A DNA stretch of 64,000 bases, from NCBI GenBank assembly GCA_020847095.1, contig JADLCR010000007.1:28034-92033 (forward strand). The letters are read 5' to 3'. Both the position numbers and the translations under genes were made by a program. Positions 1-64,000 of this stretch are shown piece by piece (positions within the stretch are counted from its first letter, which is position 1; each line of letters begins with the position of its first letter). Under the pieces are notes generated by a model. The model ran no database searches. It was not told where the DNA came from and saw only the letters and a program-made list of their open reading frames with translations. Origin of the DNA: Oligoflexia bacterium (GTDB lineage Bacteria > Bdellovibrionota > Bdellovibrionia > JABDDW01).

Positions 1-23
1 CTATTTGCCTAAGGCCAATTCCC

Positions 24-521
24 TTATTTTTTAGGTTGCTTGGGAATAGTCACTTTACATTTATTAAATCGAAGACTTCCACCTTCATAATCGATCGCAA
101 ATTCCAGAGCCTTGGTTTTATTTGTGAATGAATTTTCAATGACGTACTCAGGCCCCATGTACGCAATAGAGTCTTGAGTGGCGAAGCCTTTTGAATCCAT
201 ATCCGCCATTGATTCTAGTTCATATTCATAAATGAAACTGCCGTCTTTAGTAATAAAGGCCACTGCGAGCTGTGTTGATGGATACACCGGCATAAACACT
301 TTCACACTGATTTTCGATTCAAGCTTTCTCTTGGCTCCCGTTCGAACGTAAAAGTAATGATCGGTGGGTTCACATTTAGCGATCAATAATCCTGATTCTA
401 GAATCGCGTTTGCAGAGTCACCTTCATAAACCTCTTGCGGTATCATTTTGATTGGCTTTGCCGCATAGGCTGCTGGTAACGAAAACAAAACTGCCAATAA
501 AATTGCAATGTGCTTCATCAT
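24..521 (-). CDS. Hypothetical exported protein
   Basis: 165-aa ORF with an N-terminal signal peptide (MMKHIAILLAVLFSLPAAYA); no recognised domain. Confidence 0.65.
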   Translation of the reverse strand: MMKHIAILLAVLFSLPAAYAAKPIKMIPQEVYEGDSANAILESGLLIAKCEPTDHYFYVRTGAKRKLESKISVKVFMPVYPSTQLAVAFITKDGSFIYEYELESMADMDSKGFATQDSIAYMGPEYVIENSFTNKTKALEFAIDYEGGSLRFNKCKVTIPKQPKK

Positions 522-674
522 TATTTTAACCCTCTACTTTCATGAATCAAAAATTTGAACAAATTCAGTTTGAATAAACATGCGTCGGTTTTTATTGCAA
601 GATTAAGAACGCTTTTCTCCTGAAATTCCAATCAAGAATACGCCGGGCTACGAACGGCAAGTACGCTTTTTCAA

Positions 675-815
675 GGCGCGACTGGATTTTGTGATCGGCT
701 ATCCTGCCGATCACCGCAGGATCGGCAGCGACGCCTTCATGGCGCCGCTCTATCTCAACTGTTTCAAGCGTCGCTTGAAACGGCCTGTGAACCAAGCGAC
801 CCCAAGGGGTCGCTG
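675..815 (-). repeat. Degenerate tRNA-Pro 3'-tail copy with a palindrome-rich insert in the T-loop
   Basis: + strand ggcgcgactggattt at 675-689 and gaaccaagcgacccc at about 788-803 match the two halves of the tRNA-Pro 3' region. Between them are hairpins gtgatcggc-tatcct-gccgatcac (691-714) and gtttcaagcg-t-cgcttgaaac (760-780); agcgacccc/ggggtcgct palindrome at 795-814. Confidence 0.7.
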
Positions 816-841
816 AACTCATACCCGATCTGTACCAGCCT

Positions 842-964
842 CAAACCTTCAGAAATGCCCCAGATGCGAGAAGCCGAGGACGCGACGAGCGAGGTGTATT
901 TGGGTTATACATTGAGCGAGGAGCAACGAGGCGACGAAGCAGATGGGGCATTTCTGAAGGTTTG
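842..964. repeat. 123-bp element bounded by 21-bp perfect inverted repeats
   Basis: caaaccttcagaaatgcccca (842-862) is the exact reverse complement of tggggcatttctgaaggtttg (944-964); a shorter inner palindrome (gtgtat...atacat) lies near the centre. Confidence 0.85.
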
Positions 965-965
965 A

Positions 966-1073
966 TGGTCGGCGCGACTGGATTTCATCTCGGCCAGTCC
1001 CTGGCCTCGCCCCTTCGGGCTCGCCTGCGGCTCGTGCAAAAATCCCATCCTGGGATTTTTGTGAACCAGCGAA
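966..1073 (-). repeat. Second tRNA-Pro 3'-tail copy, including CCA, with a palindrome-rich insert in the T-loop
   Basis: tggtcggcgcgactggattt (966-985) is identical to the tRNA-Pro 3' end at 1234-1253; the matching T-arm half gaaccagcga is at about 1064-1073. Insert carries hairpin caaaaatccca-tcc-tgggatttttg (1037-1061). Confidence 0.8.
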
Positions 1074-1108
1074 AGTTTGATCCCTGACTCAAACCAGTGC
1101 ACAAACAA

Positions 1109-1234
1109 ATTTTCGCGGGAGAGCCGCGAGCCAGACGCGAAGCCGATCCCGAAAACAAGGAGCATATAAATCATATGTGACGAAGTTTGAGGGAGGGGCG
1201 ACAAAGTATGACGACGCGGATCTCCCGCGAAAAT
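1109..1234. repeat. 126-bp palindromic element abutting the CCA end of tRNA-Pro
   Basis: attttcgcgggagagccgcg (1109-1128) pairs with cgcggatctcccgcgaaaat (1215-1234) at 19 of 20 positions; inner palindrome catat-aaatc-atatg. Confidence 0.75.
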
Positions 1235-1310
1235 GGTCGGCGCGACTGGATTTGAACCAGCGACCCCTTGCACCCCAAGCAAGTGCTCTACCAGGCTGAG
1301 CCACGCGCCG
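1234..1310 (-). tRNA. tRNA-Pro (anticodon GGG), CCA encoded
   Basis: Reverse complement CGGCGCGTGGCTCAGCCTGGTAGAGCACTTGCTTGGGGTGCAAGGGGTCGCTGGTTCAAATCCAGTCGCGCCGACCA folds as a cloverleaf; anticodon loop TTGGGGT gives GGG. Confidence 0.95.
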
Positions 1311-1334
1311 CAATAATTGGACTTTAAGCTATTG

Positions 1335-1363
1335 GTTTTAAGAGTGGATGTGGGCCTTGGCAA
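1335..1363 (-). promoter_or_regulatory. Candidate sigma70-type promoter for tRNA-Pro
   Basis: On - strand TTGCCA-N17-TAAAAC, about 25 nt upstream of the tRNA 5' end. Confidence 0.55.
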
Positions 1364-1374
1364 GTAAAATCAGG

Positions 1375-1965
1375 TTAGCCAAAAAGCTCTTTAACTCTTC
1401 GAATATCTTCAAGAAGTTGCTCAACGCGTTCTGAAGCCGAATGGAGACGTTCTTTAACATCTTGGTTTTGCTTTTCGACTTTAAGCTCCTTGCGAAGCTC
1501 CCGAATCTTGCGTTTTGCCCCTGCGATCGAAAATTTCTCGTCGTATAAAAGCTTTTTAATAATTAGGACTGTCTCAACGTCTTTACGCGTATACATGCGC
1601 TGATTAAATGCGCTTTTTTGGGGATTTAGGGCATCGAATTCCGACTCCCAATAACGAAGCACATAAGGTTTAAGCCCCGCTAATTCGGCGACTTCACCAA
1701 TTTTAAAAGCCATTTTATCGGGGATCTGGCGGGTTATTGCCGTCAAATCGATCGAGGATTCTTGAGGATCAACATGGTTGCCGATATCGTTGAGCTCTAA
1801 AGGCACTTCTTCAATGGGTTCTGGAACTGGGTCCATACCAAATACGGGCATAGCCTGTAGCTCGGGATTTGGAACGTCTTCGACAATAAATTCCATGGGC
1901 TCATTCTTATTTGATGCTTCAGGACTTTCTGGGTTTTCAGGAACCAGGGTTTGATCAAGATCCAT
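1375..1965 (-). CDS. MerR family transcriptional regulator
   Basis: [54 protein letters not shown] MerR helix-turn-helix; long acidic N-terminal extension. Confidence 0.88.
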
Positions 1966-1987
1966 TTCATTCCCCCGCTAGACTTGT

Positions 1988-2344
1988 TTAATCGTTATCA
2001 TCATCGTCGTCGTCATCTTCAACGATTTGGCTAATGTCCTCTCCATTCAGCATGGCCTTTAAAACTTGGCTGGGCCTAAATGTGAGTACGCGCCGGGCAC
2101 TGATTTTAATCTGCCCCCCGGTCTGAGGATTTCTGCCAATTCGCTCTTTTTTCTGACGCACAACGAAGTTTCCAAAGCCCGAGATTTTGATTTTCTCGCC
2201 GGCCTCTAAAACCTCTTTCATGCAATTGAACACTAGCTCGACAAGCTCTGAAGATTCTTTCTTAGAAAACCCAATCTTTTCGTAAACCTTCTCAACGATG
2301 TCGGCTTTGGTCATTGTGGACTTACCGAGATTCTGCCCTGACAT
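1988..2344 (-). CDS. ihfA: Integration host factor alpha-like DNA-binding protein with acidic tail
   Basis: MTKADIVEKVYEKIGFSKKES...GFGNFVVRQKKERIGRNPQTG HU/IHF fold; position directly after pheT; C-terminus VEDDDDDDDND. Confidence 0.88.
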   Translation of the reverse strand: MSGQNLGKSTMTKADIVEKVYEKIGFSKKESSELVELVFNCMKEVLEAGEKIKISGFGNFVVRQKKERIGRNPQTGGQIKISARRVLTFRPSQVLKAMLNGEDISQIVEDDDDDDDND

Positions 2345-2419
2345 GTATCTCCCCCTGGACGTGTGGACGATCCCTTAACCTATAGAAAGGCTAGCAAGTT
2401 ATTGAAAAGTTTCAAGCTT

Positions 2420-4870
2420 TTAACGAACTGACACGCCAAGCTTAGATACGGCCCCATCTACAGCTTTTTTATGCGTCGCGTTGACTTCATCGTCAGAAAG
2501 AGTCTTTTGAGGGTCTAGGTAAACCAGACGAAAGGCAAGGCTCTTCTTGTCTTGGGGAACGCCTTTTCCTTCAAACACATCAAAGCACTCGCATTGAACC
2601 GCAAGAGCACCTGCGCCCTTAAGCAGCTCTTTTTTAATATCCGCGGCTGCTAATCCCCGGTCGGCGAGAAAAGCCACATCCCTTGTCACTGAGGGAAATT
2701 TCGGCAGCGGCTTCATTTTCGAAACTCGAGGTTGGCCAGCAAAAAGCCCTTCCAGTGAAATTTCTACGCCAACCGCTTCAACGTCCACTTCAAGAGCCTG
2801 CAAGAGTCCGGGATGTAAAGTTCCAAAAATTCCAATGGATTTTCCCTCGGCAAATATTCGTCCGCTTTGCCCTGGGTGCAAAAATGAAGCGGCCGTTTTT
2901 AGCGGATCAAATTGATATGATCGAAGCCCCCATTGATCTAACAAAGACTCTAAGATTCCCTTAATTCGATAAACAAGGGGCACACCAGAAGACTTAATCC
3001 AGTTAGCTTCGTTTTCACCCCAAAGGACGATTCCCAAACGGGCTTCTTCCGAATAAGGTCTTGGCCCTTGAAGGTCGTCTCTTTGTTCGGCCCAAAACAC
3101 CGGGCCGATTTCGAAAAGCCGTCCTGATTTATTTCCGTGGCGAACATTGAACGCCAAATTTTTCAAAAGGCCCGGCAAAATACTTAACCTCATCGCATTG
3201 AGGTCTTGATTGAGGGGATTTTTTAAAAAGACTGGTTTTGCTTTGTAAGTGAGCCCCCATTCTTTCTTTTCTCCGGCCTCATCTCCTAAAACTTTTTTCT
3301 GAAAATCAGAGCTTAGAAAACTAAGATTAACGGCTTGGCTCACACCTAAAGAGCGAAGATCGCGGGATAGTTTTTCTTCAAGATCAAATTGCCGATGATG
3401 AGGAGTGGGATCTTTCGTTACCGCCGGTATGGTTTCTGGAATATTATGATATCCCTTGAGTCTCAAAATTTCTTCGCCCAAATCTTCAGCCAGTTTCAAA
3501 TCCCCACGGTACGCGGGCGGATTGACCAAAAGTTTTTGCCCTGAACCCGAAACATCACAACCCACACGCTCTAATAGTCTTTTGGCCTCTACTCCCTCGA
3601 TGGGAATACCAAGTCTTGCCCCAATGTACTTAAGATCAATTTCAATTCGAGGCCGCACGAGTGGACGCGGATAATGATCGTGGTGATCAGAACAAACTTG
3701 CCCCTGGGCCACTTCGCTTAGGAGCTGACAGGCACGGTTGAGAGCCACAACAACTTGATCTGGATCAATCCCACGGCAAAAGCGGTAAGAAGAATCGCTA
3801 TCCATGCCATGGAGTCTTGAGGTTCTTCTGACAGTCCAAGGCACAAAGTAGGCGCTTTCCACAAATATATCTTTTGTGGAGTCCGTGACCCCACTTTCTT
3901 TGCTGCCCATGACTCCAGCAAGCGCGATGGGTCGTTTTGCGTCGCAAATCACAAGCTCGGAACCGTCAAACTTGAGTTCCCGATCATCAAGAGCCACCAT
4001 GGTTTCGCCGGGCTGACTCGGCCTGACTACGACGTGTTTCCCCTCAACTTTTTCAAGATCAAAGGCATGTAGTGGCTGACCTAACTCCATCATCACATAA
4101 TTTGTCACATCAACCACATTATTGATCGATCGCAACCCAACCGCTTCCAAACTTTTCTTTAGCCACTCTGGGCTTGGCCCCACTTTTACATTCATGACAG
4201 CTCGGCCCGCATAGCGAGGGCAACGATCCGTATCCTCAACAGAAAGTCTCACTAGTTTTTTCGTGGATTCACGCCCATCGGCGGCAGGAATTGTCGGAAA
4301 TTCAAGAGAGCGGCCCAAAAGGCTACAAAGCTCTCTTGCAAGCCCAAGATGACTTAAGCAATCGGCCCGATTAGGGGTCACCTTGATATCGAAAAGAACA
4401 TCATCTAGGTGGGCGTATTTAGAAAATGGCTCTCCCACGGGGGCCGACTCCGGCAAGATCATAATCCCTTCGGATTGAGCGGCAATACCCAGTTCCTTTT
4501 CCGAACAAAGCATTCCTTGGGATTCAATGCCCCGAATCTTACTTATCTTAATTTCAAAATTTCCTGGCAAGACCGCGCCCGGCAAGGCCAAGACCGCGAT
4601 ATCGCCTGCTTTATGATTCTTTGCTCCGCAGACGATTTGATGAGTTTCGTTACCCGTTGAAACTTTGCATAAGGTCAAATTATCAGCCTGAGGGTGCTTT
4701 TCCTTTTCCAATATTTTGGCCACAACAACATTTTTCAGACTGGCCCCTTGATCCGTAATGCCCTCGACTTCGAGGCCCCCTTGAGTCAACAGTTCAGAAA
4801 TCTTGTCTGGTTGCTGTGCCAAATCTCTGAGATCAATATATTTTGCTAACCACTTCAGAGAAATCTTCAT
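2420..4870 (-). CDS. pheT: Phenylalanine--tRNA ligase beta subunit
   Basis: 816 aa; N-terminal tRNA-binding domain, B3/B4 and C-terminal FDX-ACB-like regions; adjacent to pheS. Confidence 0.97.
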   Translation of the reverse strand: MKISLKWLAKYIDLRDLAQQPDKISELLTQGGLEVEGITDQGASLKNVVVAKILEKEKHPQADNLTLCKVSTGNETHQIVCGAKNHKAGDIAVLALPGAVLPGNFEIKISKIRGIESQGMLCSEKELGIAAQSEGIMILPESAPVGEPFSKYAHLDDVLFDIKVTPNRADCLSHLGLARELCSLLGRSLEFPTIPAADGRESTKKLVRLSVEDTDRCPRYAGRAVMNVKVGPSPEWLKKSLEAVGLRSINNVVDVTNYVMMELGQPLHAFDLEKVEGKHVVVRPSQPGETMVALDDRELKFDGSELVICDAKRPIALAGVMGSKESGVTDSTKDIFVESAYFVPWTVRRTSRLHGMDSDSSYRFCRGIDPDQVVVALNRACQLLSEVAQGQVCSDHHDHYPRPLVRPRIEIDLKYIGARLGIPIEGVEAKRLLERVGCDVSGSGQKLLVNPPAYRGDLKLAEDLGEEILRLKGYHNIPETIPAVTKDPTPHHRQFDLEEKLSRDLRSLGVSQAVNLSFLSSDFQKKVLGDEAGEKKEWGLTYKAKPVFLKNPLNQDLNAMRLSILPGLLKNLAFNVRHGNKSGRLFEIGPVFWAEQRDDLQGPRPYSEEARLGIVLWGENEANWIKSSGVPLVYRIKGILESLLDQWGLRSYQFDPLKTAASFLHPGQSGRIFAEGKSIGIFGTLHPGLLQALEVDVEAVGVEISLEGLFAGQPRVSKMKPLPKFPSVTRDVAFLADRGLAAADIKKELLKGAGALAVQCECFDVFEGKGVPQDKKSLAFRLVYLDPQKTLSDDEVNATHKKAVDGAVSKLGVSVR

Positions 4871-5919
4871 GACCGGAACTGCTCCAAGAAACGAGTATCG
4901 TTTTCCGTAAATGCCCCAATATGTGTGACTCCGTATTTCACGATGGCAATCCGCTCAATACCCATCCCAAATGCAAATCCGTTGTATTTTGGGTATTCAA
5001 TTCCCGCGGATTTGAAAACATTGGGATGAATCATTCCTGAGCCCCCAATTTCAATCCAACCGGAGCCCTTGCACATGGAACAGCCTTTTTGTTTGCACAA
5101 AGGGCAGCTGGCATCAAATTCCGCACCAGGCTCAACAAAAGGAAAAAAACTAGGACGGAGTCTGACTTTGACTTCAGACCCGAAAAATTCCCGGGCGAAA
5201 AATCCCAGGGTCCCCTTGAGATCAGCCATGGAAACATTCTCATCGACCACAAAGCCTTCAACCTGATGAAAGTGCGGTGAATGAGACACGTCGCTGTCAC
5301 TGCGATAAACGCCACCGGGACTCATGATTCTTAGCGGTGGTTTTTCAGTCATCATAGATCGGATTTGGACAGGGCTTGTATGAGTTCTTAAAATCCAAGG
5401 TGAAAATTCACCGGTCTTTCGCTCGACACCATCATCGATATAAAACGTATCTTGCATATCGCGTGAAGCATGATCGGGACCGATATTGAGGGCATCAAAA
5501 TTAAAAAAGTCTTTTTCAATATGAGGGCCGAGTCGAACCGAAAAACCAATACGGCCAAAAATCTCACATAACTCGCGGGTGACTCGCACCACAAGATGGT
5601 CTGAGCCCACCATCCGCTTTTCACCAGGTAAGGTGATATCAAGTCGCTCCTTTTCGAGGCGACTATTTAGTTCTGAGCGTTTTAGACCGGATTCTTTACT
5701 CAAATAGAGGGACTCAAGCTCGTCACGCACTTCATTCGCACGCTTTCCGATGGTCTTGCGATCATCGGGCGTAAGCTTTCCCATTTCTTTCAGAATGCCT
5801 GAAAAACTACCTTGCTTGCCCAGGTACCGAACTTTAACTTCGTACAGAGATTCGCTGGTCGTGGCTTTAGCAATGGCCAATTTGGCCTCTTCAAAAAGCC
5901 CATTGATGCGATCTAGCAT
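4867..5919 (-). CDS. pheS: Phenylalanine--tRNA ligase alpha subunit
   Basis: Class II motifs (RTHTSPVQIR, FHQVEGFVVD, GFAFGMGIERIAI); 4-bp overlap with pheT. Confidence 0.97.
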   Translation of the reverse strand: MLDRINGLFEEAKLAIAKATTSESLYEVKVRYLGKQGSFSGILKEMGKLTPDDRKTIGKRANEVRDELESLYLSKESGLKRSELNSRLEKERLDITLPGEKRMVGSDHLVVRVTRELCEIFGRIGFSVRLGPHIEKDFFNFDALNIGPDHASRDMQDTFYIDDGVERKTGEFSPWILRTHTSPVQIRSMMTEKPPLRIMSPGGVYRSDSDVSHSPHFHQVEGFVVDENVSMADLKGTLGFFAREFFGSEVKVRLRPSFFPFVEPGAEFDASCPLCKQKGCSMCKGSGWIEIGGSGMIHPNVFKSAGIEYPKYNGFAFGMGIERIAIVKYGVTHIGAFTENDTRFLEQFRS

Positions 5920-5939
5920 GGTGGTCCCTTATTTGTTTT

Positions 5940-6293
5940 TTACTGTGCCGCCAGAGCTTGCTTAACGATGGCTGAAAATGCTGCCGCATCGTGAATAGCA
6001 ATATCAGACAAGACTTTTCGATCCAGCCCGATCTTGGCCTTATGAAGGGCTCCAATAAGCTTTGAGTATGTGGTTCCGTTGGCTCTAGCAGCAGCGTTAA
6101 TGCGCACCGTCCAGAGTTTTCGGAATTCTCGTTTTCGGGTTTTACGATCTCGGTAAGCATAAACGCCTGCGCGATCGACAACTTCTTGAGCTGTTACAAA
6201 TAATCGACTGTTAGATCCGTAAAAACCTTTAGCTCGTTTTAAGACTTTTTTCCTTCGAGCGCGGGCCTTAGTTCCACGTTTTACGCGTGCCAT
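5940..6293 (-). CDS. rplT: 50S ribosomal protein L20
   Basis: [39 protein letters not shown]. Confidence 0.98.
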
Positions 6294-6373
6294 GATTTAA
6301 CTCCTTTGTCCTCGAGGCCAGTCATTCGCAATGATGACTTGTTTGATGCCAGAGTACGGTTGAGCTCTGCCAA

Positions 6374-6568
6374 TTATCCGTTAGGAAGCAATCTTCCCAC
6401 TTGGATCATGTTGGCTGAGTTAACAATAAAATTTCTTCTCAATGCTCGTTTTTGTTTTGTCGAGCGGTGCCTCAACAAGTGGCGGGCGTACGCTCCCTTG
6501 CGCTTAACTTTGCCGCTACCTGTAACTCTAAGTCGTTTAGCCGCACCTTTATTTGTTTTCATTTTCAT
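6374..6568 (-). CDS. rpmI: 50S ribosomal protein L35
   Basis: [44 protein letters not shown]. Confidence 0.97.
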
Positions 6569-6590
6569 AAAAAACTGTCCTTATTTAATT

Positions 6591-7169
6591 TTACGCCTTT
6601 TTCTGCTCTTGAGGGGCTCCCGTGGTTGCCGCCGGTTTTGGTGACGGCGCCCCTGCTTTCGGCTTTCCTGGACCCAAAAGCATGATGAGTTTTTTACCCT
6701 CAAAAGTAGGATTCTGCTCTATAACACAGCTATCACCCAATGTGGCAATGATTTTATCCAGTAAGGCCCTTCCCAACTCGGAATGGGATACTTCGCGCCC
6801 ACGAAAGGTCACAATAACGCGAGCCTTATGGCCCTCTTGTAAAAACTCCTGGATATGGCGGGTCTTGTACTCCACATCGTGCTGATCCGTATTTGGTCTG
6901 AATTGAACCTCTTTTATTGTAATGACGGTCTGCTTTTTCTTGCTCTCGGCCGCCTTTTTCTTCAATTCATACTTATACTTACCGAAATCCATCATTTTGC
7001 AGGTGGGGGGATTGGCATCCGGGGCCACCTCGATCAAGTCTAAGCCCTTGTCGTAAGCCATTCGAACGGCATCTGGAACCTGAAATAGGCCTAGCATTTT
7101 ACCTTCGTCGTCAATAACTCGCACCATGGGCGCGCGGATTTCAAAGTTAACTCTCAGCTTTTTGTTGAT
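6591..7169 (-). CDS. infC: Translation initiation factor IF-3, proposed ATC start
   Basis: IF-3 sequence; the supplied ORF begins at internal Met (7127), but the frame continues upstream as ATC-AAC-AAA-AAG-CTG-AGA-GTT-AAC-TTT-GAA-ATC-CGC-GCG-CCC = (I/M)NKKLRVNFEIRAP, preceded by GGAGG at 7176-7180. Confidence 0.93.
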   Translation of the reverse strand: MNKKLRVNFEIRAPMVRVIDDEGKMLGLFQVPDAVRMAYDKGLDLIEVAPDANPPTCKMMDFGKYKYELKKKAAESKKKQTVITIKEVQFRPNTDQHDVEYKTRHIQEFLQEGHKARVIVTFRGREVSHSELGRALLDKIIATLGDSCVIEQNPTFEGKKLIMLLGPGKPKAGAPSPKPAATTGAPQEQKKA

Positions 7170-7190
7170 GGGACACCTCCACTAATTGGG

Positions 7191-9152
7191 TTAAACATGA
7201 CTCCAAGGCCCCGTCACTTCACGAGACCGGATTTCTTCGACGAGTTTATTTACGAACTCATCGACTTTTATTCCTTTAATTTCTTTTCCGGATTTAAGCC
7301 TCACTGATACCGTGCCTTCGGCAACCTCGTTATCTCCGGCGATAATCATATAGGGCACTTTTTGAAGTTGAGCTTCTCGGATTTTAAATCCTAATTTTTC
7401 ATTTCTAAAGTCCGATTCAACACGCACACCGTGAGCTTTAAGTTTCGCCTCCAAAATCTTAAGGTACTCTTCTTGAGATTGGGTGATATTGATTAAAACT
7501 GCTTGTACCGGAGCAATCCAAGATGGAAACACGCCCCCACAATGCTCAATATAAACTCCAATAAAGCGTTCAAACGAACCTAAGACGGCCCGATGCAAGA
7601 CTACCGGTTTATGAGGTTTATTGTCCTCTCCGGTGTACTCAAGGTTAAACCTATTGGCCATATTGAAATCACATTGAATCGTTCCCAGTTGCCACTTTCG
7701 GCCTATGGCATCGGTCACCATGATATCCAATTTAGGGCCATAAAACGCCCCATCGCCCGTATTCATTTGATAAGGCAAATGCAACGACTTAAGAGCACTT
7801 TCTAAGGCATGCTCAGCTTTATCCCAAAGTGAATCGTCGCCCAATCTTTTAGGCGGTCTCGTAGAGAAAAATACACTGAACTCAGAAAATCCAAATCGTT
7901 CGTAAACTTCTTTAAGCAAAGACATAAAAGAAACGATCTCGGCTTGAATTTGATCGATGGTACAAAAGATATGAGCGTCATCTTGGCAAAAAGTTCGAAC
8001 GCGAGCCAAACCATGAACCACTCCCGCCCGCTCAAAACGATGAAGTCTTCCAAAGTCAGCCACCCGCCATGGTAAATCGCGGTAAGACCTCAAGCTCGAG
8101 CCAAAAATCAGTGCATGGCAGGGGCAATTCATCGCCTTCACCATTGCAGAACGCTCTTCTTTAACTTCGGCGTCAGCAGGAACCGCAAAATACATGTTTT
8201 CGCGATAGTTGTCATAATGACCAGACGTCTTAAAAGTTTCCGTATCTAAGACTTGAGGCGTGACCACTTCTTCATAACCGTATTCGAAATACAACTCTCG
8301 TAGGTATTTCAAAAGCTCGTTGTATATGGCAGTTCCTTTTGGCAAGAAAAACGGTGAAGCCGGTGCCCAGGGGTGGAACATAAAAAGTCCCAAATCTTTT
8401 CCAAGCCTTCGATGATCGCGTTTCTTAGCTTCCTCCAGTTGCAGGAGATAATCATCGAGCTCTTTTTTACTTGGAAAAGCCGTTCCATAGATTCTCTGCA
8501 ATTGAGGATTTTTTTCGTCGCCGCGCCAATAGGCTCCCGCAATAGACAAAAGCTTAAAGGCTTTTACAAAAGATGTTTTTGGCACGTGAGGGCCGCGGCA
8601 GAGATCAAACCAGTCGCCCTGATGATAAATGCTGACTTCTTTTTCTCCCTGCTTTTTTAGGTCTTCAATGATCTCGACTTTAAAACGCTCACCCATCTTT
8701 TTAAATGTGGCAATCGCCTCATCGACCGGCATAGTCGTCCGCTTAATTTCATAATCAGCGGCAGTGATTTTATGCATTTCTTTTTCCAGCAGATCTAAAT
8801 CTTCTGGGACAAAAGTTCTCGGACTATCAAGGTCATAAAAGAAACCGGTGTCGATTACGGGACCAATGGTGATCTTGACCTCAGGCCATAGCTTTTGAAC
8901 TGCTTGGGCCAAAATATGAGCGGCCGAATGCCTCACCACATCGAGGGCTTCGCGATCCTTGGTCGTAATAATAGTGACATGGGAGTCTTTAGAAATCAGA
9001 GTTCGAATATCAACGACTTCGCCGTCAATTTTTCCTGCTATGGCCGACTTCGCAAGACCGGGCCCAATGGCCGCAGCCAACTCGGCAATCGTGATTGGCG
9101 ACGCAAATTCTTTGACCGACTGATCTGGTAAAGTAACACGAATCTTTGGCAT
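7191..9152 (-). CDS. thrS: Threonine--tRNA ligase
   Basis: TGS domain MPKIRVTLPDQSVKEF, class II core (AMNCPCHALIFGSSLRSYRDLPWR), C-terminal anticodon-binding domain; start chosen at second Met (ORF extends to 9179). Confidence 0.96.
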   Translation of the reverse strand: MPKIRVTLPDQSVKEFASPITIAELAAAIGPGLAKSAIAGKIDGEVVDIRTLISKDSHVTIITTKDREALDVVRHSAAHILAQAVQKLWPEVKITIGPVIDTGFFYDLDSPRTFVPEDLDLLEKEMHKITAADYEIKRTTMPVDEAIATFKKMGERFKVEIIEDLKKQGEKEVSIYHQGDWFDLCRGPHVPKTSFVKAFKLLSIAGAYWRGDEKNPQLQRIYGTAFPSKKELDDYLLQLEEAKKRDHRRLGKDLGLFMFHPWAPASPFFLPKGTAIYNELLKYLRELYFEYGYEEVVTPQVLDTETFKTSGHYDNYRENMYFAVPADAEVKEERSAMVKAMNCPCHALIFGSSLRSYRDLPWRVADFGRLHRFERAGVVHGLARVRTFCQDDAHIFCTIDQIQAEIVSFMSLLKEVYERFGFSEFSVFFSTRPPKRLGDDSLWDKAEHALESALKSLHLPYQMNTGDGAFYGPKLDIMVTDAIGRKWQLGTIQCDFNMANRFNLEYTGEDNKPHKPVVLHRAVLGSFERFIGVYIEHCGGVFPSWIAPVQAVLINITQSQEEYLKILEAKLKAHGVRVESDFRNEKLGFKIREAQLQKVPYMIIAGDNEVAEGTVSVRLKSGKEIKGIKVDEFVNKLVEEIRSREVTGPWSHV

Positions 9153-9348
9153 GCTTAATATGAACTGGGCACGGTGCAAGAAATCGGTGAGTTTTCAAAA
9201 TGTAAGAAATGCATTGAGTCAAACATGCTCGGAAGTCCTGGAATTGTCAAGAAAATGAGAGAGCCTTGGCGAAGGCCCATATTTCTGATAGACCCTGAGG
9301 CCGGTTTGGGGACTGTAATAGTTGCATAAAAAGCCATAGGGGGCCTAA

Positions 9349-10482
9349 ATGGATCTTGTTCAGACTCGCAATTCTCAAAATGTCCGGTTACAAACGATAC
9401 CCATGTTGAATTTCAAACGCTGTGACAAAAGACCTCCTGTTCAGTTCACTCCGAACCCAAAGTTTGGGTCGGTATTTGCGCCCCATGCGCTTCGAATTAA
9501 TTTTACGGAAGCTGATCTTGGTCGCACCCTCAATGCGGAGATCATTCCTTTTGAAAGGGAAATGTTCAGCCCGGCCACTATCGCACTCCATTACGGTCAA
9601 AGCGTATTCGAAGGCATGAAAGCTTATCGATTAGCAGACGGTTCGGTGGCCGCTTTCAGAGCGGAGCTTCATGCCGCTCGTTTTATGCGCTCTTGTGCCC
9701 GCATGGCGATGCCCTTGCTGGGAGAAGAGAACTTTCTCACATGCTTAAATGAATACCTTAAATTTGAACAAGAATCGGTTCCCTCAATTCCGGAGCACTC
9801 TTTATATTTGCGTCCGATTCAATTTGGCCGAGACGAAATCGTAAAGGTAGGCCGCAGCAAGCTCTATAGCTTCTATATTTTGGCAACTATTGCGGGTCCC
9901 TATTTTCATAGTGGTAAAAAGCCGGCCCGTGTTTTGGTGAATCGAGAATTTGTGCGCGCCTTTCCGGGCGGTACCGGAGAAATCAAAACCGCAGCCAACT
10001 ACGCCTTAAGTCTTTGGCCTCAAACCTACGCTGAACAATTTCAATGCGACCAAGTTTTGTATCTTGATGCCCTTAATCATGACTCCATCAACGAATTGGG
10101 TGGCATGAACTTTTTTATGGTTAAAGATGGTGCGCTCCATACACCGTCACTTTCAGGAACCATTTTGCGCGGGGTGACGAGAGAGTCCATTCTTCAGATT
10201 GCCCCTAGCTTAGGCATCCCTGTTCACGAATCCGATATCTCGTTTAGCCAAATGATGGGAGATATGGCATCGGGAAAAGTGACTGAAGCCTTTGCTTGCG
10301 GAACCGCCGCCGTCATTCATTCAATCGGAGATATCGTTTATCAGCCCAATTCTCAAACCAAACCGGAAGTATTAAAACTTCAGGAGTCCACTCCAGTTGC
10401 GGACAAACTTTATAAGCAATTGTGCGCGATCCAGAGAGCTGAGATTCCGGCGCCGGGACCATGGCACTTTCGCTTGTCTTAA
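9349..10482 (+). CDS. ilvE: Branched-chain amino acid aminotransferase
   Basis: Class IV aminotransferase signature (IALHYGQSVFEGMKAYR, FPGGTGEIKTAANYALSL, NELGGMNFFMV); true start may be the internal Met at about 9403. Confidence 0.92.
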   Translation: MDLVQTRNSQNVRLQTIPMLNFKRCDKRPPVQFTPNPKFGSVFAPHALRINFTEADLGRTLNAEIIPFEREMFSPATIALHYGQSVFEGMKAYRLADGSVAAFRAELHAARFMRSCARMAMPLLGEENFLTCLNEYLKFEQESVPSIPEHSLYLRPIQFGRDEIVKVGRSKLYSFYILATIAGPYFHSGKKPARVLVNREFVRAFPGGTGEIKTAANYALSLWPQTYAEQFQCDQVLYLDALNHDSINELGGMNFFMVKDGALHTPSLSGTILRGVTRESILQIAPSLGIPVHESDISFSQMMGDMASGKVTEAFACGTAAVIHSIGDIVYQPNSQTKPEVLKLQESTPVADKLYKQLCAIQRAEIPAPGPWHFRLS

Positions 10483-11516
10483 ACTTTGTTTTTGGTTTTT
10501 TTGCGGCAGGCTTTGGATTTTCGCCAAATGAACCCTTCATTGAATTTAAATATGAGGCTAAACCGGGACTTGCGGTCGGCCTAGCAACGCCCTTTTACAA
10601 TTGGAATCCGCGAGCCTTTACTCTCAACGAAATTCAACCAGGTAAGTACTACTTAAAACTTCCCCGCCCTTGGGTTGAAAAGCTCCCCTACAAATTTGTC
10701 GTCAACGGCAAATGGATTCATGACCCGCAAAACCCCATCAATGAACCAGACGGGTTTGGAGGCTTAAACTCGGTCGTGCCCATAGGCTTTAAAAACGATC
10801 CGCTTTTGAGCCGAACGCCCAACACGCCCTCGGTGGCGTCTGAAAAATTTTGGTTTACAGACCTTCAAGCAAAGCCCCGTCTCGTTACCGCGAGTTGGAG
10901 TCCTCCAGTTTTTTCTACCCAAGATTGGTTTGTGATTTATGTAACTGACGGAACTGACTATCGCACTAAAACCGGCATTGAAAATCTCATTGCCAATCTG
11001 AGCTTGGACAGCGGACTTCCACCTATTGCACTTGTCTTCTTGGACCCTATCGATCGATTTAAAGAGTACGGAAATATCACTTCTGAAAATACTTATTTAG
11101 ATTTTCTGAGCGAAGTTGTTGTCGTTCAGATCGAAAGCAAGCTCGGGATTAAAGTGAAAGCAAAGAATCGCGCCATTATGGGAGCCTCACTCGGAGGGCT
11201 TTTCGCCTGGGCAGCGGCCATCCATCGTCCCAAGGTTTTTGGGGCGGTGATTTCGCAATCCGGATCTTTTTGGTATCGCCTATCTGAGGTATTGAAACTC
11301 ACTCAAGAAAGCTCAAAAATTTCTAAAGCGTTTGTCGATGTGGGCCTTTTTGAGGATTTAGAAGGACGCATGTTAAACGGAAATCGCCGTTTGTTAGAAA
11401 TTGTCCGTCAAAGGCCGAATAAAGTGACCTACCATGAGTTCCCGACCGATCATGATTGGCATTCTTGGAGCAACCGACTTCAGTTGGCCCTTAGACTCAT
11501 TGTCAGGAGCGACTAA
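10461..11516 (+). CDS. Putative Fes/esterase-D-like exported esterase with N-terminal E-set domain
   Basis: Signal-like N-terminus; KFVVNGKWIHDPQNP; nucleophile elbow MGASLGGLFAWAA; C-terminal DHDWHSW. Confidence 0.8.
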   Translation: MALSLVLNFVFGFFAAGFGFSPNEPFIEFKYEAKPGLAVGLATPFYNWNPRAFTLNEIQPGKYYLKLPRPWVEKLPYKFVVNGKWIHDPQNPINEPDGFGGLNSVVPIGFKNDPLLSRTPNTPSVASEKFWFTDLQAKPRLVTASWSPPVFSTQDWFVIYVTDGTDYRTKTGIENLIANLSLDSGLPPIALVFLDPIDRFKEYGNITSENTYLDFLSEVVVVQIESKLGIKVKAKNRAIMGASLGGLFAWAAAIHRPKVFGAVISQSGSFWYRLSEVLKLTQESSKISKAFVDVGLFEDLEGRMLNGNRRLLEIVRQRPNKVTYHEFPTDHDWHSWSNRLQLALRLIVRSD

Positions 11517-11980
11517 TGTGGCCGTTTAACAAAGGTCATCCTCGATTCATTTCAGATGCTGATGAAGATGTTTTAGAAGCTTCAGTAAAAGAATTTGAGC
11601 GATTGACGGGCTGTGAGCTTGTTTATTATTTCGCAAGATCCCTAGGTCCAGAGCCGGAAAAGTTTAATGAAGCACTTTTTAGAAAACTCCGATTGCATGA
11701 AGTCGAGCACAATAACGCCATTCTTATTTCTGTAGCCCCGGATTCACGCCAGATTGCAATTCATGTCGGTGAGGGAGTGATAAGAAAAACCAGTGATCCT
11801 AGTTGGCGTCACCTCATACAAAAGATGATTGACCTTTTTAAGGTCGGTAAAAACCTAGAAGGCCTACTGGCTGTTCGGAGCCTCGAAGCGCTATTAGCGC
11901 AAGAGCAACCTGGACATACAAAGATCAGCCCTGAGGACGAAGTCCGAAATCGCCCGATCCGCGAAGGGGAAAACGAGTGA
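11516..11980 (+). CDS. TPM-domain (TLP18.3/Psb32/MOLO-1-like) protein without signal peptide
   Basis: ILISVAPDSRQIAIHVGEGV pattern typical of TPM domains; tandem with another TPM protein. Confidence 0.7.
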   Translation: MWPFNKGHPRFISDADEDVLEASVKEFERLTGCELVYYFARSLGPEPEKFNEALFRKLRLHEVEHNNAILISVAPDSRQIAIHVGEGVIRKTSDPSWRHLIQKMIDLFKVGKNLEGLLAVRSLEALLAQEQPGHTKISPEDEVRNRPIREGENE

Positions 11981-12726
11981 AGGGGTTTTTGATTAGCCAG
12001 ATTATTTTTTTAGGATTGCATGCTACCGCAAGAGATTTGCCGTCGTTTCCTGCTCATCTCATTTTGGATGAAACCGGAACACTTTCATCTCAGCAGATTC
12101 AGTCTGTTAGTCAGCGACTCGACCAAATCTATAAAACCCACTCGATACAATTTGCCGTTGCGTTTTTAAATCAGATGGAAGGTGAAGACATCGAGGGCTT
12201 TGCTAACCGGCTTTTCAGACATTGGAAGCTTGGAGATGCCAAGAAAAACGACGGCCTGCTTCTAGTCGTGGCACCCGATATTCGCCGATTTCGCATCGAA
12301 GTCGGCTACGGACTTGAAGGGACGTTACCTGATGCGCGCATGTCCCAGCTGTCGCGAGAGTACTTAGTCCCCAAATTTAAAGCGGGAGATTATGGCGGTG
12401 GTGTTTTGGATTTTGCGGAGGCCGTTCAGAAATATCTGGATGCCCCAACCCCTGAGGTATTTGAAAATCGTTTTGGAGTTTGGCCGGTCGTCATTGTTTG
12501 GTCTTTATTGCTTAGCTTTTTGGTCTTCGTCGCTTGGGCTAATCGGCGCTTTTCTGCAATGAAATATCGAGGTGGTCGCTGGTCCCGAAGCTGGGATTAT
12601 AGTTCACCTTCGGGCTGGGGCGATCAATCATCTGGCGGCTTTTGGGGCTCTGGAGGCGGTGGATTTGGTGGCCAAAAACCCGGTGGCGGCTCAAGCGGAG
12701 GCGGTGGATTTAGCGGGCGCTGGTAG
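11977..12726 (+). CDS. Exported TPM-domain (YgcG-like) membrane protein with Gly/Ser-rich tail
   Basis: Signal peptide; LILDETGTLSSQQIQSVSQRL...GLLLVVAPDIRRFRIEVGYGLEGTLPDA; TM segment; tail GGGSSGGGGFSGRW. Confidence 0.88.
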   Translation: MKGFLISQIIFLGLHATARDLPSFPAHLILDETGTLSSQQIQSVSQRLDQIYKTHSIQFAVAFLNQMEGEDIEGFANRLFRHWKLGDAKKNDGLLLVVAPDIRRFRIEVGYGLEGTLPDARMSQLSREYLVPKFKAGDYGGGVLDFAEAVQKYLDAPTPEVFENRFGVWPVVIVWSLLLSFLVFVAWANRRFSAMKYRGGRWSRSWDYSSPSGWGDQSSGGFWGSGGGGFGGQKPGGGSSGGGGFSGRW

Positions 12727-13477
12727 AGTTAAATTTTTCGAGTTCCCAGAGCTTGGCATATTTTAAAAACAAACTTTGAGCAGCACCTAAGGCAATAATA
12801 AACCCCGGTGCCCCATCAAGAAAACCCGCCTTCCAAATATAGCATTCAAAGAATTTCCCAACAGGCTTTAAAATCAGCCGCCAAAGTCGAAACGGTCGAT
12901 TTCGTGAAAACAAATCCCTAGCCCCGAGCGAGCTAAACTCATTATTGGTGTCGATTTGATCTGAAAGATCCCTAAAAACAAAATGTTGAATTTCAGATTT
13001 TGACCGAACGACATGCCCATCGACTTCAACTCGTTCATGAACTTCACCACCAAGCCATCGCGCCTTATTTTTTCTATAAAGCCGCAATTGCCTGTCTGGA
13101 TACCAACCACCGTGGCGAATCCATCTTCCTAAATGAAAGCTCACCCTGGGAAATTCAACGCCATCGACCTCAGCATGGGCCGAAACCCACTGCGAAATTT
13201 CCTTTTGTGCTTCGGGGGATAACGCCTCGTCAGCATCTAAAGACAATACCCATGGCTGGGTGGCAAGATCGTGGGCCATTTGCTTTTGCTTGCGGTAGCC
13301 TAAGAACTTTTGGATGGTCACTCTAGCTCCCAATGATTGAGCTATCGCTATCGTATCATCTTGGCTTTCGCTATCCACGACGATGATTTCTGAGGCCATG
13401 GGCACACTTTCAATACAGCGGCGAAGATTGTGGGCCTCGTTAAGCGTTATGATCACTAGGCTAAGCGGTAGTTTCAT
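12710..13477 (-). CDS. Glycosyltransferase family 2 (LPS core type)
   Basis: MKLPLSLVIITLNEAHNLRRCIESV...EIIVVDSESQDDTIAIAQSLGA...LSLDADEAL. Confidence 0.92.
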   Translation of the reverse strand: MKLPLSLVIITLNEAHNLRRCIESVPMASEIIVVDSESQDDTIAIAQSLGARVTIQKFLGYRKQKQMAHDLATQPWVLSLDADEALSPEAQKEISQWVSAHAEVDGVEFPRVSFHLGRWIRHGGWYPDRQLRLYRKNKARWLGGEVHERVEVDGHVVRSKSEIQHFVFRDLSDQIDTNNEFSSLGARDLFSRNRPFRLWRLILKPVGKFFECYIWKAGFLDGAPGFIIALGAAQSLFLKYAKLWELEKFNSTSAR

Positions 13478-13521
13478 TGCCTAAGGATTGACATAAACGA
13501 GGTAGAACATCTAGAGTTTTA

Positions 13522-14112
13522 TTGATGCTTAAGAGAGCGACCTTATTATTGGTATTCGTGACGAGCCCGGCCTGGGCACGCTATTCGGTCTTTGATACAT
13601 CGGATATCGTTACTAAAAACAAATTCACCTCCGAAATTCAAGTCTTCACCGGAGACAAAGTCGGCGCTCAGTTTCTCGGCCATCTTGACACACCAAATTC
13701 CGATGACACTCAGTTTCGATGGGAATTCGGCGGCGGATATCAAGGACTGGAAGGCGGCATTTTCTTTAAATGGTCGCCGGTCCCCGATCATGAAAATCAA
13801 GTTGGATTTTCTTTAGCCACCGGTATCAGCTACGCCAACAAAGACAATCGGTCTTCTTTGGCCCTTCGTGCGGTTCCGGTCGTAAGCAAAGCGTTTATAA
13901 CTGATTCGTGGGGAAGATGGACCCCTTATTTTTCATTCCCATTTGGGGTTTCATTTAACGAAAGTAAGACAGAGTATCCGCTTCACTTAGCTCTTGGAAC
14001 GCAATGGGGTGATGAGCACAACGAAAATTGGGCGCTCATTTTTGAAAGCGGATTTAACATGAATTCCATATCACCATACGTATCTGGCGGATTTGCCCTC
14101 TCGTTTGACTGA
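13522..14112 (+). CDS. Hypothetical exported protein, possibly beta-barrel
   Basis: Signal peptide; aromatic/Gly-rich; C-terminus SPYVSGGFALSFD. Confidence 0.65.
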   Translation: MMLKRATLLLVFVTSPAWARYSVFDTSDIVTKNKFTSEIQVFTGDKVGAQFLGHLDTPNSDDTQFRWEFGGGYQGLEGGIFFKWSPVPDHENQVGFSLATGISYANKDNRSSLALRAVPVVSKAFITDSWGRWTPYFSFPFGVSFNESKTEYPLHLALGTQWGDEHNENWALIFESGFNMNSISPYVSGGFALSFD

Positions 14113-14699
14113 GCAAAATATAGGGCCGGAGCAAAACCAAAAATAAAAAGCAACCTTGGGTCAATCGTAGCCGCAATAACGGAGCTCACCTTAATATCAA
14201 GATTCAAAAAGCCATTGCCAAATGGATCGTGATAATCACCCGCAAATCCACCCTGTCCGTCATGAATGAGAATCATTGGAATCGGATATTTAAAGATCCA
14301 TGAACCGTAAATATTTGATTGAATCAGAAAATCGAGTTTACCAAAGCGGCCTGACATCGAAATCAATCGGTCTTGACCTTGAGTTTCGCTGGTTATTTGA
14401 AGACTAACGCCTAGGCCTCCAAGCAAGCCCGTGCAAAGCGAATCATAGACCCCGCCAACGCAATTCATTTGGGTTTGGCCGCGACCTCCCGCAAATCCTT
14501 CAAACCTGGTCTTATCGAACTCAAGGTAAACTTGTTCTCTTCCCCAAAACGTGTGTCCAAAGGCCTTCTGAGGCCTAATTTGGACAACAGCGCCCTGACT
14601 GTGTGTAAGGCCCATAATTCTTGATTGGATGCTTTGAGCTTGAACTAATGAGCAAAGCATCATGACAGTGATTGAGGTCGCAGCCTCTTTTAAGAACAT
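13983..14699 (-). CDS. Hypothetical exported protein
   Basis: ORF opens at 14762 but its first codons overlap a terminator; start at MFLKEAATSITVMMLCSLVQAQ (signal peptide) preferred. 3' end is antisense to the 13522-14112 CDS. Confidence 0.5.
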   Translation of the reverse strand: MFLKEAATSITVMMLCSLVQAQSIQSRIMGLTHSQGAVVQIRPQKAFGHTFWGREQVYLEFDKTRFEGFAGGRGQTQMNCVGGVYDSLCTGLLGGLGVSLQITSETQGQDRLISMSGRFGKLDFLIQSNIYGSWIFKYPIPMILIHDGQGGFAGDYHDPFGNGFLNLDIKVSSVIAATIDPRLLFIFGFAPALYFAQSNERANPPDTYGDMEFMLNPLSKMSAQFSLCSSPHCVPRAK

Positions 14700-14745
14700 A
14701 TAATTAGCATGACTGTTGACGAGGAGCGCACAACAGTCCCAAAGC

Positions 14746-14776
14746 AAAAACCCGACCGTCAATAGGTCGGGTTTTT
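14746..14776 (-). terminator. Rho-independent terminator downstream of dnaK
   Basis: aaaaacccgacc-gtcaat-aggtcgggttttt hairpin with A/T tracts on both sides. Confidence 0.85.
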
Positions 14777-14798
14777 AGTTTAAACCTAGGCTTTTGTC

Positions 14799-16712
14799 TT
14801 AGTTCACGTCTTTGTAATCGGCGTCGACGACGTCGTCACCGGCTTTGCCTTTAGACTCCGTACCGGAATCGCTCGCTCCACCACCGGATCCACCAGTTCC
14901 GCCACCGCTTCCACCACCGGTTTGCTTATACAATTCGCTGGAGAATTGATGGGACAGGTTTGTCAGTCGTTCATACAAACCCTTCATATCCTCGTACTGG
15001 CTTTTTTCAATAGCTGTTTTAGCTTGGCCGATAACTTCCTTGGCCTGAGTCACATTCTCCGCATTGAGTTTTGCTTCGTTGTCTTTAATGAGCTTTTCCG
15101 TTTGATAAACCAAATTATCCAAGTTGTTTTTGAGCATAATTTGCTCGCGGCGCTGTTTATCAGCTTCGGCATTGGCTTCGGCATCACGTACCATTTTCTT
15201 GATCTCATCTTCGTTTAGGCCACTCGATGCGGTGATCTTGATCGATTGCTCTTTGCCGGTGCCCAAATCCTTCGCCGATACGTGCACAATACCATTGGCA
15301 TCGATATCGAAAGTAACTTCAATTTGGGGCACTCCTCGCGCTGCAGGTGGGATTCCCACAAGTTCAAATCGACCCAAAGTTTTATTGTCCGCCGCCATCT
15401 CGCGCTCACCTTGGATGACATGAATATCCACGCTCGTTTGGCTGTCGGTAGCGGTCGAAAACACTTGAGATTTCTTAGTTGGGATCGTGGTGTTGCGCTC
15501 AATTAACTTAGTCGCCACACCTCCAAGAGTTTCAATTCCGAGACTTAACGGTGTCACATCCAACAGGAGAACGTCTTTAACCTCTCCGGCTAATACGCCG
15601 CCTTGGATAGCTGCTCCTACGGCAACGACCTCATCGGGATTCACACTTCGATTAGGTTCTTTTCCAAAAAATTCTTTTACGATCTTTTGAATTTTAGGAA
15701 TTCGCGTTGAACCCCCAACCAATACGACTTCATCGATTTGGCTTGCAGAAACTCCGGCATCGCTAAGCGCTTTTTTGCAAGGCTCCACAGAGCGTTGAAT
15801 CAAATCATCAACCAACTGCTCAAACTTGGCGCGACTTAATTTTACAGTGAGATGCTTTGGTCCCGAGGCGTCAGCCGTGATAAACGGAAGATTAATCTCG
15901 GTTTCCATTGCCGAGCTAAGTTCAATTTTCGCCTTTTCAGCGGCCTCTTTAAGACGCTGCAACGCCATCTTATCTTTTGAGAGGTCAACGCCCTGGTCTT
16001 TTTTGAATTCCGCAATGAGCCAGTCGATGATTTTATCATCGAAATCGTCACCGCCCAGATGAGTGTCACCATTGGTTGATTTAACTTCTACGACATTGTC
16101 GCCAACTTCTAGAATTGAAATATCAAACGTACCGCCACCAAAGTCATAGATGGCAATTTTTTGTTCTTTTTTCTTATCTAATCCATAGGCAAGTGCGGCA
16201 GCGGTGGGCTCGTTGATAATACGTTTAACTTCGAGTCCTGCAATGCGACCAGCGTCTTTGGTCGCTTGCCTTTGGGCATCGTTAAAGTAAGCCGGAACAG
16301 TGATAACCGCCTCTTTCACTTCATGTCCCAAATAATCTTCTGCGCATTTTTTTAATTTTTGAAGAACAAAGGCTCCAATTTCTTGGGGGCTATAGTCTTT
16401 TCCACGGATATCGAAAGCACATTCATCTTTAAACTGCTTAACCTTGTAAGGAACGCGACGCATTTCATCGTTAACTTCAGTGAATTTACGCCCGATGAAT
16501 CTTTTAGCTGAGTAAATCGTGTTTTCAGGGTTAGTCACCGCTTGGCGCTTGGCAATCTGCCCTACGACCTTTTCGCCATCTTTGGTGAATCCAACCACGC
16601 TTGGAGTTGTGCGTGCCCCTTCTTCGTTAGTGAGTACCTTAGGCACTCCACCTTCTAAGATGGCCACACACGAGTTGGTTGTTCCTAAATCAATTCCGAT
16701 GATCTTACTCAT
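14799..16712 (-). CDS. dnaK: Molecular chaperone DnaK
   Basis: [22 protein letters not shown]...; Hsp70 signatures [13 protein letters not shown] and [14 protein letters not shown]; Gly-rich tail. Confidence 0.98.
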
Positions 16713-16861
16713 TTGCTCTCCTTAAACACTTTCTGTCTCTGCTAACAATTCAATTAAAGTTCCTACTCAATACTTAATTTGAGAAGTGATTGGGATTCGT
16801 CAAGTTCTGCAGGCGATTTTTAACTTATGTCCAAACCCTTGATTTTTCAAGATTTTTAGCC

Positions 16862-17998
16862 TTAATGAGACCGCTTGTCAGTGGATTTCTTTTTAAATCT
16901 GTCAAAAAACCCTGTGACCGGTCGATTAACAACATCGTCGGATAGCACGGCAAACTCTCTCATCAGCTCTTCTTGCCTTCGAGTGAGCTTCTTTGGAATT
17001 TTGACTTGAAACTGGATGACATGGTCGCCGCGCCCGTACCCTTTTAACGATGGAAACCCTTGCCCCGGAATTCGCACCTCGTCGCCAGGCTGAGTGCCTT
17101 TTGGCACATCAATAAACTGCCGCCCATTAATCAACTCTACCTCCATGCGAGTTCCAAGTATGGCTTGCGATGCACTGATGACAAGTTTAGAGACGATATC
17201 GTTGTCGACCCGTTCAAAGCGAGGATCCGATGGGACAACAAGCTCAATTAGCAAGTCACCCTTGGCGGCTCCATAATCACCTTCTTCACCTTCTGACTCC
17301 AGGCGGAGCCGACTGCCCGTTTGTACACCAGGGGGAACCTTGACGACGACTTTTCTCAATTCCTTCTTTCGACCGGAGCCATGGCAAGTGCCGCATTTGG
17401 CCTTGATTACCGATCCTTTTCCTTGGCAGTTTGGGCAATGCGTGCGAACGCTGAAAAAACCTTGGGCATGCAAGATTTGTCCGGCACCCTTACAGCGCGT
17501 GCACACATCCGGCTGAGTGCCCGCTTTAGCGCCCGTGCCTTTGCATGACTCGCAGTTAACTTCTCTCTCGAATCGAATTTCTTTTTCGCAACCTCGAGCG
17601 GATTCCACAAAACTGACTTCAAGGGTTGTGCTCAGGTCTCCCCCGCGGCGAGGACGCCTTGACCGAGAAGAACGGCCTTCAGCCTGGGCTCCAAAATCTC
17701 CAAAAAATCCTTCAAAAATATCTCCAAAGGCTGAAAATATATCTTCGACGTTTTCGAATTGGTGTCCGCTAAACCCTCGGTTGCCGGCGGTGGATCCAAA
17801 CGTGTCGTATTGGCGCCGGCGTTGCGGGTCACCTAACACCTCGTAGGCTTGGGCCGCTTCTTTGAACTTGTCCTCTGCTTCTTTAGAACCTGGATTTTTA
17901 TCTGGGTGAAATTTGAACGCGAGTTTTCGGTATGCTTTCTTGATTTCCTCTTGGCTTGCATTTTTGGAAACGCCCAATGTTTTGTAATAATCTAGCAT
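16862..17998 (-). CDS. dnaJ: Molecular chaperone DnaJ
   Basis: J domain with HPD; four CxxCxGxG-type repeats; C-terminal substrate-binding domain. Confidence 0.97.
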
Positions 17999-18042
17999 AC
18001 ACGTATCCCTTTTAATTAATTTGGGAATTCAATATTAACTTG

Positions 18043-18738
18043 TCAAGGACGCGAACAAGGAACGGAAAGCTTAGGGAGTTCGCCTCTTTCGCGAGCTTTT
18101 TTAAGATCATCCAATCGCCATTTAAATCTAATTTCATAGGATGTCCCCTTAAAACGCTCTAAGGCATCTTCCAAGACGGACTGGGCAAGATCGTATTGCC
18201 CAGAGGCAATCATGATTCTGCCGGCTAACGCCTCAATCCACTTTGGACCGCCCGCTTGAGCCGCTTTCACGAGGTAGGTGGCAGCTTTGGGACAGTCTCC
18301 CAACTCAAATAAATAGTGATAGCCCGCACGATACAAGAGAGGCCAATCGTCAGGAAAATTTTCCGCACCTCGATCATAAATAATAGCCGCACCTACTTTA
18401 TCTTCAACCAGTACGCTTAAAACCGTATTTCCGGCACGATAGGCAATTTTATAACGCGGATCCAAGGTTGTAATCCCGTCAAGCATTTGAAAAACCCAAC
18501 CTTTTTCGGTCTTTTCAGGTTCTTTAAAATCAATATTTTGAATAAGCCTTAACCAAAGAAGGTCAGCCACTAATAGATTTTGTCCAAGAATCACGTGCTT
18601 TAAAATCTGGGCGGGAATGGCGAGTGGTGCACTTTTATTGCCCAGAGCCTCAATGTGGCTTTGACCATTTTGAATTTGAACGACCACGAACAAGGCAATA
18701 AGAATGACAATGACTCGAACGACTGATTTGAGCTTCAT
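18043..18738 (-). CDS. TPR-like membrane-anchored hypothetical protein
   Basis: N-terminal TM helix followed by helical repeats (LLYRAGYHYLFELGDCPKAATYLVKAAQ). Confidence 0.65.
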   Translation of the reverse strand: MKLKSVVRVIVILIALFVVVQIQNGQSHIEALGNKSAPLAIPAQILKHVILGQNLLVADLLWLRLIQNIDFKEPEKTEKGWVFQMLDGITTLDPRYKIAYRAGNTVLSVLVEDKVGAAIIYDRGAENFPDDWPLLYRAGYHYLFELGDCPKAATYLVKAAQAGGPKWIEALAGRIMIASGQYDLAQSVLEDALERFKGTSYEIRFKWRLDDLKKARERGELPKLSVPCSRP

Positions 18739-18758
18739 AATATTACGATAACCGAAGG

Positions 18759-18791
18759 TAAAAAAAATGGAGAGGAAAAATCCTCTCCATT
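18759..18791 (-). terminator. Rho-independent terminator downstream of pilA
   Basis: aatggagagga-aaaa-tcctctccatt perfect hairpin followed on the - strand by a T tract. Confidence 0.88.
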
Positions 18792-18816
18792 TCGAATCTC
18801 CGCAGTTTCAAAGATC

Positions 18817-19386
18817 TTAGAGCGCACCATTAAGTGTGTTAGCCAAGATCTTGTTCTCATTAATTTCCCAAGTGTCGTCACTGGTACCGTTAATTCGGCC
18901 GTTAGCTTGAGCAACAAATGAGCTTGGAACTGTACCAGCAGTATTAGCCACTGATGGTGCAAGTGCCGCAGCTGTAGACGCCGCTACGCCGCAAACCCAG
19001 GTTTCTGCAAATGTGCAGATGTTACCAGGGCTAGCGTCTTGAGCGACACCGTCACAAGCTGCTGTACAGCCATCCGTGCCCTGAGGGCCACCAGCGGGCT
19101 GTGTAGCAGGAAAGTCTTCACCAGCAGCAAAGCCAACGTTGTAATTAAGTCGACCGTCTGGAGCAAATCCCACCGCATCAAAGCGTGTGTTGAAGGTTGA
19201 GAACTCGGCTTGATACGCTTTTTCAGCCGTATAAATGCCGCTCAAATTTGCCTTCGCTTCGGACTGTTTCGCTTTGAGCTGGAATTTTTGGTAATTTGGA
19301 ACCGCGATGGCGGCCAAGATACCAATAATGGCCACAACGATCATAAGCTCAATGAGCGAAAAGCCTTTTTGGTTTAACGTTTTCAT
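18817..19386 (-). CDS. pilA: Type IVa pilin
   Basis: MKTLNQKG^[40 protein letters not shown] prepilin signature; start at internal Met (ORF opens at 19419). Confidence 0.95.
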
Positions 19387-19706
19387 AGGTTTCCTCCCCT
19401 TTTTTACGTTCAAAAACAACTCAAGGAAGTCTCAAAAACTATTAAGTTTAAACGGACACCCCTGATTCCCTGCTTTCCATTAGTTCAAGCCCTATACCAA
19501 AAGGGGGCTTGAAATTATTACAGAATTTGGATTTCAATCTTACGTTCAAATCGCATATATTTGATTAGACAAAGATTGAAGCTTCCCACGGGCACGATGT
19601 CAAAAACTTCGACTCAATTATAAACTATTGAAAGAATTGAATAATGTGACGGCGCACGACCCCTTGCCGAAATTCAACCCAAACCAAGGGCCGCAAAATG
19701 TCACTT

Positions 19707-21116
19707 TTAATCGTCGACGAGCTCTTCGTCGCCGGGGCCAGTTAATCCATATTTCTCCACTCGATACCGCATGGATCTAAACGTAATTCCTAAAAGCTTG
19801 GCGGCCCGCTTTTTAACACCGTTGGCGCGATGGATCGCTTTGATCAAAATTTCCTTTTCAATCTGTCCTACGACCTTTTCTAGATCTAAGCCATCTTCGC
19901 CCACTTCAATTTCGAAGGCGGAGACAATGCGTCGGCCACCACCAGAGGTGGAAACTAGAGGCGGCAAACTTTCAGGAAGAATAGTGGCACCGGCCTCAAG
20001 GGCTACGGTTCTTTCAATGATGTTTTCAAGTTCCCTGACGTTTCCGGGGTAATCGTACTTCTTGAGAGTTTCCATTGCTTCTACAGAAATTGATTTGATG
20101 CCTTTTGAAAGCCTTGAATTATATTTGTCCAAAAAGTGCTTAGCCAAAATCGGAATGTCCTCACGACGATCTCGCAAGTTGGGCGATTTAATCTGAATAA
20201 CGTTGAGCCGATAAAACAGGTCTTCTCTAAAACGCCCCGCTTTTACTTCTGCTTCCAAATCTCGGTTCGTGGCCGCCACGATTCGCACTTCGACTTTGAT
20301 GTCATCGGTACCACCAACCATTCTAATCACACGTTCTTGAATGGCACGTAAGAGTTTGACCTGAATAGAAAGCGGAAGCTCACCGATTTCGTCTAAAAAT
20401 AGCGTTCCACCATTAGCGACCTCGAACAATCCTACTTTATCGACGATAGCCCCAGTGAAGGATCCCTTCTTATGACCAAACATCTCGCTTTCCATCAAAG
20501 TTTCAGGAATCGCGCCACAATTAACCGTCACAAATGGCCGGTCTTTAAGGGGACCATTGTAGTGAATCGCCTTGGCGATGAGTTCCTTTCCAGTTCCCGA
20601 TTCTCCGGTGATCAAAACGTTGGTGGCCGTTTGGGAAACTCTTTGAATGAGGTCAAAAATTTTATGCATTGGGGGACTATTGCCGATGATGTTGTTAAAG
20701 CTATTTTCTTTGTTGAGCTCTTTTTTGAGCTGAATATTTTCTGTTTCCAATTTTTTACTTTTGAGTGCGTTGGCAATAAGAATTCGAACTTCATCAATCT
20801 TAAAGGGTTTTGTAATGTAATCGTAGGCCCCTAGCTTCATGGCCTCAACAGCAGTTTCAGTGGTTCCAAAGGCCGTGATCATCATAAAAACGGTATCAGG
20901 AGTGAGATCTTTGCTGTATTTGAGAAGTTCGATTCCGGTCACATGAGGCATTTGGAGATCAGAAATGACCATGTTAAAACTTTTTTTCTTCAAGAGTTCT
21001 TGAGCCTTCTTGCCGTCTTCAGCAAGCGTGACTTCATAGCCCTCTTTTTTCAACATGATGTCGAGAAACTCGCGGATGCTTTCTTCGTCGTCAACTACCA
21101 GTATTCTGGCTTTCAT
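19707..21116 (-). CDS. pilR: Sigma54-dependent response regulator PilR
   Basis: Receiver (VDDEESIREFL), AAA+ (GESGTGKELIAKAIH, GSFTGA), Fis-type HTH; adjacent to pilS. Confidence 0.94.
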   Translation of the reverse strand: MKARILVVDDEESIREFLDIMLKKEGYEVTLAEDGKKAQELLKKKSFNMVISDLQMPHVTGIELLKYSKDLTPDTVFMMITAFGTTETAVEAMKLGAYDYITKPFKIDEVRILIANALKSKKLETENIQLKKELNKENSFNNIIGNSPPMHKIFDLIQRVSQTATNVLITGESGTGKELIAKAIHYNGPLKDRPFVTVNCGAIPETLMESEMFGHKKGSFTGAIVDKVGLFEVANGGTLFLDEIGELPLSIQVKLLRAIQERVIRMVGGTDDIKVEVRIVAATNRDLEAEVKAGRFREDLFYRLNVIQIKSPNLRDRREDIPILAKHFLDKYNSRLSKGIKSISVEAMETLKKYDYPGNVRELENIIERTVALEAGATILPESLPPLVSTSGGGRRIVSAFEIEVGEDGLDLEKVVGQIEKEILIKAIHRANGVKKRAAKLLGITFRSMRYRVEKYGLTGPGDEELVDD

Positions 21117-22764
21117 GGGTGCCTGCTCTCCTTTGAGTCACATGATGAAATTGTACCGTAAATTCAGTGCCATTGCCTTCACGACTTTCAACAAAGACGC
21201 CGGCGTCGTGCATTTCGAAAATCTTGTGAACCGTGGCCAGACCAAGGCCTGTGCCACGCGGCTTAGTTGTAAAGAAAGGTTCAAATAGCCGCTTCAAAGT
21301 TTGATCGCTCATGCCATGACCTTGGTCAGAAACATGAACGACAAAATCGTCATTCTCAAAATCAGTAGTCACGGTGAGTTTGCCCGTAGGGTTATCTTGC
21401 ATAGCTTGATACGCATTAATCACTAAATTCAAAAAGGCCTGTTTCAATTTGTTTCGGTCACCAATGACCACGGCTTGGGCCTTGTATCTTTTTTCTTGGG
21501 TAACGGTTTGAGGAAGACTCTTATTCAGTTTCACGATCTCTAATACTTCATCTAGAATTTGAACCACTTTGCATTCTTCGTTTTTCTTTTGATCAGGTCT
21601 CACGAATTCCAAAAATTCCGTAATAAACCCATTAAGTCTGGCCACCTCTTTGAGCATGATTTCCATTAGCTTTGCTTGCTCGGCCGTTTTCGGCCCAAGG
21701 GAGTCTCGCAAGAGCTCAATGCTTCCGCTAATGCTTGCCAATGGATTTCTGATCTCATGAGCGATGCCCGCGGCAAGCTTTCCAACGGCGGCTAGCTTCT
21801 CTTGTCTTCGCATGGCATTTTCAAGGCGTAAGATCTCAGTCAAATCTTGAAATATAATTATAAATCCACCCACGCCACCACTATCGTCCGCCAGTGGCGA
21901 AATACTCATCCCCAACAAGATTCGCTCGCCATTTTGAAGAGTATGCCTAAATTCATGGCGCCCCTCCAAACCTTTGATCTCTGAGGTTTGGTTTGCACGA
22001 TTCTTGATTAACTCTTCGCATCCTGGGATCACGTCGTTTAAAGATTTTCCAGCAAACGCTCCTAAACCTAAGATGCGCCCTGCCGACTTATTTGAAAGAA
22101 TCACTTTGTAATCATTTGAGACTGTAATGAGACCACTTGAAATGTTTTCGAGAATGATTTGATTTATATCTTTTAGAGCTTTGATGTCGCGGGTTTTAGT
22201 CTTAAGCTCCAAGCCCATGAAATTGATTTGTTCACTTAAATAGCCCGATAGCCCAGCGACGGCAAAAAAGGCGAGATTATTCAGGCCCACAGCATAGTAA
22301 AGGGTCTGCCCTTGAAGTGTGGGGCCCATAATAAGAACCGCGCTAAAACAAACGCTTGTAAAAAGGGCAATGGCAAATGCGCCGGATCGTTGAAAAACAA
22401 GACTGCAAAGTAAAATATTAACTAAGAATAAAAAGAGAAAAATGGACTGGTGAATACCCGTGATCAATACAAGGGCTGTTATAAAAACCGTATCAAAGGC
22501 AAATAGAAATCCAGTCGGGACAACAAGCCTTTGAGTGTTTTCAAAAAAATAGAGGTAAATGGAATTAAGAGCAAAAGCTGTAATGACTAGAATATAAAAT
22601 GGGAAGAGACCTCCGGTATCGAAAAATTGGGGCTGCCTGAGTTGGTACAGAACTGTAATCAGCAAAATCGCATAGAGAAAGGCAATACGAATTCCGGCAA
22701 CCAATAGTACCCGGCCCCGATGTTTTTCTAAATCTGGAGAGCGAACCGACCACGACCAGCTCAT
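21091..22764 (-). CDS. pilS: Sensor histidine kinase PilS
   Basis: Multiple TM helices, PAS region, GIAHEIRNPLASISGSIELLRD, HATPase (GTGLGLATVHKI). Confidence 0.92.
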   Translation of the reverse strand: MSWSWSVRSPDLEKHRGRVLLVAGIRIAFLYAILLITVLYQLRQPQFFDTGGLFPFYILVITAFALNSIYLYFFENTQRLVVPTGFLFAFDTVFITALVLITGIHQSIFLFLFLVNILLCSLVFQRSGAFAIALFTSVCFSAVLIMGPTLQGQTLYYAVGLNNLAFFAVAGLSGYLSEQINFMGLELKTKTRDIKALKDINQIILENISSGLITVSNDYKVILSNKSAGRILGLGAFAGKSLNDVIPGCEELIKNRANQTSEIKGLEGRHEFRHTLQNGERILLGMSISPLADDSGGVGGFIIIFQDLTEILRLENAMRRQEKLAAVGKLAAGIAHEIRNPLASISGSIELLRDSLGPKTAEQAKLMEIMLKEVARLNGFITEFLEFVRPDQKKNEECKVVQILDEVLEIVKLNKSLPQTVTQEKRYKAQAVVIGDRNKLKQAFLNLVINAYQAMQDNPTGKLTVTTDFENDDFVVHVSDQGHGMSDQTLKRLFEPFFTTKPRGTGLGLATVHKIFEMHDAGVFVESREGNGTEFTVQFHHVTQRRAGTHESQNTGS

Positions 22765-23993
22765 TTGACAGATCCAGCAAGATCGAAAATGGGCAGATAC
22801 ATGGCGATGACCAGCACGGCAATAATTCCCCCTAAAAACACCATCATAAGTGGTTCCATAATTGACGTGAGGGCTCCTACAGCGTAATCCACTTCGTCTT
22901 CATAGAAATCCGCAATCTTACCCATCATGGTGTCCATGGTTCCTGTGGCCTCACCAACACCAATCATTTGGACCACCATGGTTGGGATGTAGGGTTCTTG
23001 AGACAAAGGCTGGGTAATACTTCGCCCTTCGCCGATAGCAACTTTTGATCTTAAAATGGCCTGCTCTAATACATAATTCCCGACAACGTTTGAACAGATA
23101 TCAAGAGCATCTAAAATTCCAACTCCACACCCAAGCATCGTCGACATGGTTCTTGTGAATCGAGCGATGGCTCCTTTTTGAATGAGTGAACCCATGACAG
23201 GAATTTGAAGAAAGACCGTATCGCAAATGCGACGTCCTTCTTTTGAATCGTAAAACCGTTTAACCGCAAAAATGATTCCCGCAATAGTGCCAAGTACGAT
23301 GATGTAATGATCTCTCAGAAAATGAGAAGCATTGACCACCATCTGAGTCAGCGCCGGAAGCTCTCGCCCAGCTCCTTTAAAAAGTGATTCAAACTTGGGA
23401 ATGACAAATGTGAGAAGAAGGGTCACCACAATCATAGAAACAAACAAAATACCGGCAGGGTACCAAAGGGCACCGGTAATTTTACCTTTGAGCTTCACAC
23501 TTTTTTCGATATAGGCCGCCAGCCTTTGTAAGATGGTATCAAGCACACCGCCCTCTTCGCCAGCCCGAACGAGGCTTACGTAAAGACGGTCAAATATTTT
23601 GGGCCAACCCTCCATTGAATCGGCGAGACGTTGCCCTCCTTCGAGCTTAGAGCGAATGGACCCTAAGGCGATTTTGAGGGCACGATCGGAGATTTGCCCC
23701 GCTAGTAAATCAATCGCTTGCACGATGGGAATTCCAGAATTAATCATGGTCGCAAATTGCCGAGTAAAAACTTGGAGCTCCTTAGTTTTGACCTTTGGTT
23801 CAAGACCAAACCAAGCAAAAATAGAGTTGCCGCCTGTACTTGTGGCCCCTGGCGAGCCTTTCTCGACGACCTTAAGAGGAATGATGCGCTGAGCGCGCAG
23901 TTTAACTCGAGCCTCTGTTTCGCTGCTCGCTTCGATTTGGCCCTTTATGCTACGGCCGTTTGAAGTTTTCCCCTGAAATACGTAAGCTTTCAT
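22761..23993 (-). CDS. pilC: Type IV pilus inner-membrane protein PilC
   Basis: T2SS F-family: FTRQFATMINSGIPIVQAIDLL...EPLMMVFLGGIIAVLVIAMYLPIFDL. Confidence 0.95.
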   Translation of the reverse strand: MKAYVFQGKTSNGRSIKGQIEASSETEARVKLRAQRIIPLKVVEKGSPGATSTGGNSIFAWFGLEPKVKTKELQVFTRQFATMINSGIPIVQAIDLLAGQISDRALKIALGSIRSKLEGGQRLADSMEGWPKIFDRLYVSLVRAGEEGGVLDTILQRLAAYIEKSVKLKGKITGALWYPAGILFVSMIVVTLLLTFVIPKFESLFKGAGRELPALTQMVVNASHFLRDHYIIVLGTIAGIIFAVKRFYDSKEGRRICDTVFLQIPVMGSLIQKGAIARFTRTMSTMLGCGVGILDALDICSNVVGNYVLEQAILRSKVAIGEGRSITQPLSQEPYIPTMVVQMIGVGEATGTMDTMMGKIADFYEDEVDYAVGALTSIMEPLMMVFLGGIIAVLVIAMYLPIFDLAGSVK

Positions 23994-24006
23994 CTTCTAC
24001 TCTTTT

Positions 24007-25074
24007 TTATAGACCAGCTTTTTTGAGTAGCCCGTCTAGTTCCTCTGGATCACTGCTTGCTTCAAAAGCGGCCTTCATTGATACTTTGCGACGGACCAAA
24101 AGATTCATAATGCTTTGGTTCATAGTGACCATTCCTGTTTGGTTTTGACCCATCTGCATGTGGCTATAGAGCTGATGGAGCTTATCCTCACGAATGAGGT
24201 TTCTTACGGCCGCATTTGGAATGAGCACCTCTGAAATGAGCGCTCTCTTACCGTCAACAGCTGGAACTAACTCTTGGCAAATGACGGCTTGAAGCACAAA
24301 GCTCAATAAAATTCGGATTCGATTTTGCTGATCCCCACTAAAAATGGAGACCATGCGATTAATTGTTTGAATGGCCGAGTTTGTATGGAGTGTGGCAAAA
24401 ACCAAATGTCCCGTTTCGGCGATATTCAATGCGGTCTCTACGGTTTCTAAATCTCTAAGTTCTCCGATGAGGACGTAGTCGGGATCTTCACGCAAGGCAT
24501 AGCGAAGGGCGTTTTTAAAACTCCATGTGTCGGGGCCCACTTCCCGTTGATTGACAATACAGTTCTTGTGTTGGTGAAGGTATTCAATCGGATCCTCTAT
24601 GGTGAGAATATGCCCGTATTGTTCTTCGTTGATTTTATCCAGCAAAGCCGCAATGGTTGTGGATTTTCCAGATCCCGTGGGACCAGTTACGAGCACAAGG
24701 CCATTCTTTTTATTAGTGAGCTCGCCCACAACAGGAGGTAATCCAAGATCTTTGAGCGAAGGAATATTGTACGGAACCCGTCTGAATACCCCCGCTACGG
24801 CTCCTCGCTGATAGTAAAGGTTAGCCCTAAATCGCGCCAACCCCTTAATACCAAAACTGAGATCAAGCTCTTTGTGCTCTTCAAATTTGCTTTTCTGATT
24901 ATCCGTCAAAATGCTGTAACAAAGCTGCTTGGTATCAGCGCTTGAGAGATCTGGTGATTTCACTCTTACCATTTTGCCATGAATCCGAAGGCAAGGCGGT
25001 GAGGCCGTGGTTAAATGCAAATCACTGGAATTTTGCTCAACCATGGTTTTGAGTAAACTGTGCAAACTTATCAC
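24007..25074 (-). CDS. pilT: Type IV pilus retraction ATPase PilT
   Basis: Walker A TGPTGSGKSTTIAALLD; HILTIEDPIEYLHQHK; AIRNLIRE-type C-terminus (AVRNLIREDKLHQLYSHMQ). Confidence 0.95.
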   Translation of the reverse strand: MISLHSLLKTMVEQNSSDLHLTTASPPCLRIHGKMVRVKSPDLSSADTKQLCYSILTDNQKSKFEEHKELDLSFGIKGLARFRANLYYQRGAVAGVFRRVPYNIPSLKDLGLPPVVGELTNKKNGLVLVTGPTGSGKSTTIAALLDKINEEQYGHILTIEDPIEYLHQHKNCIVNQREVGPDTWSFKNALRYALREDPDYVLIGELRDLETVETALNIAETGHLVFATLHTNSAIQTINRMVSIFSGDQQNRIRILLSFVLQAVICQELVPAVDGKRALISEVLIPNAAVRNLIREDKLHQLYSHMQMGQNQTGMVTMNQSIMNLLVRRKVSMKAAFEASSDPEELDGLLKKAGL

Positions 25075-26786
25075 TTGATGTCCTTTGGTGAGCTGTCCAT
25101 GACCTCCTGTATGGTGGTCAGCCCTTGTTGAAGTTTATTTAATCCGCTCATCCTAAGCGTGATTAATCCCTCTTCGATTGCTTTCTTTTTAATTTCGCTA
25201 GGCGATGCGCCCTGATACACGAGCTGCTTGAGCGCCTCTGAAAACGGCATAACTTCGTAGATTGCAATTCGCCCTTTGTAACCAATATCTCCGCACGCCT
25301 GACATCCATGTCCCTGATAAACCGTGGTGTCCTTAGCTTGTTGCATGGTCATTCCCAAATCTACGAGAAGTTGAGGATCAACCTGAACAGGTGCTTTACA
25401 ACGATCGCAGATCTTTCGGATCAGTCGCTGCGCCAAAATGAGATTCACTCCGGCGGTAACCAGAAATGGCTCCACACCCATATTGATTAATCGATTAACC
25501 GTACTTGGGGCGTCGTTTGTATGGAGTGTGCTAACAACCAAGTGTCCCGTGAGTGCGGCTTTAAATCCAATTTCGGCTGTCTCGAAATCTCGAATCTCAC
25601 CCACCATGATAATATCCGGGTCCTGACGCAAAAAACTTCTCAATGCCGAGGCAAATGTTAAATCGACCTCCGGATTCATTTGAACTTGATTGATCCCCTC
25701 GATGTTGTACTCCACGGGATCTTCGGCCGTTGAGATATTCACATCGTTCGAATTGAGATCCGTAAGTGCGGAATAAATCGTCGTGGACTTTCCTGATCCC
25801 GTTGGCCCAGTGACAAGCACCATCCCATACGGGGCATGAATGGCATTCTTGAATTTTTCCAGCTCGGGCGGCTCAAATCCAAGCTTTGCCAAATCAAGCT
25901 GCAGATTGGACCGATCGAGCAATCGCATAACAATTTTTTCGCCAAATAGTGTTGGAAGCACGCTGACGCGAAAATCAATTTCACGATTATCTTTAGTACG
26001 AATTTTTAACCGGCCGTCTTGAGGCCTACGACGCTCCGATATGTCGAGCTTTGACATGATTTTGAGTCGACTCGAAATAGCCGCTGATATTTCGGCCGGT
26101 GGTTGAATGCGCTCGAATAAAGTTCCGTCAATTCTGAATCGAACTCGAAAGCGTTTCTCATAAGGCTCAATATGAATATCACTCGCCCTTTGCTTAATTG
26201 ATTCAGCCAGCATGAGATTCACAAACTTAACAACTGGCGCATCGGTTTGCGATCGGTCCACATCGACTACGGTCACTTCAGGACTTGTGCTACGAGTAGT
26301 CTCAACGCCCGAAGTGTCTTTCTCGATTTCAGTCATGACCGATTCGAAGGTCACTTTTGAAGCGTAATTTCTTTCAATGGCTCCATGAATGGCGGTCTCG
26401 CTTGCCACAACGACTTCAATTTTGCATCTCGTCAAAAACTGGACATCATCGCGAGCAAAGAGATTTGAAGGGTCAGCCATGGCGACGACGATTGTATTTC
26501 CGGATTTAGAAATGGGAATCAGGCTGTGCTTTTCGCAAATTTCCTTAGAAACTAACTTCAGTGCATCGGGATCAATTTCAAATGTGGCGAGGTCAATGGC
26601 CGGCACCTGATACTGTTTAGACAAAAACTCCGTCAGATTTTGTTCGTTAACGTACCCAAGCTTAACGAGTGCAGACGCAAGACGCCCACCGCCGGCTTGC
26701 TTCTGAGTTTTTTTTGCATTCTCCAGTTGATCAATTGTGATGAGCTGCTCTCGAACGAGAAGCTCTCCAAGCCCCTTAGCTGCCAT
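25071..26786 (-). CDS. pilB: Type IV pilus extension ATPase PilB
   Basis: MshEN N-terminus; Walker A TGPTGSGKSTTIYSAL; Zn motif CDRCKAP...CQACGDIGYKGR. Confidence 0.95.
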   Translation of the reverse strand: MAAKGLGELLVREQLITIDQLENAKKTQKQAGGGRLASALVKLGYVNEQNLTEFLSKQYQVPAIDLATFEIDPDALKLVSKEICEKHSLIPISKSGNTIVVAMADPSNLFARDDVQFLTRCKIEVVVASETAIHGAIERNYASKVTFESVMTEIEKDTSGVETTRSTSPEVTVVDVDRSQTDAPVVKFVNLMLAESIKQRASDIHIEPYEKRFRVRFRIDGTLFERIQPPAEISAAISSRLKIMSKLDISERRRPQDGRLKIRTKDNREIDFRVSVLPTLFGEKIVMRLLDRSNLQLDLAKLGFEPPELEKFKNAIHAPYGMVLVTGPTGSGKSTTIYSALTDLNSNDVNISTAEDPVEYNIEGINQVQMNPEVDLTFASALRSFLRQDPDIIMVGEIRDFETAEIGFKAALTGHLVVSTLHTNDAPSTVNRLINMGVEPFLVTAGVNLILAQRLIRKICDRCKAPVQVDPQLLVDLGMTMQQAKDTTVYQGHGCQACGDIGYKGRIAIYEVMPFSEALKQLVYQGASPSEIKKKAIEEGLITLRMSGLNKLQQGLTTIQEVMDSSPKDIK

Positions 26787-26853
26787 GAAAACAGGCCTCC
26801 CTGCCGTCGGTATTTCCCTATACCTTACCGCAGTTTAGCAATTTTCAGGCAGT

Positions 26854-27750
26854 TTAACCACCCCGGTCTCGAAACCTTTTTAGAAATGGAGTTTTGTCAA
26901 AGCTCTCTTGATCCGCGAGAGCCTTCAACGCTTCACGATACCGACCAATGTCCAGTTTGAAATCACATAATTTTTCAACCATGAACGCATCTAAATAGGC
27001 TGTAACGCAATCTCCGGACAAAAATCGAGCGCCCCAAACTTTAGCCTCGTCAATCAGCGGCGTTTCGGTCGGGACAAGGGTCATATCCACGACGACTCCT
27101 CCAGCTTTGAGGAAGTTAAAAAAGTAAAGCTCATCAAGGAGCTCATTTTCGAGCACCAATTCCGTTGTATTGACTGCGATTGAGTGAACACCGGCTAACG
27201 TTGTGATGTGTCGGTGTTCAATAAATCGAAAATCCACTTGAAACAAAGATTTCTGAAGATTCGCCAAAAGCTCCCGACCCTTCTCTTCATTTTGATCGGT
27301 CAATGTGATGCCCTTAAAGCCGAGTTTGACGAGGGCTTCGGCTACAAGTCGGCCTAACCCCCCAGCTCCTGCAACAAAGGCCCTTGAATTAAGATCAAGC
27401 TCCTTCACTTCATGAGAAATGGCACGCACGAAAGCTTCGCTAATACAATCTCGTGGCCACCACCCACCCTTTTCTTTTATGAGACAAGAACAAACTCCCG
27501 CTTTGATTGCCTCTTGGGTTGTTTGCGCCAGAAGTTTAGGCACCAGAGAATAATACTCATACCCAAATCCAATTGCGTCTAAATCTTCGGTTCGAACTTG
27601 ATTCAAGTTTTTTTCAAACTCTTCGGCTGGAGAAATCAGGGTCTCAACTTCAAAGTCGACTCCCGCCTCAACAAGCATTTTTTTGAGAGCCACCCACCGC
27701 TTATCCCAGCCCTTTGAGGTCAAATACTTGATTCTCACTTTGTTTTTCAT
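26854..27750 (-). CDS. Shikimate dehydrogenase-like protein
   Basis: Rossmann segment AFVAGAGGLGRLVAEALVKLGFKGITLTDQ; VNTTELVLENELLD; overall AroE-like but divergent N-terminus. Confidence 0.75.
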   Translation of the reverse strand: MKNKVRIKYLTSKGWDKRWVALKKMLVEAGVDFEVETLISPAEEFEKNLNQVRTEDLDAIGFGYEYYSLVPKLLAQTTQEAIKAGVCSCLIKEKGGWWPRDCISEAFVRAISHEVKELDLNSRAFVAGAGGLGRLVAEALVKLGFKGITLTDQNEEKGRELLANLQKSLFQVDFRFIEHRHITTLAGVHSIAVNTTELVLENELLDELYFFNFLKAGGVVVDMTLVPTETPLIDEAKVWGARFLSGDCVTAYLDAFMVEKLCDFKLDIGRYREALKALADQESFDKTPFLKRFRDRGG

Positions 27751-28661
27751 TTGAAAGTTGCACCTCTTGCTTGACTTGAATCAAGGGCAATTTGCTTAAT
27801 TAGTTCTTCAACTGAAGAAAATTTCTTCTCATCGCGAATGAACTGATGGAAGCGAACTTCAATCTTTTCTCCATAAATATCTTCATTAAAATCGAGAATA
27901 TGAGTTTCAATCTGTACTGGAACTTGGTGACCCGAAGTAAACGTCGGATTTGTCCCCGCATTCGTTACGCTCTGAAAAAGCTGACCCTTAACTACAGCCT
28001 CAGTGACATAAACTCCGCCCTTTGGATATAGATCAGATTGAGTAAAGAGATTAGCGGTCGGAAACCCAATCTTTTTTCCTCGCCCGGCCCCTTTAACAAC
28101 GACACCTTTCATGTAAAATGGTCGACCCAAAAGCCGTTTGGCGAGTTCCATATTTCCGTTACTCACCGCTCGACGCACACCACTTGATGAAACGACTTTA
28201 CCGTCAAGCATCACCGGCGGCTCAACGATGACTTCGACACCACTTTGATTCCCAAGTCGTTTCAGAACGTCCAAAGTTCCTGCACGATCTTTTCCAAATG
28301 AAAAATCATGGCCAATCACAAGGATCTCGCATCGAAGATCTTGCAACACGACTTGATTGAAAAATGACTCAGGCGAAAGTTGACTCAACTCGCGACTAAA
28401 GGGCATTACGACAATTCGGCCTACACCAAGTTCCGTTAAACAGCGCAGCCGGTCCTCCAAATCAAAGATCTGTTTAAGGCCTTTTTCGGGAAACAGCACC
28501 TTGACCGGATGGGGATCAAACGTCAAAACAACAGACAGACAATGTCTTTTTTTCGCCAATTCGAGGACTCGATTGACCAGCGCGCGATGGCCTAAATGCA
28601 AGCCATCAAAATTGCCTATGGTTGCCACAGATTTTTGACTCATAGAAGTAAAATAAATCAT
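27747..28661 (-). CDS. ribF: Bifunctional riboflavin kinase/FAD synthetase
   Basis: TIGNFDGLHLGHRALV; VIGHDFSFGKDRAG; GRGKKIGFPTANL. Confidence 0.95.
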   Translation of the reverse strand: MIYFTSMSQKSVATIGNFDGLHLGHRALVNRVLELAKKRHCLSVVLTFDPHPVKVLFPEKGLKQIFDLEDRLRCLTELGVGRIVVMPFSRELSQLSPESFFNQVVLQDLRCEILVIGHDFSFGKDRAGTLDVLKRLGNQSGVEVIVEPPVMLDGKVVSSSGVRRAVSNGNMELAKRLLGRPFYMKGVVVKGAGRGKKIGFPTANLFTQSDLYPKGGVYVTEAVVKGQLFQSVTNAGTNPTFTSGHQVPVQIETHILDFNEDIYGEKIEVRFHQFIRDEKKFSSVEELIKQIALDSSQARGATFK

Positions 28662-28718
28662 TGTGTTGGCTTAAGAAATTGATATTTTACCCACGCCCAT
28701 GATACACCGCATAAGTCT

Positions 28719-30620
28719 ATGATTTTACGGAAACTTCTAGCTTGGAAACGGCTAATTTCGAGTCGCGTTCGTGACAGCATTGGACTGGTCATGCGCTCGA
28801 TTGTTTGCCTGGCCTTTGGCTGGATTGCGCTGATCACGACCAATCAAACATCTTATGACTCCCGTTTTCTACTTCGAGGGCCTCAAAAGATCGATGATGA
28901 CGTTTTGATCGTTTACCTTTCGCGCGAAGATGCGGTTCGCTTTAGTGATTTGGACCCAGGAAGAAGCGTTTTGTGGTCGCTAAAAGAGATCGTTGAAACC
29001 TCTGACTCGTTTTTTTGGGAGCCGGAGTCTTGGGATCGAGCCATAGGCAAGGTCATGAATGCGGGCGCCAAGGCCTCCGTGGTGACGTTGTATTTTAGCG
29101 ACGATACGGTCCGACAACCCATCCAGCAAGGTCGTTTTCCTTATTTGAAAAAAAATGGAGTATTCTGGGCTGCCCAATCGGACTTCATTGGAGGAACCGT
29201 ATTACCAGGCCTTGCCATGAGTGATGGTCGAAACACCGGAACCTTAGAACTCCGTCCTGATATGGATGGAAAAATTCGATATTTCACACCACTGAGCCTT
29301 TCAACAACTCACATGAGCGTGCGGGTTGACCAGTATTTGAGAAAGCGAAGCACCGAAGCCCGGGCCCATTTTGGATCGTTTATCAATTTTCAAGGTCCTC
29401 AGACTATTTTTCGATCGGTTTCGTTTACTCAGATTTTAAGAAACGAAATTCCCAACGAGATGATCAGGGGTAAAATTGTCGTATTCGGCCTGCAAGACAA
29501 TCCGGGCCATACCTATCAAACCCCTGTGGGCCAAATGACCTCGGCAGCATTGACCGCAACTCTAATCTACAACCTTCAACACGAACGCTGGATTCGCCAA
29601 GTGCCGCTTTGGCTCAGTTTCTTATTTATGATCGGCCTTTTCATTTTCGCTCTCCGAACGATATTTAGATATCCCCCGACGGTCACACTTGTTTTTCTTT
29701 CATTTTTAGCCCTCGGTATTGTTGCTCTAAGTTCCGCGCTTTTTGACCTCTATGCGATTTGGTTACCTCTAACGGCGCCGCTTCTTTTCTTAGCAGCTAC
29801 TTACGTGGTCATTTCTGGCTATAGACTTAGCGAATCAGAAAAAGAGAGTTGGTTTGCTTCTCAAGAATTGAGAACATTTAGCGAACTTGAATCTCTAAAA
29901 ACCAATTTTCTTTCTCTCATTTCGCACGATCTCAAAACACCGCTCGCCAAGATTCAAGGAATAACCGACAGACTGTTAGCTCAAAAAGAACTTCCTGATC
30001 TCGAATCATTTCGAAAAGATCTCAAATCCATTCAACTCACGAGTGATGAATTGCGGGCTTATATTGGGAGTATACTAAAGCTAACAAGAATCGAAGCTCG
30101 GGAATTACAAATCTCCAAAGAGTCTCATGATCTCAATCGGGTCATCGAAGATGTGGTCAGTCGCCTTAACCCGCTGGCTGTAGAGAAACAGGTAACACTT
30201 ACTCATGAGTTAGAGCCCCTCTTTAGCCTTGAGTTTGATAAGACTCTTATTTCCGAAGTGGTTTTAAATCTCGTCGAAAACGCTATTAAGTACTCCGATA
30301 CCGGTGGGCATGTAACGGTTCGCTCTCGGGAGTCTGGCGACTTTGTGGAAGTCGAAATTGCAGATACAGGTGCTGGTATCGCAAAAGAGGAGCTAGACAA
30401 AGTTTTTGATAAGTTTTACCGAGGAAATAGCCTAAAAACCCAGGCCGTTTCAGGAACTGGACTAGGTCTCTATTTGGCAAAATATTTTATTGAGCTTCAC
30501 GGCGGAAAAGTGTTTATAAATAGCGAAATTGGAAAGGGAACGGTTATCGGTTTTAGACTACCCATTGCCGAGCCGACTCCGGAGGAAGAATATGCAGAGC
30601 CTGCGCGTACTCATCGTTGA
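28719..30620 (+). CDS. CHASE2-type sensor histidine kinase
   Basis: Extracytoplasmic CHASE2-like N-terminus (SYDSRFLLRGPQ), TM helices, LISHDLKTPLAKIQG, HATPase GTGLGLYLAKYF. Confidence 0.88.
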   Translation: MILRKLLAWKRLISSRVRDSIGLVMRSIVCLAFGWIALITTNQTSYDSRFLLRGPQKIDDDVLIVYLSREDAVRFSDLDPGRSVLWSLKEIVETSDSFFWEPESWDRAIGKVMNAGAKASVVTLYFSDDTVRQPIQQGRFPYLKKNGVFWAAQSDFIGGTVLPGLAMSDGRNTGTLELRPDMDGKIRYFTPLSLSTTHMSVRVDQYLRKRSTEARAHFGSFINFQGPQTIFRSVSFTQILRNEIPNEMIRGKIVVFGLQDNPGHTYQTPVGQMTSAALTATLIYNLQHERWIRQVPLWLSFLFMIGLFIFALRTIFRYPPTVTLVFLSFLALGIVALSSALFDLYAIWLPLTAPLLFLAATYVVISGYRLSESEKESWFASQELRTFSELESLKTNFLSLISHDLKTPLAKIQGITDRLLAQKELPDLESFRKDLKSIQLTSDELRAYIGSILKLTRIEARELQISKESHDLNRVIEDVVSRLNPLAVEKQVTLTHELEPLFSLEFDKTLISEVVLNLVENAIKYSDTGGHVTVRSRESGDFVEVEIADTGAGIAKEELDKVFDKFYRGNSLKTQAVSGTGLGLYLAKYFIELHGGKVFINSEIGKGTVIGFRLPIAEPTPEEEYAEPARTHR

Positions 30621-32013
30621 TGACGAAGAAGAATTGAGAAGATCCGTTCGCGGCATTCTTGAAACTTCAAACGACGAAATTCAATGGACTTTTGACGAAG
30701 CTTCAACGGGTCTACAAGCCATTCAGAAACTTCAAAATTCTGAGTTTGACTTGGTCCTCATGGATGTGCGCATGCCAGAAATGGACGGCATGGAAGCACT
30801 CAAAAAGATTAAATCCAATGATCCGCGTACATTTGTCGTTTTGATGACGGCACAAGCTAATCTTCGAGATGCTGTGGCTGCAATCAAAGAGGGTGCCTAT
30901 GATTATGTTGAAAAGCCCGTTCGACCAGAGACCATCGTTCGAATAGTTAATAAGGCTCTTGAGGCCCGAGAGCTTGTCTCCAGTTTGGCGATCAGCAGCC
31001 CGGTCTTTGACGATGATACCGATTCCGAATTTGTGGGTTCAAGCCAACAAATGCGTAAGATTTTTGAACTGATTTACCGTTTGAGCAAAGTTGACACTAA
31101 CGTTCTCATTCGCGGTGAAAACGGTACTGGCAAAGAGCTTGTGGCCCGAGCCATTCACTTTAATAGTCCTCAAAAGGATGGTCCTTTCGTTGCCGTCAAC
31201 TGTGGAGCTATTCCGGAATCTTTAATGGAAAGTGAGTTTTTTGGGCACGAGCGCGGCGCATTCACTGGTGCCTCAGAGCGAAAAATTGGTCGGTTTCAAG
31301 TGGCTTCAGGCGGGACTCTGTTTTTGGACGAAATTGGTGAGCTATCGCCTTCTCTTCAGGTGAAGCTATTACGCGTCTTGCAAGAACGGAAGTTCACTCC
31401 CGTTGGAAGTACCCGAGAAATCAAAAGCAATGCCCGCATTATCGCCGCAACCAATCGCAATTTAGAAAAGATGATTGAAGAATCTAGGTTTCGCGAAGAT
31501 TTATTTTATCGACTCAATGTCATGCCGATATTTTTGCCTCCCTTGCGCGAACGGCGCGATGATATTCCTGCCTTGATTGATTACTTCATCAAAAAATTTA
31601 ATAAACGGCACCACCGCGAACTCAAAAGCATTGAGCCCCGGGCACAACAATGCCTGGTGCAGGCTCAGTGGCCTGGAAACATTCGAGAGCTGGAAAACGT
31701 TATCGAGCACGCCTTTATCATTGAAAATGGCACAACCATCACTTTTGAAAGCCTCCCGGATTCACTAAAAAATTCAGTCCGAGGTCAGGCGCCGCTTCCG
31801 TCGCAAATTCAAGACGGTCAAAGCGGACAAGGACGCGAGCTCAATTACGATATGCTAAAAGAGCAATTTGAAAAAGAATTTATCATCAGCGCTTTGAAGG
31901 CCAACAAGGGAAGAATTAACCAAACCGTAGCCCACGCGAATATCCCAAAAAATACTTTGTTAAGGAAGATTAAGAAGTATGGGATTCAGCCGCGTGATTA
32001 TGAATCCGATTGA
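30592..32013 (+). CDS. Sigma54-dependent response regulator
   Basis: MQSLRVLIVDDEEELRRSV receiver; AAA+ with GAFTGA; Fis-type HTH; 29-bp overlap with the kinase gene. ORF track start 30529 is upstream. Confidence 0.92.
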   Translation: MQSLRVLIVDDEEELRRSVRGILETSNDEIQWTFDEASTGLQAIQKLQNSEFDLVLMDVRMPEMDGMEALKKIKSNDPRTFVVLMTAQANLRDAVAAIKEGAYDYVEKPVRPETIVRIVNKALEARELVSSLAISSPVFDDDTDSEFVGSSQQMRKIFELIYRLSKVDTNVLIRGENGTGKELVARAIHFNSPQKDGPFVAVNCGAIPESLMESEFFGHERGAFTGASERKIGRFQVASGGTLFLDEIGELSPSLQVKLLRVLQERKFTPVGSTREIKSNARIIAATNRNLEKMIEESRFREDLFYRLNVMPIFLPPLRERRDDIPALIDYFIKKFNKRHHRELKSIEPRAQQCLVQAQWPGNIRELENVIEHAFIIENGTTITFESLPDSLKNSVRGQAPLPSQIQDGQSGQGRELNYDMLKEQFEKEFIISALKANKGRINQTVAHANIPKNTLLRKIKKYGIQPRDYESD

Positions 32014-33104
32014 AGCACTTTTAGATAGACGTCTCGGGTTTGCCTTGCTGTTTTCCCCCAAGTTTGAGCGCTAAAACGACGCTTCACCTCTTGTATACGA
32101 TCCGTCATTTTTTCTCGGTTTTCGATAATCAGAGCCATTTTAGCTGATGCTTCTTTTGGATTTGATGGATTGACAAGCTCAGTGCAACCTTGACCCACTT
32201 CAGGCATGCAAGACGTATTTGATGAAACCACCGGAAGCCCACAAGCCAAGGCTTCAATTATGGGAATTCCAAATCCCTCTTCCCAAGATAGGAAAAGCAG
32301 GCCTTCGGCCGCCACAAAAAGATTTCGAAGAGCTTCAGTTTCTTGAAATCCCAAAATCCTGATTTTGGATTTTCTTGGGCTTTCTTCAATTTTACTTCTA
32401 ATCTGCTCAAAACCAAACCCCGGGTGGCCGGCCAAAACCAAATCAGTTTCTGGGTGTTTTTGACCCAAATGATTAAATGTTTCAATGACGCCTAAGATAT
32501 TTTTTCGAGCTTCCAAAGTGCCCACATGCAGCACAAACTTATTATGAATTCCCAAATGACTTTTCACCCACTGTTGGCAGACCTTGCGCTCGATGGGTTG
32601 TAGAAATTCTTGTCGAACCCCATGCGCAATGACCGTGATGGCTTCACTATTTATCCCAAATTCTTTAATAAGAAGCTCTTTGGTGATTGTCGCCGGAACT
32701 ATGATGTGATGAGCATCGGAAATCATTTTCTTTAGTTTCTGAGCTTGGTCAGCGTTAAACGAGGCATTGGCGTATCCACCTCTAATGGAAAATAAATCAT
32801 GAACCGTAGCAATTTTTTTGCAATGACTTAGCACCGGCAGTCGATTGTTTAGGCCATGAAACACATCAAGTTTTAGACCCCGCCACGGGGTAAGTAATCC
32901 AAGATCGACTAGACGTCCGCCATGCTTTGGCGGATTTAAAAAATATTTTGACCCCTTCAACCAGCGAGACAATCGATAGCTATGATAAATCTCATCTCTA
33001 TTTTCGAATTCGGTTTGGTAGGCACGGACCAATTCGTCGCAATAGACACCAGTGCCGGTCTTTTTCTCAAAAGCCGCAGTCGACAAGTCAAATGCTACTT
33101 TCAC
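31998..33104 (-). CDS. Glycosyltransferase (GT4/GT1-like)
   Basis: VLHVGTLEARKNILGVIETF; EGFGIPIIEALACGLPVVSSNTS; start proposed at GTG 33104, giving a GTGA overlap with the upstream gene. Confidence 0.88.
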   Translation of the reverse strand: MKVAFDLSTAAFEKKTGTGVYCDELVRAYQTEFENRDEIYHSYRLSRWLKGSKYFLNPPKHGGRLVDLGLLTPWRGLKLDVFHGLNNRLPVLSHCKKIATVHDLFSIRGGYANASFNADQAQKLKKMISDAHHIIVPATITKELLIKEFGINSEAITVIAHGVRQEFLQPIERKVCQQWVKSHLGIHNKFVLHVGTLEARKNILGVIETFNHLGQKHPETDLVLAGHPGFGFEQIRSKIEESPRKSKIRILGFQETEALRNLFVAAEGLLFLSWEEGFGIPIIEALACGLPVVSSNTSCMPEVGQGCTELVNPSNPKEASAKMALIIENREKMTDRIQEVKRRFSAQTWGKTARQTRDVYLKVLQSDS

Positions 33105-34087
33105 GATAAAAGCTCTTCCGCAGAAAATATAACGGTTTCGGGATAAACCTTGTTCATGCATTCGTGGGTCCCAATGGGACATTTTGCGTGACCGTGCGGT
33201 CCGCAAGGGCGACAGCCCACTTTCGCTTGTGCAATTTTAGATTTGGGATTCCAAGGCGCATACCCTTGCCCAGGGACCGTGGGGCCAAAAATCGCAACTA
33301 CAGGAGTTCCAGCAGCAGAGCCTACATGCATAGCACCATTGTCGTTAGTAATGAGTAGCCGACATACAGAAAGTAGTTGAGCCAATCCCAAAATATCAGT
33401 GGTTCCACAAAGGTTTTCAACTTCATTGACTTTCGATTTCATCATGTCGCCCAATTCTTTTTCGGCGGCACTTCCCACCACCAAGACCTTGTGCCCTTTA
33501 CTGATAAAATGGCTGGCCACTTTGCGATACCCTTCAGTGGTCCACCTTTTTGTGGCCCATTGGCTACCCGGCGCCAAAGCTATCGCGCCTCTGTACTTTT
33601 CAAAGGCGGCATTAGATTTTATCGAAGTTAATAAACTAGGTTCGACTTGAGACGGACCGCTTGGCCCCATCTCTAGTTTTTCAAGCAGCGCAAGCTGCCT
33701 TTTCACATCGTGATCACTCGTGGGTCTTGTCACGTGGCGGTTGTAGAACATATAAGTCCACCAATCACGAAACCCCACTCGAACGGGCGCTTGAGTCCGC
33801 CATGCAAAAAGGCCCGATCTAAAACTTCGATGGGGAGAGACGACGAGATCCGGTTTCCATGCTTTTGTTTGCTGAAGTGCATCTTGATATGAATTGGAAT
33901 CGGCCTTATCGACCTCAATAAGTTTTTGTACCAATTCGGTTTGAATAAAAAACTGGCCAAGTCCTTTACGACAAACCAAAGCCAATTGTGCCTGCGGAAA
34001 TCTACTTTTTAATTCCTTTAAAAGTGGTATTGCCAAAAAAAGATCGCCTAAAAAGGCCGTTTGTAAAATGACAATTTTTGAATACAT
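33101..34087 (-). CDS. Glycosyltransferase family 9 (LPS heptosyltransferase-like)
   Basis: ILQTAFLGDLFLAIPLLKELK; IALAPGSQWATKRW; LLITNDNGAMHVGSAAGTPVVAIFGPT. Confidence 0.92.
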   Translation of the reverse strand: MYSKIVILQTAFLGDLFLAIPLLKELKSRFPQAQLALVCRKGLGQFFIQTELVQKLIEVDKADSNSYQDALQQTKAWKPDLVVSPHRSFRSGLFAWRTQAPVRVGFRDWWTYMFYNRHVTRPTSDHDVKRQLALLEKLEMGPSGPSQVEPSLLTSIKSNAAFEKYRGAIALAPGSQWATKRWTTEGYRKVASHFISKGHKVLVVGSAAEKELGDMMKSKVNEVENLCGTTDILGLAQLLSVCRLLITNDNGAMHVGSAAGTPVVAIFGPTVPGQGYAPWNPKSKIAQAKVGCRPCGPHGHAKCPIGTHECMNKVYPETVIFSAEELLS

Positions 34088-34092
34088 GAGAC

Positions 34093-35121
34093 CTACGGAC
34101 CACCGCGCTCAAGCGCTTTAATCACACCGACGAGCTTTCCGATTTTAATCTTTGCTTCAAAACGAAGTGGAAATTTGCGCTCATCGTCGGAATACCAAAA
34201 ATTAACCTCACCCATGGGTTTGAAAACACCTTCTCTAGCCACTTGAGGTTGAATCAAAATAGCTTTCATTGGACCAAGCTCGGTTTTGATGGTCTCTCGC
34301 CGAATGACTGTGGCCTTGACTTCCCAGGCCTTGAAGTCATCACTGACGGGGTAAGAGTAAGTCTTGCCGTCTCTTAACTGAAAAAATCGAATATAATGAA
34401 CCGCTGAATATACGTCTTGGGAAAACGGGATGAGGTCCCAGCCCTTTTTTTTCTCTTCGGTGCCGTCTTCTTTTGTCACTTTGCGTTCCCAAAAATCCGC
34501 TTTTCTGGTTTTCCAGTCGAAGAATTGCCGAACTTCCCGAAGCTGCTTGGATTCGTTCACAGAGAGGGTAAAGCTCACAGGGACGAGTTGTTCAAAATCC
34601 ATATAACCGTCAACTTGGTCATCGACTTTGTAAAAGGCATTGAATAGCGACGATGTCTTTACATCAGAATGGAAATGATAAGCCTTGCGTCCATTGACTT
34701 CCACAAAGGGGCGCACTTCTAAAGTGACTTCTCCGGCAGCAACTCCGAAATAACTAACAACCATTGTCACTTTTTCGCCGGCTCGAATGGGATCGACAAT
34801 CGGGCGACGCCCAGAAAACCCTTCCGAATCTTCCATTTCCGGTAAACGCTTCCCTGAGTTATCCACGGCCTTCAAACTCTTTTCTTTTGGTTTTTTCTTA
34901 CTGCCTTCAAGTCCTAGCTGGGGGGTGGGTTTGGGTTTCACGACCTGCTTTGCCGACTCAGGAGCGGGGGTTTCGAGCGGCTTCACCGTAACTCGCGCAT
35001 CATATTCGGTGATAGGAGCAACGGTCATATTTTCTTCGCGCAAGGTTTTGCCTGCGCATCCCCCAGAGAGAGGCGTTACCACCACCATCAAAACCGATGC
35101 CAATCCAAGTCGTTTATTCAT
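34093..35121 (-). CDS. DUF3108-type lipoprotein
   Basis: Lipobox-like SGGC; pattern of a DUF3108 protein (AGEVTLEVRPFVEVNGRKAYHF...). Confidence 0.72.
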   Translation of the reverse strand: MNKRLGLASVLMVVVTPLSGGCAGKTLREENMTVAPITEYDARVTVKPLETPAPESAKQVVKPKPTPQLGLEGSKKKPKEKSLKAVDNSGKRLPEMEDSEGFSGRRPIVDPIRAGEKVTMVVSYFGVAAGEVTLEVRPFVEVNGRKAYHFHSDVKTSSLFNAFYKVDDQVDGYMDFEQLVPVSFTLSVNESKQLREVRQFFDWKTRKADFWERKVTKEDGTEEKKKGWDLIPFSQDVYSAVHYIRFFQLRDGKTYSYPVSDDFKAWEVKATVIRRETIKTELGPMKAILIQPQVAREGVFKPMGEVNFWYSDDERKFPLRFEAKIKIGKLVGVIKALERGGP

Positions 35122-35990
35122 GTTCTAAAGGGCTTCCAGCGGCGGTGAATCCAAAGCCATTGATCTGGGTATCTCCGCACAACTTCTTCGATCTTACTTG
35201 TGTAAACCTGGGTCATAAAGGAAATATTTTGCTCTGTGCCGCCCTGTTCCACAAATTCTATGGGAGGTTCGAACACGATGCGAATCTTTCCGTTTGGATC
35301 TCGGACGTTGTAGACTGGAACCACAGGCGCCCTGGTGCGATCAACAAAAAGAGCAAGGCTTGCGGCAGTTCCGGTTTCACGTCCAAAGAATTTGGTCCTA
35401 ACACCAACTGGAGGACCCATGAACTGGTCAAGAATGAAACCCACCACTTCGTTTTGACGTATCGCCCTCAATATCTGAAACGTCGTCTTTTCTTCTGCTA
35501 TCAACTTGATTCCGTGGCCCACTCTCAAATCGACCCAGGCTTGATTGAGACTTCCAGCTTTGAACTTCTTTGTGATGACATGAAGCGGGATTCCTAAATG
35601 AGCCTGACAAGCGCTCATCAGCTCCCAACTTCCAAGGTGAAGAGTGAGAAGAAAAACCCCTTGAGCTTGAGATCGGGCCTTTTCATAATGAGTCCAACCT
35701 TCAACAACGACCAGTTTTTCGAAGACAGCCCGGTTAAATCCCGGAATCATGAGAAGTTCCAAAAATCCAAGGGCATAATTCTGAAAATTCTTTAATGCAA
35801 GACTGCGCACCTTTGAACGAGGCCATTCCGGAAACGCCAAACTAATATTTTCGATGGCAACGGCGCGCCTGATTGGTACGACATAAAACCAAAACAATCC
35901 CAACACATTCCCGAAAACAATTTGAGTGTTTCTCGGAACGACTAAAATGATGCGACTGACAATATTAAGTAAAGTGATGGCTAGCCGCAT
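35118..35990 (-). CDS. LpxL/HtrB-like lipid A acyltransferase
   Basis: LTLHLGSWELMSACQA H(x)n motif; RDPNGKIRIVFEPPIEF; YPDQWLWIHRRWKPF. Confidence 0.9.
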   Translation of the reverse strand: MRLAITLLNIVSRIILVVPRNTQIVFGNVLGLFWFYVVPIRRAVAIENISLAFPEWPRSKVRSLALKNFQNYALGFLELLMIPGFNRAVFEKLVVVEGWTHYEKARSQAQGVFLLTLHLGSWELMSACQAHLGIPLHVITKKFKAGSLNQAWVDLRVGHGIKLIAEEKTTFQILRAIRQNEVVGFILDQFMGPPVGVRTKFFGRETGTAASLALFVDRTRAPVVPVYNVRDPNGKIRIVFEPPIEFVEQGGTEQNISFMTQVYTSKIEEVVRRYPDQWLWIHRRWKPFRT

Positions 35991-36978
35991 CGGCTACACC
36001 TTCAAGAGGAGGTTCGAATGACAAAGCCGTTAAACAAACACCAACATTCATTGGCAAAGACAGGGATTCTTTTAAGGAGGATCTCCATTTGACAGCGTCT
36101 TTTTCAGTTATAACAATTTGATCGGCCTGTAGTTGTTTGGCCTGCTCAAAATAACGGCTAATGGTATCCATCGAAAAGATCGCGTGATCGGCCTCTTTGA
36201 CATGATGAACGACCACTCCTCCGGAATCCACGATGAGCTTTTCAAAACTTTCAGGGTTGGCAATCCCAGAAACCAAAAGACACTTTTTCCCGACAATGGA
36301 AATTTCTTTTTGGGTGAGAATATCTTGGCAATGTTCGAAATTAATAGAGCTCAAAGTGATATCCATAATTCCCAATTTAAAAAGCTTGTCCGCCAATTCT
36401 TCGATAGTTTCTTCAGCGGCTTGATTGGCTCTGGTCAGCACCACAATATCCGCCCTGCGGAGCTGGTCCCAAGATTCTCGAGCATATCCCTGCGGGAGTA
36501 ACCGGTAATGCCATGTTGGGCGAGTCGTATCTAAAAGTACTATTTCATAATCCTTTTTTAATTCATGGTGTTGAAACCCATCATCCATCAAAAATAAATC
36601 CACATCTTTTATCGTGGTTGCGGCTTGGGCCCGCTCTTGACTGACAAGAATTTTGGTTTGAGGGTGCCTTTGATAAAGCCAAAGTGGTTCGTCGCCAACA
36701 TCGTCGGCCGAATGAGTCGAATCCACAATGAGTGTTTCCTTAGATTTTCTACCGTAGCCTCGCGTGAGCACACAAACTTTGACTCCCTTAGATTCCAAAT
36801 CATAAAGGAGATGATCGATGACGGCCGTTTTGCCTGTTCCACCTACAGTCAAATTACCAACGCTCACCACAGGTTTTGTGAGTCGGATTCTTTTTCGAAG
36901 CCCTATTTCATAAAACCACCGGTGCAAGAACGCACAAAATCCATACATGGTTACAAACGGAAACCACAAAAAGTTCAT
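35965..36978 (-). CDS. lpxK: Tetraacyldisaccharide 4'-kinase
   Basis: SVGNLTVGGTGKTAVIDHLL; FLMDDGFQHHELKKDYEIVLLD. Confidence 0.95.
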   Translation of the reverse strand: MNFLWFPFVTMYGFCAFLHRWFYEIGLRKRIRLTKPVVSVGNLTVGGTGKTAVIDHLLYDLESKGVKVCVLTRGYGRKSKETLIVDSTHSADDVGDEPLWLYQRHPQTKILVSQERAQAATTIKDVDLFLMDDGFQHHELKKDYEIVLLDTTRPTWHYRLLPQGYARESWDQLRRADIVVLTRANQAAEETIEELADKLFKLGIMDITLSSINFEHCQDILTQKEISIVGKKCLLVSGIANPESFEKLIVDSGGVVVHHVKEADHAIFSMDTISRYFEQAKQLQADQIVITEKDAVKWRSSLKESLSLPMNVGVCLTALSFEPPLEGVADAASHHFT

Positions 36979-38141
36979 TTGATTAGCCTTTCAAGCTCAT
37001 CAACCACGCGCGATACAGCACCACCGCCGCCAAGCTTTTGACCAACAGAAGCCAGCTTTTCTTTAACTTCTATATAATATTGACTGTCATCGATATAGCG
37101 AGTCAACTCTTCGCTCACCTTTTCCGCAGAAGCTTCAGCTTGAAACAGCTCAGGAACCACTCGCCCCCCCAATATCAAATTGGGCATTCCAAAAAAAGCC
37201 GGGCCTCGAACCAAGTACTTAGCAAGCCATCCGGTAACAGGATTCATTTTATAGACAATAACCATGGGGATTTGAGCCAAACTCGTCACCAACGTCGCAG
37301 TTCCACTAGCGACTAATGCCGCTTCAGATAGTTGCAAGATCTTAAATGGCTCATCTTTAACGAGCCTAAAGCTCTCAGGTAGATCTGAAGGAAGGAGGCT
37401 TCGAATCTCTTCAAGCTCCAAGGTTGGAGCCACAAGCAAAACGAACTTAACCAATGGCCGCGCGGCCTGAAGCCTACGTGCGGCTTCAATTTGAGTTGCG
37501 AGGATGTACTTAATTTCTGAGTGCCGACTGCCGGGCAAGAGAGCCACGACAAAGTCATCTGGCTTAAATCCAAGTTTTTGTCGCTCTTGAATTCGTTGCG
37601 CCGAACTGAGTTTGGCGCGCTCCAATTCATCGAGAAGTGGATGTCCGACAAACTCAACATCCACTCCAAATCGCTGATAAAACTCCTTTTCAAACGGAAA
37701 AACGACGAGCATTTTAGATACAATTTTTTTAATAAGATGAACACGCCCCTGTCTCCATGCCCACACTTGCGGACTGATAAAATAGACGACAGGAACGGCC
37801 ATTGCCTTAAGGCGACGGGCTAGCCGTAAATTAAAATCCGGGTAATCCATCAGAAGTGCGGCGTTGGGCTTTTCTTTTGAGGCCACGGCCAATAACGAAT
37901 AAAATGCGTTTTTTATCACTTTGAAATGTTTCAAGACCTCGGCAAGTCCTACGACCGCCATTCGCTCCGAGCGCTCGATGATCTCGGCGCCTTGAGACTG
38001 CATGCCAGCGCTACCAATTCCGATAAATTGCCAGCGATGCCCCCTACGGCGAGCTTCCTCAATGATTCGGGCGCCGTAAAGCTCACTGGAGGCCTCTGCG
38101 GCTACAATAAGGATTTTAGTTAAGGTCTCTGATTCGCCCAC
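36975..38141 (-). CDS. lpxB: Lipid-A-disaccharide synthase
   Basis: ILIVAAEASSELYGARII; YFISPQVWAWRQGRVHLIKK; LPGSRHSEI; GTG start. Confidence 0.95.
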   Translation of the reverse strand: MGESETLTKILIVAAEASSELYGARIIEEARRRGHRWQFIGIGSAGMQSQGAEIIERSERMAVVGLAEVLKHFKVIKNAFYSLLAVASKEKPNAALLMDYPDFNLRLARRLKAMAVPVVYFISPQVWAWRQGRVHLIKKIVSKMLVVFPFEKEFYQRFGVDVEFVGHPLLDELERAKLSSAQRIQERQKLGFKPDDFVVALLPGSRHSEIKYILATQIEAARRLQAARPLVKFVLLVAPTLELEEIRSLLPSDLPESFRLVKDEPFKILQLSEAALVASGTATLVTSLAQIPMVIVYKMNPVTGWLAKYLVRGPAFFGMPNLILGGRVVPELFQAEASAEKVSEELTRYIDDSQYYIEVKEKLASVGQKLGGGGAVSRVVDELERLIK

Positions 38142-39066
38142 GAATGTCTTCCAATATACGCTCAGCTAGTTGCAAGGCCCTCAGACCATCTTCACCCGAA
38201 ACAATGGGCTTTGTTTTGTTTCGAACACAATCTACAAAGGACCGGGTTTCTTGCAAGAGAGCATCACCTTTTTCAAGACTCCAAGATTCGTGCTTAATGG
38301 GCGGAATTCCGCCAGACCAGTCGCCGGTTTTTTCCATGAGATCGACGGACCCTTTTCCAAAATCAATGGAAAGGTATTTGTCTCTTTCAAAAACGCGAAA
38401 CTTGCGAGTGGTGTTAAGCGAAACGCGACTTGCCGTTACGTTGACGATCGTCCCGGACTTGAACTCCAACCGGGCATTTGCGATGTCTACTAGTGGGGTT
38501 AAAACGGGCACACCAACGGCAGAAACAGATTTTAGCTCAGAGTTTACCAAAGTGAGAATCACGTCAAGATCATGGATCATGAGATCGAGCACCACATCTA
38601 CGTCGGCTCCTCTTGGAGTAAATGGCGCCAGTCGATGAACTTCAATGAAAAGGGGATTTTTCAAAACCTTTTGGCTTGAAATCATGGCCGGATTAAATCT
38701 TTCGACATGCCCCACTTGCAATAAAACCTGATGTTTTCGTGCCAATTCTACCAAAACCTCTGCTTGTGCCGAAGTTACGGTCATAGGTTTTTCAATAAAG
38801 GCATGAATCCCGTTTTCAACAAGCCACTGGGTAATTTCAAAATGTGAAGTGGTACTGGCTGCAACTGTTGCTAAGTCAATGCGCCCTTTCAGTTTTTTGT
38901 AATCTGGTTCATAGGGTACACCGAGCTCTTGAGCGACTTGATTGCCCCGTTCCGGCTTGGAATCACAAACGGCAACAAGCTCTACATCTTCTAATAGCTT
39001 ATATTTTTGTGCGTGAAATCTTCCTAGATAGCCAACTCCGATAACGGCCGCTCTCAATTTGTTCAT
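38116..39066 (-). CDS. Gfo/Idh/MocA family oxidoreductase (candidate GnnA-like)
   Basis: AAVIGVGYLGRFHAQKY Rossmann; FIEKPMTVT; embedded between lpxA and lpxB. Confidence 0.9.
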   Translation of the reverse strand: MNKLRAAVIGVGYLGRFHAQKYKLLEDVELVAVCDSKPERGNQVAQELGVPYEPDYKKLKGRIDLATVAASTTSHFEITQWLVENGIHAFIEKPMTVTSAQAEVLVELARKHQVLLQVGHVERFNPAMISSQKVLKNPLFIEVHRLAPFTPRGADVDVVLDLMIHDLDVILTLVNSELKSVSAVGVPVLTPLVDIANARLEFKSGTIVNVTASRVSLNTTRKFRVFERDKYLSIDFGKGSVDLMEKTGDWSGGIPPIKHESWSLEKGDALLQETRSFVDCVRNKTKPIVSGEDGLRALQLAERILEDIRGRIRDLN

Positions 39067-39842
39067 AAGGCCAAGCCCCGCTTACTTCCCTTAATAAATG
39101 CGGCAAAATATTCAATCTCCGGAGTCCAAGTGCATTCATCGGCAATGCGAGACAAAGCCTCTTCCACCGTTCCTCCGCCTTTGGTCAAAATTCTCACAGC
39201 ACGATTAATATTAGAAACTTGCTCTTCATTAAATCCTGCACGCTCAAGACCGATTTTATTTGTAGCTCTAATAACAGCATGATCGCCCTGGCAAATAACG
39301 TAAGGGGGAATGTCCTTGTTGATCATCGAAGCTCCGCCCGCAAAGGCATATTTTCCGATGCGAACAAACTGGTTCACTGCACTCATGGCTCCCAAGGTGA
39401 TTTTATCTTCCATCACCACGTGTCCGGCCAATTGACATAGATTCGCCAAGACATTGTTGCTTCCGATGAGAACATCGTGTCCGACGTGGCAATAGGCCAT
39501 AAATAAGTTGCCGCTTCCGATCATCGTTGTGCCGCCGCCCGTTGAGGTTCCAATGCTCACGGTGACGCTTTCTCTAAAAGTATTCTTATCGCCAACTACA
39601 AGTTTGGTGGGCTCCCCTTTGTACTTCAAATCCTGCGGTGGACCGCCTATGAGCGAAAAACCATAAAATTTATTTTCGCTTCCGATGGTCACTTCGCCAT
39701 TTTGACTTCCAATCACCACGTGGCTGTCAAAAAAGCAGCCATCACCGATTGTGACATTGTCATAAATTCGGCAAAACGGACCAATCACGACGTCTTTTCC
39801 AATTTTAGCTTTAGGAGAAACGATACTTGTTGGATGAATCAT
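39063..39842 (-). CDS. lpxA: UDP-GlcNAc (or UDP-GlcNAc3N) acyltransferase LpxA
   Basis: Hexapeptide repeats; YCHVGHDVLIGSNNVLANLCQLAGHV; C-terminal helical domain. Confidence 0.95.
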   Translation of the reverse strand: MIHPTSIVSPKAKIGKDVVIGPFCRIYDNVTIGDGCFFDSHVVIGSQNGEVTIGSENKFYGFSLIGGPPQDLKYKGEPTKLVVGDKNTFRESVTVSIGTSTGGGTTMIGSGNLFMAYCHVGHDVLIGSNNVLANLCQLAGHVVMEDKITLGAMSAVNQFVRIGKYAFAGGASMINKDIPPYVICQGDHAVIRATNKIGLERAGFNEEQVSNINRAVRILTKGGGTVEEALSRIADECTWTPEIEYFAAFIKGSKRGLAL

Positions 39843-39846
39843 ACAA

Positions 39847-40323
39847 TTAACTCTTCACCTGTTTTGGTTGGGATTTGGCCAATAAGTCGGCTTCCGCTAC
39901 TAACTCTTCGTCAACAAACGCTTCGCAATGCATTTGAAAAATGGAGCCACGATCTTTAGTAATTTCTACTTTGATCTTAAGTTGATCTCCCGGAATAACG
40001 GGTTTTCTAAATCGTGCATTGTCGATGCCGGCAATCAATACATCTTGCACTTCACCGGGCTTCGCCGGACGATTTCCCACGATTGCTGCTGTTTGTGCCA
40101 TGGCTTCGATAATCAAAACTCCCGGCATAATTGGACGATGAGGAAAATGCCCTGTAAAAAAGTTTTCATTTATCGTTACATTCTTAATCGATTCGCCTTT
40201 TCGCCCTACCCAACTTGCCGCATGTGGCGGTGGATCCAATTTCGTTACCCGATCAACCAAAATAAATGGGTAGCGATGAGGCAATATCGACATGATGCCT
40301 TCAATTTCAATTTGTTTCTGCAT
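39847..40323 (-). CDS. fabZ: 3-hydroxyacyl-ACP dehydratase FabZ
   Basis: ILPHRYPFILVDRV; FFTGHFPHRPIMPGVLIIEAMAQ. Confidence 0.96.
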   Translation of the reverse strand: MQKQIEIEGIMSILPHRYPFILVDRVTKLDPPPHAASWVGRKGESIKNVTINENFFTGHFPHRPIMPGVLIIEAMAQTAAIVGNRPAKPGEVQDVLIAGIDNARFRKPVIPGDQLKIKVEITKDRGSIFQMHCEAFVDEELVAEADLLAKSQPKQVKS

Positions 40324-41359
40324 CGTTGGTTCCCTTCACAAGCTTTTCAATCGACAACAAGCGTTTATAAATTTCCGGAAGCTTCATCACCAAGGCCTGG
40401 TTTTTGAGATACTCCGTAACTGGCTGGGCCGGATAGCCCTTAACACTCACTTTTGACGGCAAGTCTTTTGAGACGCCGGTTTGCCCACCAATTTGAACAA
40501 AACTTCCAATTTTCAAATGCCCTTTTGTTGCAGATTGACCTGCAAACAAACAATAGTCACCGACTGTCGTATTACCTGATAACCCCACAAAGGCGCACAA
40601 AATGTTGTGCTTACCAATGATACAATTATGCCCTATTTGAACAAGATTATCGATTTTTGTTCCTTCGCCTACAATAGTGTCACCAACCGTTCCCCGATCA
40701 ATGGTGCTATTGCATCCGACTTCAACATCATCGCCAAGAATGACCTTTCCCACCTGGGGGATCTTCAACTGAGCTCCCTCATGAGGAATGAATCCAAATC
40801 CATCACCGCCAACGCAGGCTCCCGGATGCAAGATAACCCGATGACCCACAACACAGTAATCTAGGACTCTTGCCCCTGCATGGATTAAGCAGTTATCACC
40901 AATTTTGACGTGTTGCCCCACATAGGACCCGCTCTTCAAAATACATCCAGCCCCAATCTCTGAGTCTGCACCAACAAATACAAAAGGGCCGATTTCAGCT
41001 GTCTTGTGTATTCGAGCCTCGGGGTGAACGAATGCCTGGGGGTGAATTCCCGATTTCACAGGTTCTGGGGGATGAAAGTGCTTAACCACTTGTACGAAGG
41101 CCACGTAAGGTTTTGGTGTAATCAAAAATGTCTTTGAGTCCTTCGAGCGTTGAGAGAGCCTATCAAACAAATCTTGCGTGATCAGCCAGATCTGCGACGG
41201 GCTCGATTCAATCGCCGCTAAATACTTTTCGGCATGGGCAAAACAAAGAAAGTCAGGGGCCGCAGTTTTGGGATCGCCCACACCTGTAACGACAAAGGTA
41301 CTATCGCCTTTGACAACGGCACCGCATTTTTCGCTGATCTGTGCGGCCGTTAGCTTCAC
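40307..41359 (-). CDS. lpxD: UDP-3-O-acylglucosamine N-acyltransferase
   Basis: Hexapeptide repeats; GGDGFGFIPHEG; DDVEVGCNSTIDRGTVGDTIVGEGTKIDNLVQIGHNC. Confidence 0.96.
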   Translation of the reverse strand: MKLTAAQISEKCGAVVKGDSTFVVTGVGDPKTAAPDFLCFAHAEKYLAAIESSPSQIWLITQDLFDRLSQRSKDSKTFLITPKPYVAFVQVVKHFHPPEPVKSGIHPQAFVHPEARIHKTAEIGPFVFVGADSEIGAGCILKSGSYVGQHVKIGDNCLIHAGARVLDYCVVGHRVILHPGACVGGDGFGFIPHEGAQLKIPQVGKVILGDDVEVGCNSTIDRGTVGDTIVGEGTKIDNLVQIGHNCIIGKHNILCAFVGLSGNTTVGDYCLFAGQSATKGHLKIGSFVQIGGQTGVSKDLPSKVSVKGYPAQPVTEYLKNQALVMKLPEIYKRLLSIEKLVKGTNDAETN

Positions 41360-41363
41360 AATA

Positions 41364-41873
41364 CTACTTTCGTTTATTGAACTCGCCTACAACCCGGTCT
41401 GTCAGATCAAGGGTTTTGGGAGCCCACATCACAGAGTTTTCAGCTTTTTCAAGAATGACGGTGTAACCGTCCTTTTCGCCAATCTCACTTAAAATTTTTC
41501 TTAGCTTTTCAACGATCGGCTGAGTGAGACTTCTTTCGCGCTCTTGAATTTCCATCTGACTTTTACCCACCAGCTCACGGTACTTAACCATTTGCTCCTG
41601 AAATTCGAGCTGCTTTTTCTGTCGAACTTCATCACTCAAGACCATGCTTTTCTTCTGAAGATCTTCACTCATTTTCTTGAGATCAGACTCTTTGGTTTGC
41701 AGATCTTTTTTCTTTTTTTCGAATTCGCTTTCTAATTCCTTTTTTGCCTTTTTCCCGGCTTCGGTGGTTTGAATCGCCTTCTGCATGTCGATTGTTCCAA
41801 CCTTAACTTCAGCAAGTGCGGTTGCGCTCATGCCCAAGGCTACGGCCGCTGCCAACATCATTTTTAATTTCAT
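41364..41873 (-). CDS. OmpH/Skp periplasmic chaperone
   Basis: Signal peptide, VGTIDMQKAIQTTEAGKKAKKELESEFEKKKKDLQ coiled coil; adjacent to bamA. Confidence 0.92.
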   Translation of the reverse strand: MKLKMMLAAAVALGMSATALAEVKVGTIDMQKAIQTTEAGKKAKKELESEFEKKKKDLQTKESDLKKMSEDLQKKSMVLSDEVRQKKQLEFQEQMVKYRELVGKSQMEIQERERSLTQPIVEKLRKILSEIGEKDGYTVILEKAENSVMWAPKTLDLTDRVVGEFNKRK

Positions 41874-41887
41874 CGTCCCTCTCCTTA

Positions 41888-44287
41888 TTAAAATGGTGAT
41901 CCTATACTAAATTCAAAGTTTTGATACAGTTCGCCTTCACGCCGCTGAATGGGGAACCCCCATTCAAATCGCAGCGGACCGATTGGTGAAAACCATCGAA
42001 ATCCAAAACCGACGTCTTGTCGAAGCTCAGGTAAAATAATAGCGTCTTCTGCCTGACCAATGTCATAGAAAACAACCCCTTTGATTTGCGCTTCGGTTAT
42101 CAAAGGAAATTCAATCTCACCTTGGTAAAACACTTCTTGAGTGCCACCATAAACAATTGGATAGAGCCCGTTTGGCGAACTCGACGATACAGGTCGGCAG
42201 CAGGCGTAGCGCTTTTTACCAATCGTAAATGAGGAGTAACCTCTAAGACTGTAAGGCCCACCCAAAAGGAATAACTCATTGAATGCGACTTCTGATCCCG
42301 GAGGGGCGAATATGAGTCCGTAATTCAAGTTGTTCCTAAACACGAGTCCCCAAAACAATTCTTGATAATAACGAACGTTTGCCAAAGCTTTTGTGAACAG
42401 TTTTTTACTTCCCAAAACCGAAGGCGCATGTTCGACAGCGAGACTTGCGAACCCGCCACTTGTTGGAGACCACCGATCGTTTCGACGATCATAGACAACC
42501 GACCCCGTAATCGAACTGGTCACCCCGTCGACATAGGTATCGTTAAATAAGGTTTTGTCGATTCCGTCTAAAACCCCAATGTCCGTATTTTCTAACTTGT
42601 AAGTGAGGTAGGCGTTCCAATATTCCCCAATGGGATGACCAAACCGAATGTCTCCGCCGAGTTTATGCTCTTGGTAACTGCCAATATCGCTGTCCCGCTT
42701 ATAAAGATCAAAACCTACAGACCATTCGGTGTCATTGAAATAGGGCTCCGTGAAGCTCAAGTTATAGAGTTGACCCTTTTCTGTGAGATTGAGTGAAATA
42801 CCAAGCGATTGTCCCTTACCAAAAAGGTTGGCCTGACTTACGGAACCGTTAAACAAGAAACCTGTGGCCGTAGAAAATCCTGCTCCAATATTGAGAGTGC
42901 CCGTGCTTCGCTCTTTGACCTGAATGTCTAAATTTAAAACATTTGAATTTTCAACCGGAGTAGATGAATTAAAAATGACTTCGCTAAAATATCCCAGCCG
43001 CTTAACGTTTTCTTCTGATTTTCTCTTGCGCGTTTCATTGTAGAGCTCACCTTCCTTGATTTTGAGCTCACGACGAACAACCTTATCTCTGGTTTTCGAA
43101 TTGCCCGTCACGATAATGGACCCGAAATAGACAAGCTGTCCTTTTTCAATCTCGAAAGTGATATCAACAAGTCGCTCTTTTTCGCGAACCTGAGTCTTTG
43201 GAATAATGTTCGCAAAAGCGTAACCTAAATCACCATATTTGAACTGCAGGGATTTTAAATCCTTTTGAAGGGTTTCATAAACAAAGACCGTCGACTTATG
43301 GATCTCGGTGGCTTCATAGAGTTCATCTCTTGTGAACAAGAGGTCACCGGCAAAATCGACCTTTCCAACGTTAAATTGTTCGCCCTCTTCAACTCGAATT
43401 GTGATTGAAATGCTTTTCTTGTCGGGACTCACATAAACTTGGGGACGATCAATTTTAACTTGGACATATCCTTCGTTAAAATAGAGGTAATTTAGAATGC
43501 TAACGTCGCGATCAAAAACATCTTGTTTGTAAGAGCCCGAACCAGAGATCCAACTAAAAAAGCCGCCCTCTTGAGTTTGCATGGCGCCTTTTAGTTTTGT
43601 ATCAGTCAGAGCCCGATTGCCTAAAAACGTAACTTTCTTAACGCGAACTTTATCATTTTCTTTGATGTCAAAAACAACGCGAACTTCTTCGTTAGGTTTA
43701 ACGTCTTCAAGGCGATATTTAATTCTCGCCAGAAAAAAACCTTTTTCTTCGTAAAGTTTATTCAATTTATCGACGGTTTCACGCAGTTTATTGTGATCCA
43801 ATATGGTGTACGACTTTAGCTGAGCGGCTTCTTCCAAATCATCCTTATCGATGCGATCATTTCCCTTAAAGGTGACTTCAACGATCGAAGGTTTTTCGGT
43901 GACTTGATAAGTGAGCTCAATTCCCGCCCCAGTAACTTGGCGCTCGACTTGTACATTATAGAAGTAGCCCATGTCATAGACGCTTTGAACATCTTGTCGA
44001 ACCGAATCGCGATCAAACGGCTCTCCCACTTTTGATTTCAATTTTACCTTTATGGCATCGGCTTCGATTTTTTTATTTCCGGTAACTGTGATGCGAGAAA
44101 CTTGTCCGCTATAAACAACGGATGCACGCTTTGCTACAGGCGGCTGAGCCTGATTGTTCAATGATGACGTAGTCTTTTTTGTCGTCGCTTTTTTTGTTTT
44201 AATTCCTGAAGTTTGACCATGCGATTGCATGGGTACGCCAAAAATTAACAAGAAGATAACGACTACGCAGCGAAGAGAGCGTATCAA
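41888..44287 (-). CDS. bamA: Outer membrane assembly factor BamA
   Basis: Signal peptide, POTRA repeats, C-terminal Omp85 barrel with LRGYSSFTIG. Confidence 0.96.
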   Translation of the reverse strand: MIRSLRCVVVIFLLIFGVPMQSHGQTSGIKTKKATTKKTTSSLNNQAQPPVAKRASVVYSGQVSRITVTGNKKIEADAIKVKLKSKVGEPFDRDSVRQDVQSVYDMGYFYNVQVERQVTGAGIELTYQVTEKPSIVEVTFKGNDRIDKDDLEEAAQLKSYTILDHNKLRETVDKLNKLYEEKGFFLARIKYRLEDVKPNEEVRVVFDIKENDKVRVKKVTFLGNRALTDTKLKGAMQTQEGGFFSWISGSGSYKQDVFDRDVSILNYLYFNEGYVQVKIDRPQVYVSPDKKSISITIRVEEGEQFNVGKVDFAGDLLFTRDELYEATEIHKSTVFVYETLQKDLKSLQFKYGDLGYAFANIIPKTQVREKERLVDITFEIEKGQLVYFGSIIVTGNSKTRDKVVRRELKIKEGELYNETRKRKSEENVKRLGYFSEVIFNSSTPVENSNVLNLDIQVKERSTGTLNIGAGFSTATGFLFNGSVSQANLFGKGQSLGISLNLTEKGQLYNLSFTEPYFNDTEWSVGFDLYKRDSDIGSYQEHKLGGDIRFGHPIGEYWNAYLTYKLENTDIGVLDGIDKTLFNDTYVDGVTSSITGSVVYDRRNDRWSPTSGGFASLAVEHAPSVLGSKKLFTKALANVRYYQELFWGLVFRNNLNYGLIFAPPGSEVAFNELFLLGGPYSLRGYSSFTIGKKRYACCRPVSSSSPNGLYPIVYGGTQEVFYQGEIEFPLITEAQIKGVVFYDIGQAEDAIILPELRQDVGFGFRWFSPIGPLRFEWGFPIQRREGELYQNFEFSIGSPF

Positions 44288-44373
44288 AACTTAATTCCTC
44301 AGCAATTTCATATAGTTACAAAAAACAGCACATGCTAGCAAGGTGAGACATGTTTGTCAAAAACAATTGCGGA

Positions 44374-45063
44374 TTAGAACCACTGTCCGTCGCGTAGCGT
44401 CTTAACTCGAGGGAACCGTCGACCAAACTCAAAGTCGTGGGTGACAGCGACTAAAGTGACTCCGCGTTTTCGGTTGAGGTCGAAAAGGACGTTTTGAACG
44501 ATCTGCCCATTTTTCTGATCAAGATTTCCAGTCGGTTCATCGGCGAAAATGACCTGGGGCTCGCGCACAATCGCTCTCGCAATGGCGACACGCTGAGCCT
44601 CACCGCCACTCAAGGCGCTCGGCCGATGGGATTTGCGATCCTTTAAACCTAAGTCATTGAGAATCTTTTCGGCTGATCGCGCTGCGTTGGAAAATGATTC
44701 CCCCGCAATGAGTAAGGGCATCATCACATTTTCAAGGGCCGTAAACTCGTTAAGAAGGTGGTGAAACTGAAAAACAAAACCCATTTTTTGATTACGAAGC
44801 TGACTTAGGGCCGCTTGACTAAGTTTGGATAGATCCTGCCCCGCAAAAAGCACGTGCCCGATGGTGGCAGAGTCTAAGGTGCTTAGAATGTGCAGTAGGG
44901 TCGACTTTCCCGCCCCACTATTTCCCATGATACAAAGGGCTTCTCCACGATAGACATCTAAGTCTACAGATTTTAGGACTTCGAGCCCTTCGAGACTGCC
45001 TTGCGCTCTAAAGACTTTTGTAATCTTTTTTGCCGAAATCAAAATCGATTTATCGTTCGTCAT
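44374..45063 (-). CDS. lolD: Lipoprotein-releasing ABC transporter ATP-binding protein
   Basis: Walker A GNSGAGKSTLLHIL; LSGGEAQRVAIARA; VIFADEPTGNLD; start proposed at MTNDK. Confidence 0.92.
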   Translation of the reverse strand: MTNDKSILISAKKITKVFRAQGSLEGLEVLKSVDLDVYRGEALCIMGNSGAGKSTLLHILSTLDSATIGHVLFAGQDLSKLSQAALSQLRNQKMGFVFQFHHLLNEFTALENVMMPLLIAGESFSNAARSAEKILNDLGLKDRKSHRPSALSGGEAQRVAIARAIVREPQVIFADEPTGNLDQKNGQIVQNVLFDLNRKRGVTLVAVTHDFEFGRRFPRVKTLRDGQWF

Positions 45064-46282
45064 ATTTGAGCCCTTCAACGACTGCTTGAGATGCGCCCCT
45101 CTTGGCCGGCCAAAGAGTTGAAATCCAGCAAAGCGCCATCGCTACAGCCACAATCCAAGACACATCTTTAATCCGTATTTCGACTGGCAAATGATCAATG
45201 TTATAAATTTCCGAGGGAACATAAATAATGTTGGTAGAAACAATGAGCCAACAAACCAAAAGGCCGATAGCGACGCCCCCAAAGGCTCCAACGGCTCCAA
45301 GAGCAAGTCCTTGATAGCTAAACAGTCGCATAATTCTCCATTGGGGCATTCCTAGGGCTTTGAAAATACCAATGTCCCCAAAACGCCTCAGCACAGTGAC
45401 GAGCAAGCTGCTGGCGATATTGAAACACGCCACTACGGTTATAAACAATACGACAATGAATATGATGACTTTTTCAATTTGAAGCGCTTCGAACAAGTTT
45501 CTTTTCGAATCAACCCAATCACGAACAACGTATCCCATTCCAAGTTCCGAAGAGAGCCGAAAGCTCACATCCTGGGCCAAGCCGGCCTCTGAAATGCGGA
45601 TTCTCACGCCAGAGTACCGTTTGCCCAATCCTCCCAAGTTCTGGGCACTGGTCGCCGAAGTCAGCACATATCTTTTATCAAAATCGTGCATCCCAAGATC
45701 AACAACTCCAGCCACTTTGAATCTCGCCACCCGAGCTTTAAAGCCGCCACTGGAAGATTGAGCGCTCGTACGTGGAAGTGCGACCGAAAAAAGGTCTCCG
45801 ACCTTAAGACCAAATTTTCTCTTGAGGGCCTGACCTATCACGGCCTGTGGTACTCCTTGCGCATCGGGCTCTATAACAAAGCTCCCCTCAACCAGTCTTT
45901 TTTTGACACCTAGGGCTTGATCAACAGCCACCGAATCCAATCCCTGAACGGCCACTCCACCGACTTTGCCGTCTTTAGTTAAAATCCCCTCGACGTAAAC
46001 AAATGGGGTGAGGCCCCTGATTTCAGGAGCAATGCTTTTTAATTTTGGTTCCATTTCTTCTAAGGGCTCGAGTGCGGCTCCACGCTTCAGGATATAAACA
46101 TGCCCGACAAGATCGACGATGGCATTTCGAAGTGTCGACTCAAACCCGCTCACAACGGCCATAACAACCACAAGAGCCGCTACTCCCAGCATCATCCCCG
46201 ACACCGCTAGGACAGAGACCGGAGTAAAAAAACCTCCGCGTCTAGAAAATATGTATCTAGAAATGACCCAAAGCTCAAACAT
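45050..46282 (-). CDS. Lipoprotein-releasing permease LolC/LolE family
   Basis: N-terminal ISRYIFSRRGGFFTPVSVLAVSGMMLGVAALVVVMAVVSGFE; FtsX-like C-terminal TMs; adjacent lolD. Confidence 0.93.
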   Translation of the reverse strand: MFELWVISRYIFSRRGGFFTPVSVLAVSGMMLGVAALVVVMAVVSGFESTLRNAIVDLVGHVYILKRGAALEPLEEMEPKLKSIAPEIRGLTPFVYVEGILTKDGKVGGVAVQGLDSVAVDQALGVKKRLVEGSFVIEPDAQGVPQAVIGQALKRKFGLKVGDLFSVALPRTSAQSSSGGFKARVARFKVAGVVDLGMHDFDKRYVLTSATSAQNLGGLGKRYSGVRIRISEAGLAQDVSFRLSSELGMGYVVRDWVDSKRNLFEALQIEKVIIFIVVLFITVVACFNIASSLLVTVLRRFGDIGIFKALGMPQWRIMRLFSYQGLALGAVGAFGGVAIGLLVCWLIVSTNIIYVPSEIYNIDHLPVEIRIKDVSWIVAVAMALCWISTLWPAKRGASQAVVEGLKYDER

Positions 46283-47391
46283 CGCCTTGGGACTTCAGGT
46301 AAGAGACGATAAAGTCGTCGAGACCGCCATCCATAACCGCACCCACATTTCCTGTTTCGAAATCGGTTCGATGATCTTTAACAAGTTGATAAGGCTGCAT
46401 GACATAGCTTCTAATCTGCGAACCCCATTCGATGGCCTTCTTAGAAGCGTTCATTTTATCGCGCTCCTTGTTTTGTTCTTCAATTTTCTTTTCATAGAGA
46501 CGCGCTCTTAACATTTTCATCGCTTTGTCGCGATTGGCGTGCTGGGACCGTTCACTTTGACAGGCGACGATGACTCCTGTTGGAACGTGCGTGATTCTTA
46601 CTGCCGATTCCGTTTTATTCACGTGCTGCCCACCGGCTCCGCCCGATCGATAAGTATCAATTTTAAGATCTGCTTCTTTAATTTCAATTTCAACGTCATC
46701 TTCAACTTGAGGGTAAGCAAACACAGAAGCAAAGCTTGTGTGACGTCGCGCATTCGAATCAAAAGGGCTAATTCTCACCAGGCGATGAACCCCGTTTTCG
46801 GCTTTGAGGTATCCAAAAGCGTAATCTCCATCAAAACTAAGGGTGCACGATTTGATTCCAGCGCCCTCGCCGGGTGTCATATCTAAGAGTTCTACGCGAT
46901 ACCCGTGGGCCTCGCCCCATCGATGGTACATCCGCATCAACATTCCCGCCCAATCACAAGCTTCCGTTCCTCCGGCGCCCGCGTTAATCGACAGATACGA
47001 ACCGTTCAAATCCATTGGTCCACTGAGCATTTTTTTAAGTTCCAGATCGTCGGCAAGTTTTTCTGCCTTCAAGTAAGTTTCTTTGACTTCCTCAAAGCTG
47101 CCCTCGTCTTGACCCTCGACTGCCAAATCGAGCAATACAAGTCCGTCTTCAACAGACTGAACAAGGCCATCAAATTCACCGAGGTGTTTTGAAAGTACGG
47201 CCTTTTCTTTTTGGAGTTTGTGCATTTCCTTTGGGTTATTCCAAATCTCAGGTTTTTCAGCGAGGTCTGAAACTTCTTTTAGTCGTTGTCGCTTTGAATC
47301 GACGTCAAAGATAGCTCCGCAGCTCTTCGGTTCGGACCTTTAATTTTTCTAACTTTTGCCGGAACTCCGGTCCTTCAACTGTTAATGCCAT
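46275..47391 (-). CDS. prfB: Peptide chain release factor 2 with programmed +1 frameshift
   Basis: ATG at 47391 reads MALTVEGPEFRQKLEKLKVRTEELRSYL then in-frame TGA (47307-47305); shifting +1 at CTT-T-GAC continues DVDSKRQRLKEVSDLAEKPEIWNNPKEMHKLQKEK... into the 47225 ORF; GGQ motif present. Confidence 0.96.
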
Positions 47392-47394
47392 GAA

Positions 47395-47883
47395 CTATCT
47401 CCTTTTAATACACCACTTCTCAAATAATCGATCTTGGATCTTAAACATCTTCTTAGCATTTCGCTGGCTCTTTTCATGGTCAAATCCGAGTAAATGCATA
47501 AAGCCATGAATGAGCATATAAGCAACTTCTTGCTCCAATCGCAATTCGTGCCTTCTCGCCTGAGATACAAGTACGGGAGCGCAAAGCACAATTTCTCCCA
47601 ATCCTTCATGAGAGGTGTCAACCGGAAAACTTAAAACATCCGTTGGATAATTCTTTCCTCTAAATTTGGCGTTGAGTCTAAGCCCTAAAGTTCGGCCCAC
47701 AATGACGATTCGCAGTAAGCAATCGTTTTGAGAATCGCGCACTGCTTTTTTGAGCCGCGGGTGATTTCTAAATTCCTTCATCAGAAGCTTCACCACACGC
47801 CGAAGCTCACTGACCGGAAAGGGTTTTCGGATTTTTAAACAGATCTCCGTGTTCACGGGTACCAAGATGCCATTATTGACCAA
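47395..47883 (-). CDS. ybeY: Endoribonuclease YbeY
   Basis: YPTDVLSFP; HGFMHLLGFDHE zinc motif. Confidence 0.94.
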   Translation of the reverse strand: MVNNGILVPVNTEICLKIRKPFPVSELRRVVKLLMKEFRNHPRLKKAVRDSQNDCLLRIVIVGRTLGLRLNAKFRGKNYPTDVLSFPVDTSHEGLGEIVLCAPVLVSQARRHELRLEQEVAYMLIHGFMHLLGFDHEKSQRNAKKMFKIQDRLFEKWCIKRR

Positions 47884-47889
47884 TCTTGG

Positions 47890-50229
47890 CTACTGAGGAT
47901 TGCCGTTTTGTGCCTTTTTGGACCCTGAGGGAGTGGCCGTTGGATAGTCGATGCGCTGATGATAAATACCCATGAGAATTCGAGAAAACGCCTCTTCAAC
48001 CTGAGATAAGTCCCTGAGAGTGAGTCGGCACTCATCTAATTGTCCGTCTTGGAATTTTCTTTGAACAATCGTGCGGACGATGTTTTGAAGACGCGCTGGC
48101 GTGGGCTCATCAAGAGTGCGAGCTGCGGCCTCAATGCTGTCGGCAAGCATACAAAGTGCTGCTTCACGAGTTTGGGGGCGAGGACCGGGGTACCTAAATT
48201 CATTTTCAGAAAACTCGTGCATTTCACTGTCTTCAAACTCTTTAGCCTTATGATAAAAAAAGCTAATTAACGTCGTACCGTGATGCTGCTCAATAACGTC
48301 GATGATGGGCCCACCCAATTTATATTTATGGGCAAGCTCAACGCCGTCTTTAACGTGAGCGACTAAGATCGTCTTACTCATAGCCGGAGAAAGTTGATCA
48401 TGGCGATTTTCGCCGGGTCGCTGATTCTCAATAAAATACTGGGCGTGAGGCGTTTTGCCGATGTCATGGTAATAAGCACAGACTTTTGCCAGAAGTGGAT
48501 TCGCCCCAATGGACTCGGCGGCGGCCTCGCACATATTTCCGACAACGAGGCTGTGATGGTAGGTGCCCGGGGCTTTGACAATCATGTCTTTAAGCAGCGG
48601 ATGATTGAGATTGCTTAACTCTAATAAGCGTACGTCAGTGGTATAAACGAAAACCGATTCCCAAAGTGGAATGAGAATCAGAGTTAACAAACTAGAAAAT
48701 AGTCCACCAAAAAAGCCCGCTCCAACTAGAAACGCAAGAGCCGCTCCCGAAACCGCTTCTTCCTGTACCATGAGTTGGGAAAGTAAAATCATCGCAGAGC
48801 TGATAAGACCTGTCTTAATTCCGGCAACGTAGAAATCTGATCTTCGCGAGCACCCCTGAACCCATCGCCCACCCATGAGATTTGCGGCCATTGCCACAAT
48901 GGCCACACTGAGACTGCGGTCGATGATAAGGCCCAGAGCCAAGCTAGAAACCATCGAATAAAGCCATAAGACTCCTATTCGAGGCGCCGTAAGGCCTATG
49001 ATCATGGCTCCAGAAGCGAGCGGAGCTAAATAGAAATACGTTAAAGAATGAATCTGTGGAAATCGTGCCACGAAAACGGATTGACCTAAAAAGACCGCAA
49101 CTTTCGCCATGGCAATGACCAGAAAAAGCGTAATGCCCAAAGAAATGAAGTCCCGACGCTCTAAATCTAATCCTCCCGAGAGCTTGTCCGCCAAAACGAA
49201 AAAGCAAATGACGATCACGAATAAGAAAAACGCCGTCATCAGCGAAACGAAATCTTTCTTCTTTGAAACCTGCCTATGCGCGAGCTCATCTAAAATGAGT
49301 AAATGGGTTTTTCCTAAGGGTGCTCCTTGCCGAACAATCACTTGCCCCTTTCGAACTTGAATTCGAGCTTCTTCTACCCCTTCACGGGCAAGTCGGCGTC
49401 GTTCTTCGGTTTCGTGTTTGTTGAGAGAAAAGTTGGCTATCACCAGACTTTTGACAAATTCTCTGAGATGAACAAGATCTCTTACTTTTGATAACGGTCC
49501 CTTAATTAATTCATGATCGAGTTGGCGCCTCACCTCACTCACCGAGACGACCGACGAAACATCAACTAAGAATTCTTCGCCTCGCCCCCCATCTTCTAAC
49601 AGACGCGCGATGAGTCGCCCCGACCGTCCTGACGGATAGTCTTCAAGAATTCGCAGCCCCTGCCACTTTTCCAAATTTCTGACAACAGCCGCCTCAATTG
49701 ACGTTCGAAATCCATTTTCTTGCAGCCATAAAAACGCAGATCGAGGTATTTGGGGTCTCCCCAATGCATCCTGAAAATCACTTAGATCTCCGGCTTTTGA
49801 TCGAAAGCGACGCATGGTCTGGCGAAAATCGGCGATAATGCGGTCAACCGAACCTACATCGTAGTCATAAAGAGGTGGGATCGACTCTTCCGCTTGGCGC
49901 TTTCTTAACGCCGTTTGCTCTTCGTCAATGACCGAAAGTGTCATGGGCGAGCGAAGATCCGAAACGGCAAGGTCCCCTTCTTTATACCCTGAGAAACTTC
50001 GATCTAATTCCCAAGAGATGAAGAAGGAAATTCCAATAAAGTAAATGAGCAGCAAAAGTCCGCGTTTGAGTTGAATCTTTTGATCAAGAAAAAGCAGGGC
50101 TTGACCTAAAAGGGTTTTTTCGATCCCTAAACTATTAACCCAACCCACGAAGTTCTCTGAACTGTCTTGATAACTCCATCTCGTGGGTTTACGGTCTTTT
50201 TGATCTGGTCGAAGCGGCCTAATATTCAT
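47890..50229 (-). CDS. 7TM-HD family phosphohydrolase (PgpH-like)
   Basis: 7TM region followed by HD domain (GTYHHSLVVGNMCEAAA...YYHDIGK); upstream of ybeY as in many genomes. Confidence 0.92.
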   Translation of the reverse strand: MNIRPLRPDQKDRKPTRWSYQDSSENFVGWVNSLGIEKTLLGQALLFLDQKIQLKRGLLLLIYFIGISFFISWELDRSFSGYKEGDLAVSDLRSPMTLSVIDEEQTALRKRQAEESIPPLYDYDVGSVDRIIADFRQTMRRFRSKAGDLSDFQDALGRPQIPRSAFLWLQENGFRTSIEAAVVRNLEKWQGLRILEDYPSGRSGRLIARLLEDGGRGEEFLVDVSSVVSVSEVRRQLDHELIKGPLSKVRDLVHLREFVKSLVIANFSLNKHETEERRRLAREGVEEARIQVRKGQVIVRQGAPLGKTHLLILDELAHRQVSKKKDFVSLMTAFFLFVIVICFFVLADKLSGGLDLERRDFISLGITLFLVIAMAKVAVFLGQSVFVARFPQIHSLTYFYLAPLASGAMIIGLTAPRIGVLWLYSMVSSLALGLIIDRSLSVAIVAMAANLMGGRWVQGCSRRSDFYVAGIKTGLISSAMILLSQLMVQEEAVSGAALAFLVGAGFFGGLFSSLLTLILIPLWESVFVYTTDVRLLELSNLNHPLLKDMIVKAPGTYHHSLVVGNMCEAAAESIGANPLLAKVCAYYHDIGKTPHAQYFIENQRPGENRHDQLSPAMSKTILVAHVKDGVELAHKYKLGGPIIDVIEQHHGTTLISFFYHKAKEFEDSEMHEFSENEFRYPGPRPQTREAALCMLADSIEAAARTLDEPTPARLQNIVRTIVQRKFQDGQLDECRLTLRDLSQVEEAFSRILMGIYHQRIDYPTATPSGSKKAQNGNPQ

Positions 50230-50310
50230 TGATGCACCCTTCGACTTTTCGGACTATTTAGGCTAAAAACTGACTGATTTTATAACAGGCACTTAATCCA
50301 GGAGACCACG

Positions 50311-51108
50311 ATGCTCACTCCCCCGACTGACCGAAAGTCCATCGACTCACTCAGAAAGATTATGCAGGACCTGCTCTCGCCAGAGGGTTGCCCATGGGAC
50401 AAAAGTCAGACACCACAAAGCATCGTTCCTAACATGATTGAAGAAGCTCATGAAGCTGCAGAAGCCATCGAATCTAAGAATGTGGAGAATATAAAGGAAG
50501 AACTTGGTGACGTTTTGATGCAGGTGATTTTTCAAAGCGCCATGGCCGAAAAGCTTGGTCAATTCAGCTTTGACGACGTTGTAGGAGCCATTTGCCAAAA
50601 GCTTATCACCAGACATCCTCATGTCTACGGGGACAAAAAGGCCTCTTCGGCCGATCAAGCTTTAGAGTCTTGGAACTCAATGAAAGACAAAGAGGCTGGA
50701 AAAGCCAAAAAAGGGCCTTTTGATTTCCCAAAGGCTCTACCATCTCTCTCACGTGCTCATAAAATTGGAAACAAAACCAAAGATCTGAATTTCGACTGGC
50801 AACAACCCTCAGAAGTTTTGACTAAGGTCGATGAGGAACTCCAAGAACTTAGACTTGCCCTTAAGAATCAAGATAGAGAAAATATATTTGAAGAACTTGG
50901 CGATCTATTTTTTGTCATTGCACAGCTCGCCCGTCATCTTGGGTTTGAAGCTGAAACAGCCGCGCGGGCAGCTAACAATAAATTCGAGGAGAGATTTCTT
51001 TGGATGCTGGAGCATGCAAAATCAACGGGAGTCGATTTCAAGTCGATTCCCCTCGACGAAAAAGAGCGGCTCTGGCAGCAGTCCAAATTGCACTCACCAC
51101 TTGGCTAA
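50311..51108 (+). CDS. mazG: Nucleoside triphosphate pyrophosphohydrolase MazG
   Basis: LLSPEGCPWDKSQTPQSIVPNMIEEAHEAAEAI; EELGDVLMQVIF; duplicated MazG domain. Confidence 0.95.
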   Translation: MLTPPTDRKSIDSLRKIMQDLLSPEGCPWDKSQTPQSIVPNMIEEAHEAAEAIESKNVENIKEELGDVLMQVIFQSAMAEKLGQFSFDDVVGAICQKLITRHPHVYGDKKASSADQALESWNSMKDKEAGKAKKGPFDFPKALPSLSRAHKIGNKTKDLNFDWQQPSEVLTKVDEELQELRLALKNQDRENIFEELGDLFFVIAQLARHLGFEAETAARAANNKFEERFLWMLEHAKSTGVDFKSIPLDEKERLWQQSKLHSPLG

Positions 51109-53096
51109 TTCCGATCCGTGCAAACTCTGACCCAGGTTGTGACCCCCACTGCGAAAATGTCGCACTTTTCAAGAAATACACTCAATCCCAAAACGAAGAA
51201 TCCTGCCGGAGTTTTTTTGATCTCTCTAAAAAAGACTGGCCTCTGGATTCTTTGAGCTTTTTCGAGTTCTCAAAATGCGCATCCCCCCAGATCATCAAGT
51301 CTTTAGAGTGGAAGACCCTCATAGATTCAAAAACCAGTCGTTGGAGTCAAACTCAGCTTCATAAGCGGATCTCGACAGAAGCCCACGTGAATTTATTAAA
51401 AAAGCTGGATGCTCCTGAAGCCGTAAGCTTGATTCTTCAGCTTGCGGAAATTATTCCCATGCGAAAAGACCGGATCAACTTTTTAAAGGAACAACTTTCG
51501 TGGAGCTTAAAGCAATCGCCCCCAAAACATAAGCCAATCGAAGAGGTTCTTTACAAACTATCTCCGAGCCTTTCGCCGCTCCCTCAGGATTGGATAAAAG
51601 TGGGTGCCGATGCTTTGAGGAGTTTTGAGTTTGAGCTGGCCGAAGCTGCCTTTCGTAAAGCGCTGACAAAGCGACTTGACTACTCTTCAAATAGGGCAGC
51701 GTTGGATGGGTTAAGAAATGCCCTGAAGTCACAGCAAAAAAAGTCTGAACTCATGACTGTCTTGTATAAACTTAGAAAACTGCCAACGACTCAAAAAAAA
51801 TGGGCCCAATCCAATGCGCTTCGCCAAGATTACCTGATGGCCAGCCTGGGTCTCGCCCGCCAATACTGGACCAATCACAACGACAAAAGGGCGCTTAAAA
51901 TCATTCGAGAAACCGAACAAAAGCTGGGACAACCTTCAACAGAATCAGTGTTTCTAAAATCTCTCATTTACTTAGAACAAGGAAAATCTCAAACAGCTCT
52001 AGCGCAGCTTGAAAAGCTTAGCGAGGAAAGCCGAAATAAAGCATCCGAACCCTGGCAATGGCCATTGGCTTGGAATCATTTCAAAGCCGGCAATTGGGAA
52101 AAGGCAAAGCAAGCCTTTAACAAAATCTTAGACATAGAAACAGAAGTCGGAAAGCTTGCGCAAGCCAACTTCTGGCTGGCCAAGAGCCTTGAGAAATCTG
52201 GAGAACCTAAGGCCGCCCGAAAAATTTATGAAAATCTCGTAGAAGTCGACTCCATGAATTATTACGGGATCTTGGCGGCTCGAGAACTGAATGTGGAACT
52301 AAAAAGCCTCAAGCCAGAGCCTGAAGACCGCTCACGGGAGTTGAGTGTTGAAAATCGTCTGCTTTTAGATTTGCTTATTGAAGTCAAACGCACGGATCTC
52401 GCTCAAAACTTACTCGAAGCTGAAGCTCCATTCAATGCTCTGGAGTCGTCAAGCTGGGAAAAGCTTTCTGAATGGGGAAGGGCAGACCTCTACGCCCCGG
52501 TTTTTTCGAGGGTCAATCGTTTTGCCAGTCTCAAAGATAGGCAAAAGTTCTTTCAAAGATTTTCTTGGTTTTTATTTCCCAACCCTTATGAAAACGAAAC
52601 ACAAAAAGCGAGCACCGAGGCCGGGGTTTGGAGAGCTTATATTCTGGCTATCACTCGGCAGGAATCGAGTTTCGATCCTGAAATTGTAAGCCCCGCAAAC
52701 GCCTACGGACTTATGCAGCTACTGCCTCAAGTCGCGAAGCCCTTAGCCCATAGGCTTCGAATTAAGGGGTATCAAAAAGAAAGTCTCTTTAAGCCCGAAA
52801 TCAACACCCTTCTTGGAGCTTGGCATTTGCGCGAATTTTTAGACGAGTTTAACGGCCAGCCGATCTTGAGCACGGCCGCCTATAACGCCGGCGAAGAACC
52901 TGTCAAAAGCTGGATCAAAAGTAGAGCCCATTTGGACCCCATAGAATTTATCGAAGATATCCCTTATGAAGAAACTCGCACCTATGTGAAACTTGTCCTT
53001 CGCAACTTCGTAAACTACCTCCGCCTCGAATCGAGTCAGTCTTCAATCGGGTTTCCGCAATGGTGGCTAGAAGGACTCCATCCGTCGAAGTTCTAG
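51000..53096 (+). CDS. Soluble lytic murein transglycosylase (GH23/Slt)
   Basis: TPR-like superhelix; AITRQESSFDPEIVSPANAYGLMQLLP; AAYNAGEEPV; signal peptide within the mazG overlap; start uncertain. Confidence 0.88.
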   Translation: MDAGACKINGSRFQVDSPRRKRAALAAVQIALTTWLIPIRANSDPGCDPHCENVALFKKYTQSQNEESCRSFFDLSKKDWPLDSLSFFEFSKCASPQIIKSLEWKTLIDSKTSRWSQTQLHKRISTEAHVNLLKKLDAPEAVSLILQLAEIIPMRKDRINFLKEQLSWSLKQSPPKHKPIEEVLYKLSPSLSPLPQDWIKVGADALRSFEFELAEAAFRKALTKRLDYSSNRAALDGLRNALKSQQKKSELMTVLYKLRKLPTTQKKWAQSNALRQDYLMASLGLARQYWTNHNDKRALKIIRETEQKLGQPSTESVFLKSLIYLEQGKSQTALAQLEKLSEESRNKASEPWQWPLAWNHFKAGNWEKAKQAFNKILDIETEVGKLAQANFWLAKSLEKSGEPKAARKIYENLVEVDSMNYYGILAARELNVELKSLKPEPEDRSRELSVENRLLLDLLIEVKRTDLAQNLLEAEAPFNALESSSWEKLSEWGRADLYAPVFSRVNRFASLKDRQKFFQRFSWFLFPNPYENETQKASTEAGVWRAYILAITRQESSFDPEIVSPANAYGLMQLLPQVAKPLAHRLRIKGYQKESLFKPEINTLLGAWHLREFLDEFNGQPILSTAAYNAGEEPVKSWIKSRAHLDPIEFIEDIPYEETRTYVKLVLRNFVNYLRLESSQSSIGFPQWWLEGLHPSKF

Positions 53097-53150
53097 TCAT
53101 CAAAACTCATATTTTTATAAGTAATTTCAGGTAGTTATAATAACTAGCCT

Positions 53151-53166
53151 AGGCACCGTCCTTGCT
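53151..53166 (+). promoter_or_regulatory. Candidate sigma54 (-24/-12) promoter
   Basis: aGGCACcgtccTTGCT; GG-N10-GC spacing exact; 14/16 to TGGCACGNNNNTTGCT. Confidence 0.72.
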
Positions 53167-53205
53167 CTTTAAGCAGTCATGAAACGCTTAACAAGGGGAC
53201 GAACT

Positions 53206-54570
53206 ATGTTGGGTATTAAGTTAAAATTAGCCGCCATTAGCTTTGTTATAGGCGGCCTCGTTATGGCCACCGTAATGGCCTCAAAATGGTCATTAGGCTC
53301 TTCAAAGGGCACGACCCGTATGATGAGCTTAGGTACGGCCAAATTCATGGTCCCGCGCAAAGGTGAGTCTAAGGTTCTTTTAAATGATCCCAGTGTACTC
53401 AAAAATTGGGGCCTTATGGGCACAGGAGGCCAAAGCGATATTCGAGCGGACGCGGCCTGGGCCATCACGACTGGAAATCGTCAAGTCATAGCGGCCATCG
53501 TTGACACCGGTGTCGACACCACTCACCCCGATCTGGCCAATAACGTTTGGGTCAACCCCGGTGAAATCGGCATAGACGAACAAGGCCGCGATAAAAAAAC
53601 TAACAATATCGATGATGATAAAAATGGTTATACCGACGACGTCAATGGATGGGATTTCGTCAATAACAAGGCCATCATCATTGATAATCATGGTCACGGC
53701 ACACACATCGCTGGAATTATCGGTGCCGTAGGCGGAAACGGAATTGGATTAAGTGGCGTTTGCCCCAAAATCAGCCTTATGGCCCTTAAGTATTATGACC
53801 CAACTTCAAAGGGTAATGACAACCTCAAAAACACCGTGCGTGCGATTCGCTACGCCGTGAAAATGGGAGCTCAAATCATCAATTACTCCGGTGGTGGAAC
53901 TGAACCCGATGACGATGAGTTTGATGCCATTAAGTTCGCCCGGGACAACGGAGTCCTTTTTGTGGCCGCTGCTGGCAATGAAAGATCAAACTCAGATGTG
54001 GCTCCCTATTACCCAGCGGATTATTCTCTCGATAACATTATCTCGGTAACCGCCATCAATGCGGTTGCGCAGGTACTGCCATCTAGCAATTATGGAGTCC
54101 GATCGGTGCACATCGCGGCTCCCGGTGAAAATATTTATTCCACACTTCCTAATGGTCAATTTGGTCAAATGACAGGAACATCACAAGCCACCGCATTCGT
54201 ATCCGGAGTCGCGGCACTTATCTTGTCTCATAATAATGAGTTCAACTATGTGCAAGTGAAGCGACAAATCATGAGTACGGCCGACGAAATGACCGAGCTT
54301 CGTGGAAAAACAGCAACCTCAGGCAAACTGAACAGCTACGCGGCCCTTGCTATACAGCCCAACGTGGCCATGACGGGAATTAACTCGGTAGGCAATGTTA
54401 ATAACTCCATTGGTGTTATTAGCTCGGCTCGTGAGCAAGGCGACAATGGACCAAATGCGGGGATGCTTACTGATTTAGTGCAGGCCCTAAGAGCATCGAC
54501 AAAACTAAGTCAGCAACAACCTCCCCCAGAACCCACAAGAAAGGGTGCTGGAGAGAAGAGCCGCCTCTAA
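53206..54570 (+). CDS. Subtilisin-like S8 serine protease
   Basis: Catalytic motifs AIVDTGVDTTHPDL, HGHGTHIAGIIG, GTSQATAFVSG; ORF opens at 53179, but Met at 53206 has an AAGGGGA ribosome-binding site. Confidence 0.93.
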   Translation: MLGIKLKLAAISFVIGGLVMATVMASKWSLGSSKGTTRMMSLGTAKFMVPRKGESKVLLNDPSVLKNWGLMGTGGQSDIRADAAWAITTGNRQVIAAIVDTGVDTTHPDLANNVWVNPGEIGIDEQGRDKKTNNIDDDKNGYTDDVNGWDFVNNKAIIIDNHGHGTHIAGIIGAVGGNGIGLSGVCPKISLMALKYYDPTSKGNDNLKNTVRAIRYAVKMGAQIINYSGGGTEPDDDEFDAIKFARDNGVLFVAAAGNERSNSDVAPYYPADYSLDNIISVTAINAVAQVLPSSNYGVRSVHIAAPGENIYSTLPNGQFGQMTGTSQATAFVSGVAALILSHNNEFNYVQVKRQIMSTADEMTELRGKTATSGKLNSYAALAIQPNVAMTGINSVGNVNNSIGVISSAREQGDNGPNAGMLTDLVQALRASTKLSQQQPPPEPTRKGAGEKSRL

Positions 54571-55310
54571 GCTAACTTCCTCATGGCAATGATAAACACC
54601 CAAACACTGATTCCCAGTGCGACCAGGCTTTTTGCGCCTTGGAGCATAAATCCAAGCACAACAAGTCCCGCTCCAATGACAAGACCCATCTTGGCGGGCC
54701 CAAGGCCCGTTTGATTCACTTCTTTTGTTTGAGCCTCTAAGTAAGTGACGGCCGCCAGCTGAATAATTCGATTTTGCATTCGCTGGGCAATGTCGTTGTT
54801 TGGATCGACGTCCAGTATCGCCTTATACTGGCTGCTCGCATAGGGTAGGTTATCTCTCAAATAACAAATCTGAATGAAATCCTGGTGGCGCTTTTCATCT
54901 ATGAATTGGGCGCGAACTGACTCCCAGGCCGCTTTCACTTCGGCGCCAGCGGGTGGCATCACAGGATGCGGCTTAAGCCGCCTCACTTTTTCAAAAACAA
55001 CTCCGCAAGACGCACACTCTTTTGCTTCAATCGATGCCTTAACCCCACACTGCGGGCAGGGCTTGCGACTCTTCATCTCCGCCGTATTTACACTTGCTTG
55101 AGCTTTAGGGAGTTCAGCGGCCGGCCGAAATGCTTCGGGCCCGAGTACTTGGGCAACCACTCGTTGTACTCCGGGTGGCTGGGGCCAATTGAAGGCGAAC
55201 ACCGCCTGGCAAGACGTGCAACGAAATTGAGCCTGCCCCGGTTTCAATTCGGTGGCTTTTACTAGAAACGGTTTTTGACACTGTGGGCAATTAACATGGA
55301 CTGGATTCAC
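54567..55310 (-). CDS. Zinc-ribbon membrane protein (MJ0042-type)
   Basis: VNCPQCQKPFLVKATELKPGQAQFRCTSCQAVF; second CPQCGVKASIEAKECASCG; C-terminal TM. Confidence 0.78.
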   Translation of the reverse strand: MNPVHVNCPQCQKPFLVKATELKPGQAQFRCTSCQAVFAFNWPQPPGVQRVVAQVLGPEAFRPAAELPKAQASVNTAEMKSRKPCPQCGVKASIEAKECASCGVVFEKVRRLKPHPVMPPAGAEVKAAWESVRAQFIDEKRHQDFIQICYLRDNLPYASSQYKAILDVDPNNDIAQRMQNRIIQLAAVTYLEAQTKEVNQTGLGPAKMGLVIGAGLVVLGFMLQGAKSLVALGISVWVFIIAMRKLA

Positions 55311-55326
55311 AACCCATTTCCCCCTA

Positions 55327-56901
55327 TTGTTATTAAAGCACTGGAAAACAATAATGAAAAGCCTTTTGATGCGCCCCGCTGTAGCGGGATTAATTTCGGG
55401 TCTGTTAATCGGAACGTCTTACCCTCCGTTTCCAGCGTGGTCATTGTTTTTCTGCCTTAGCCCCCTTTGGCTGTTCAGCTTGCACGAAAATCGTTGGAAA
55501 AAAGTTTTTTTTGCAGGATTTGTCGCCCAATTTTTCTTGTCACTTATTGGATTTAATTGGGTCAGCCACACCGCCTCCGAATTCGGACATCTTCCGAAAT
55601 CCATATCCTATCTGATTTTGGTTTTATTTTGCTGCACAGGAAGTCTCCACTTTCCCATTGCAGCGTCTCTTGCCGTGGTCATTAAGAATCGATTGGCACT
55701 TTCGCGAAAGCAAACGCTCTTAACCTTGGTCATTTTGACCGGAGCCGCGGAATGGTTTTACCCAATGATTTTTCCATGGAACTTGGGCTATCCCCTTTTA
55801 TTTAACAAATTAAAAATGGCCCAATTGGCCGATCTCATTGGCTTTAGCCTATTAAGTCTCGTCGTCATGGGATTTAACGCACTCTTCACCTTATCGCTCG
55901 ACCATTTTCCCGAGCGAGGCTGGTCTAGACCTTTGCTGGTTTTCCTCATCGGAGTTTTCGGTTTAGAAATGGCGGGCGGATTTTGGGCCAACCGCTTGCC
56001 CTCGCCCGATAAGAAGCTCAATGTTTTGCTGGTCCAACCCAACATCGGAAACTACGATAAATTTTTTGCCGAACGCGGAGCACAGTTTCAAGAACCCGTG
56101 ATCGCAAAAGACCTGGAAATCACCCAAGCGGGACTTTTTAAGTTTCCCCAAACAGACGTGGTGATTTGGCCTGAGACCGCTCTACCAATTCCACTAGATC
56201 CACAGTTTCTCTCCATGCCTCAACAGTCACGAGTCCTTGATTTTTTCAAATCAACTCAAAAGCATTTTATTGTCGGCGGATATTCTCAAGACCCAGGAAT
56301 TCGAGGTCGCGACTACAACGCTGTTTTTGCCATCGATCAAGATGGTCAGGTTATAGCTCGGTACCAAAAACATATCTTATTGGCCTTTGGCGAATACTTT
56401 CCGGGAGCCCAATGGTTTCCATTTTTGAAAAAGTTAATTCCGGCAATCTCTGACTTCGGGCGCGGCGAAGGGCCCAAGATTTTCACCTTAGCGGGAATTC
56501 AGTTTGCTCCAATGATTTGTTACGAAGGCCTCGACACAAAGTATGTCTCTTCTTACGCTTCTGGCCGACCTCAGATTTTTGTGAACGTGACCAATGATTC
56601 GTGGTTTGGAGAGGATTTCGAACCGCAGCAGCATCTCATTATGACGGCCGCCCGATCCATTGAGTACCGAGTTCCACTGATTCGGGCCACGAATACAGGT
56701 ATTTCGGCCATAGTTGATGAAACGGGGCAGTTCATGGCCCGTTCTCCTCAAAATATTGAGTGGGCTGAGGGTTTTGAAGTGCCCTATCAGTCAAATCCGA
56801 GTCCGACTCCATTTTCCTTTTTAGCGCCGTGGTTATCGGCTATATATGGCGCATTGATTTTAGGACTTTTTGTTTGGATTTGGTTTTATCGTAATGTTTA
56901 A
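55327..56901 (+). CDS. lnt: Apolipoprotein N-acyltransferase
   Basis: TM bundle plus nitrilase-type domain (VVIWPETALPIPL, APMICYEGLD, DSWFGE). Confidence 0.93.
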   Translation: MLLKHWKTIMKSLLMRPAVAGLISGLLIGTSYPPFPAWSLFFCLSPLWLFSLHENRWKKVFFAGFVAQFFLSLIGFNWVSHTASEFGHLPKSISYLILVLFCCTGSLHFPIAASLAVVIKNRLALSRKQTLLTLVILTGAAEWFYPMIFPWNLGYPLLFNKLKMAQLADLIGFSLLSLVVMGFNALFTLSLDHFPERGWSRPLLVFLIGVFGLEMAGGFWANRLPSPDKKLNVLLVQPNIGNYDKFFAERGAQFQEPVIAKDLEITQAGLFKFPQTDVVIWPETALPIPLDPQFLSMPQQSRVLDFFKSTQKHFIVGGYSQDPGIRGRDYNAVFAIDQDGQVIARYQKHILLAFGEYFPGAQWFPFLKKLIPAISDFGRGEGPKIFTLAGIQFAPMICYEGLDTKYVSSYASGRPQIFVNVTNDSWFGEDFEPQQHLIMTAARSIEYRVPLIRATNTGISAIVDETGQFMARSPQNIEWAEGFEVPYQSNPSPTPFSFLAPWLSAIYGALILGLFVWIWFYRNV

Positions 56902-59209
56902 AGAACTTGATTGGCCTGAACTTCTCCATCGTATTTCGTCAAACGCTTTTTCAGAGGCCGGAAAAAAACTTTGCCTTCAAGTTGAGCTCCTAAAAAGTAT
57001 AGACAAAGCTCATGAAAGTTTTGATCAGGTTTTAGCGGCCCAAGAGTTTATCGATCAGATCCATCAATATTCATTCGAAGCGATCGATTTTACAGCGCCG
57101 ATCTATGAGCGCCTCAAAAAACACGCGTCTCTCGAATTAAGTGAATTAATCATCCTCAGAAAAATGGCTTCGGGAGCACAATCCGTAAAAAATATTATTA
57201 AAGGCAAAAAGGGCCTATGGCTTGAAAGTCTCAACAAAGGAATTGGCGAATTTCGAGATCAGTTGTCAGCAATCAACCATGTGATTTCACCAGAAGGCGA
57301 AATTAATGAAGATGCTTCTCCTACCCTGGCGGCCCTTTGTGATGAGCGACGCCGGTTAAAGCGAGATATTTCAAAAACCTTAGATCAGGTCATTTCGAAA
57401 AGACAAATGGAGGCGTATCTTCAAGATCGTTACGTCACTAATCGTGAAGGGCGAATGGTCATACCTGTCAAGAGTGGAAGTCAGCACGATGTCAAAGGGC
57501 TCATTCACGACGCTAGCCAAACAAAACAGACGGTTTTTATTGAGCCCGAAGAAGTTGTCCCTCTTAACAACAAGCTACGAGAGACCCAAATTCTTATAGA
57601 AGCGGAAATTTTGAGAATTCTAAAGGAGTTGAGCGACTATCTGGGCCGTCATTTGACGTTATTTAAAAATGCCACCGAATCCATGACGGCTCTCGATGTG
57701 AGACTAGCTCAAGCGAAATTCACAAAATCCATTTCAGGCAATTGCGCAAGGCTCACCACCAAAGGAGATTTTAATTTGGTGGGCGTACGCCATCCCATTT
57801 TAATGGCCCAAGGAATAAATGTAGTCCCAAACACTGTAAAACTAAACTCCCAGAAGAGGATACTCATTCTGTCGGGGCCAAATGCCGGTGGAAAAACCGT
57901 ACTTTTAAAGTCAATTGGGCTTGCCTGCCTAATGGCCAATTCGGGACTTCCCATTGCCGCAGAAGCTGAATCTAGTCTACCGTTATTAAATACAATCGAT
58001 CCTGTTGTTGGTGATTTGCAAAGCGTTGGTGAGCATCTTTCGACATTCAGCTCTCATATTCAACGAGTCAGTAACGCCACCAAACATCAGGGCCTCGAAA
58101 CTTTAGTTCTGGTTGACGAAATCTGTGGGGCCACTGATCCTGAAGAAGGAGCGGCGTTGGCCAAAGCCTTTATCGATCATTTTTGCGAGCAAGAAGTATT
58201 TGCTATCATCACGAGTCATTTGGGTCCTCTTAAAGAGCAATGGACGACAGAAAATCCCATTGTTCAAGGTAGTCTTGAGTTCAATCGCAAAACAAATAAA
58301 CCCACGTTTCAATTACTCATTGGAATTCCGGGACGAAGTTTAGCTCTATCCGTTGCTGAAAGTTTTGGAGTTCCTCAAAAAGTTTTGAAAAAGGCGCTGG
58401 CCTATTTAGCGCCAGAAAGCCTCCAAAAATCAAAGGAGTTATCTGAAATTGAATCTCTCAAGGACCAAATTTTAGAGCTAAAGGCCCAAACAGTTTCGGA
58501 TCGTGATGAAGCCAACAAATCAAAACTCATCTATCAGGAGCTGGTAAAAAAGTTTCGCGAACAAAGAGACAAATGGCTCGAAAAGGCCCTGCAAAAGGCT
58601 GAGAAAAAAGTTGAAGATCTCATCGAGCAAGCAAGACAACAGCGGTTGCGCGATAAAACTCTGGTTGATATTCGTGGTGAACTTCCGGAGATAATTAAAG
58701 GGCGCTCGACGGCCAATCGTCCCCAAACCATTGAGGAATTCAAAACCGCCTTCCCTCCAGGTTCACCGGTTTACTCAAGCCGCTTGGGAAGGCAAGTGGT
58801 CATTCAAAGTGCTCCTGACAACAAGGGCCAGGTGATGGTTTTGGCTGATAGCCTGCGCGTTGCACTTCCATGGCATAGTTTAACGGCATCCCAACCTTCC
58901 GAAACCAAACCCACGACCTCCATTCGGCGACCGGCCAACCTTGAGAGCCTTGACTCTGATGAAGATTCAACCTTGGATTTGCGCGGCAATCGAATTGACG
59001 AAGCTCTTTCTCGGCTCGAAAAGTGGCTTGACGACTGCATTCGCACCCAAAAGGACCATGTTAAAATAATTCACGGCTTCGGAACTGAGCAGTTAAAAAA
59101 AGCGCTTCGCCAGCACTTATCAAAAAGCCGCTATGTGGACTCCTGGAAAGCAGGAGATAAGGACTCTGGTGGCGACGGCGTGACTTGGATTAAAATCGCC
59201 GACCTTTGA
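56894..59209 (+). CDS. mutS2: Endonuclease MutS2
   Basis: ILSGPNAGGKTVLLKSIGL, LVDEICGATDPEEGAALA; C-terminal Smr domain LDLRGNRIDEAL...IIHGFGTEQLKKAL; start at internal Met. Confidence 0.94.
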   Translation: MFKELDWPELLHRISSNAFSEAGKKLCLQVELLKSIDKAHESFDQVLAAQEFIDQIHQYSFEAIDFTAPIYERLKKHASLELSELIILRKMASGAQSVKNIIKGKKGLWLESLNKGIGEFRDQLSAINHVISPEGEINEDASPTLAALCDERRRLKRDISKTLDQVISKRQMEAYLQDRYVTNREGRMVIPVKSGSQHDVKGLIHDASQTKQTVFIEPEEVVPLNNKLRETQILIEAEILRILKELSDYLGRHLTLFKNATESMTALDVRLAQAKFTKSISGNCARLTTKGDFNLVGVRHPILMAQGINVVPNTVKLNSQKRILILSGPNAGGKTVLLKSIGLACLMANSGLPIAAEAESSLPLLNTIDPVVGDLQSVGEHLSTFSSHIQRVSNATKHQGLETLVLVDEICGATDPEEGAALAKAFIDHFCEQEVFAIITSHLGPLKEQWTTENPIVQGSLEFNRKTNKPTFQLLIGIPGRSLALSVAESFGVPQKVLKKALAYLAPESLQKSKELSEIESLKDQILELKAQTVSDRDEANKSKLIYQELVKKFREQRDKWLEKALQKAEKKVEDLIEQARQQRLRDKTLVDIRGELPEIIKGRSTANRPQTIEEFKTAFPPGSPVYSSRLGRQVVIQSAPDNKGQVMVLADSLRVALPWHSLTASQPSETKPTTSIRRPANLESLDSDEDSTLDLRGNRIDEALSRLEKWLDDCIRTQKDHVKIIHGFGTEQLKKALRQHLSKSRYVDSWKAGDKDSGGDGVTWIKIADL

Positions 59210-59264
59210 CCGGGCCAACCTTTCTGGACTCTCCCTTCCTCTAGCTTCTTCCGAATGAGATGTC

Positions 59265-59819
59265 ATGAATAAGACCGTCAGTCTCTACGCGCGCACCGTT
59301 GCGTTTGGAATAGACTTGTTTGTTGTGGCCTTTCTTCAGCTGACGATCGGTTTTGCGCTTCTTGAGGGTTACGAATGGGCATGTTTCCAGCTCGGCCATA
59401 AGCCTGACTTTGAAATGGAGCTTTTTCTTTCGCAGTTTTGCGGAGGGTTTTTCTTTTTGGGTTACTTCACCTTATCTGTAGGGTTATTCGGAAACACGTT
59501 AGGCAAAAATCTTTTGGGTCTGGTGATCATTAAAAACTCCACTGGGAAGAGACTTTCGCTGATCGATTCTTATTGGCGCTCGCTTGCCTACCTGCTCAGT
59601 AGCTGGACTTACATGGTTGGTTTTATGCTTCCATGGTTCAGAAAGGACAAACGGGCGCTTCACGACTTGGTATGTGATACCCAGTTGGCTCGAGCAAGTG
59701 CGATCGCATACGAGAAACGACTTCAGCTCGAGCTACCCCTGAAGACAGGTTTTCCTTTGACTCAAACTCCGACCACACAAGACGACCACTCTTTGGGGCG
59801 AACAGGTAACGACCGCTGA
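59265..59819 (+). CDS. RDD family membrane protein
   Basis: ARTVAFGIDLFVVAFLQL; GNTLGKNLLGLVIIK; KRALHDLVCDT. Confidence 0.85.
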   Translation: MNKTVSLYARTVAFGIDLFVVAFLQLTIGFALLEGYEWACFQLGHKPDFEMELFLSQFCGGFFFLGYFTLSVGLFGNTLGKNLLGLVIIKNSTGKRLSLIDSYWRSLAYLLSSWTYMVGFMLPWFRKDKRALHDLVCDTQLARASAIAYEKRLQLELPLKTGFPLTQTPTTQDDHSLGRTGNDR

Positions 59820-60498
59820 TCACGTGATCAAACTGGGCCTGATTTTTTCTTGGCTTCGGAACCCCAACAGTCCCTTTAATTTCAACCAAGACACATGATT
59901 CCAATCCACAGTCAAAATCCCGAGTCCACTTGGCGCTTAATTTCGCAGTTAGAGTTAATCCCCCGGCTTGAGATACCCAAGTCTGAATGCTCTTCCAACT
60001 TTGATTTTTCTTAACGGCCGTTGGCGGCATCGGTATAGGATCCAAAAAGAAAATTGAATTTTTTGGGTATGCTCCAGCCTTTAAAACTTGGCCCGATGAT
60101 GTCAGCTCCAAATCCAAAACTTCGCCGACTTCAGGGAATGCTAAATCGCGCAAATCAATTTTGCCGTCTTTGTCGTGAACCATCAATGTAATCTGGAGGT
60201 TTCCCTTTGGGGTTAGCGCCGAAACCGTACTTTGACTCTTGAACACAGCTGACTCTACTCGCTTATGTCGAATTTCGTTATTTGAAAACGTCGTGGTGAT
60301 GGATTCATAGCAATGCGATAATTTGTCGGTGACTCCCACGGTTCCTTTCAATCGGATTTCAAGAGGTTCAGGCAAAGGCTCTTTCACCGCAGCCGCTGGA
60401 GGAAGTTCTCTCTTCGATCCATGGGTGCATCCCTGTATGAAAACTAGACATGCGAAGCCTGCACCTACGTATTTCGCTATGTGATTGAATTTGCTCAT
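59638..60498 (-). CDS. Hypothetical lipoprotein
   Basis: Signal peptide with lipobox-like VFIQGC; 286 aa; 3' end antisense to the RDD gene. Confidence 0.68.
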   Translation of the reverse strand: MSKFNHIAKYVGAGFACLVFIQGCTHGSKRELPPAAAVKEPLPEPLEIRLKGTVGVTDKLSHCYESITTTFSNNEIRHKRVESAVFKSQSTVSALTPKGNLQITLMVHDKDGKIDLRDLAFPEVGEVLDLELTSSGQVLKAGAYPKNSIFFLDPIPMPPTAVKKNQSWKSIQTWVSQAGGLTLTAKLSAKWTRDFDCGLESCVLVEIKGTVGVPKPRKNQAQFDHVISGRYLFAPKSGRLVWSEFESKENLSSGVARAEVVSRMRSHLLEPTGYHIPSREAPVCPF

Positions 60499-60622
60499 GT
60501 AACACCTCTGTATTGTCTGAACTTCATACTATGGTGACTTGACCCTTTCTCAGTGTCAACGTCAAAGACAGAGCTGCTATTGTATAACTATCTGAATCTA
60601 TTGATTTTTTTAGCCCCCTAAT

Positions 60623-60638
60623 GGGCACGGCACTTGCT
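60623..60638 (+). promoter_or_regulatory. Near-consensus sigma54 (-24/-12) promoter
   Basis: gGGCACGgcacTTGCT; 15/16 to TGGCACGNNNNTTGCT with exact GG-N10-GC spacing; 25 bp before ATG at 60663. Confidence 0.82.
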
Positions 60639-60662
60639 CTTACTTAGTAGTGAGGTGGTAGC

Positions 60663-61364
60663 ATGGACCGATTTCTTGGGCTTCAGCTTTCAATTTTGAT
60701 TTGCGTGGTTTCAACCATGGGATGTGGATATTCGGCTGTTCCAACAGCGTCTAAGTACACACGCTCGTTTTCTAGCCAAACTCCCACTGGTCCCAGCGTA
60801 TCGCCTACAGCTTATTGCAATCGCTTTAGCGTTCCCGATTCGACATTTTTTGTAGGCACTATCAAGAATATTCAGCAGGGCTCCGTTTGGGACGACAACA
60901 AGATCTCCATGAAGATCACTGAGATTGCGAATTCATGGTTTTCATTTCCAAATACGGCCTACATTAAGATTCGAAAAGTAAGCTTTACGACAGGCGCAGC
61001 CGAATTGGTTCAGTTTAATCTCTCTGCAGAAGTCTTAAGTCGTAATCCGGCTCTAATTCAGATTCTTAACCAAATGCAAACGGGTTTTCTCAATCCCAGC
61101 TTTATTCAGGCCCTACAGCAAGGCGGCCTTTCGCCTTTTCCTACTTTTATTATAGAAAACACAAGAGGGTTTGAAGCCCTAGAAATTGTCATTGGTGGCT
61201 CTCCAGCCTCAAGCACCCCTCAATATGTATTAATCCCCAAATTTGAAGCGGATCCGGCTCAATTCAAAAAGCGCTTACCAAGTCTGATCAACCTCCACCC
61301 ATTTACCCTTGACCTAGGACTCAATTTGGATTTTGGTGCTCTTGCAAATCAATTATGCTTCTAA
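60663..61364 (+). CDS. Hypothetical exported protein, possible lipoprotein
   Basis: Hydrophobic N-terminus ending STMGCGYS; sigma54-like promoter and SD gaggtgg upstream. Confidence 0.72.
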   Translation: MDRFLGLQLSILICVVSTMGCGYSAVPTASKYTRSFSSQTPTGPSVSPTAYCNRFSVPDSTFFVGTIKNIQQGSVWDDNKISMKITEIANSWFSFPNTAYIKIRKVSFTTGAAELVQFNLSAEVLSRNPALIQILNQMQTGFLNPSFIQALQQGGLSPFPTFIIENTRGFEALEIVIGGSPASSTPQYVLIPKFEADPAQFKKRLPSLINLHPFTLDLGLNLDFGALANQLCF

Positions 61365-61798
61365 AAATTAGGAAATTGGTAAAACCAAACTTTATCTTAG
61401 CTTTGCTATTAATCATGGGCTGCGGCTCCTCAGAAGACTCCACACCGGGAACCTGTGGTGCCACCTTTGTAGACTCAGGAATGCAGCTTTCGGTAAAGCC
61501 GCTCGGATCAAACACCTATTTAATGGAACTTTGTGCGCCCGTTAAGCCTGCGGCGGTTTTTACGGTTTATGGGGCTCCCCAGTCTACTGACTTGGATCCC
61601 ACAAACATCAACATGGCCGCCAGTTGGCGCCTTCAATCGGTTCAAGGCGTTTCTAAAACTGGAGATAAGTTCCAGGTTCAATTTCATTCGTTTGATCGTT
61701 ATTTCGCTATTTATAAAGATAAAGATTTGGGTGGCGGCGTTTACCAAAAAGACACTGGCCAGGCCTTAATGTCTCCACATGCCCTTCCGAGTCAATAG
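61355..61798 (+). CDS. Hypothetical lipoprotein
   Basis: LALLLIMGCGSS lipobox-like; overlaps the 3' end of the preceding gene by 10 bp. Confidence 0.7.
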   Translation: MLLKIRKLVKPNFILALLLIMGCGSSEDSTPGTCGATFVDSGMQLSVKPLGSNTYLMELCAPVKPAAVFTVYGAPQSTDLDPTNINMAASWRLQSVQGVSKTGDKFQVQFHSFDRYFAIYKDKDLGGGVYQKDTGQALMSPHALPSQ

Positions 61799-61801
61799 CC
61801 T

Positions 61802-62647
61802 TTAAGAGTTCCCCACTGAGGCCCGCTCTACTTTTTCACCCTTTCGGAATCTTTCTACCATCTTGATATCGACCGTCGGAAAGCCAAAAACAGGAATGAT
61901 GGCTTCGTTAGCTTCGTCTTCAACACAAACAAGAATGTAGAAAACCTTTTCAGCACCATCAAAAAAACTTGCGATAAACACCTGAAAGGTAATGCCATCG
62001 GAATCGGTTACCTGCCAAATCTCTTCAGGGTTCTCAAGGGTTTTGATTTTTAGTTCGGCATAATCCTGAAAATCTTCCGGATCGATGTCCTCCGTGATGC
62101 GATTTCCAAGCATTTCCTGATAGAGGCCGAAGGCCACGTTCTCTTCATTCATCTCGAGATCATTCAAAATCGGCTCTTCTTCGCCCTCATTTCCATCAAA
62201 AATCAGTCGCCCATGACGAAATTGCTCCACCAGTTTTTCATCAAAAGTCGGAAAGTGAAAATAGACAAAGCTCGGCTGTCCGTCACTGACATACGCCAAT
62301 GCCAAATAATAAAGGCGCCTTTCTTCGTCCAAAAACTCACCAATAAATGCGCAGAGCGGATGATCGCCAGATTCTTCGGATTGATCCCAGACCTCATCAG
62401 GCTCTGTAAGAGCCAGGGTGAGATACTTCTCATATTTTGAAAATTCCGAGATCGGCACATCCCCACCGGATCGAGCCGATAGATAGAGCTTTCTTAAATT
62501 CTGGATAGTGTCTTCAAAGTACTCTCGAGCACAGGCATCCCCACAATAAATGAGGTCGTTATGGTCATCGACCAAAAGAGCCGAACTGTCGTCGACGATC
62601 TTGGCTCCACAATTACTGCAATATTCGAAAATGACCCGTCTGCTCAA
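61802..62647 (-). CDS. Zinc-ribbon protein with duplicated domain of about 76 aa
   Basis: CSNCGAKI...IYCGDACAREYF plus two copies of a P[DE]E[VI]W...FPT[FV]D...K[LM]VE[QR]FR[HK]G unit. Confidence 0.78.
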   Translation of the reverse strand: MSRRVIFEYCSNCGAKIVDDSSALLVDDHNDLIYCGDACAREYFEDTIQNLRKLYLSARSGGDVPISEFSKYEKYLTLALTEPDEVWDQSEESGDHPLCAFIGEFLDEERRLYYLALAYVSDGQPSFVYFHFPTFDEKLVEQFRHGRLIFDGNEGEEEPILNDLEMNEENVAFGLYQEMLGNRITEDIDPEDFQDYAELKIKTLENPEEIWQVTDSDGITFQVFIASFFDGAEKVFYILVCVEDEANEAIIPVFGFPTVDIKMVERFRKGEKVERASVGNS

Positions 62648-62766
62648 AACTCGACCTTTGTCTTAATGAAATCTTAATTCGACATAATCATAGCCAGCTC
62701 TTGCAACGATACAACGAAATTCCCTAAAATAGAGTATGTGCAGTTCCGCAAGGAGGCGGATCCCTG

Positions 62767-63084
62767 ATGGTGTACTTGAGCAAGTCCCAAATGGCTGAAG
62801 TGGAGTACTTGTTCAATCAATCGGCACAAGGGATTCACGTACTTTTTGACAACGCCATGATTCGTAAAGTCTTAAGCCGCCCCACTGAAGAAATTGATTT
62901 TTTTACCTTCGAGAATGTAAACAAAGTTCAAAAGGTACTTTCAGATTTTATAGCTAAAGAATCACTGGCCGCCAAAAAGGCGTTTCTCGAAAGTCTCGAT
63001 CAAGACACTCACGAACTTCTTTTAAGAACCTATTTCAATATTGTCGAAAACTCCATTTACGAACAAGGCGCCTTAAAACACTAG
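62767..63084 (+). CDS. Hypothetical protein
   Basis: 105 aa; SD aaggaggcgg just upstream; promoter-like TTGCAA-N18-TAAAAT. Confidence 0.68.
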   Translation: MVYLSKSQMAEVEYLFNQSAQGIHVLFDNAMIRKVLSRPTEEIDFFTFENVNKVQKVLSDFIAKESLAAKKAFLESLDQDTHELLLRTYFNIVENSIYEQGALKH

Positions 63085-63138
63085 TTCTGCGCCCGACTTC
63101 ACTCTAAAGAACTTCTAGGCCAAAGCCGATAATCAATT

Positions 63139-63447
63139 ATGCGATCGGCTATATTGGGCATTATTGTGTTTGTTTCTGGTCACGGGGTCTGGGCCGAGTA
63201 TCGTGTGTATCAGCTAGGAATCAAGCAAAAGCCTCAAGATAAAGCCGAGCGAATGGTTCTCACGACCCTTGACCACCTTCAGTACCCGGATTACTTCAAA
63301 ATCTACCCAAAGGAATCTGTTCGCCTTGTCGATCATTGGATGTGCCGAGGCCGGACTGACGAAATGACTCCCCTTTGCAAAAAGCCAAAGGCTCCTGCCG
63401 CAGACCTCCCAAAGTCCAGCGAATTGAGATCGCCGGCGTCCAATTAA
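63139..63447 (+). CDS. Hypothetical small exported protein
   Basis: Signal-like N-terminus MRSAILGIIVFVSGHGVWA; 102 aa. Confidence 0.55.
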   Translation: MRSAILGIIVFVSGHGVWAEYRVYQLGIKQKPQDKAERMVLTTLDHLQYPDYFKIYPKESVRLVDHWMCRGRTDEMTPLCKKPKAPAADLPKSSELRSPASN

Positions 63448-63501
63448 CCAAAATCCGACTGTCTGTGATATTATTTTAGAAAGCGTATTCCAGGAGGGAA
63501 T

Positions 63502-64000
63502 ATGGCTGAAATAACGCCAGCAGAATCGAGACGGGATCTAACGAAACTTAAAGATTCCCATGATCGACAAAAGCAAGAGATGAAAAGCCAACAGGAAGAC
63601 GAGCTCACCTCCCTGCGGGATCGACATCGCCAACAGGTTCAAGAAGAAGAACGCGCCGGTCAAGCGGCAATCAGCCATATTCAAAAACGAAATCAACAGA
63701 TTATTCATGATGCCGAAGCCGCGGCAACGGCCCAAGTGCAAGCAGTGGATTCACGTCTTGATCAAAAGTATGAACAATTAAGAAAGCGAAAAGAGAGTCA
63801 AGACACTTACATTCAAGAACTAAAAGAAAAGCAAAATACTTACACGTCTTCACAAATTGAAAATTTGAGAAATCGGGTTCAAGCTCAAAATGCACACGTC
63901 AAGGAGCTCACCGAATCCCATGAAAAGTGGTCCGATAAGTACCAAAAACAGCTCAATGAACAAAAAGAGCAAATTCAAGAGCGCACCACGGAGCAAATAA
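63502..64000 (+). CDS. Coiled-coil protein, partial (runs off the window)
   Basis: SD aggaggg then ATG; MAEITPAESRRDLTKLKDSHDRQKQEMKSQQEDELTSLRDRHRQQVQEEERAGQAAISHIQKRNQQ... open to 64000; absent from the supplied ORF track because no stop is in the window. Confidence 0.8.
   Translation, partial: MAEITPAESRRDLTKLKDSHDRQKQEMKSQQEDELTSLRDRHRQQVQEEERAGQAAISHIQKRNQQIIHDAEAAATAQVQAVDSRLDQKYEQLRKRKESQDTYIQELKEKQNTYTSSQIENLRNRVQAQNAHVKELTESHEKWSDKYQKQLNEQKEQIQERTTEQI

Follow-up and report, generated by a model that had tools for sequence, protein, structure and literature searches.

A palindrome beside a tRNA-Pro gene of an Oligoflexia bacterium belongs to a dispersed family of gene-end hairpins that may spread as single-stranded DNA

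Results

Two stable hairpins lie in tRNA-tail cassettes beside a tRNA-Pro gene

The window analyzed here is a stretch of 64,000 nucleotides from the genome of an Oligoflexia bacterium (contig JADLCR010000007.1 of assembly GCA_020847095.1), in which an intact tRNA-Pro(GGG) gene occupies positions 1310-1234 of the minus strand. Its CCA end abuts a palindrome, hairpin A (1109-1234, plus strand; arms 1109-1128 and 1215-1234), and farther on lies hairpin B (842-964, plus strand), which is of the same design but unrelated in sequence. Hairpin B measures 123 bp and had been singled out in a sequence-only reading of the window; as that reading had it, perfect 21-bp inverted repeats (842-862 and 944-964) enclose 81 bp, an inner GTGTAT...ATACAT palindrome is present, and the element is a single base (965) away from TGG, the CCA of a minus-strand tRNA tail. 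The GA-rich strand of hairpin B is the plus strand; inside the outer arms it carries a ladder of tandem G.A mismatches and a TA-rich tip, and the stem shows one-nucleotide asymmetries. RNA folding, which the same reading had proposed as a check, revealed a very stable plus strand (-65.8 kcal/mol, z -11.25, with 0 of 200 shuffles equally stable) and a weaker minus strand (z -8.6). Local folding of both strands across the 64 kb identified hairpins B and A as clear stability outliers (-80.9 and -76.0 with flanks); among the matches listed, the next-best single hairpin reached -54.8, and only these two contained at least two strict tandem G.A internal loops. Rfam searches of the window and of 11 tRNA loci returned nothing but tRNA at the gathering score.

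Each hairpin stands at the head of a minus-strand cassette of about 270 bp, in which a body of small stem-loops comes next and a copied 3' tail of tRNA-Pro closes the unit. Cassette A (986-1233) is closed by a copy that runs from the T-loop to the CCA (965-985), and cassette B (690-964) by a degenerate one (669-689). The earlier reading, which placed hairpin B "between tRNA tails", had overlooked hairpin A and the intact tRNA-Pro(GGG) gene; both tails are copies of the tail of that gene, and the one at 669-689 is worn, with no more than 15 of 20 nt retained. Read along the minus strand, the window has tRNA-Pro(GGG), then cassette A, then cassette B, while on contig C100 of the same genome tRNA-Pro(CGG) is followed by B and then A, both with intact tails; the copies there are 97.6% (A) and 96.0% (B) identical to those of the window, and outside the array and upstream of the tRNA the two loci are unrelated (45%). 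The A-B and B-A orders would be explained by recombination at the tails, through which cassettes may spread between tRNA genes that have the same tail. Alternatively, unequal crossing-over of an old A-B-A array could have produced both orders instead of mobility; recombination at the 20-nt tails and unequal exchange within a longer array would each fit the swap.

The rtT repeats of E. coli tyrT are 178 bp long, carry the 3' end of tRNA-Tyr and form tandem units downstream of the tRNA. Our cassettes are of this type, being tandem units 3' of a tRNA that each end in a copy of the upstream tRNA's tail. They differ from rtT in that many tRNA isotypes and genera are involved, the multi-stem bodies are conserved, some units carry the hairpins described here, and the same two units stand in swapped order at two tRNA genes.

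Hairpin B belongs to a family with a conserved core and free arms

The palindrome at 842-964 is one copy of a widespread family of hairpins, to which we refer as gene-end hairpins. A covariance model of the family (R2) was built from five copies of the window's own genome, and its match counts are lower bounds. Hairpin B scored an E-value of 1.2e-32 against this model, which was built partly from the hairpin B copy, and hairpin A, a copy not used in building it, was matched at 1111-1232 with an E-value of 3e-9. The element is neither single nor confined to this genome, contrary to the outcome that the sequence-only reading had named as refuting it, a single copy with no counterpart in related genomes: R2 occurs in at least 37 of the 99 genomes of the class and in at least 17 of 54 genera, with the highest count, at least 31 copies in a fuller search, in genome G018. 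The family spans about 100-125 nt, its members falling in two sizes of about 103 and 125 nt. A hairpin of Bdellovibrio sp. BIN15 (L140) is nearly identical to one (L127) of genome G050, which is why we take its genus, g10, which belongs to the same class as the window genome, to be Bdellovibrio.

The conserved core reads CGAGGCG...GGCGTRC...CAACGAAG, and the arms are free in sequence. As a DNA pattern, the core matched more than 114 stretches, most of which fold as a single long hairpin, where a handful would be expected by chance; the matches come from Desulfocapsa and other Desulfobulbales, Rokubacteria, Acidobacteria, Bryobacterales, Syntrophobacterales, Eisenbacteria, Sporomusa malonica and others. 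Viral contigs gave 15 pattern matches, mostly due to chance as judged by folding, although one of them (L262) is likely a real hairpin. In the open-licence literature on tyrT/rtT repeats, Bdellovibrio repeats and replichore-oriented palindromes we found nothing on such hairpins, and the family seems to be undescribed so far.

Dispersed bacterial palindromes are usually put down to RAYT transposases or to remnants of insertion sequences. The sequence-only reading had likened hairpin B to a non-autonomous mobile element of the MITE kind, and this is borne out in part: there are many scattered copies, close relatives differ by gains and losses, and the cassettes stand in swapped order at two tRNA-Pro genes. 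The classical form of the claim, a MITE descended from an insertion sequence that is bounded by terminal inverted repeats, draws on the size, the perfect terminal repeats and the lack of coding capacity, since the copies are non-coding and within 70-300 bp. However, the arms are complementary within a copy and different between copies, the best conserved part of the hairpin is its middle rather than its ends, no associated transposase was found, and the target-site duplications for which a search had been proposed did not appear, as flanking direct repeats were no longer than at control positions. The absence of conserved ends largely refutes the classical MITE, to which we give very little chance. 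Although the gene-end hairpins resemble bacterial MITEs (PMC3733652) and ERIC-type palindromes in their size of 70-300 bp, their long imperfect palindrome and their non-coding, intergenic nature, they are set apart by covarying arms, a tandem G.A ladder on one strand, the lack of target duplication and their occurrence in many phyla.

A second possibility is a REPIN-like element moved by a RAYT (Y1 HUH) transposase. REP, REPIN and BIME sequences associated with RAYTs are likewise dispersed, non-coding, palindromic, mostly located 3' of genes and sometimes paired (PMC3733652; PMC3116915; PMC6006769), and our hairpins are dispersed, intergenic and in part arranged in tandem pairs; moreover, RAYT-like genes are present in 80 of the 99 relatives. 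Yet RAYT-type transposases are absent from the hairpin-rich genomes G018, G013 and G093, so that the 31 copies of G018 coexist with no Y1_Tnp match, and among about two dozen RAYT loci scanned, a hairpin lies near a single one (in G040), on one side alone. The arms lack the conservation expected of a transposase site, and the gene-end hairpins further depart from REP-type elements in conserving the core rather than the ends, in contacting the stop codon or CCA exactly, and in having an orientation locked to replication. We consider a RAYT origin improbable. In the window copy, inspected by eye, neither edge of hairpin B shows the GTAG or GTGG tetranucleotide that marks the foot of REPIN hairpins. 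In G018 (L292-L295), the paired hairpins stand in tandem 10-14 bp apart, and their arm sequences are common to the members of a pair and not to different loci.

The arms covary, with compensatory changes at nearly all stem pairs. In the cells of the alignment, the GA-rich strand shows G.T 79 times against A.C 21 times and G.A 47 times against T.C once; this mismatch bias indicates that the fold of the GA strand is what selection keeps. Hairpin B is at most a candidate for the large structured RNA that had also been suggested: the fold of one strand is conserved, but that strand runs antisense to the gene which the hairpin abuts.

Hairpins contact gene 3' ends with a fixed orientation

Genes were delimited as mechanically called open reading frames, and orthologous copies common to congeners are non-independent, so that the following counts overstate the number of events. 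Among relatives of the class, the stop codon of an opposite-strand gene fell between -14 and +8 bp relative to one given edge in 16 of 31 hairpins. In an independent cross-phylum set, a stop codon lay within -15 to +9 of that edge in 28 of 60 cases, as against 5 of 47 for the other edge. Three closed genomes contributed 40 copies, of which 37 face an opposite-strand gene and 28 touch its end (-11 to +8 bp), most commonly 3 nt after the stop codon (+3), while the strand of the gene beyond the other edge is random (22/18). At tRNA loci, it is this same edge that touches the CCA. In the own genome, viewed as stretches around matches plus spaced samples, hairpins abut the CCA of two Pro, the Arg(TCG), Arg(ACG), Cys and Met tRNAs, and the GA-rich strand is in every case the one antisense to the tRNA. 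Gene-end hairpins thus sit 0-5 nt past the stop codon, or directly past the CCA, of an opposite-strand gene.

The orientation of the hairpins agreed with the replichore in 103 of 105 cases from six genomes, where origin and terminus were checked by GC skew in G018 (origin near coordinate 1, terminus near 1.6 Mb) and the origin was assumed to lie at coordinate 1 in the other five. All 29 listed copies of G018 follow the replichore, whereas its genes do so in merely 62% and 46%; genome G087 is an exception to the rule, with 9 of 12 at best. The GC skew of the GA strand was negative in 19 of 21 regions from five other genera, the own genome included (G000, G039, G005, G033 and G035), and it is -0.067 in the window. 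Taken together, the orientation counts and the skew identify the GA strand as the leading-strand template, which it nearly always is in the Bdellovibrio-like relatives. In 8-kb loci of other phyla, local GC skew carried no information on orientation (63 of 110), as codon-position skew there follows the gene strand.

Sites of the attC type are also in contact with gene ends, and an integron recombination site would be of similar size, an imperfect palindrome abutting stop codons. In sedentary chromosomal integrons, the attC bottom strands lie on the leading-strand template and inversion raises excision (PMC11023631); our hairpins share the structured palindrome, the contact with the gene 3' end and a folding strand that lies antisense to the gene and occupies the leading-strand template. 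Nevertheless, the attC cores R'' (RYYYAAC) and R' (GTTRRRY) were found at the ends of 0 of 39 hairpins, the long perfect outer stem (21 bp) and the conserved inner core are unlike attC, and the copies are dispersed singly, which leaves an attC-like site hardly any chance.

Presence of the hairpin varies among orthologous gene ends

Comparison of orthologous gene ends among congeners, at two genes, showed the hairpin gained, decayed and lost. Two of the 24 congeners that share the first gene end have the hairpin there; in a genome whose protein is 100% identical, all that is left at the site is the short stem GCGATC-GGAA-GATCGC. At the second gene, also compared in 24 congeners, two genomes have an intact hairpin, two a worn one and the remainder none, and the five genomes of that lineage have a shortened protein end in common; this pattern is consistent with a single insertion that later decayed or was lost. 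Among 24 congeners compared past the end of a 767-aa gene (L302-L326), several without the hairpin hold other short perfect palindromes between the stop codon and the terminator, some of which may be relics left after deletion of the core. In G050, the hairpin stands between the stop codon and an intact terminator, and a role as terminator was rejected there.

These observations bear on the idea that the hairpin is a functional element maintained at gene ends, for instance for RNA 3'-end protection, as an antisense RNA or for the relief of replication-transcription conflict, with its orientation set by selection. The strong covariation of arms whose sequence is free, the exact position past stop codons and CCA and the strict polarity all speak for such an element. 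On the other hand, its presence varies even between gene ends with a 100% identical protein, no terminator is replaced in G050, and the strand whose fold selection preserves is absent from the mRNA of the abutting gene. Given this, we regard maintenance for a function as unlikely.

A second structured family adjoins many tRNA genes

In the own genome, tRNA genes for Gly, Arg, His, Met, Ser and Leu are also followed, at a distance of 150-310 bp, by copies of their own tails; at these loci a terminator hairpin mostly replaces the GA hairpin, and a structured body follows. Among the matches listed, R1, a covariance model for one type of body, occurs in 12 of the 99 relatives and, across the phylum, in 47 of 291 genomes. 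R1 elements (L041, L049, L064, L062, L060, L058 and L066-L094) make up a second structured family, which is phylum-wide and reaches a maximum of 10 copies in one 1.5-Mb genome. Each element measures about 150 nt and is delimited by a copy of the 3' tail of its upstream tRNA. They adjoin many tRNA isotypes, and some form exact 200-bp tandem repeats. Both sides had changed at 37 of 38 predicted pairs in 37 aligned copies, in an alignment that was fitted to the model and hence favors the structure. The first stem of R1 pairs with the tail copy, which explains why its 5' strand varies among tRNAs. At the R1-bearing tRNA loci, no Rfam family but tRNA reached the gathering score.

Discussion

We herein describe a hairpin family that keeps its fold without keeping the sequence of its ends and that obeys strict rules of position (the gene 3' end) and orientation (replication) with no apparent enzyme. 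Our preferred reading, which we hold at slightly better than an even chance, is that the palindrome at 842-964 is a copy of a dispersed, non-coding, MITE-like family of gene-end hairpins that spreads as folded single-stranded DNA. From the one-strand fold and its polarity we infer that such DNA may enter at the replication fork, in a fixed polarity and near gene 3' ends, possibly by means of a putative recombinase or transposase. Alternatively, hairpins could enter more freely, and those whose well-folding strand came to lie on the lagging-strand template would then be removed. In the own genome, the copies found lie at tRNA ends, inside cassettes composed of a hairpin, a stem-loop body and a copy of that tRNA's 3' tail. 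The testable question raised by these rules is what recognizes a gene end and the direction of the fork at once.

More tentatively, and with the chances somewhat against it, we speculate that the gene-end hairpins represent a new class of mobile hairpin DNA, present in many phyla, that enters the fork single-stranded in one polarity and lands exactly at gene 3' ends without a known transposase, and that the Bdellovibrio group also carries it in coding-free tRNA-tail cassettes, themselves a second undescribed structured family that shuffles between tRNA genes. With the cassettes, the hairpins would be joined by a phylum-wide system of shuffling at tRNA genes that is free of coding sequence.

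Several further arrangements were seen at tRNA tails. The repeat GTATCCAGGATACGGTTAACGGTATCCCGGATAC occurs immediately 3' of tRNA-Glu, tRNA-His and tRNA-Ala(GGC) in the own genome (L035, L046 and L053). Downstream of tRNA-Arg(ACG), the right half of a hairpin of the tRNA-Arg(TCG) type comes after a GA hairpin (L036, 1-175), as though one hairpin had taken the place of another or inserted into it, and beyond the GA hairpin of a tRNA-Met the tail is found in a full inverted copy, CCA included (L051, 1577-1725). Finally, on contig C45 of G000 (L091 and L095, 2997-4438), a tyrosine integrase gene stands just before a tandem pair of R1-type elements that carries the tail of tRNA-Val(CAC) with no tRNA adjoining; this is probably an element integrated at a tRNA tail.
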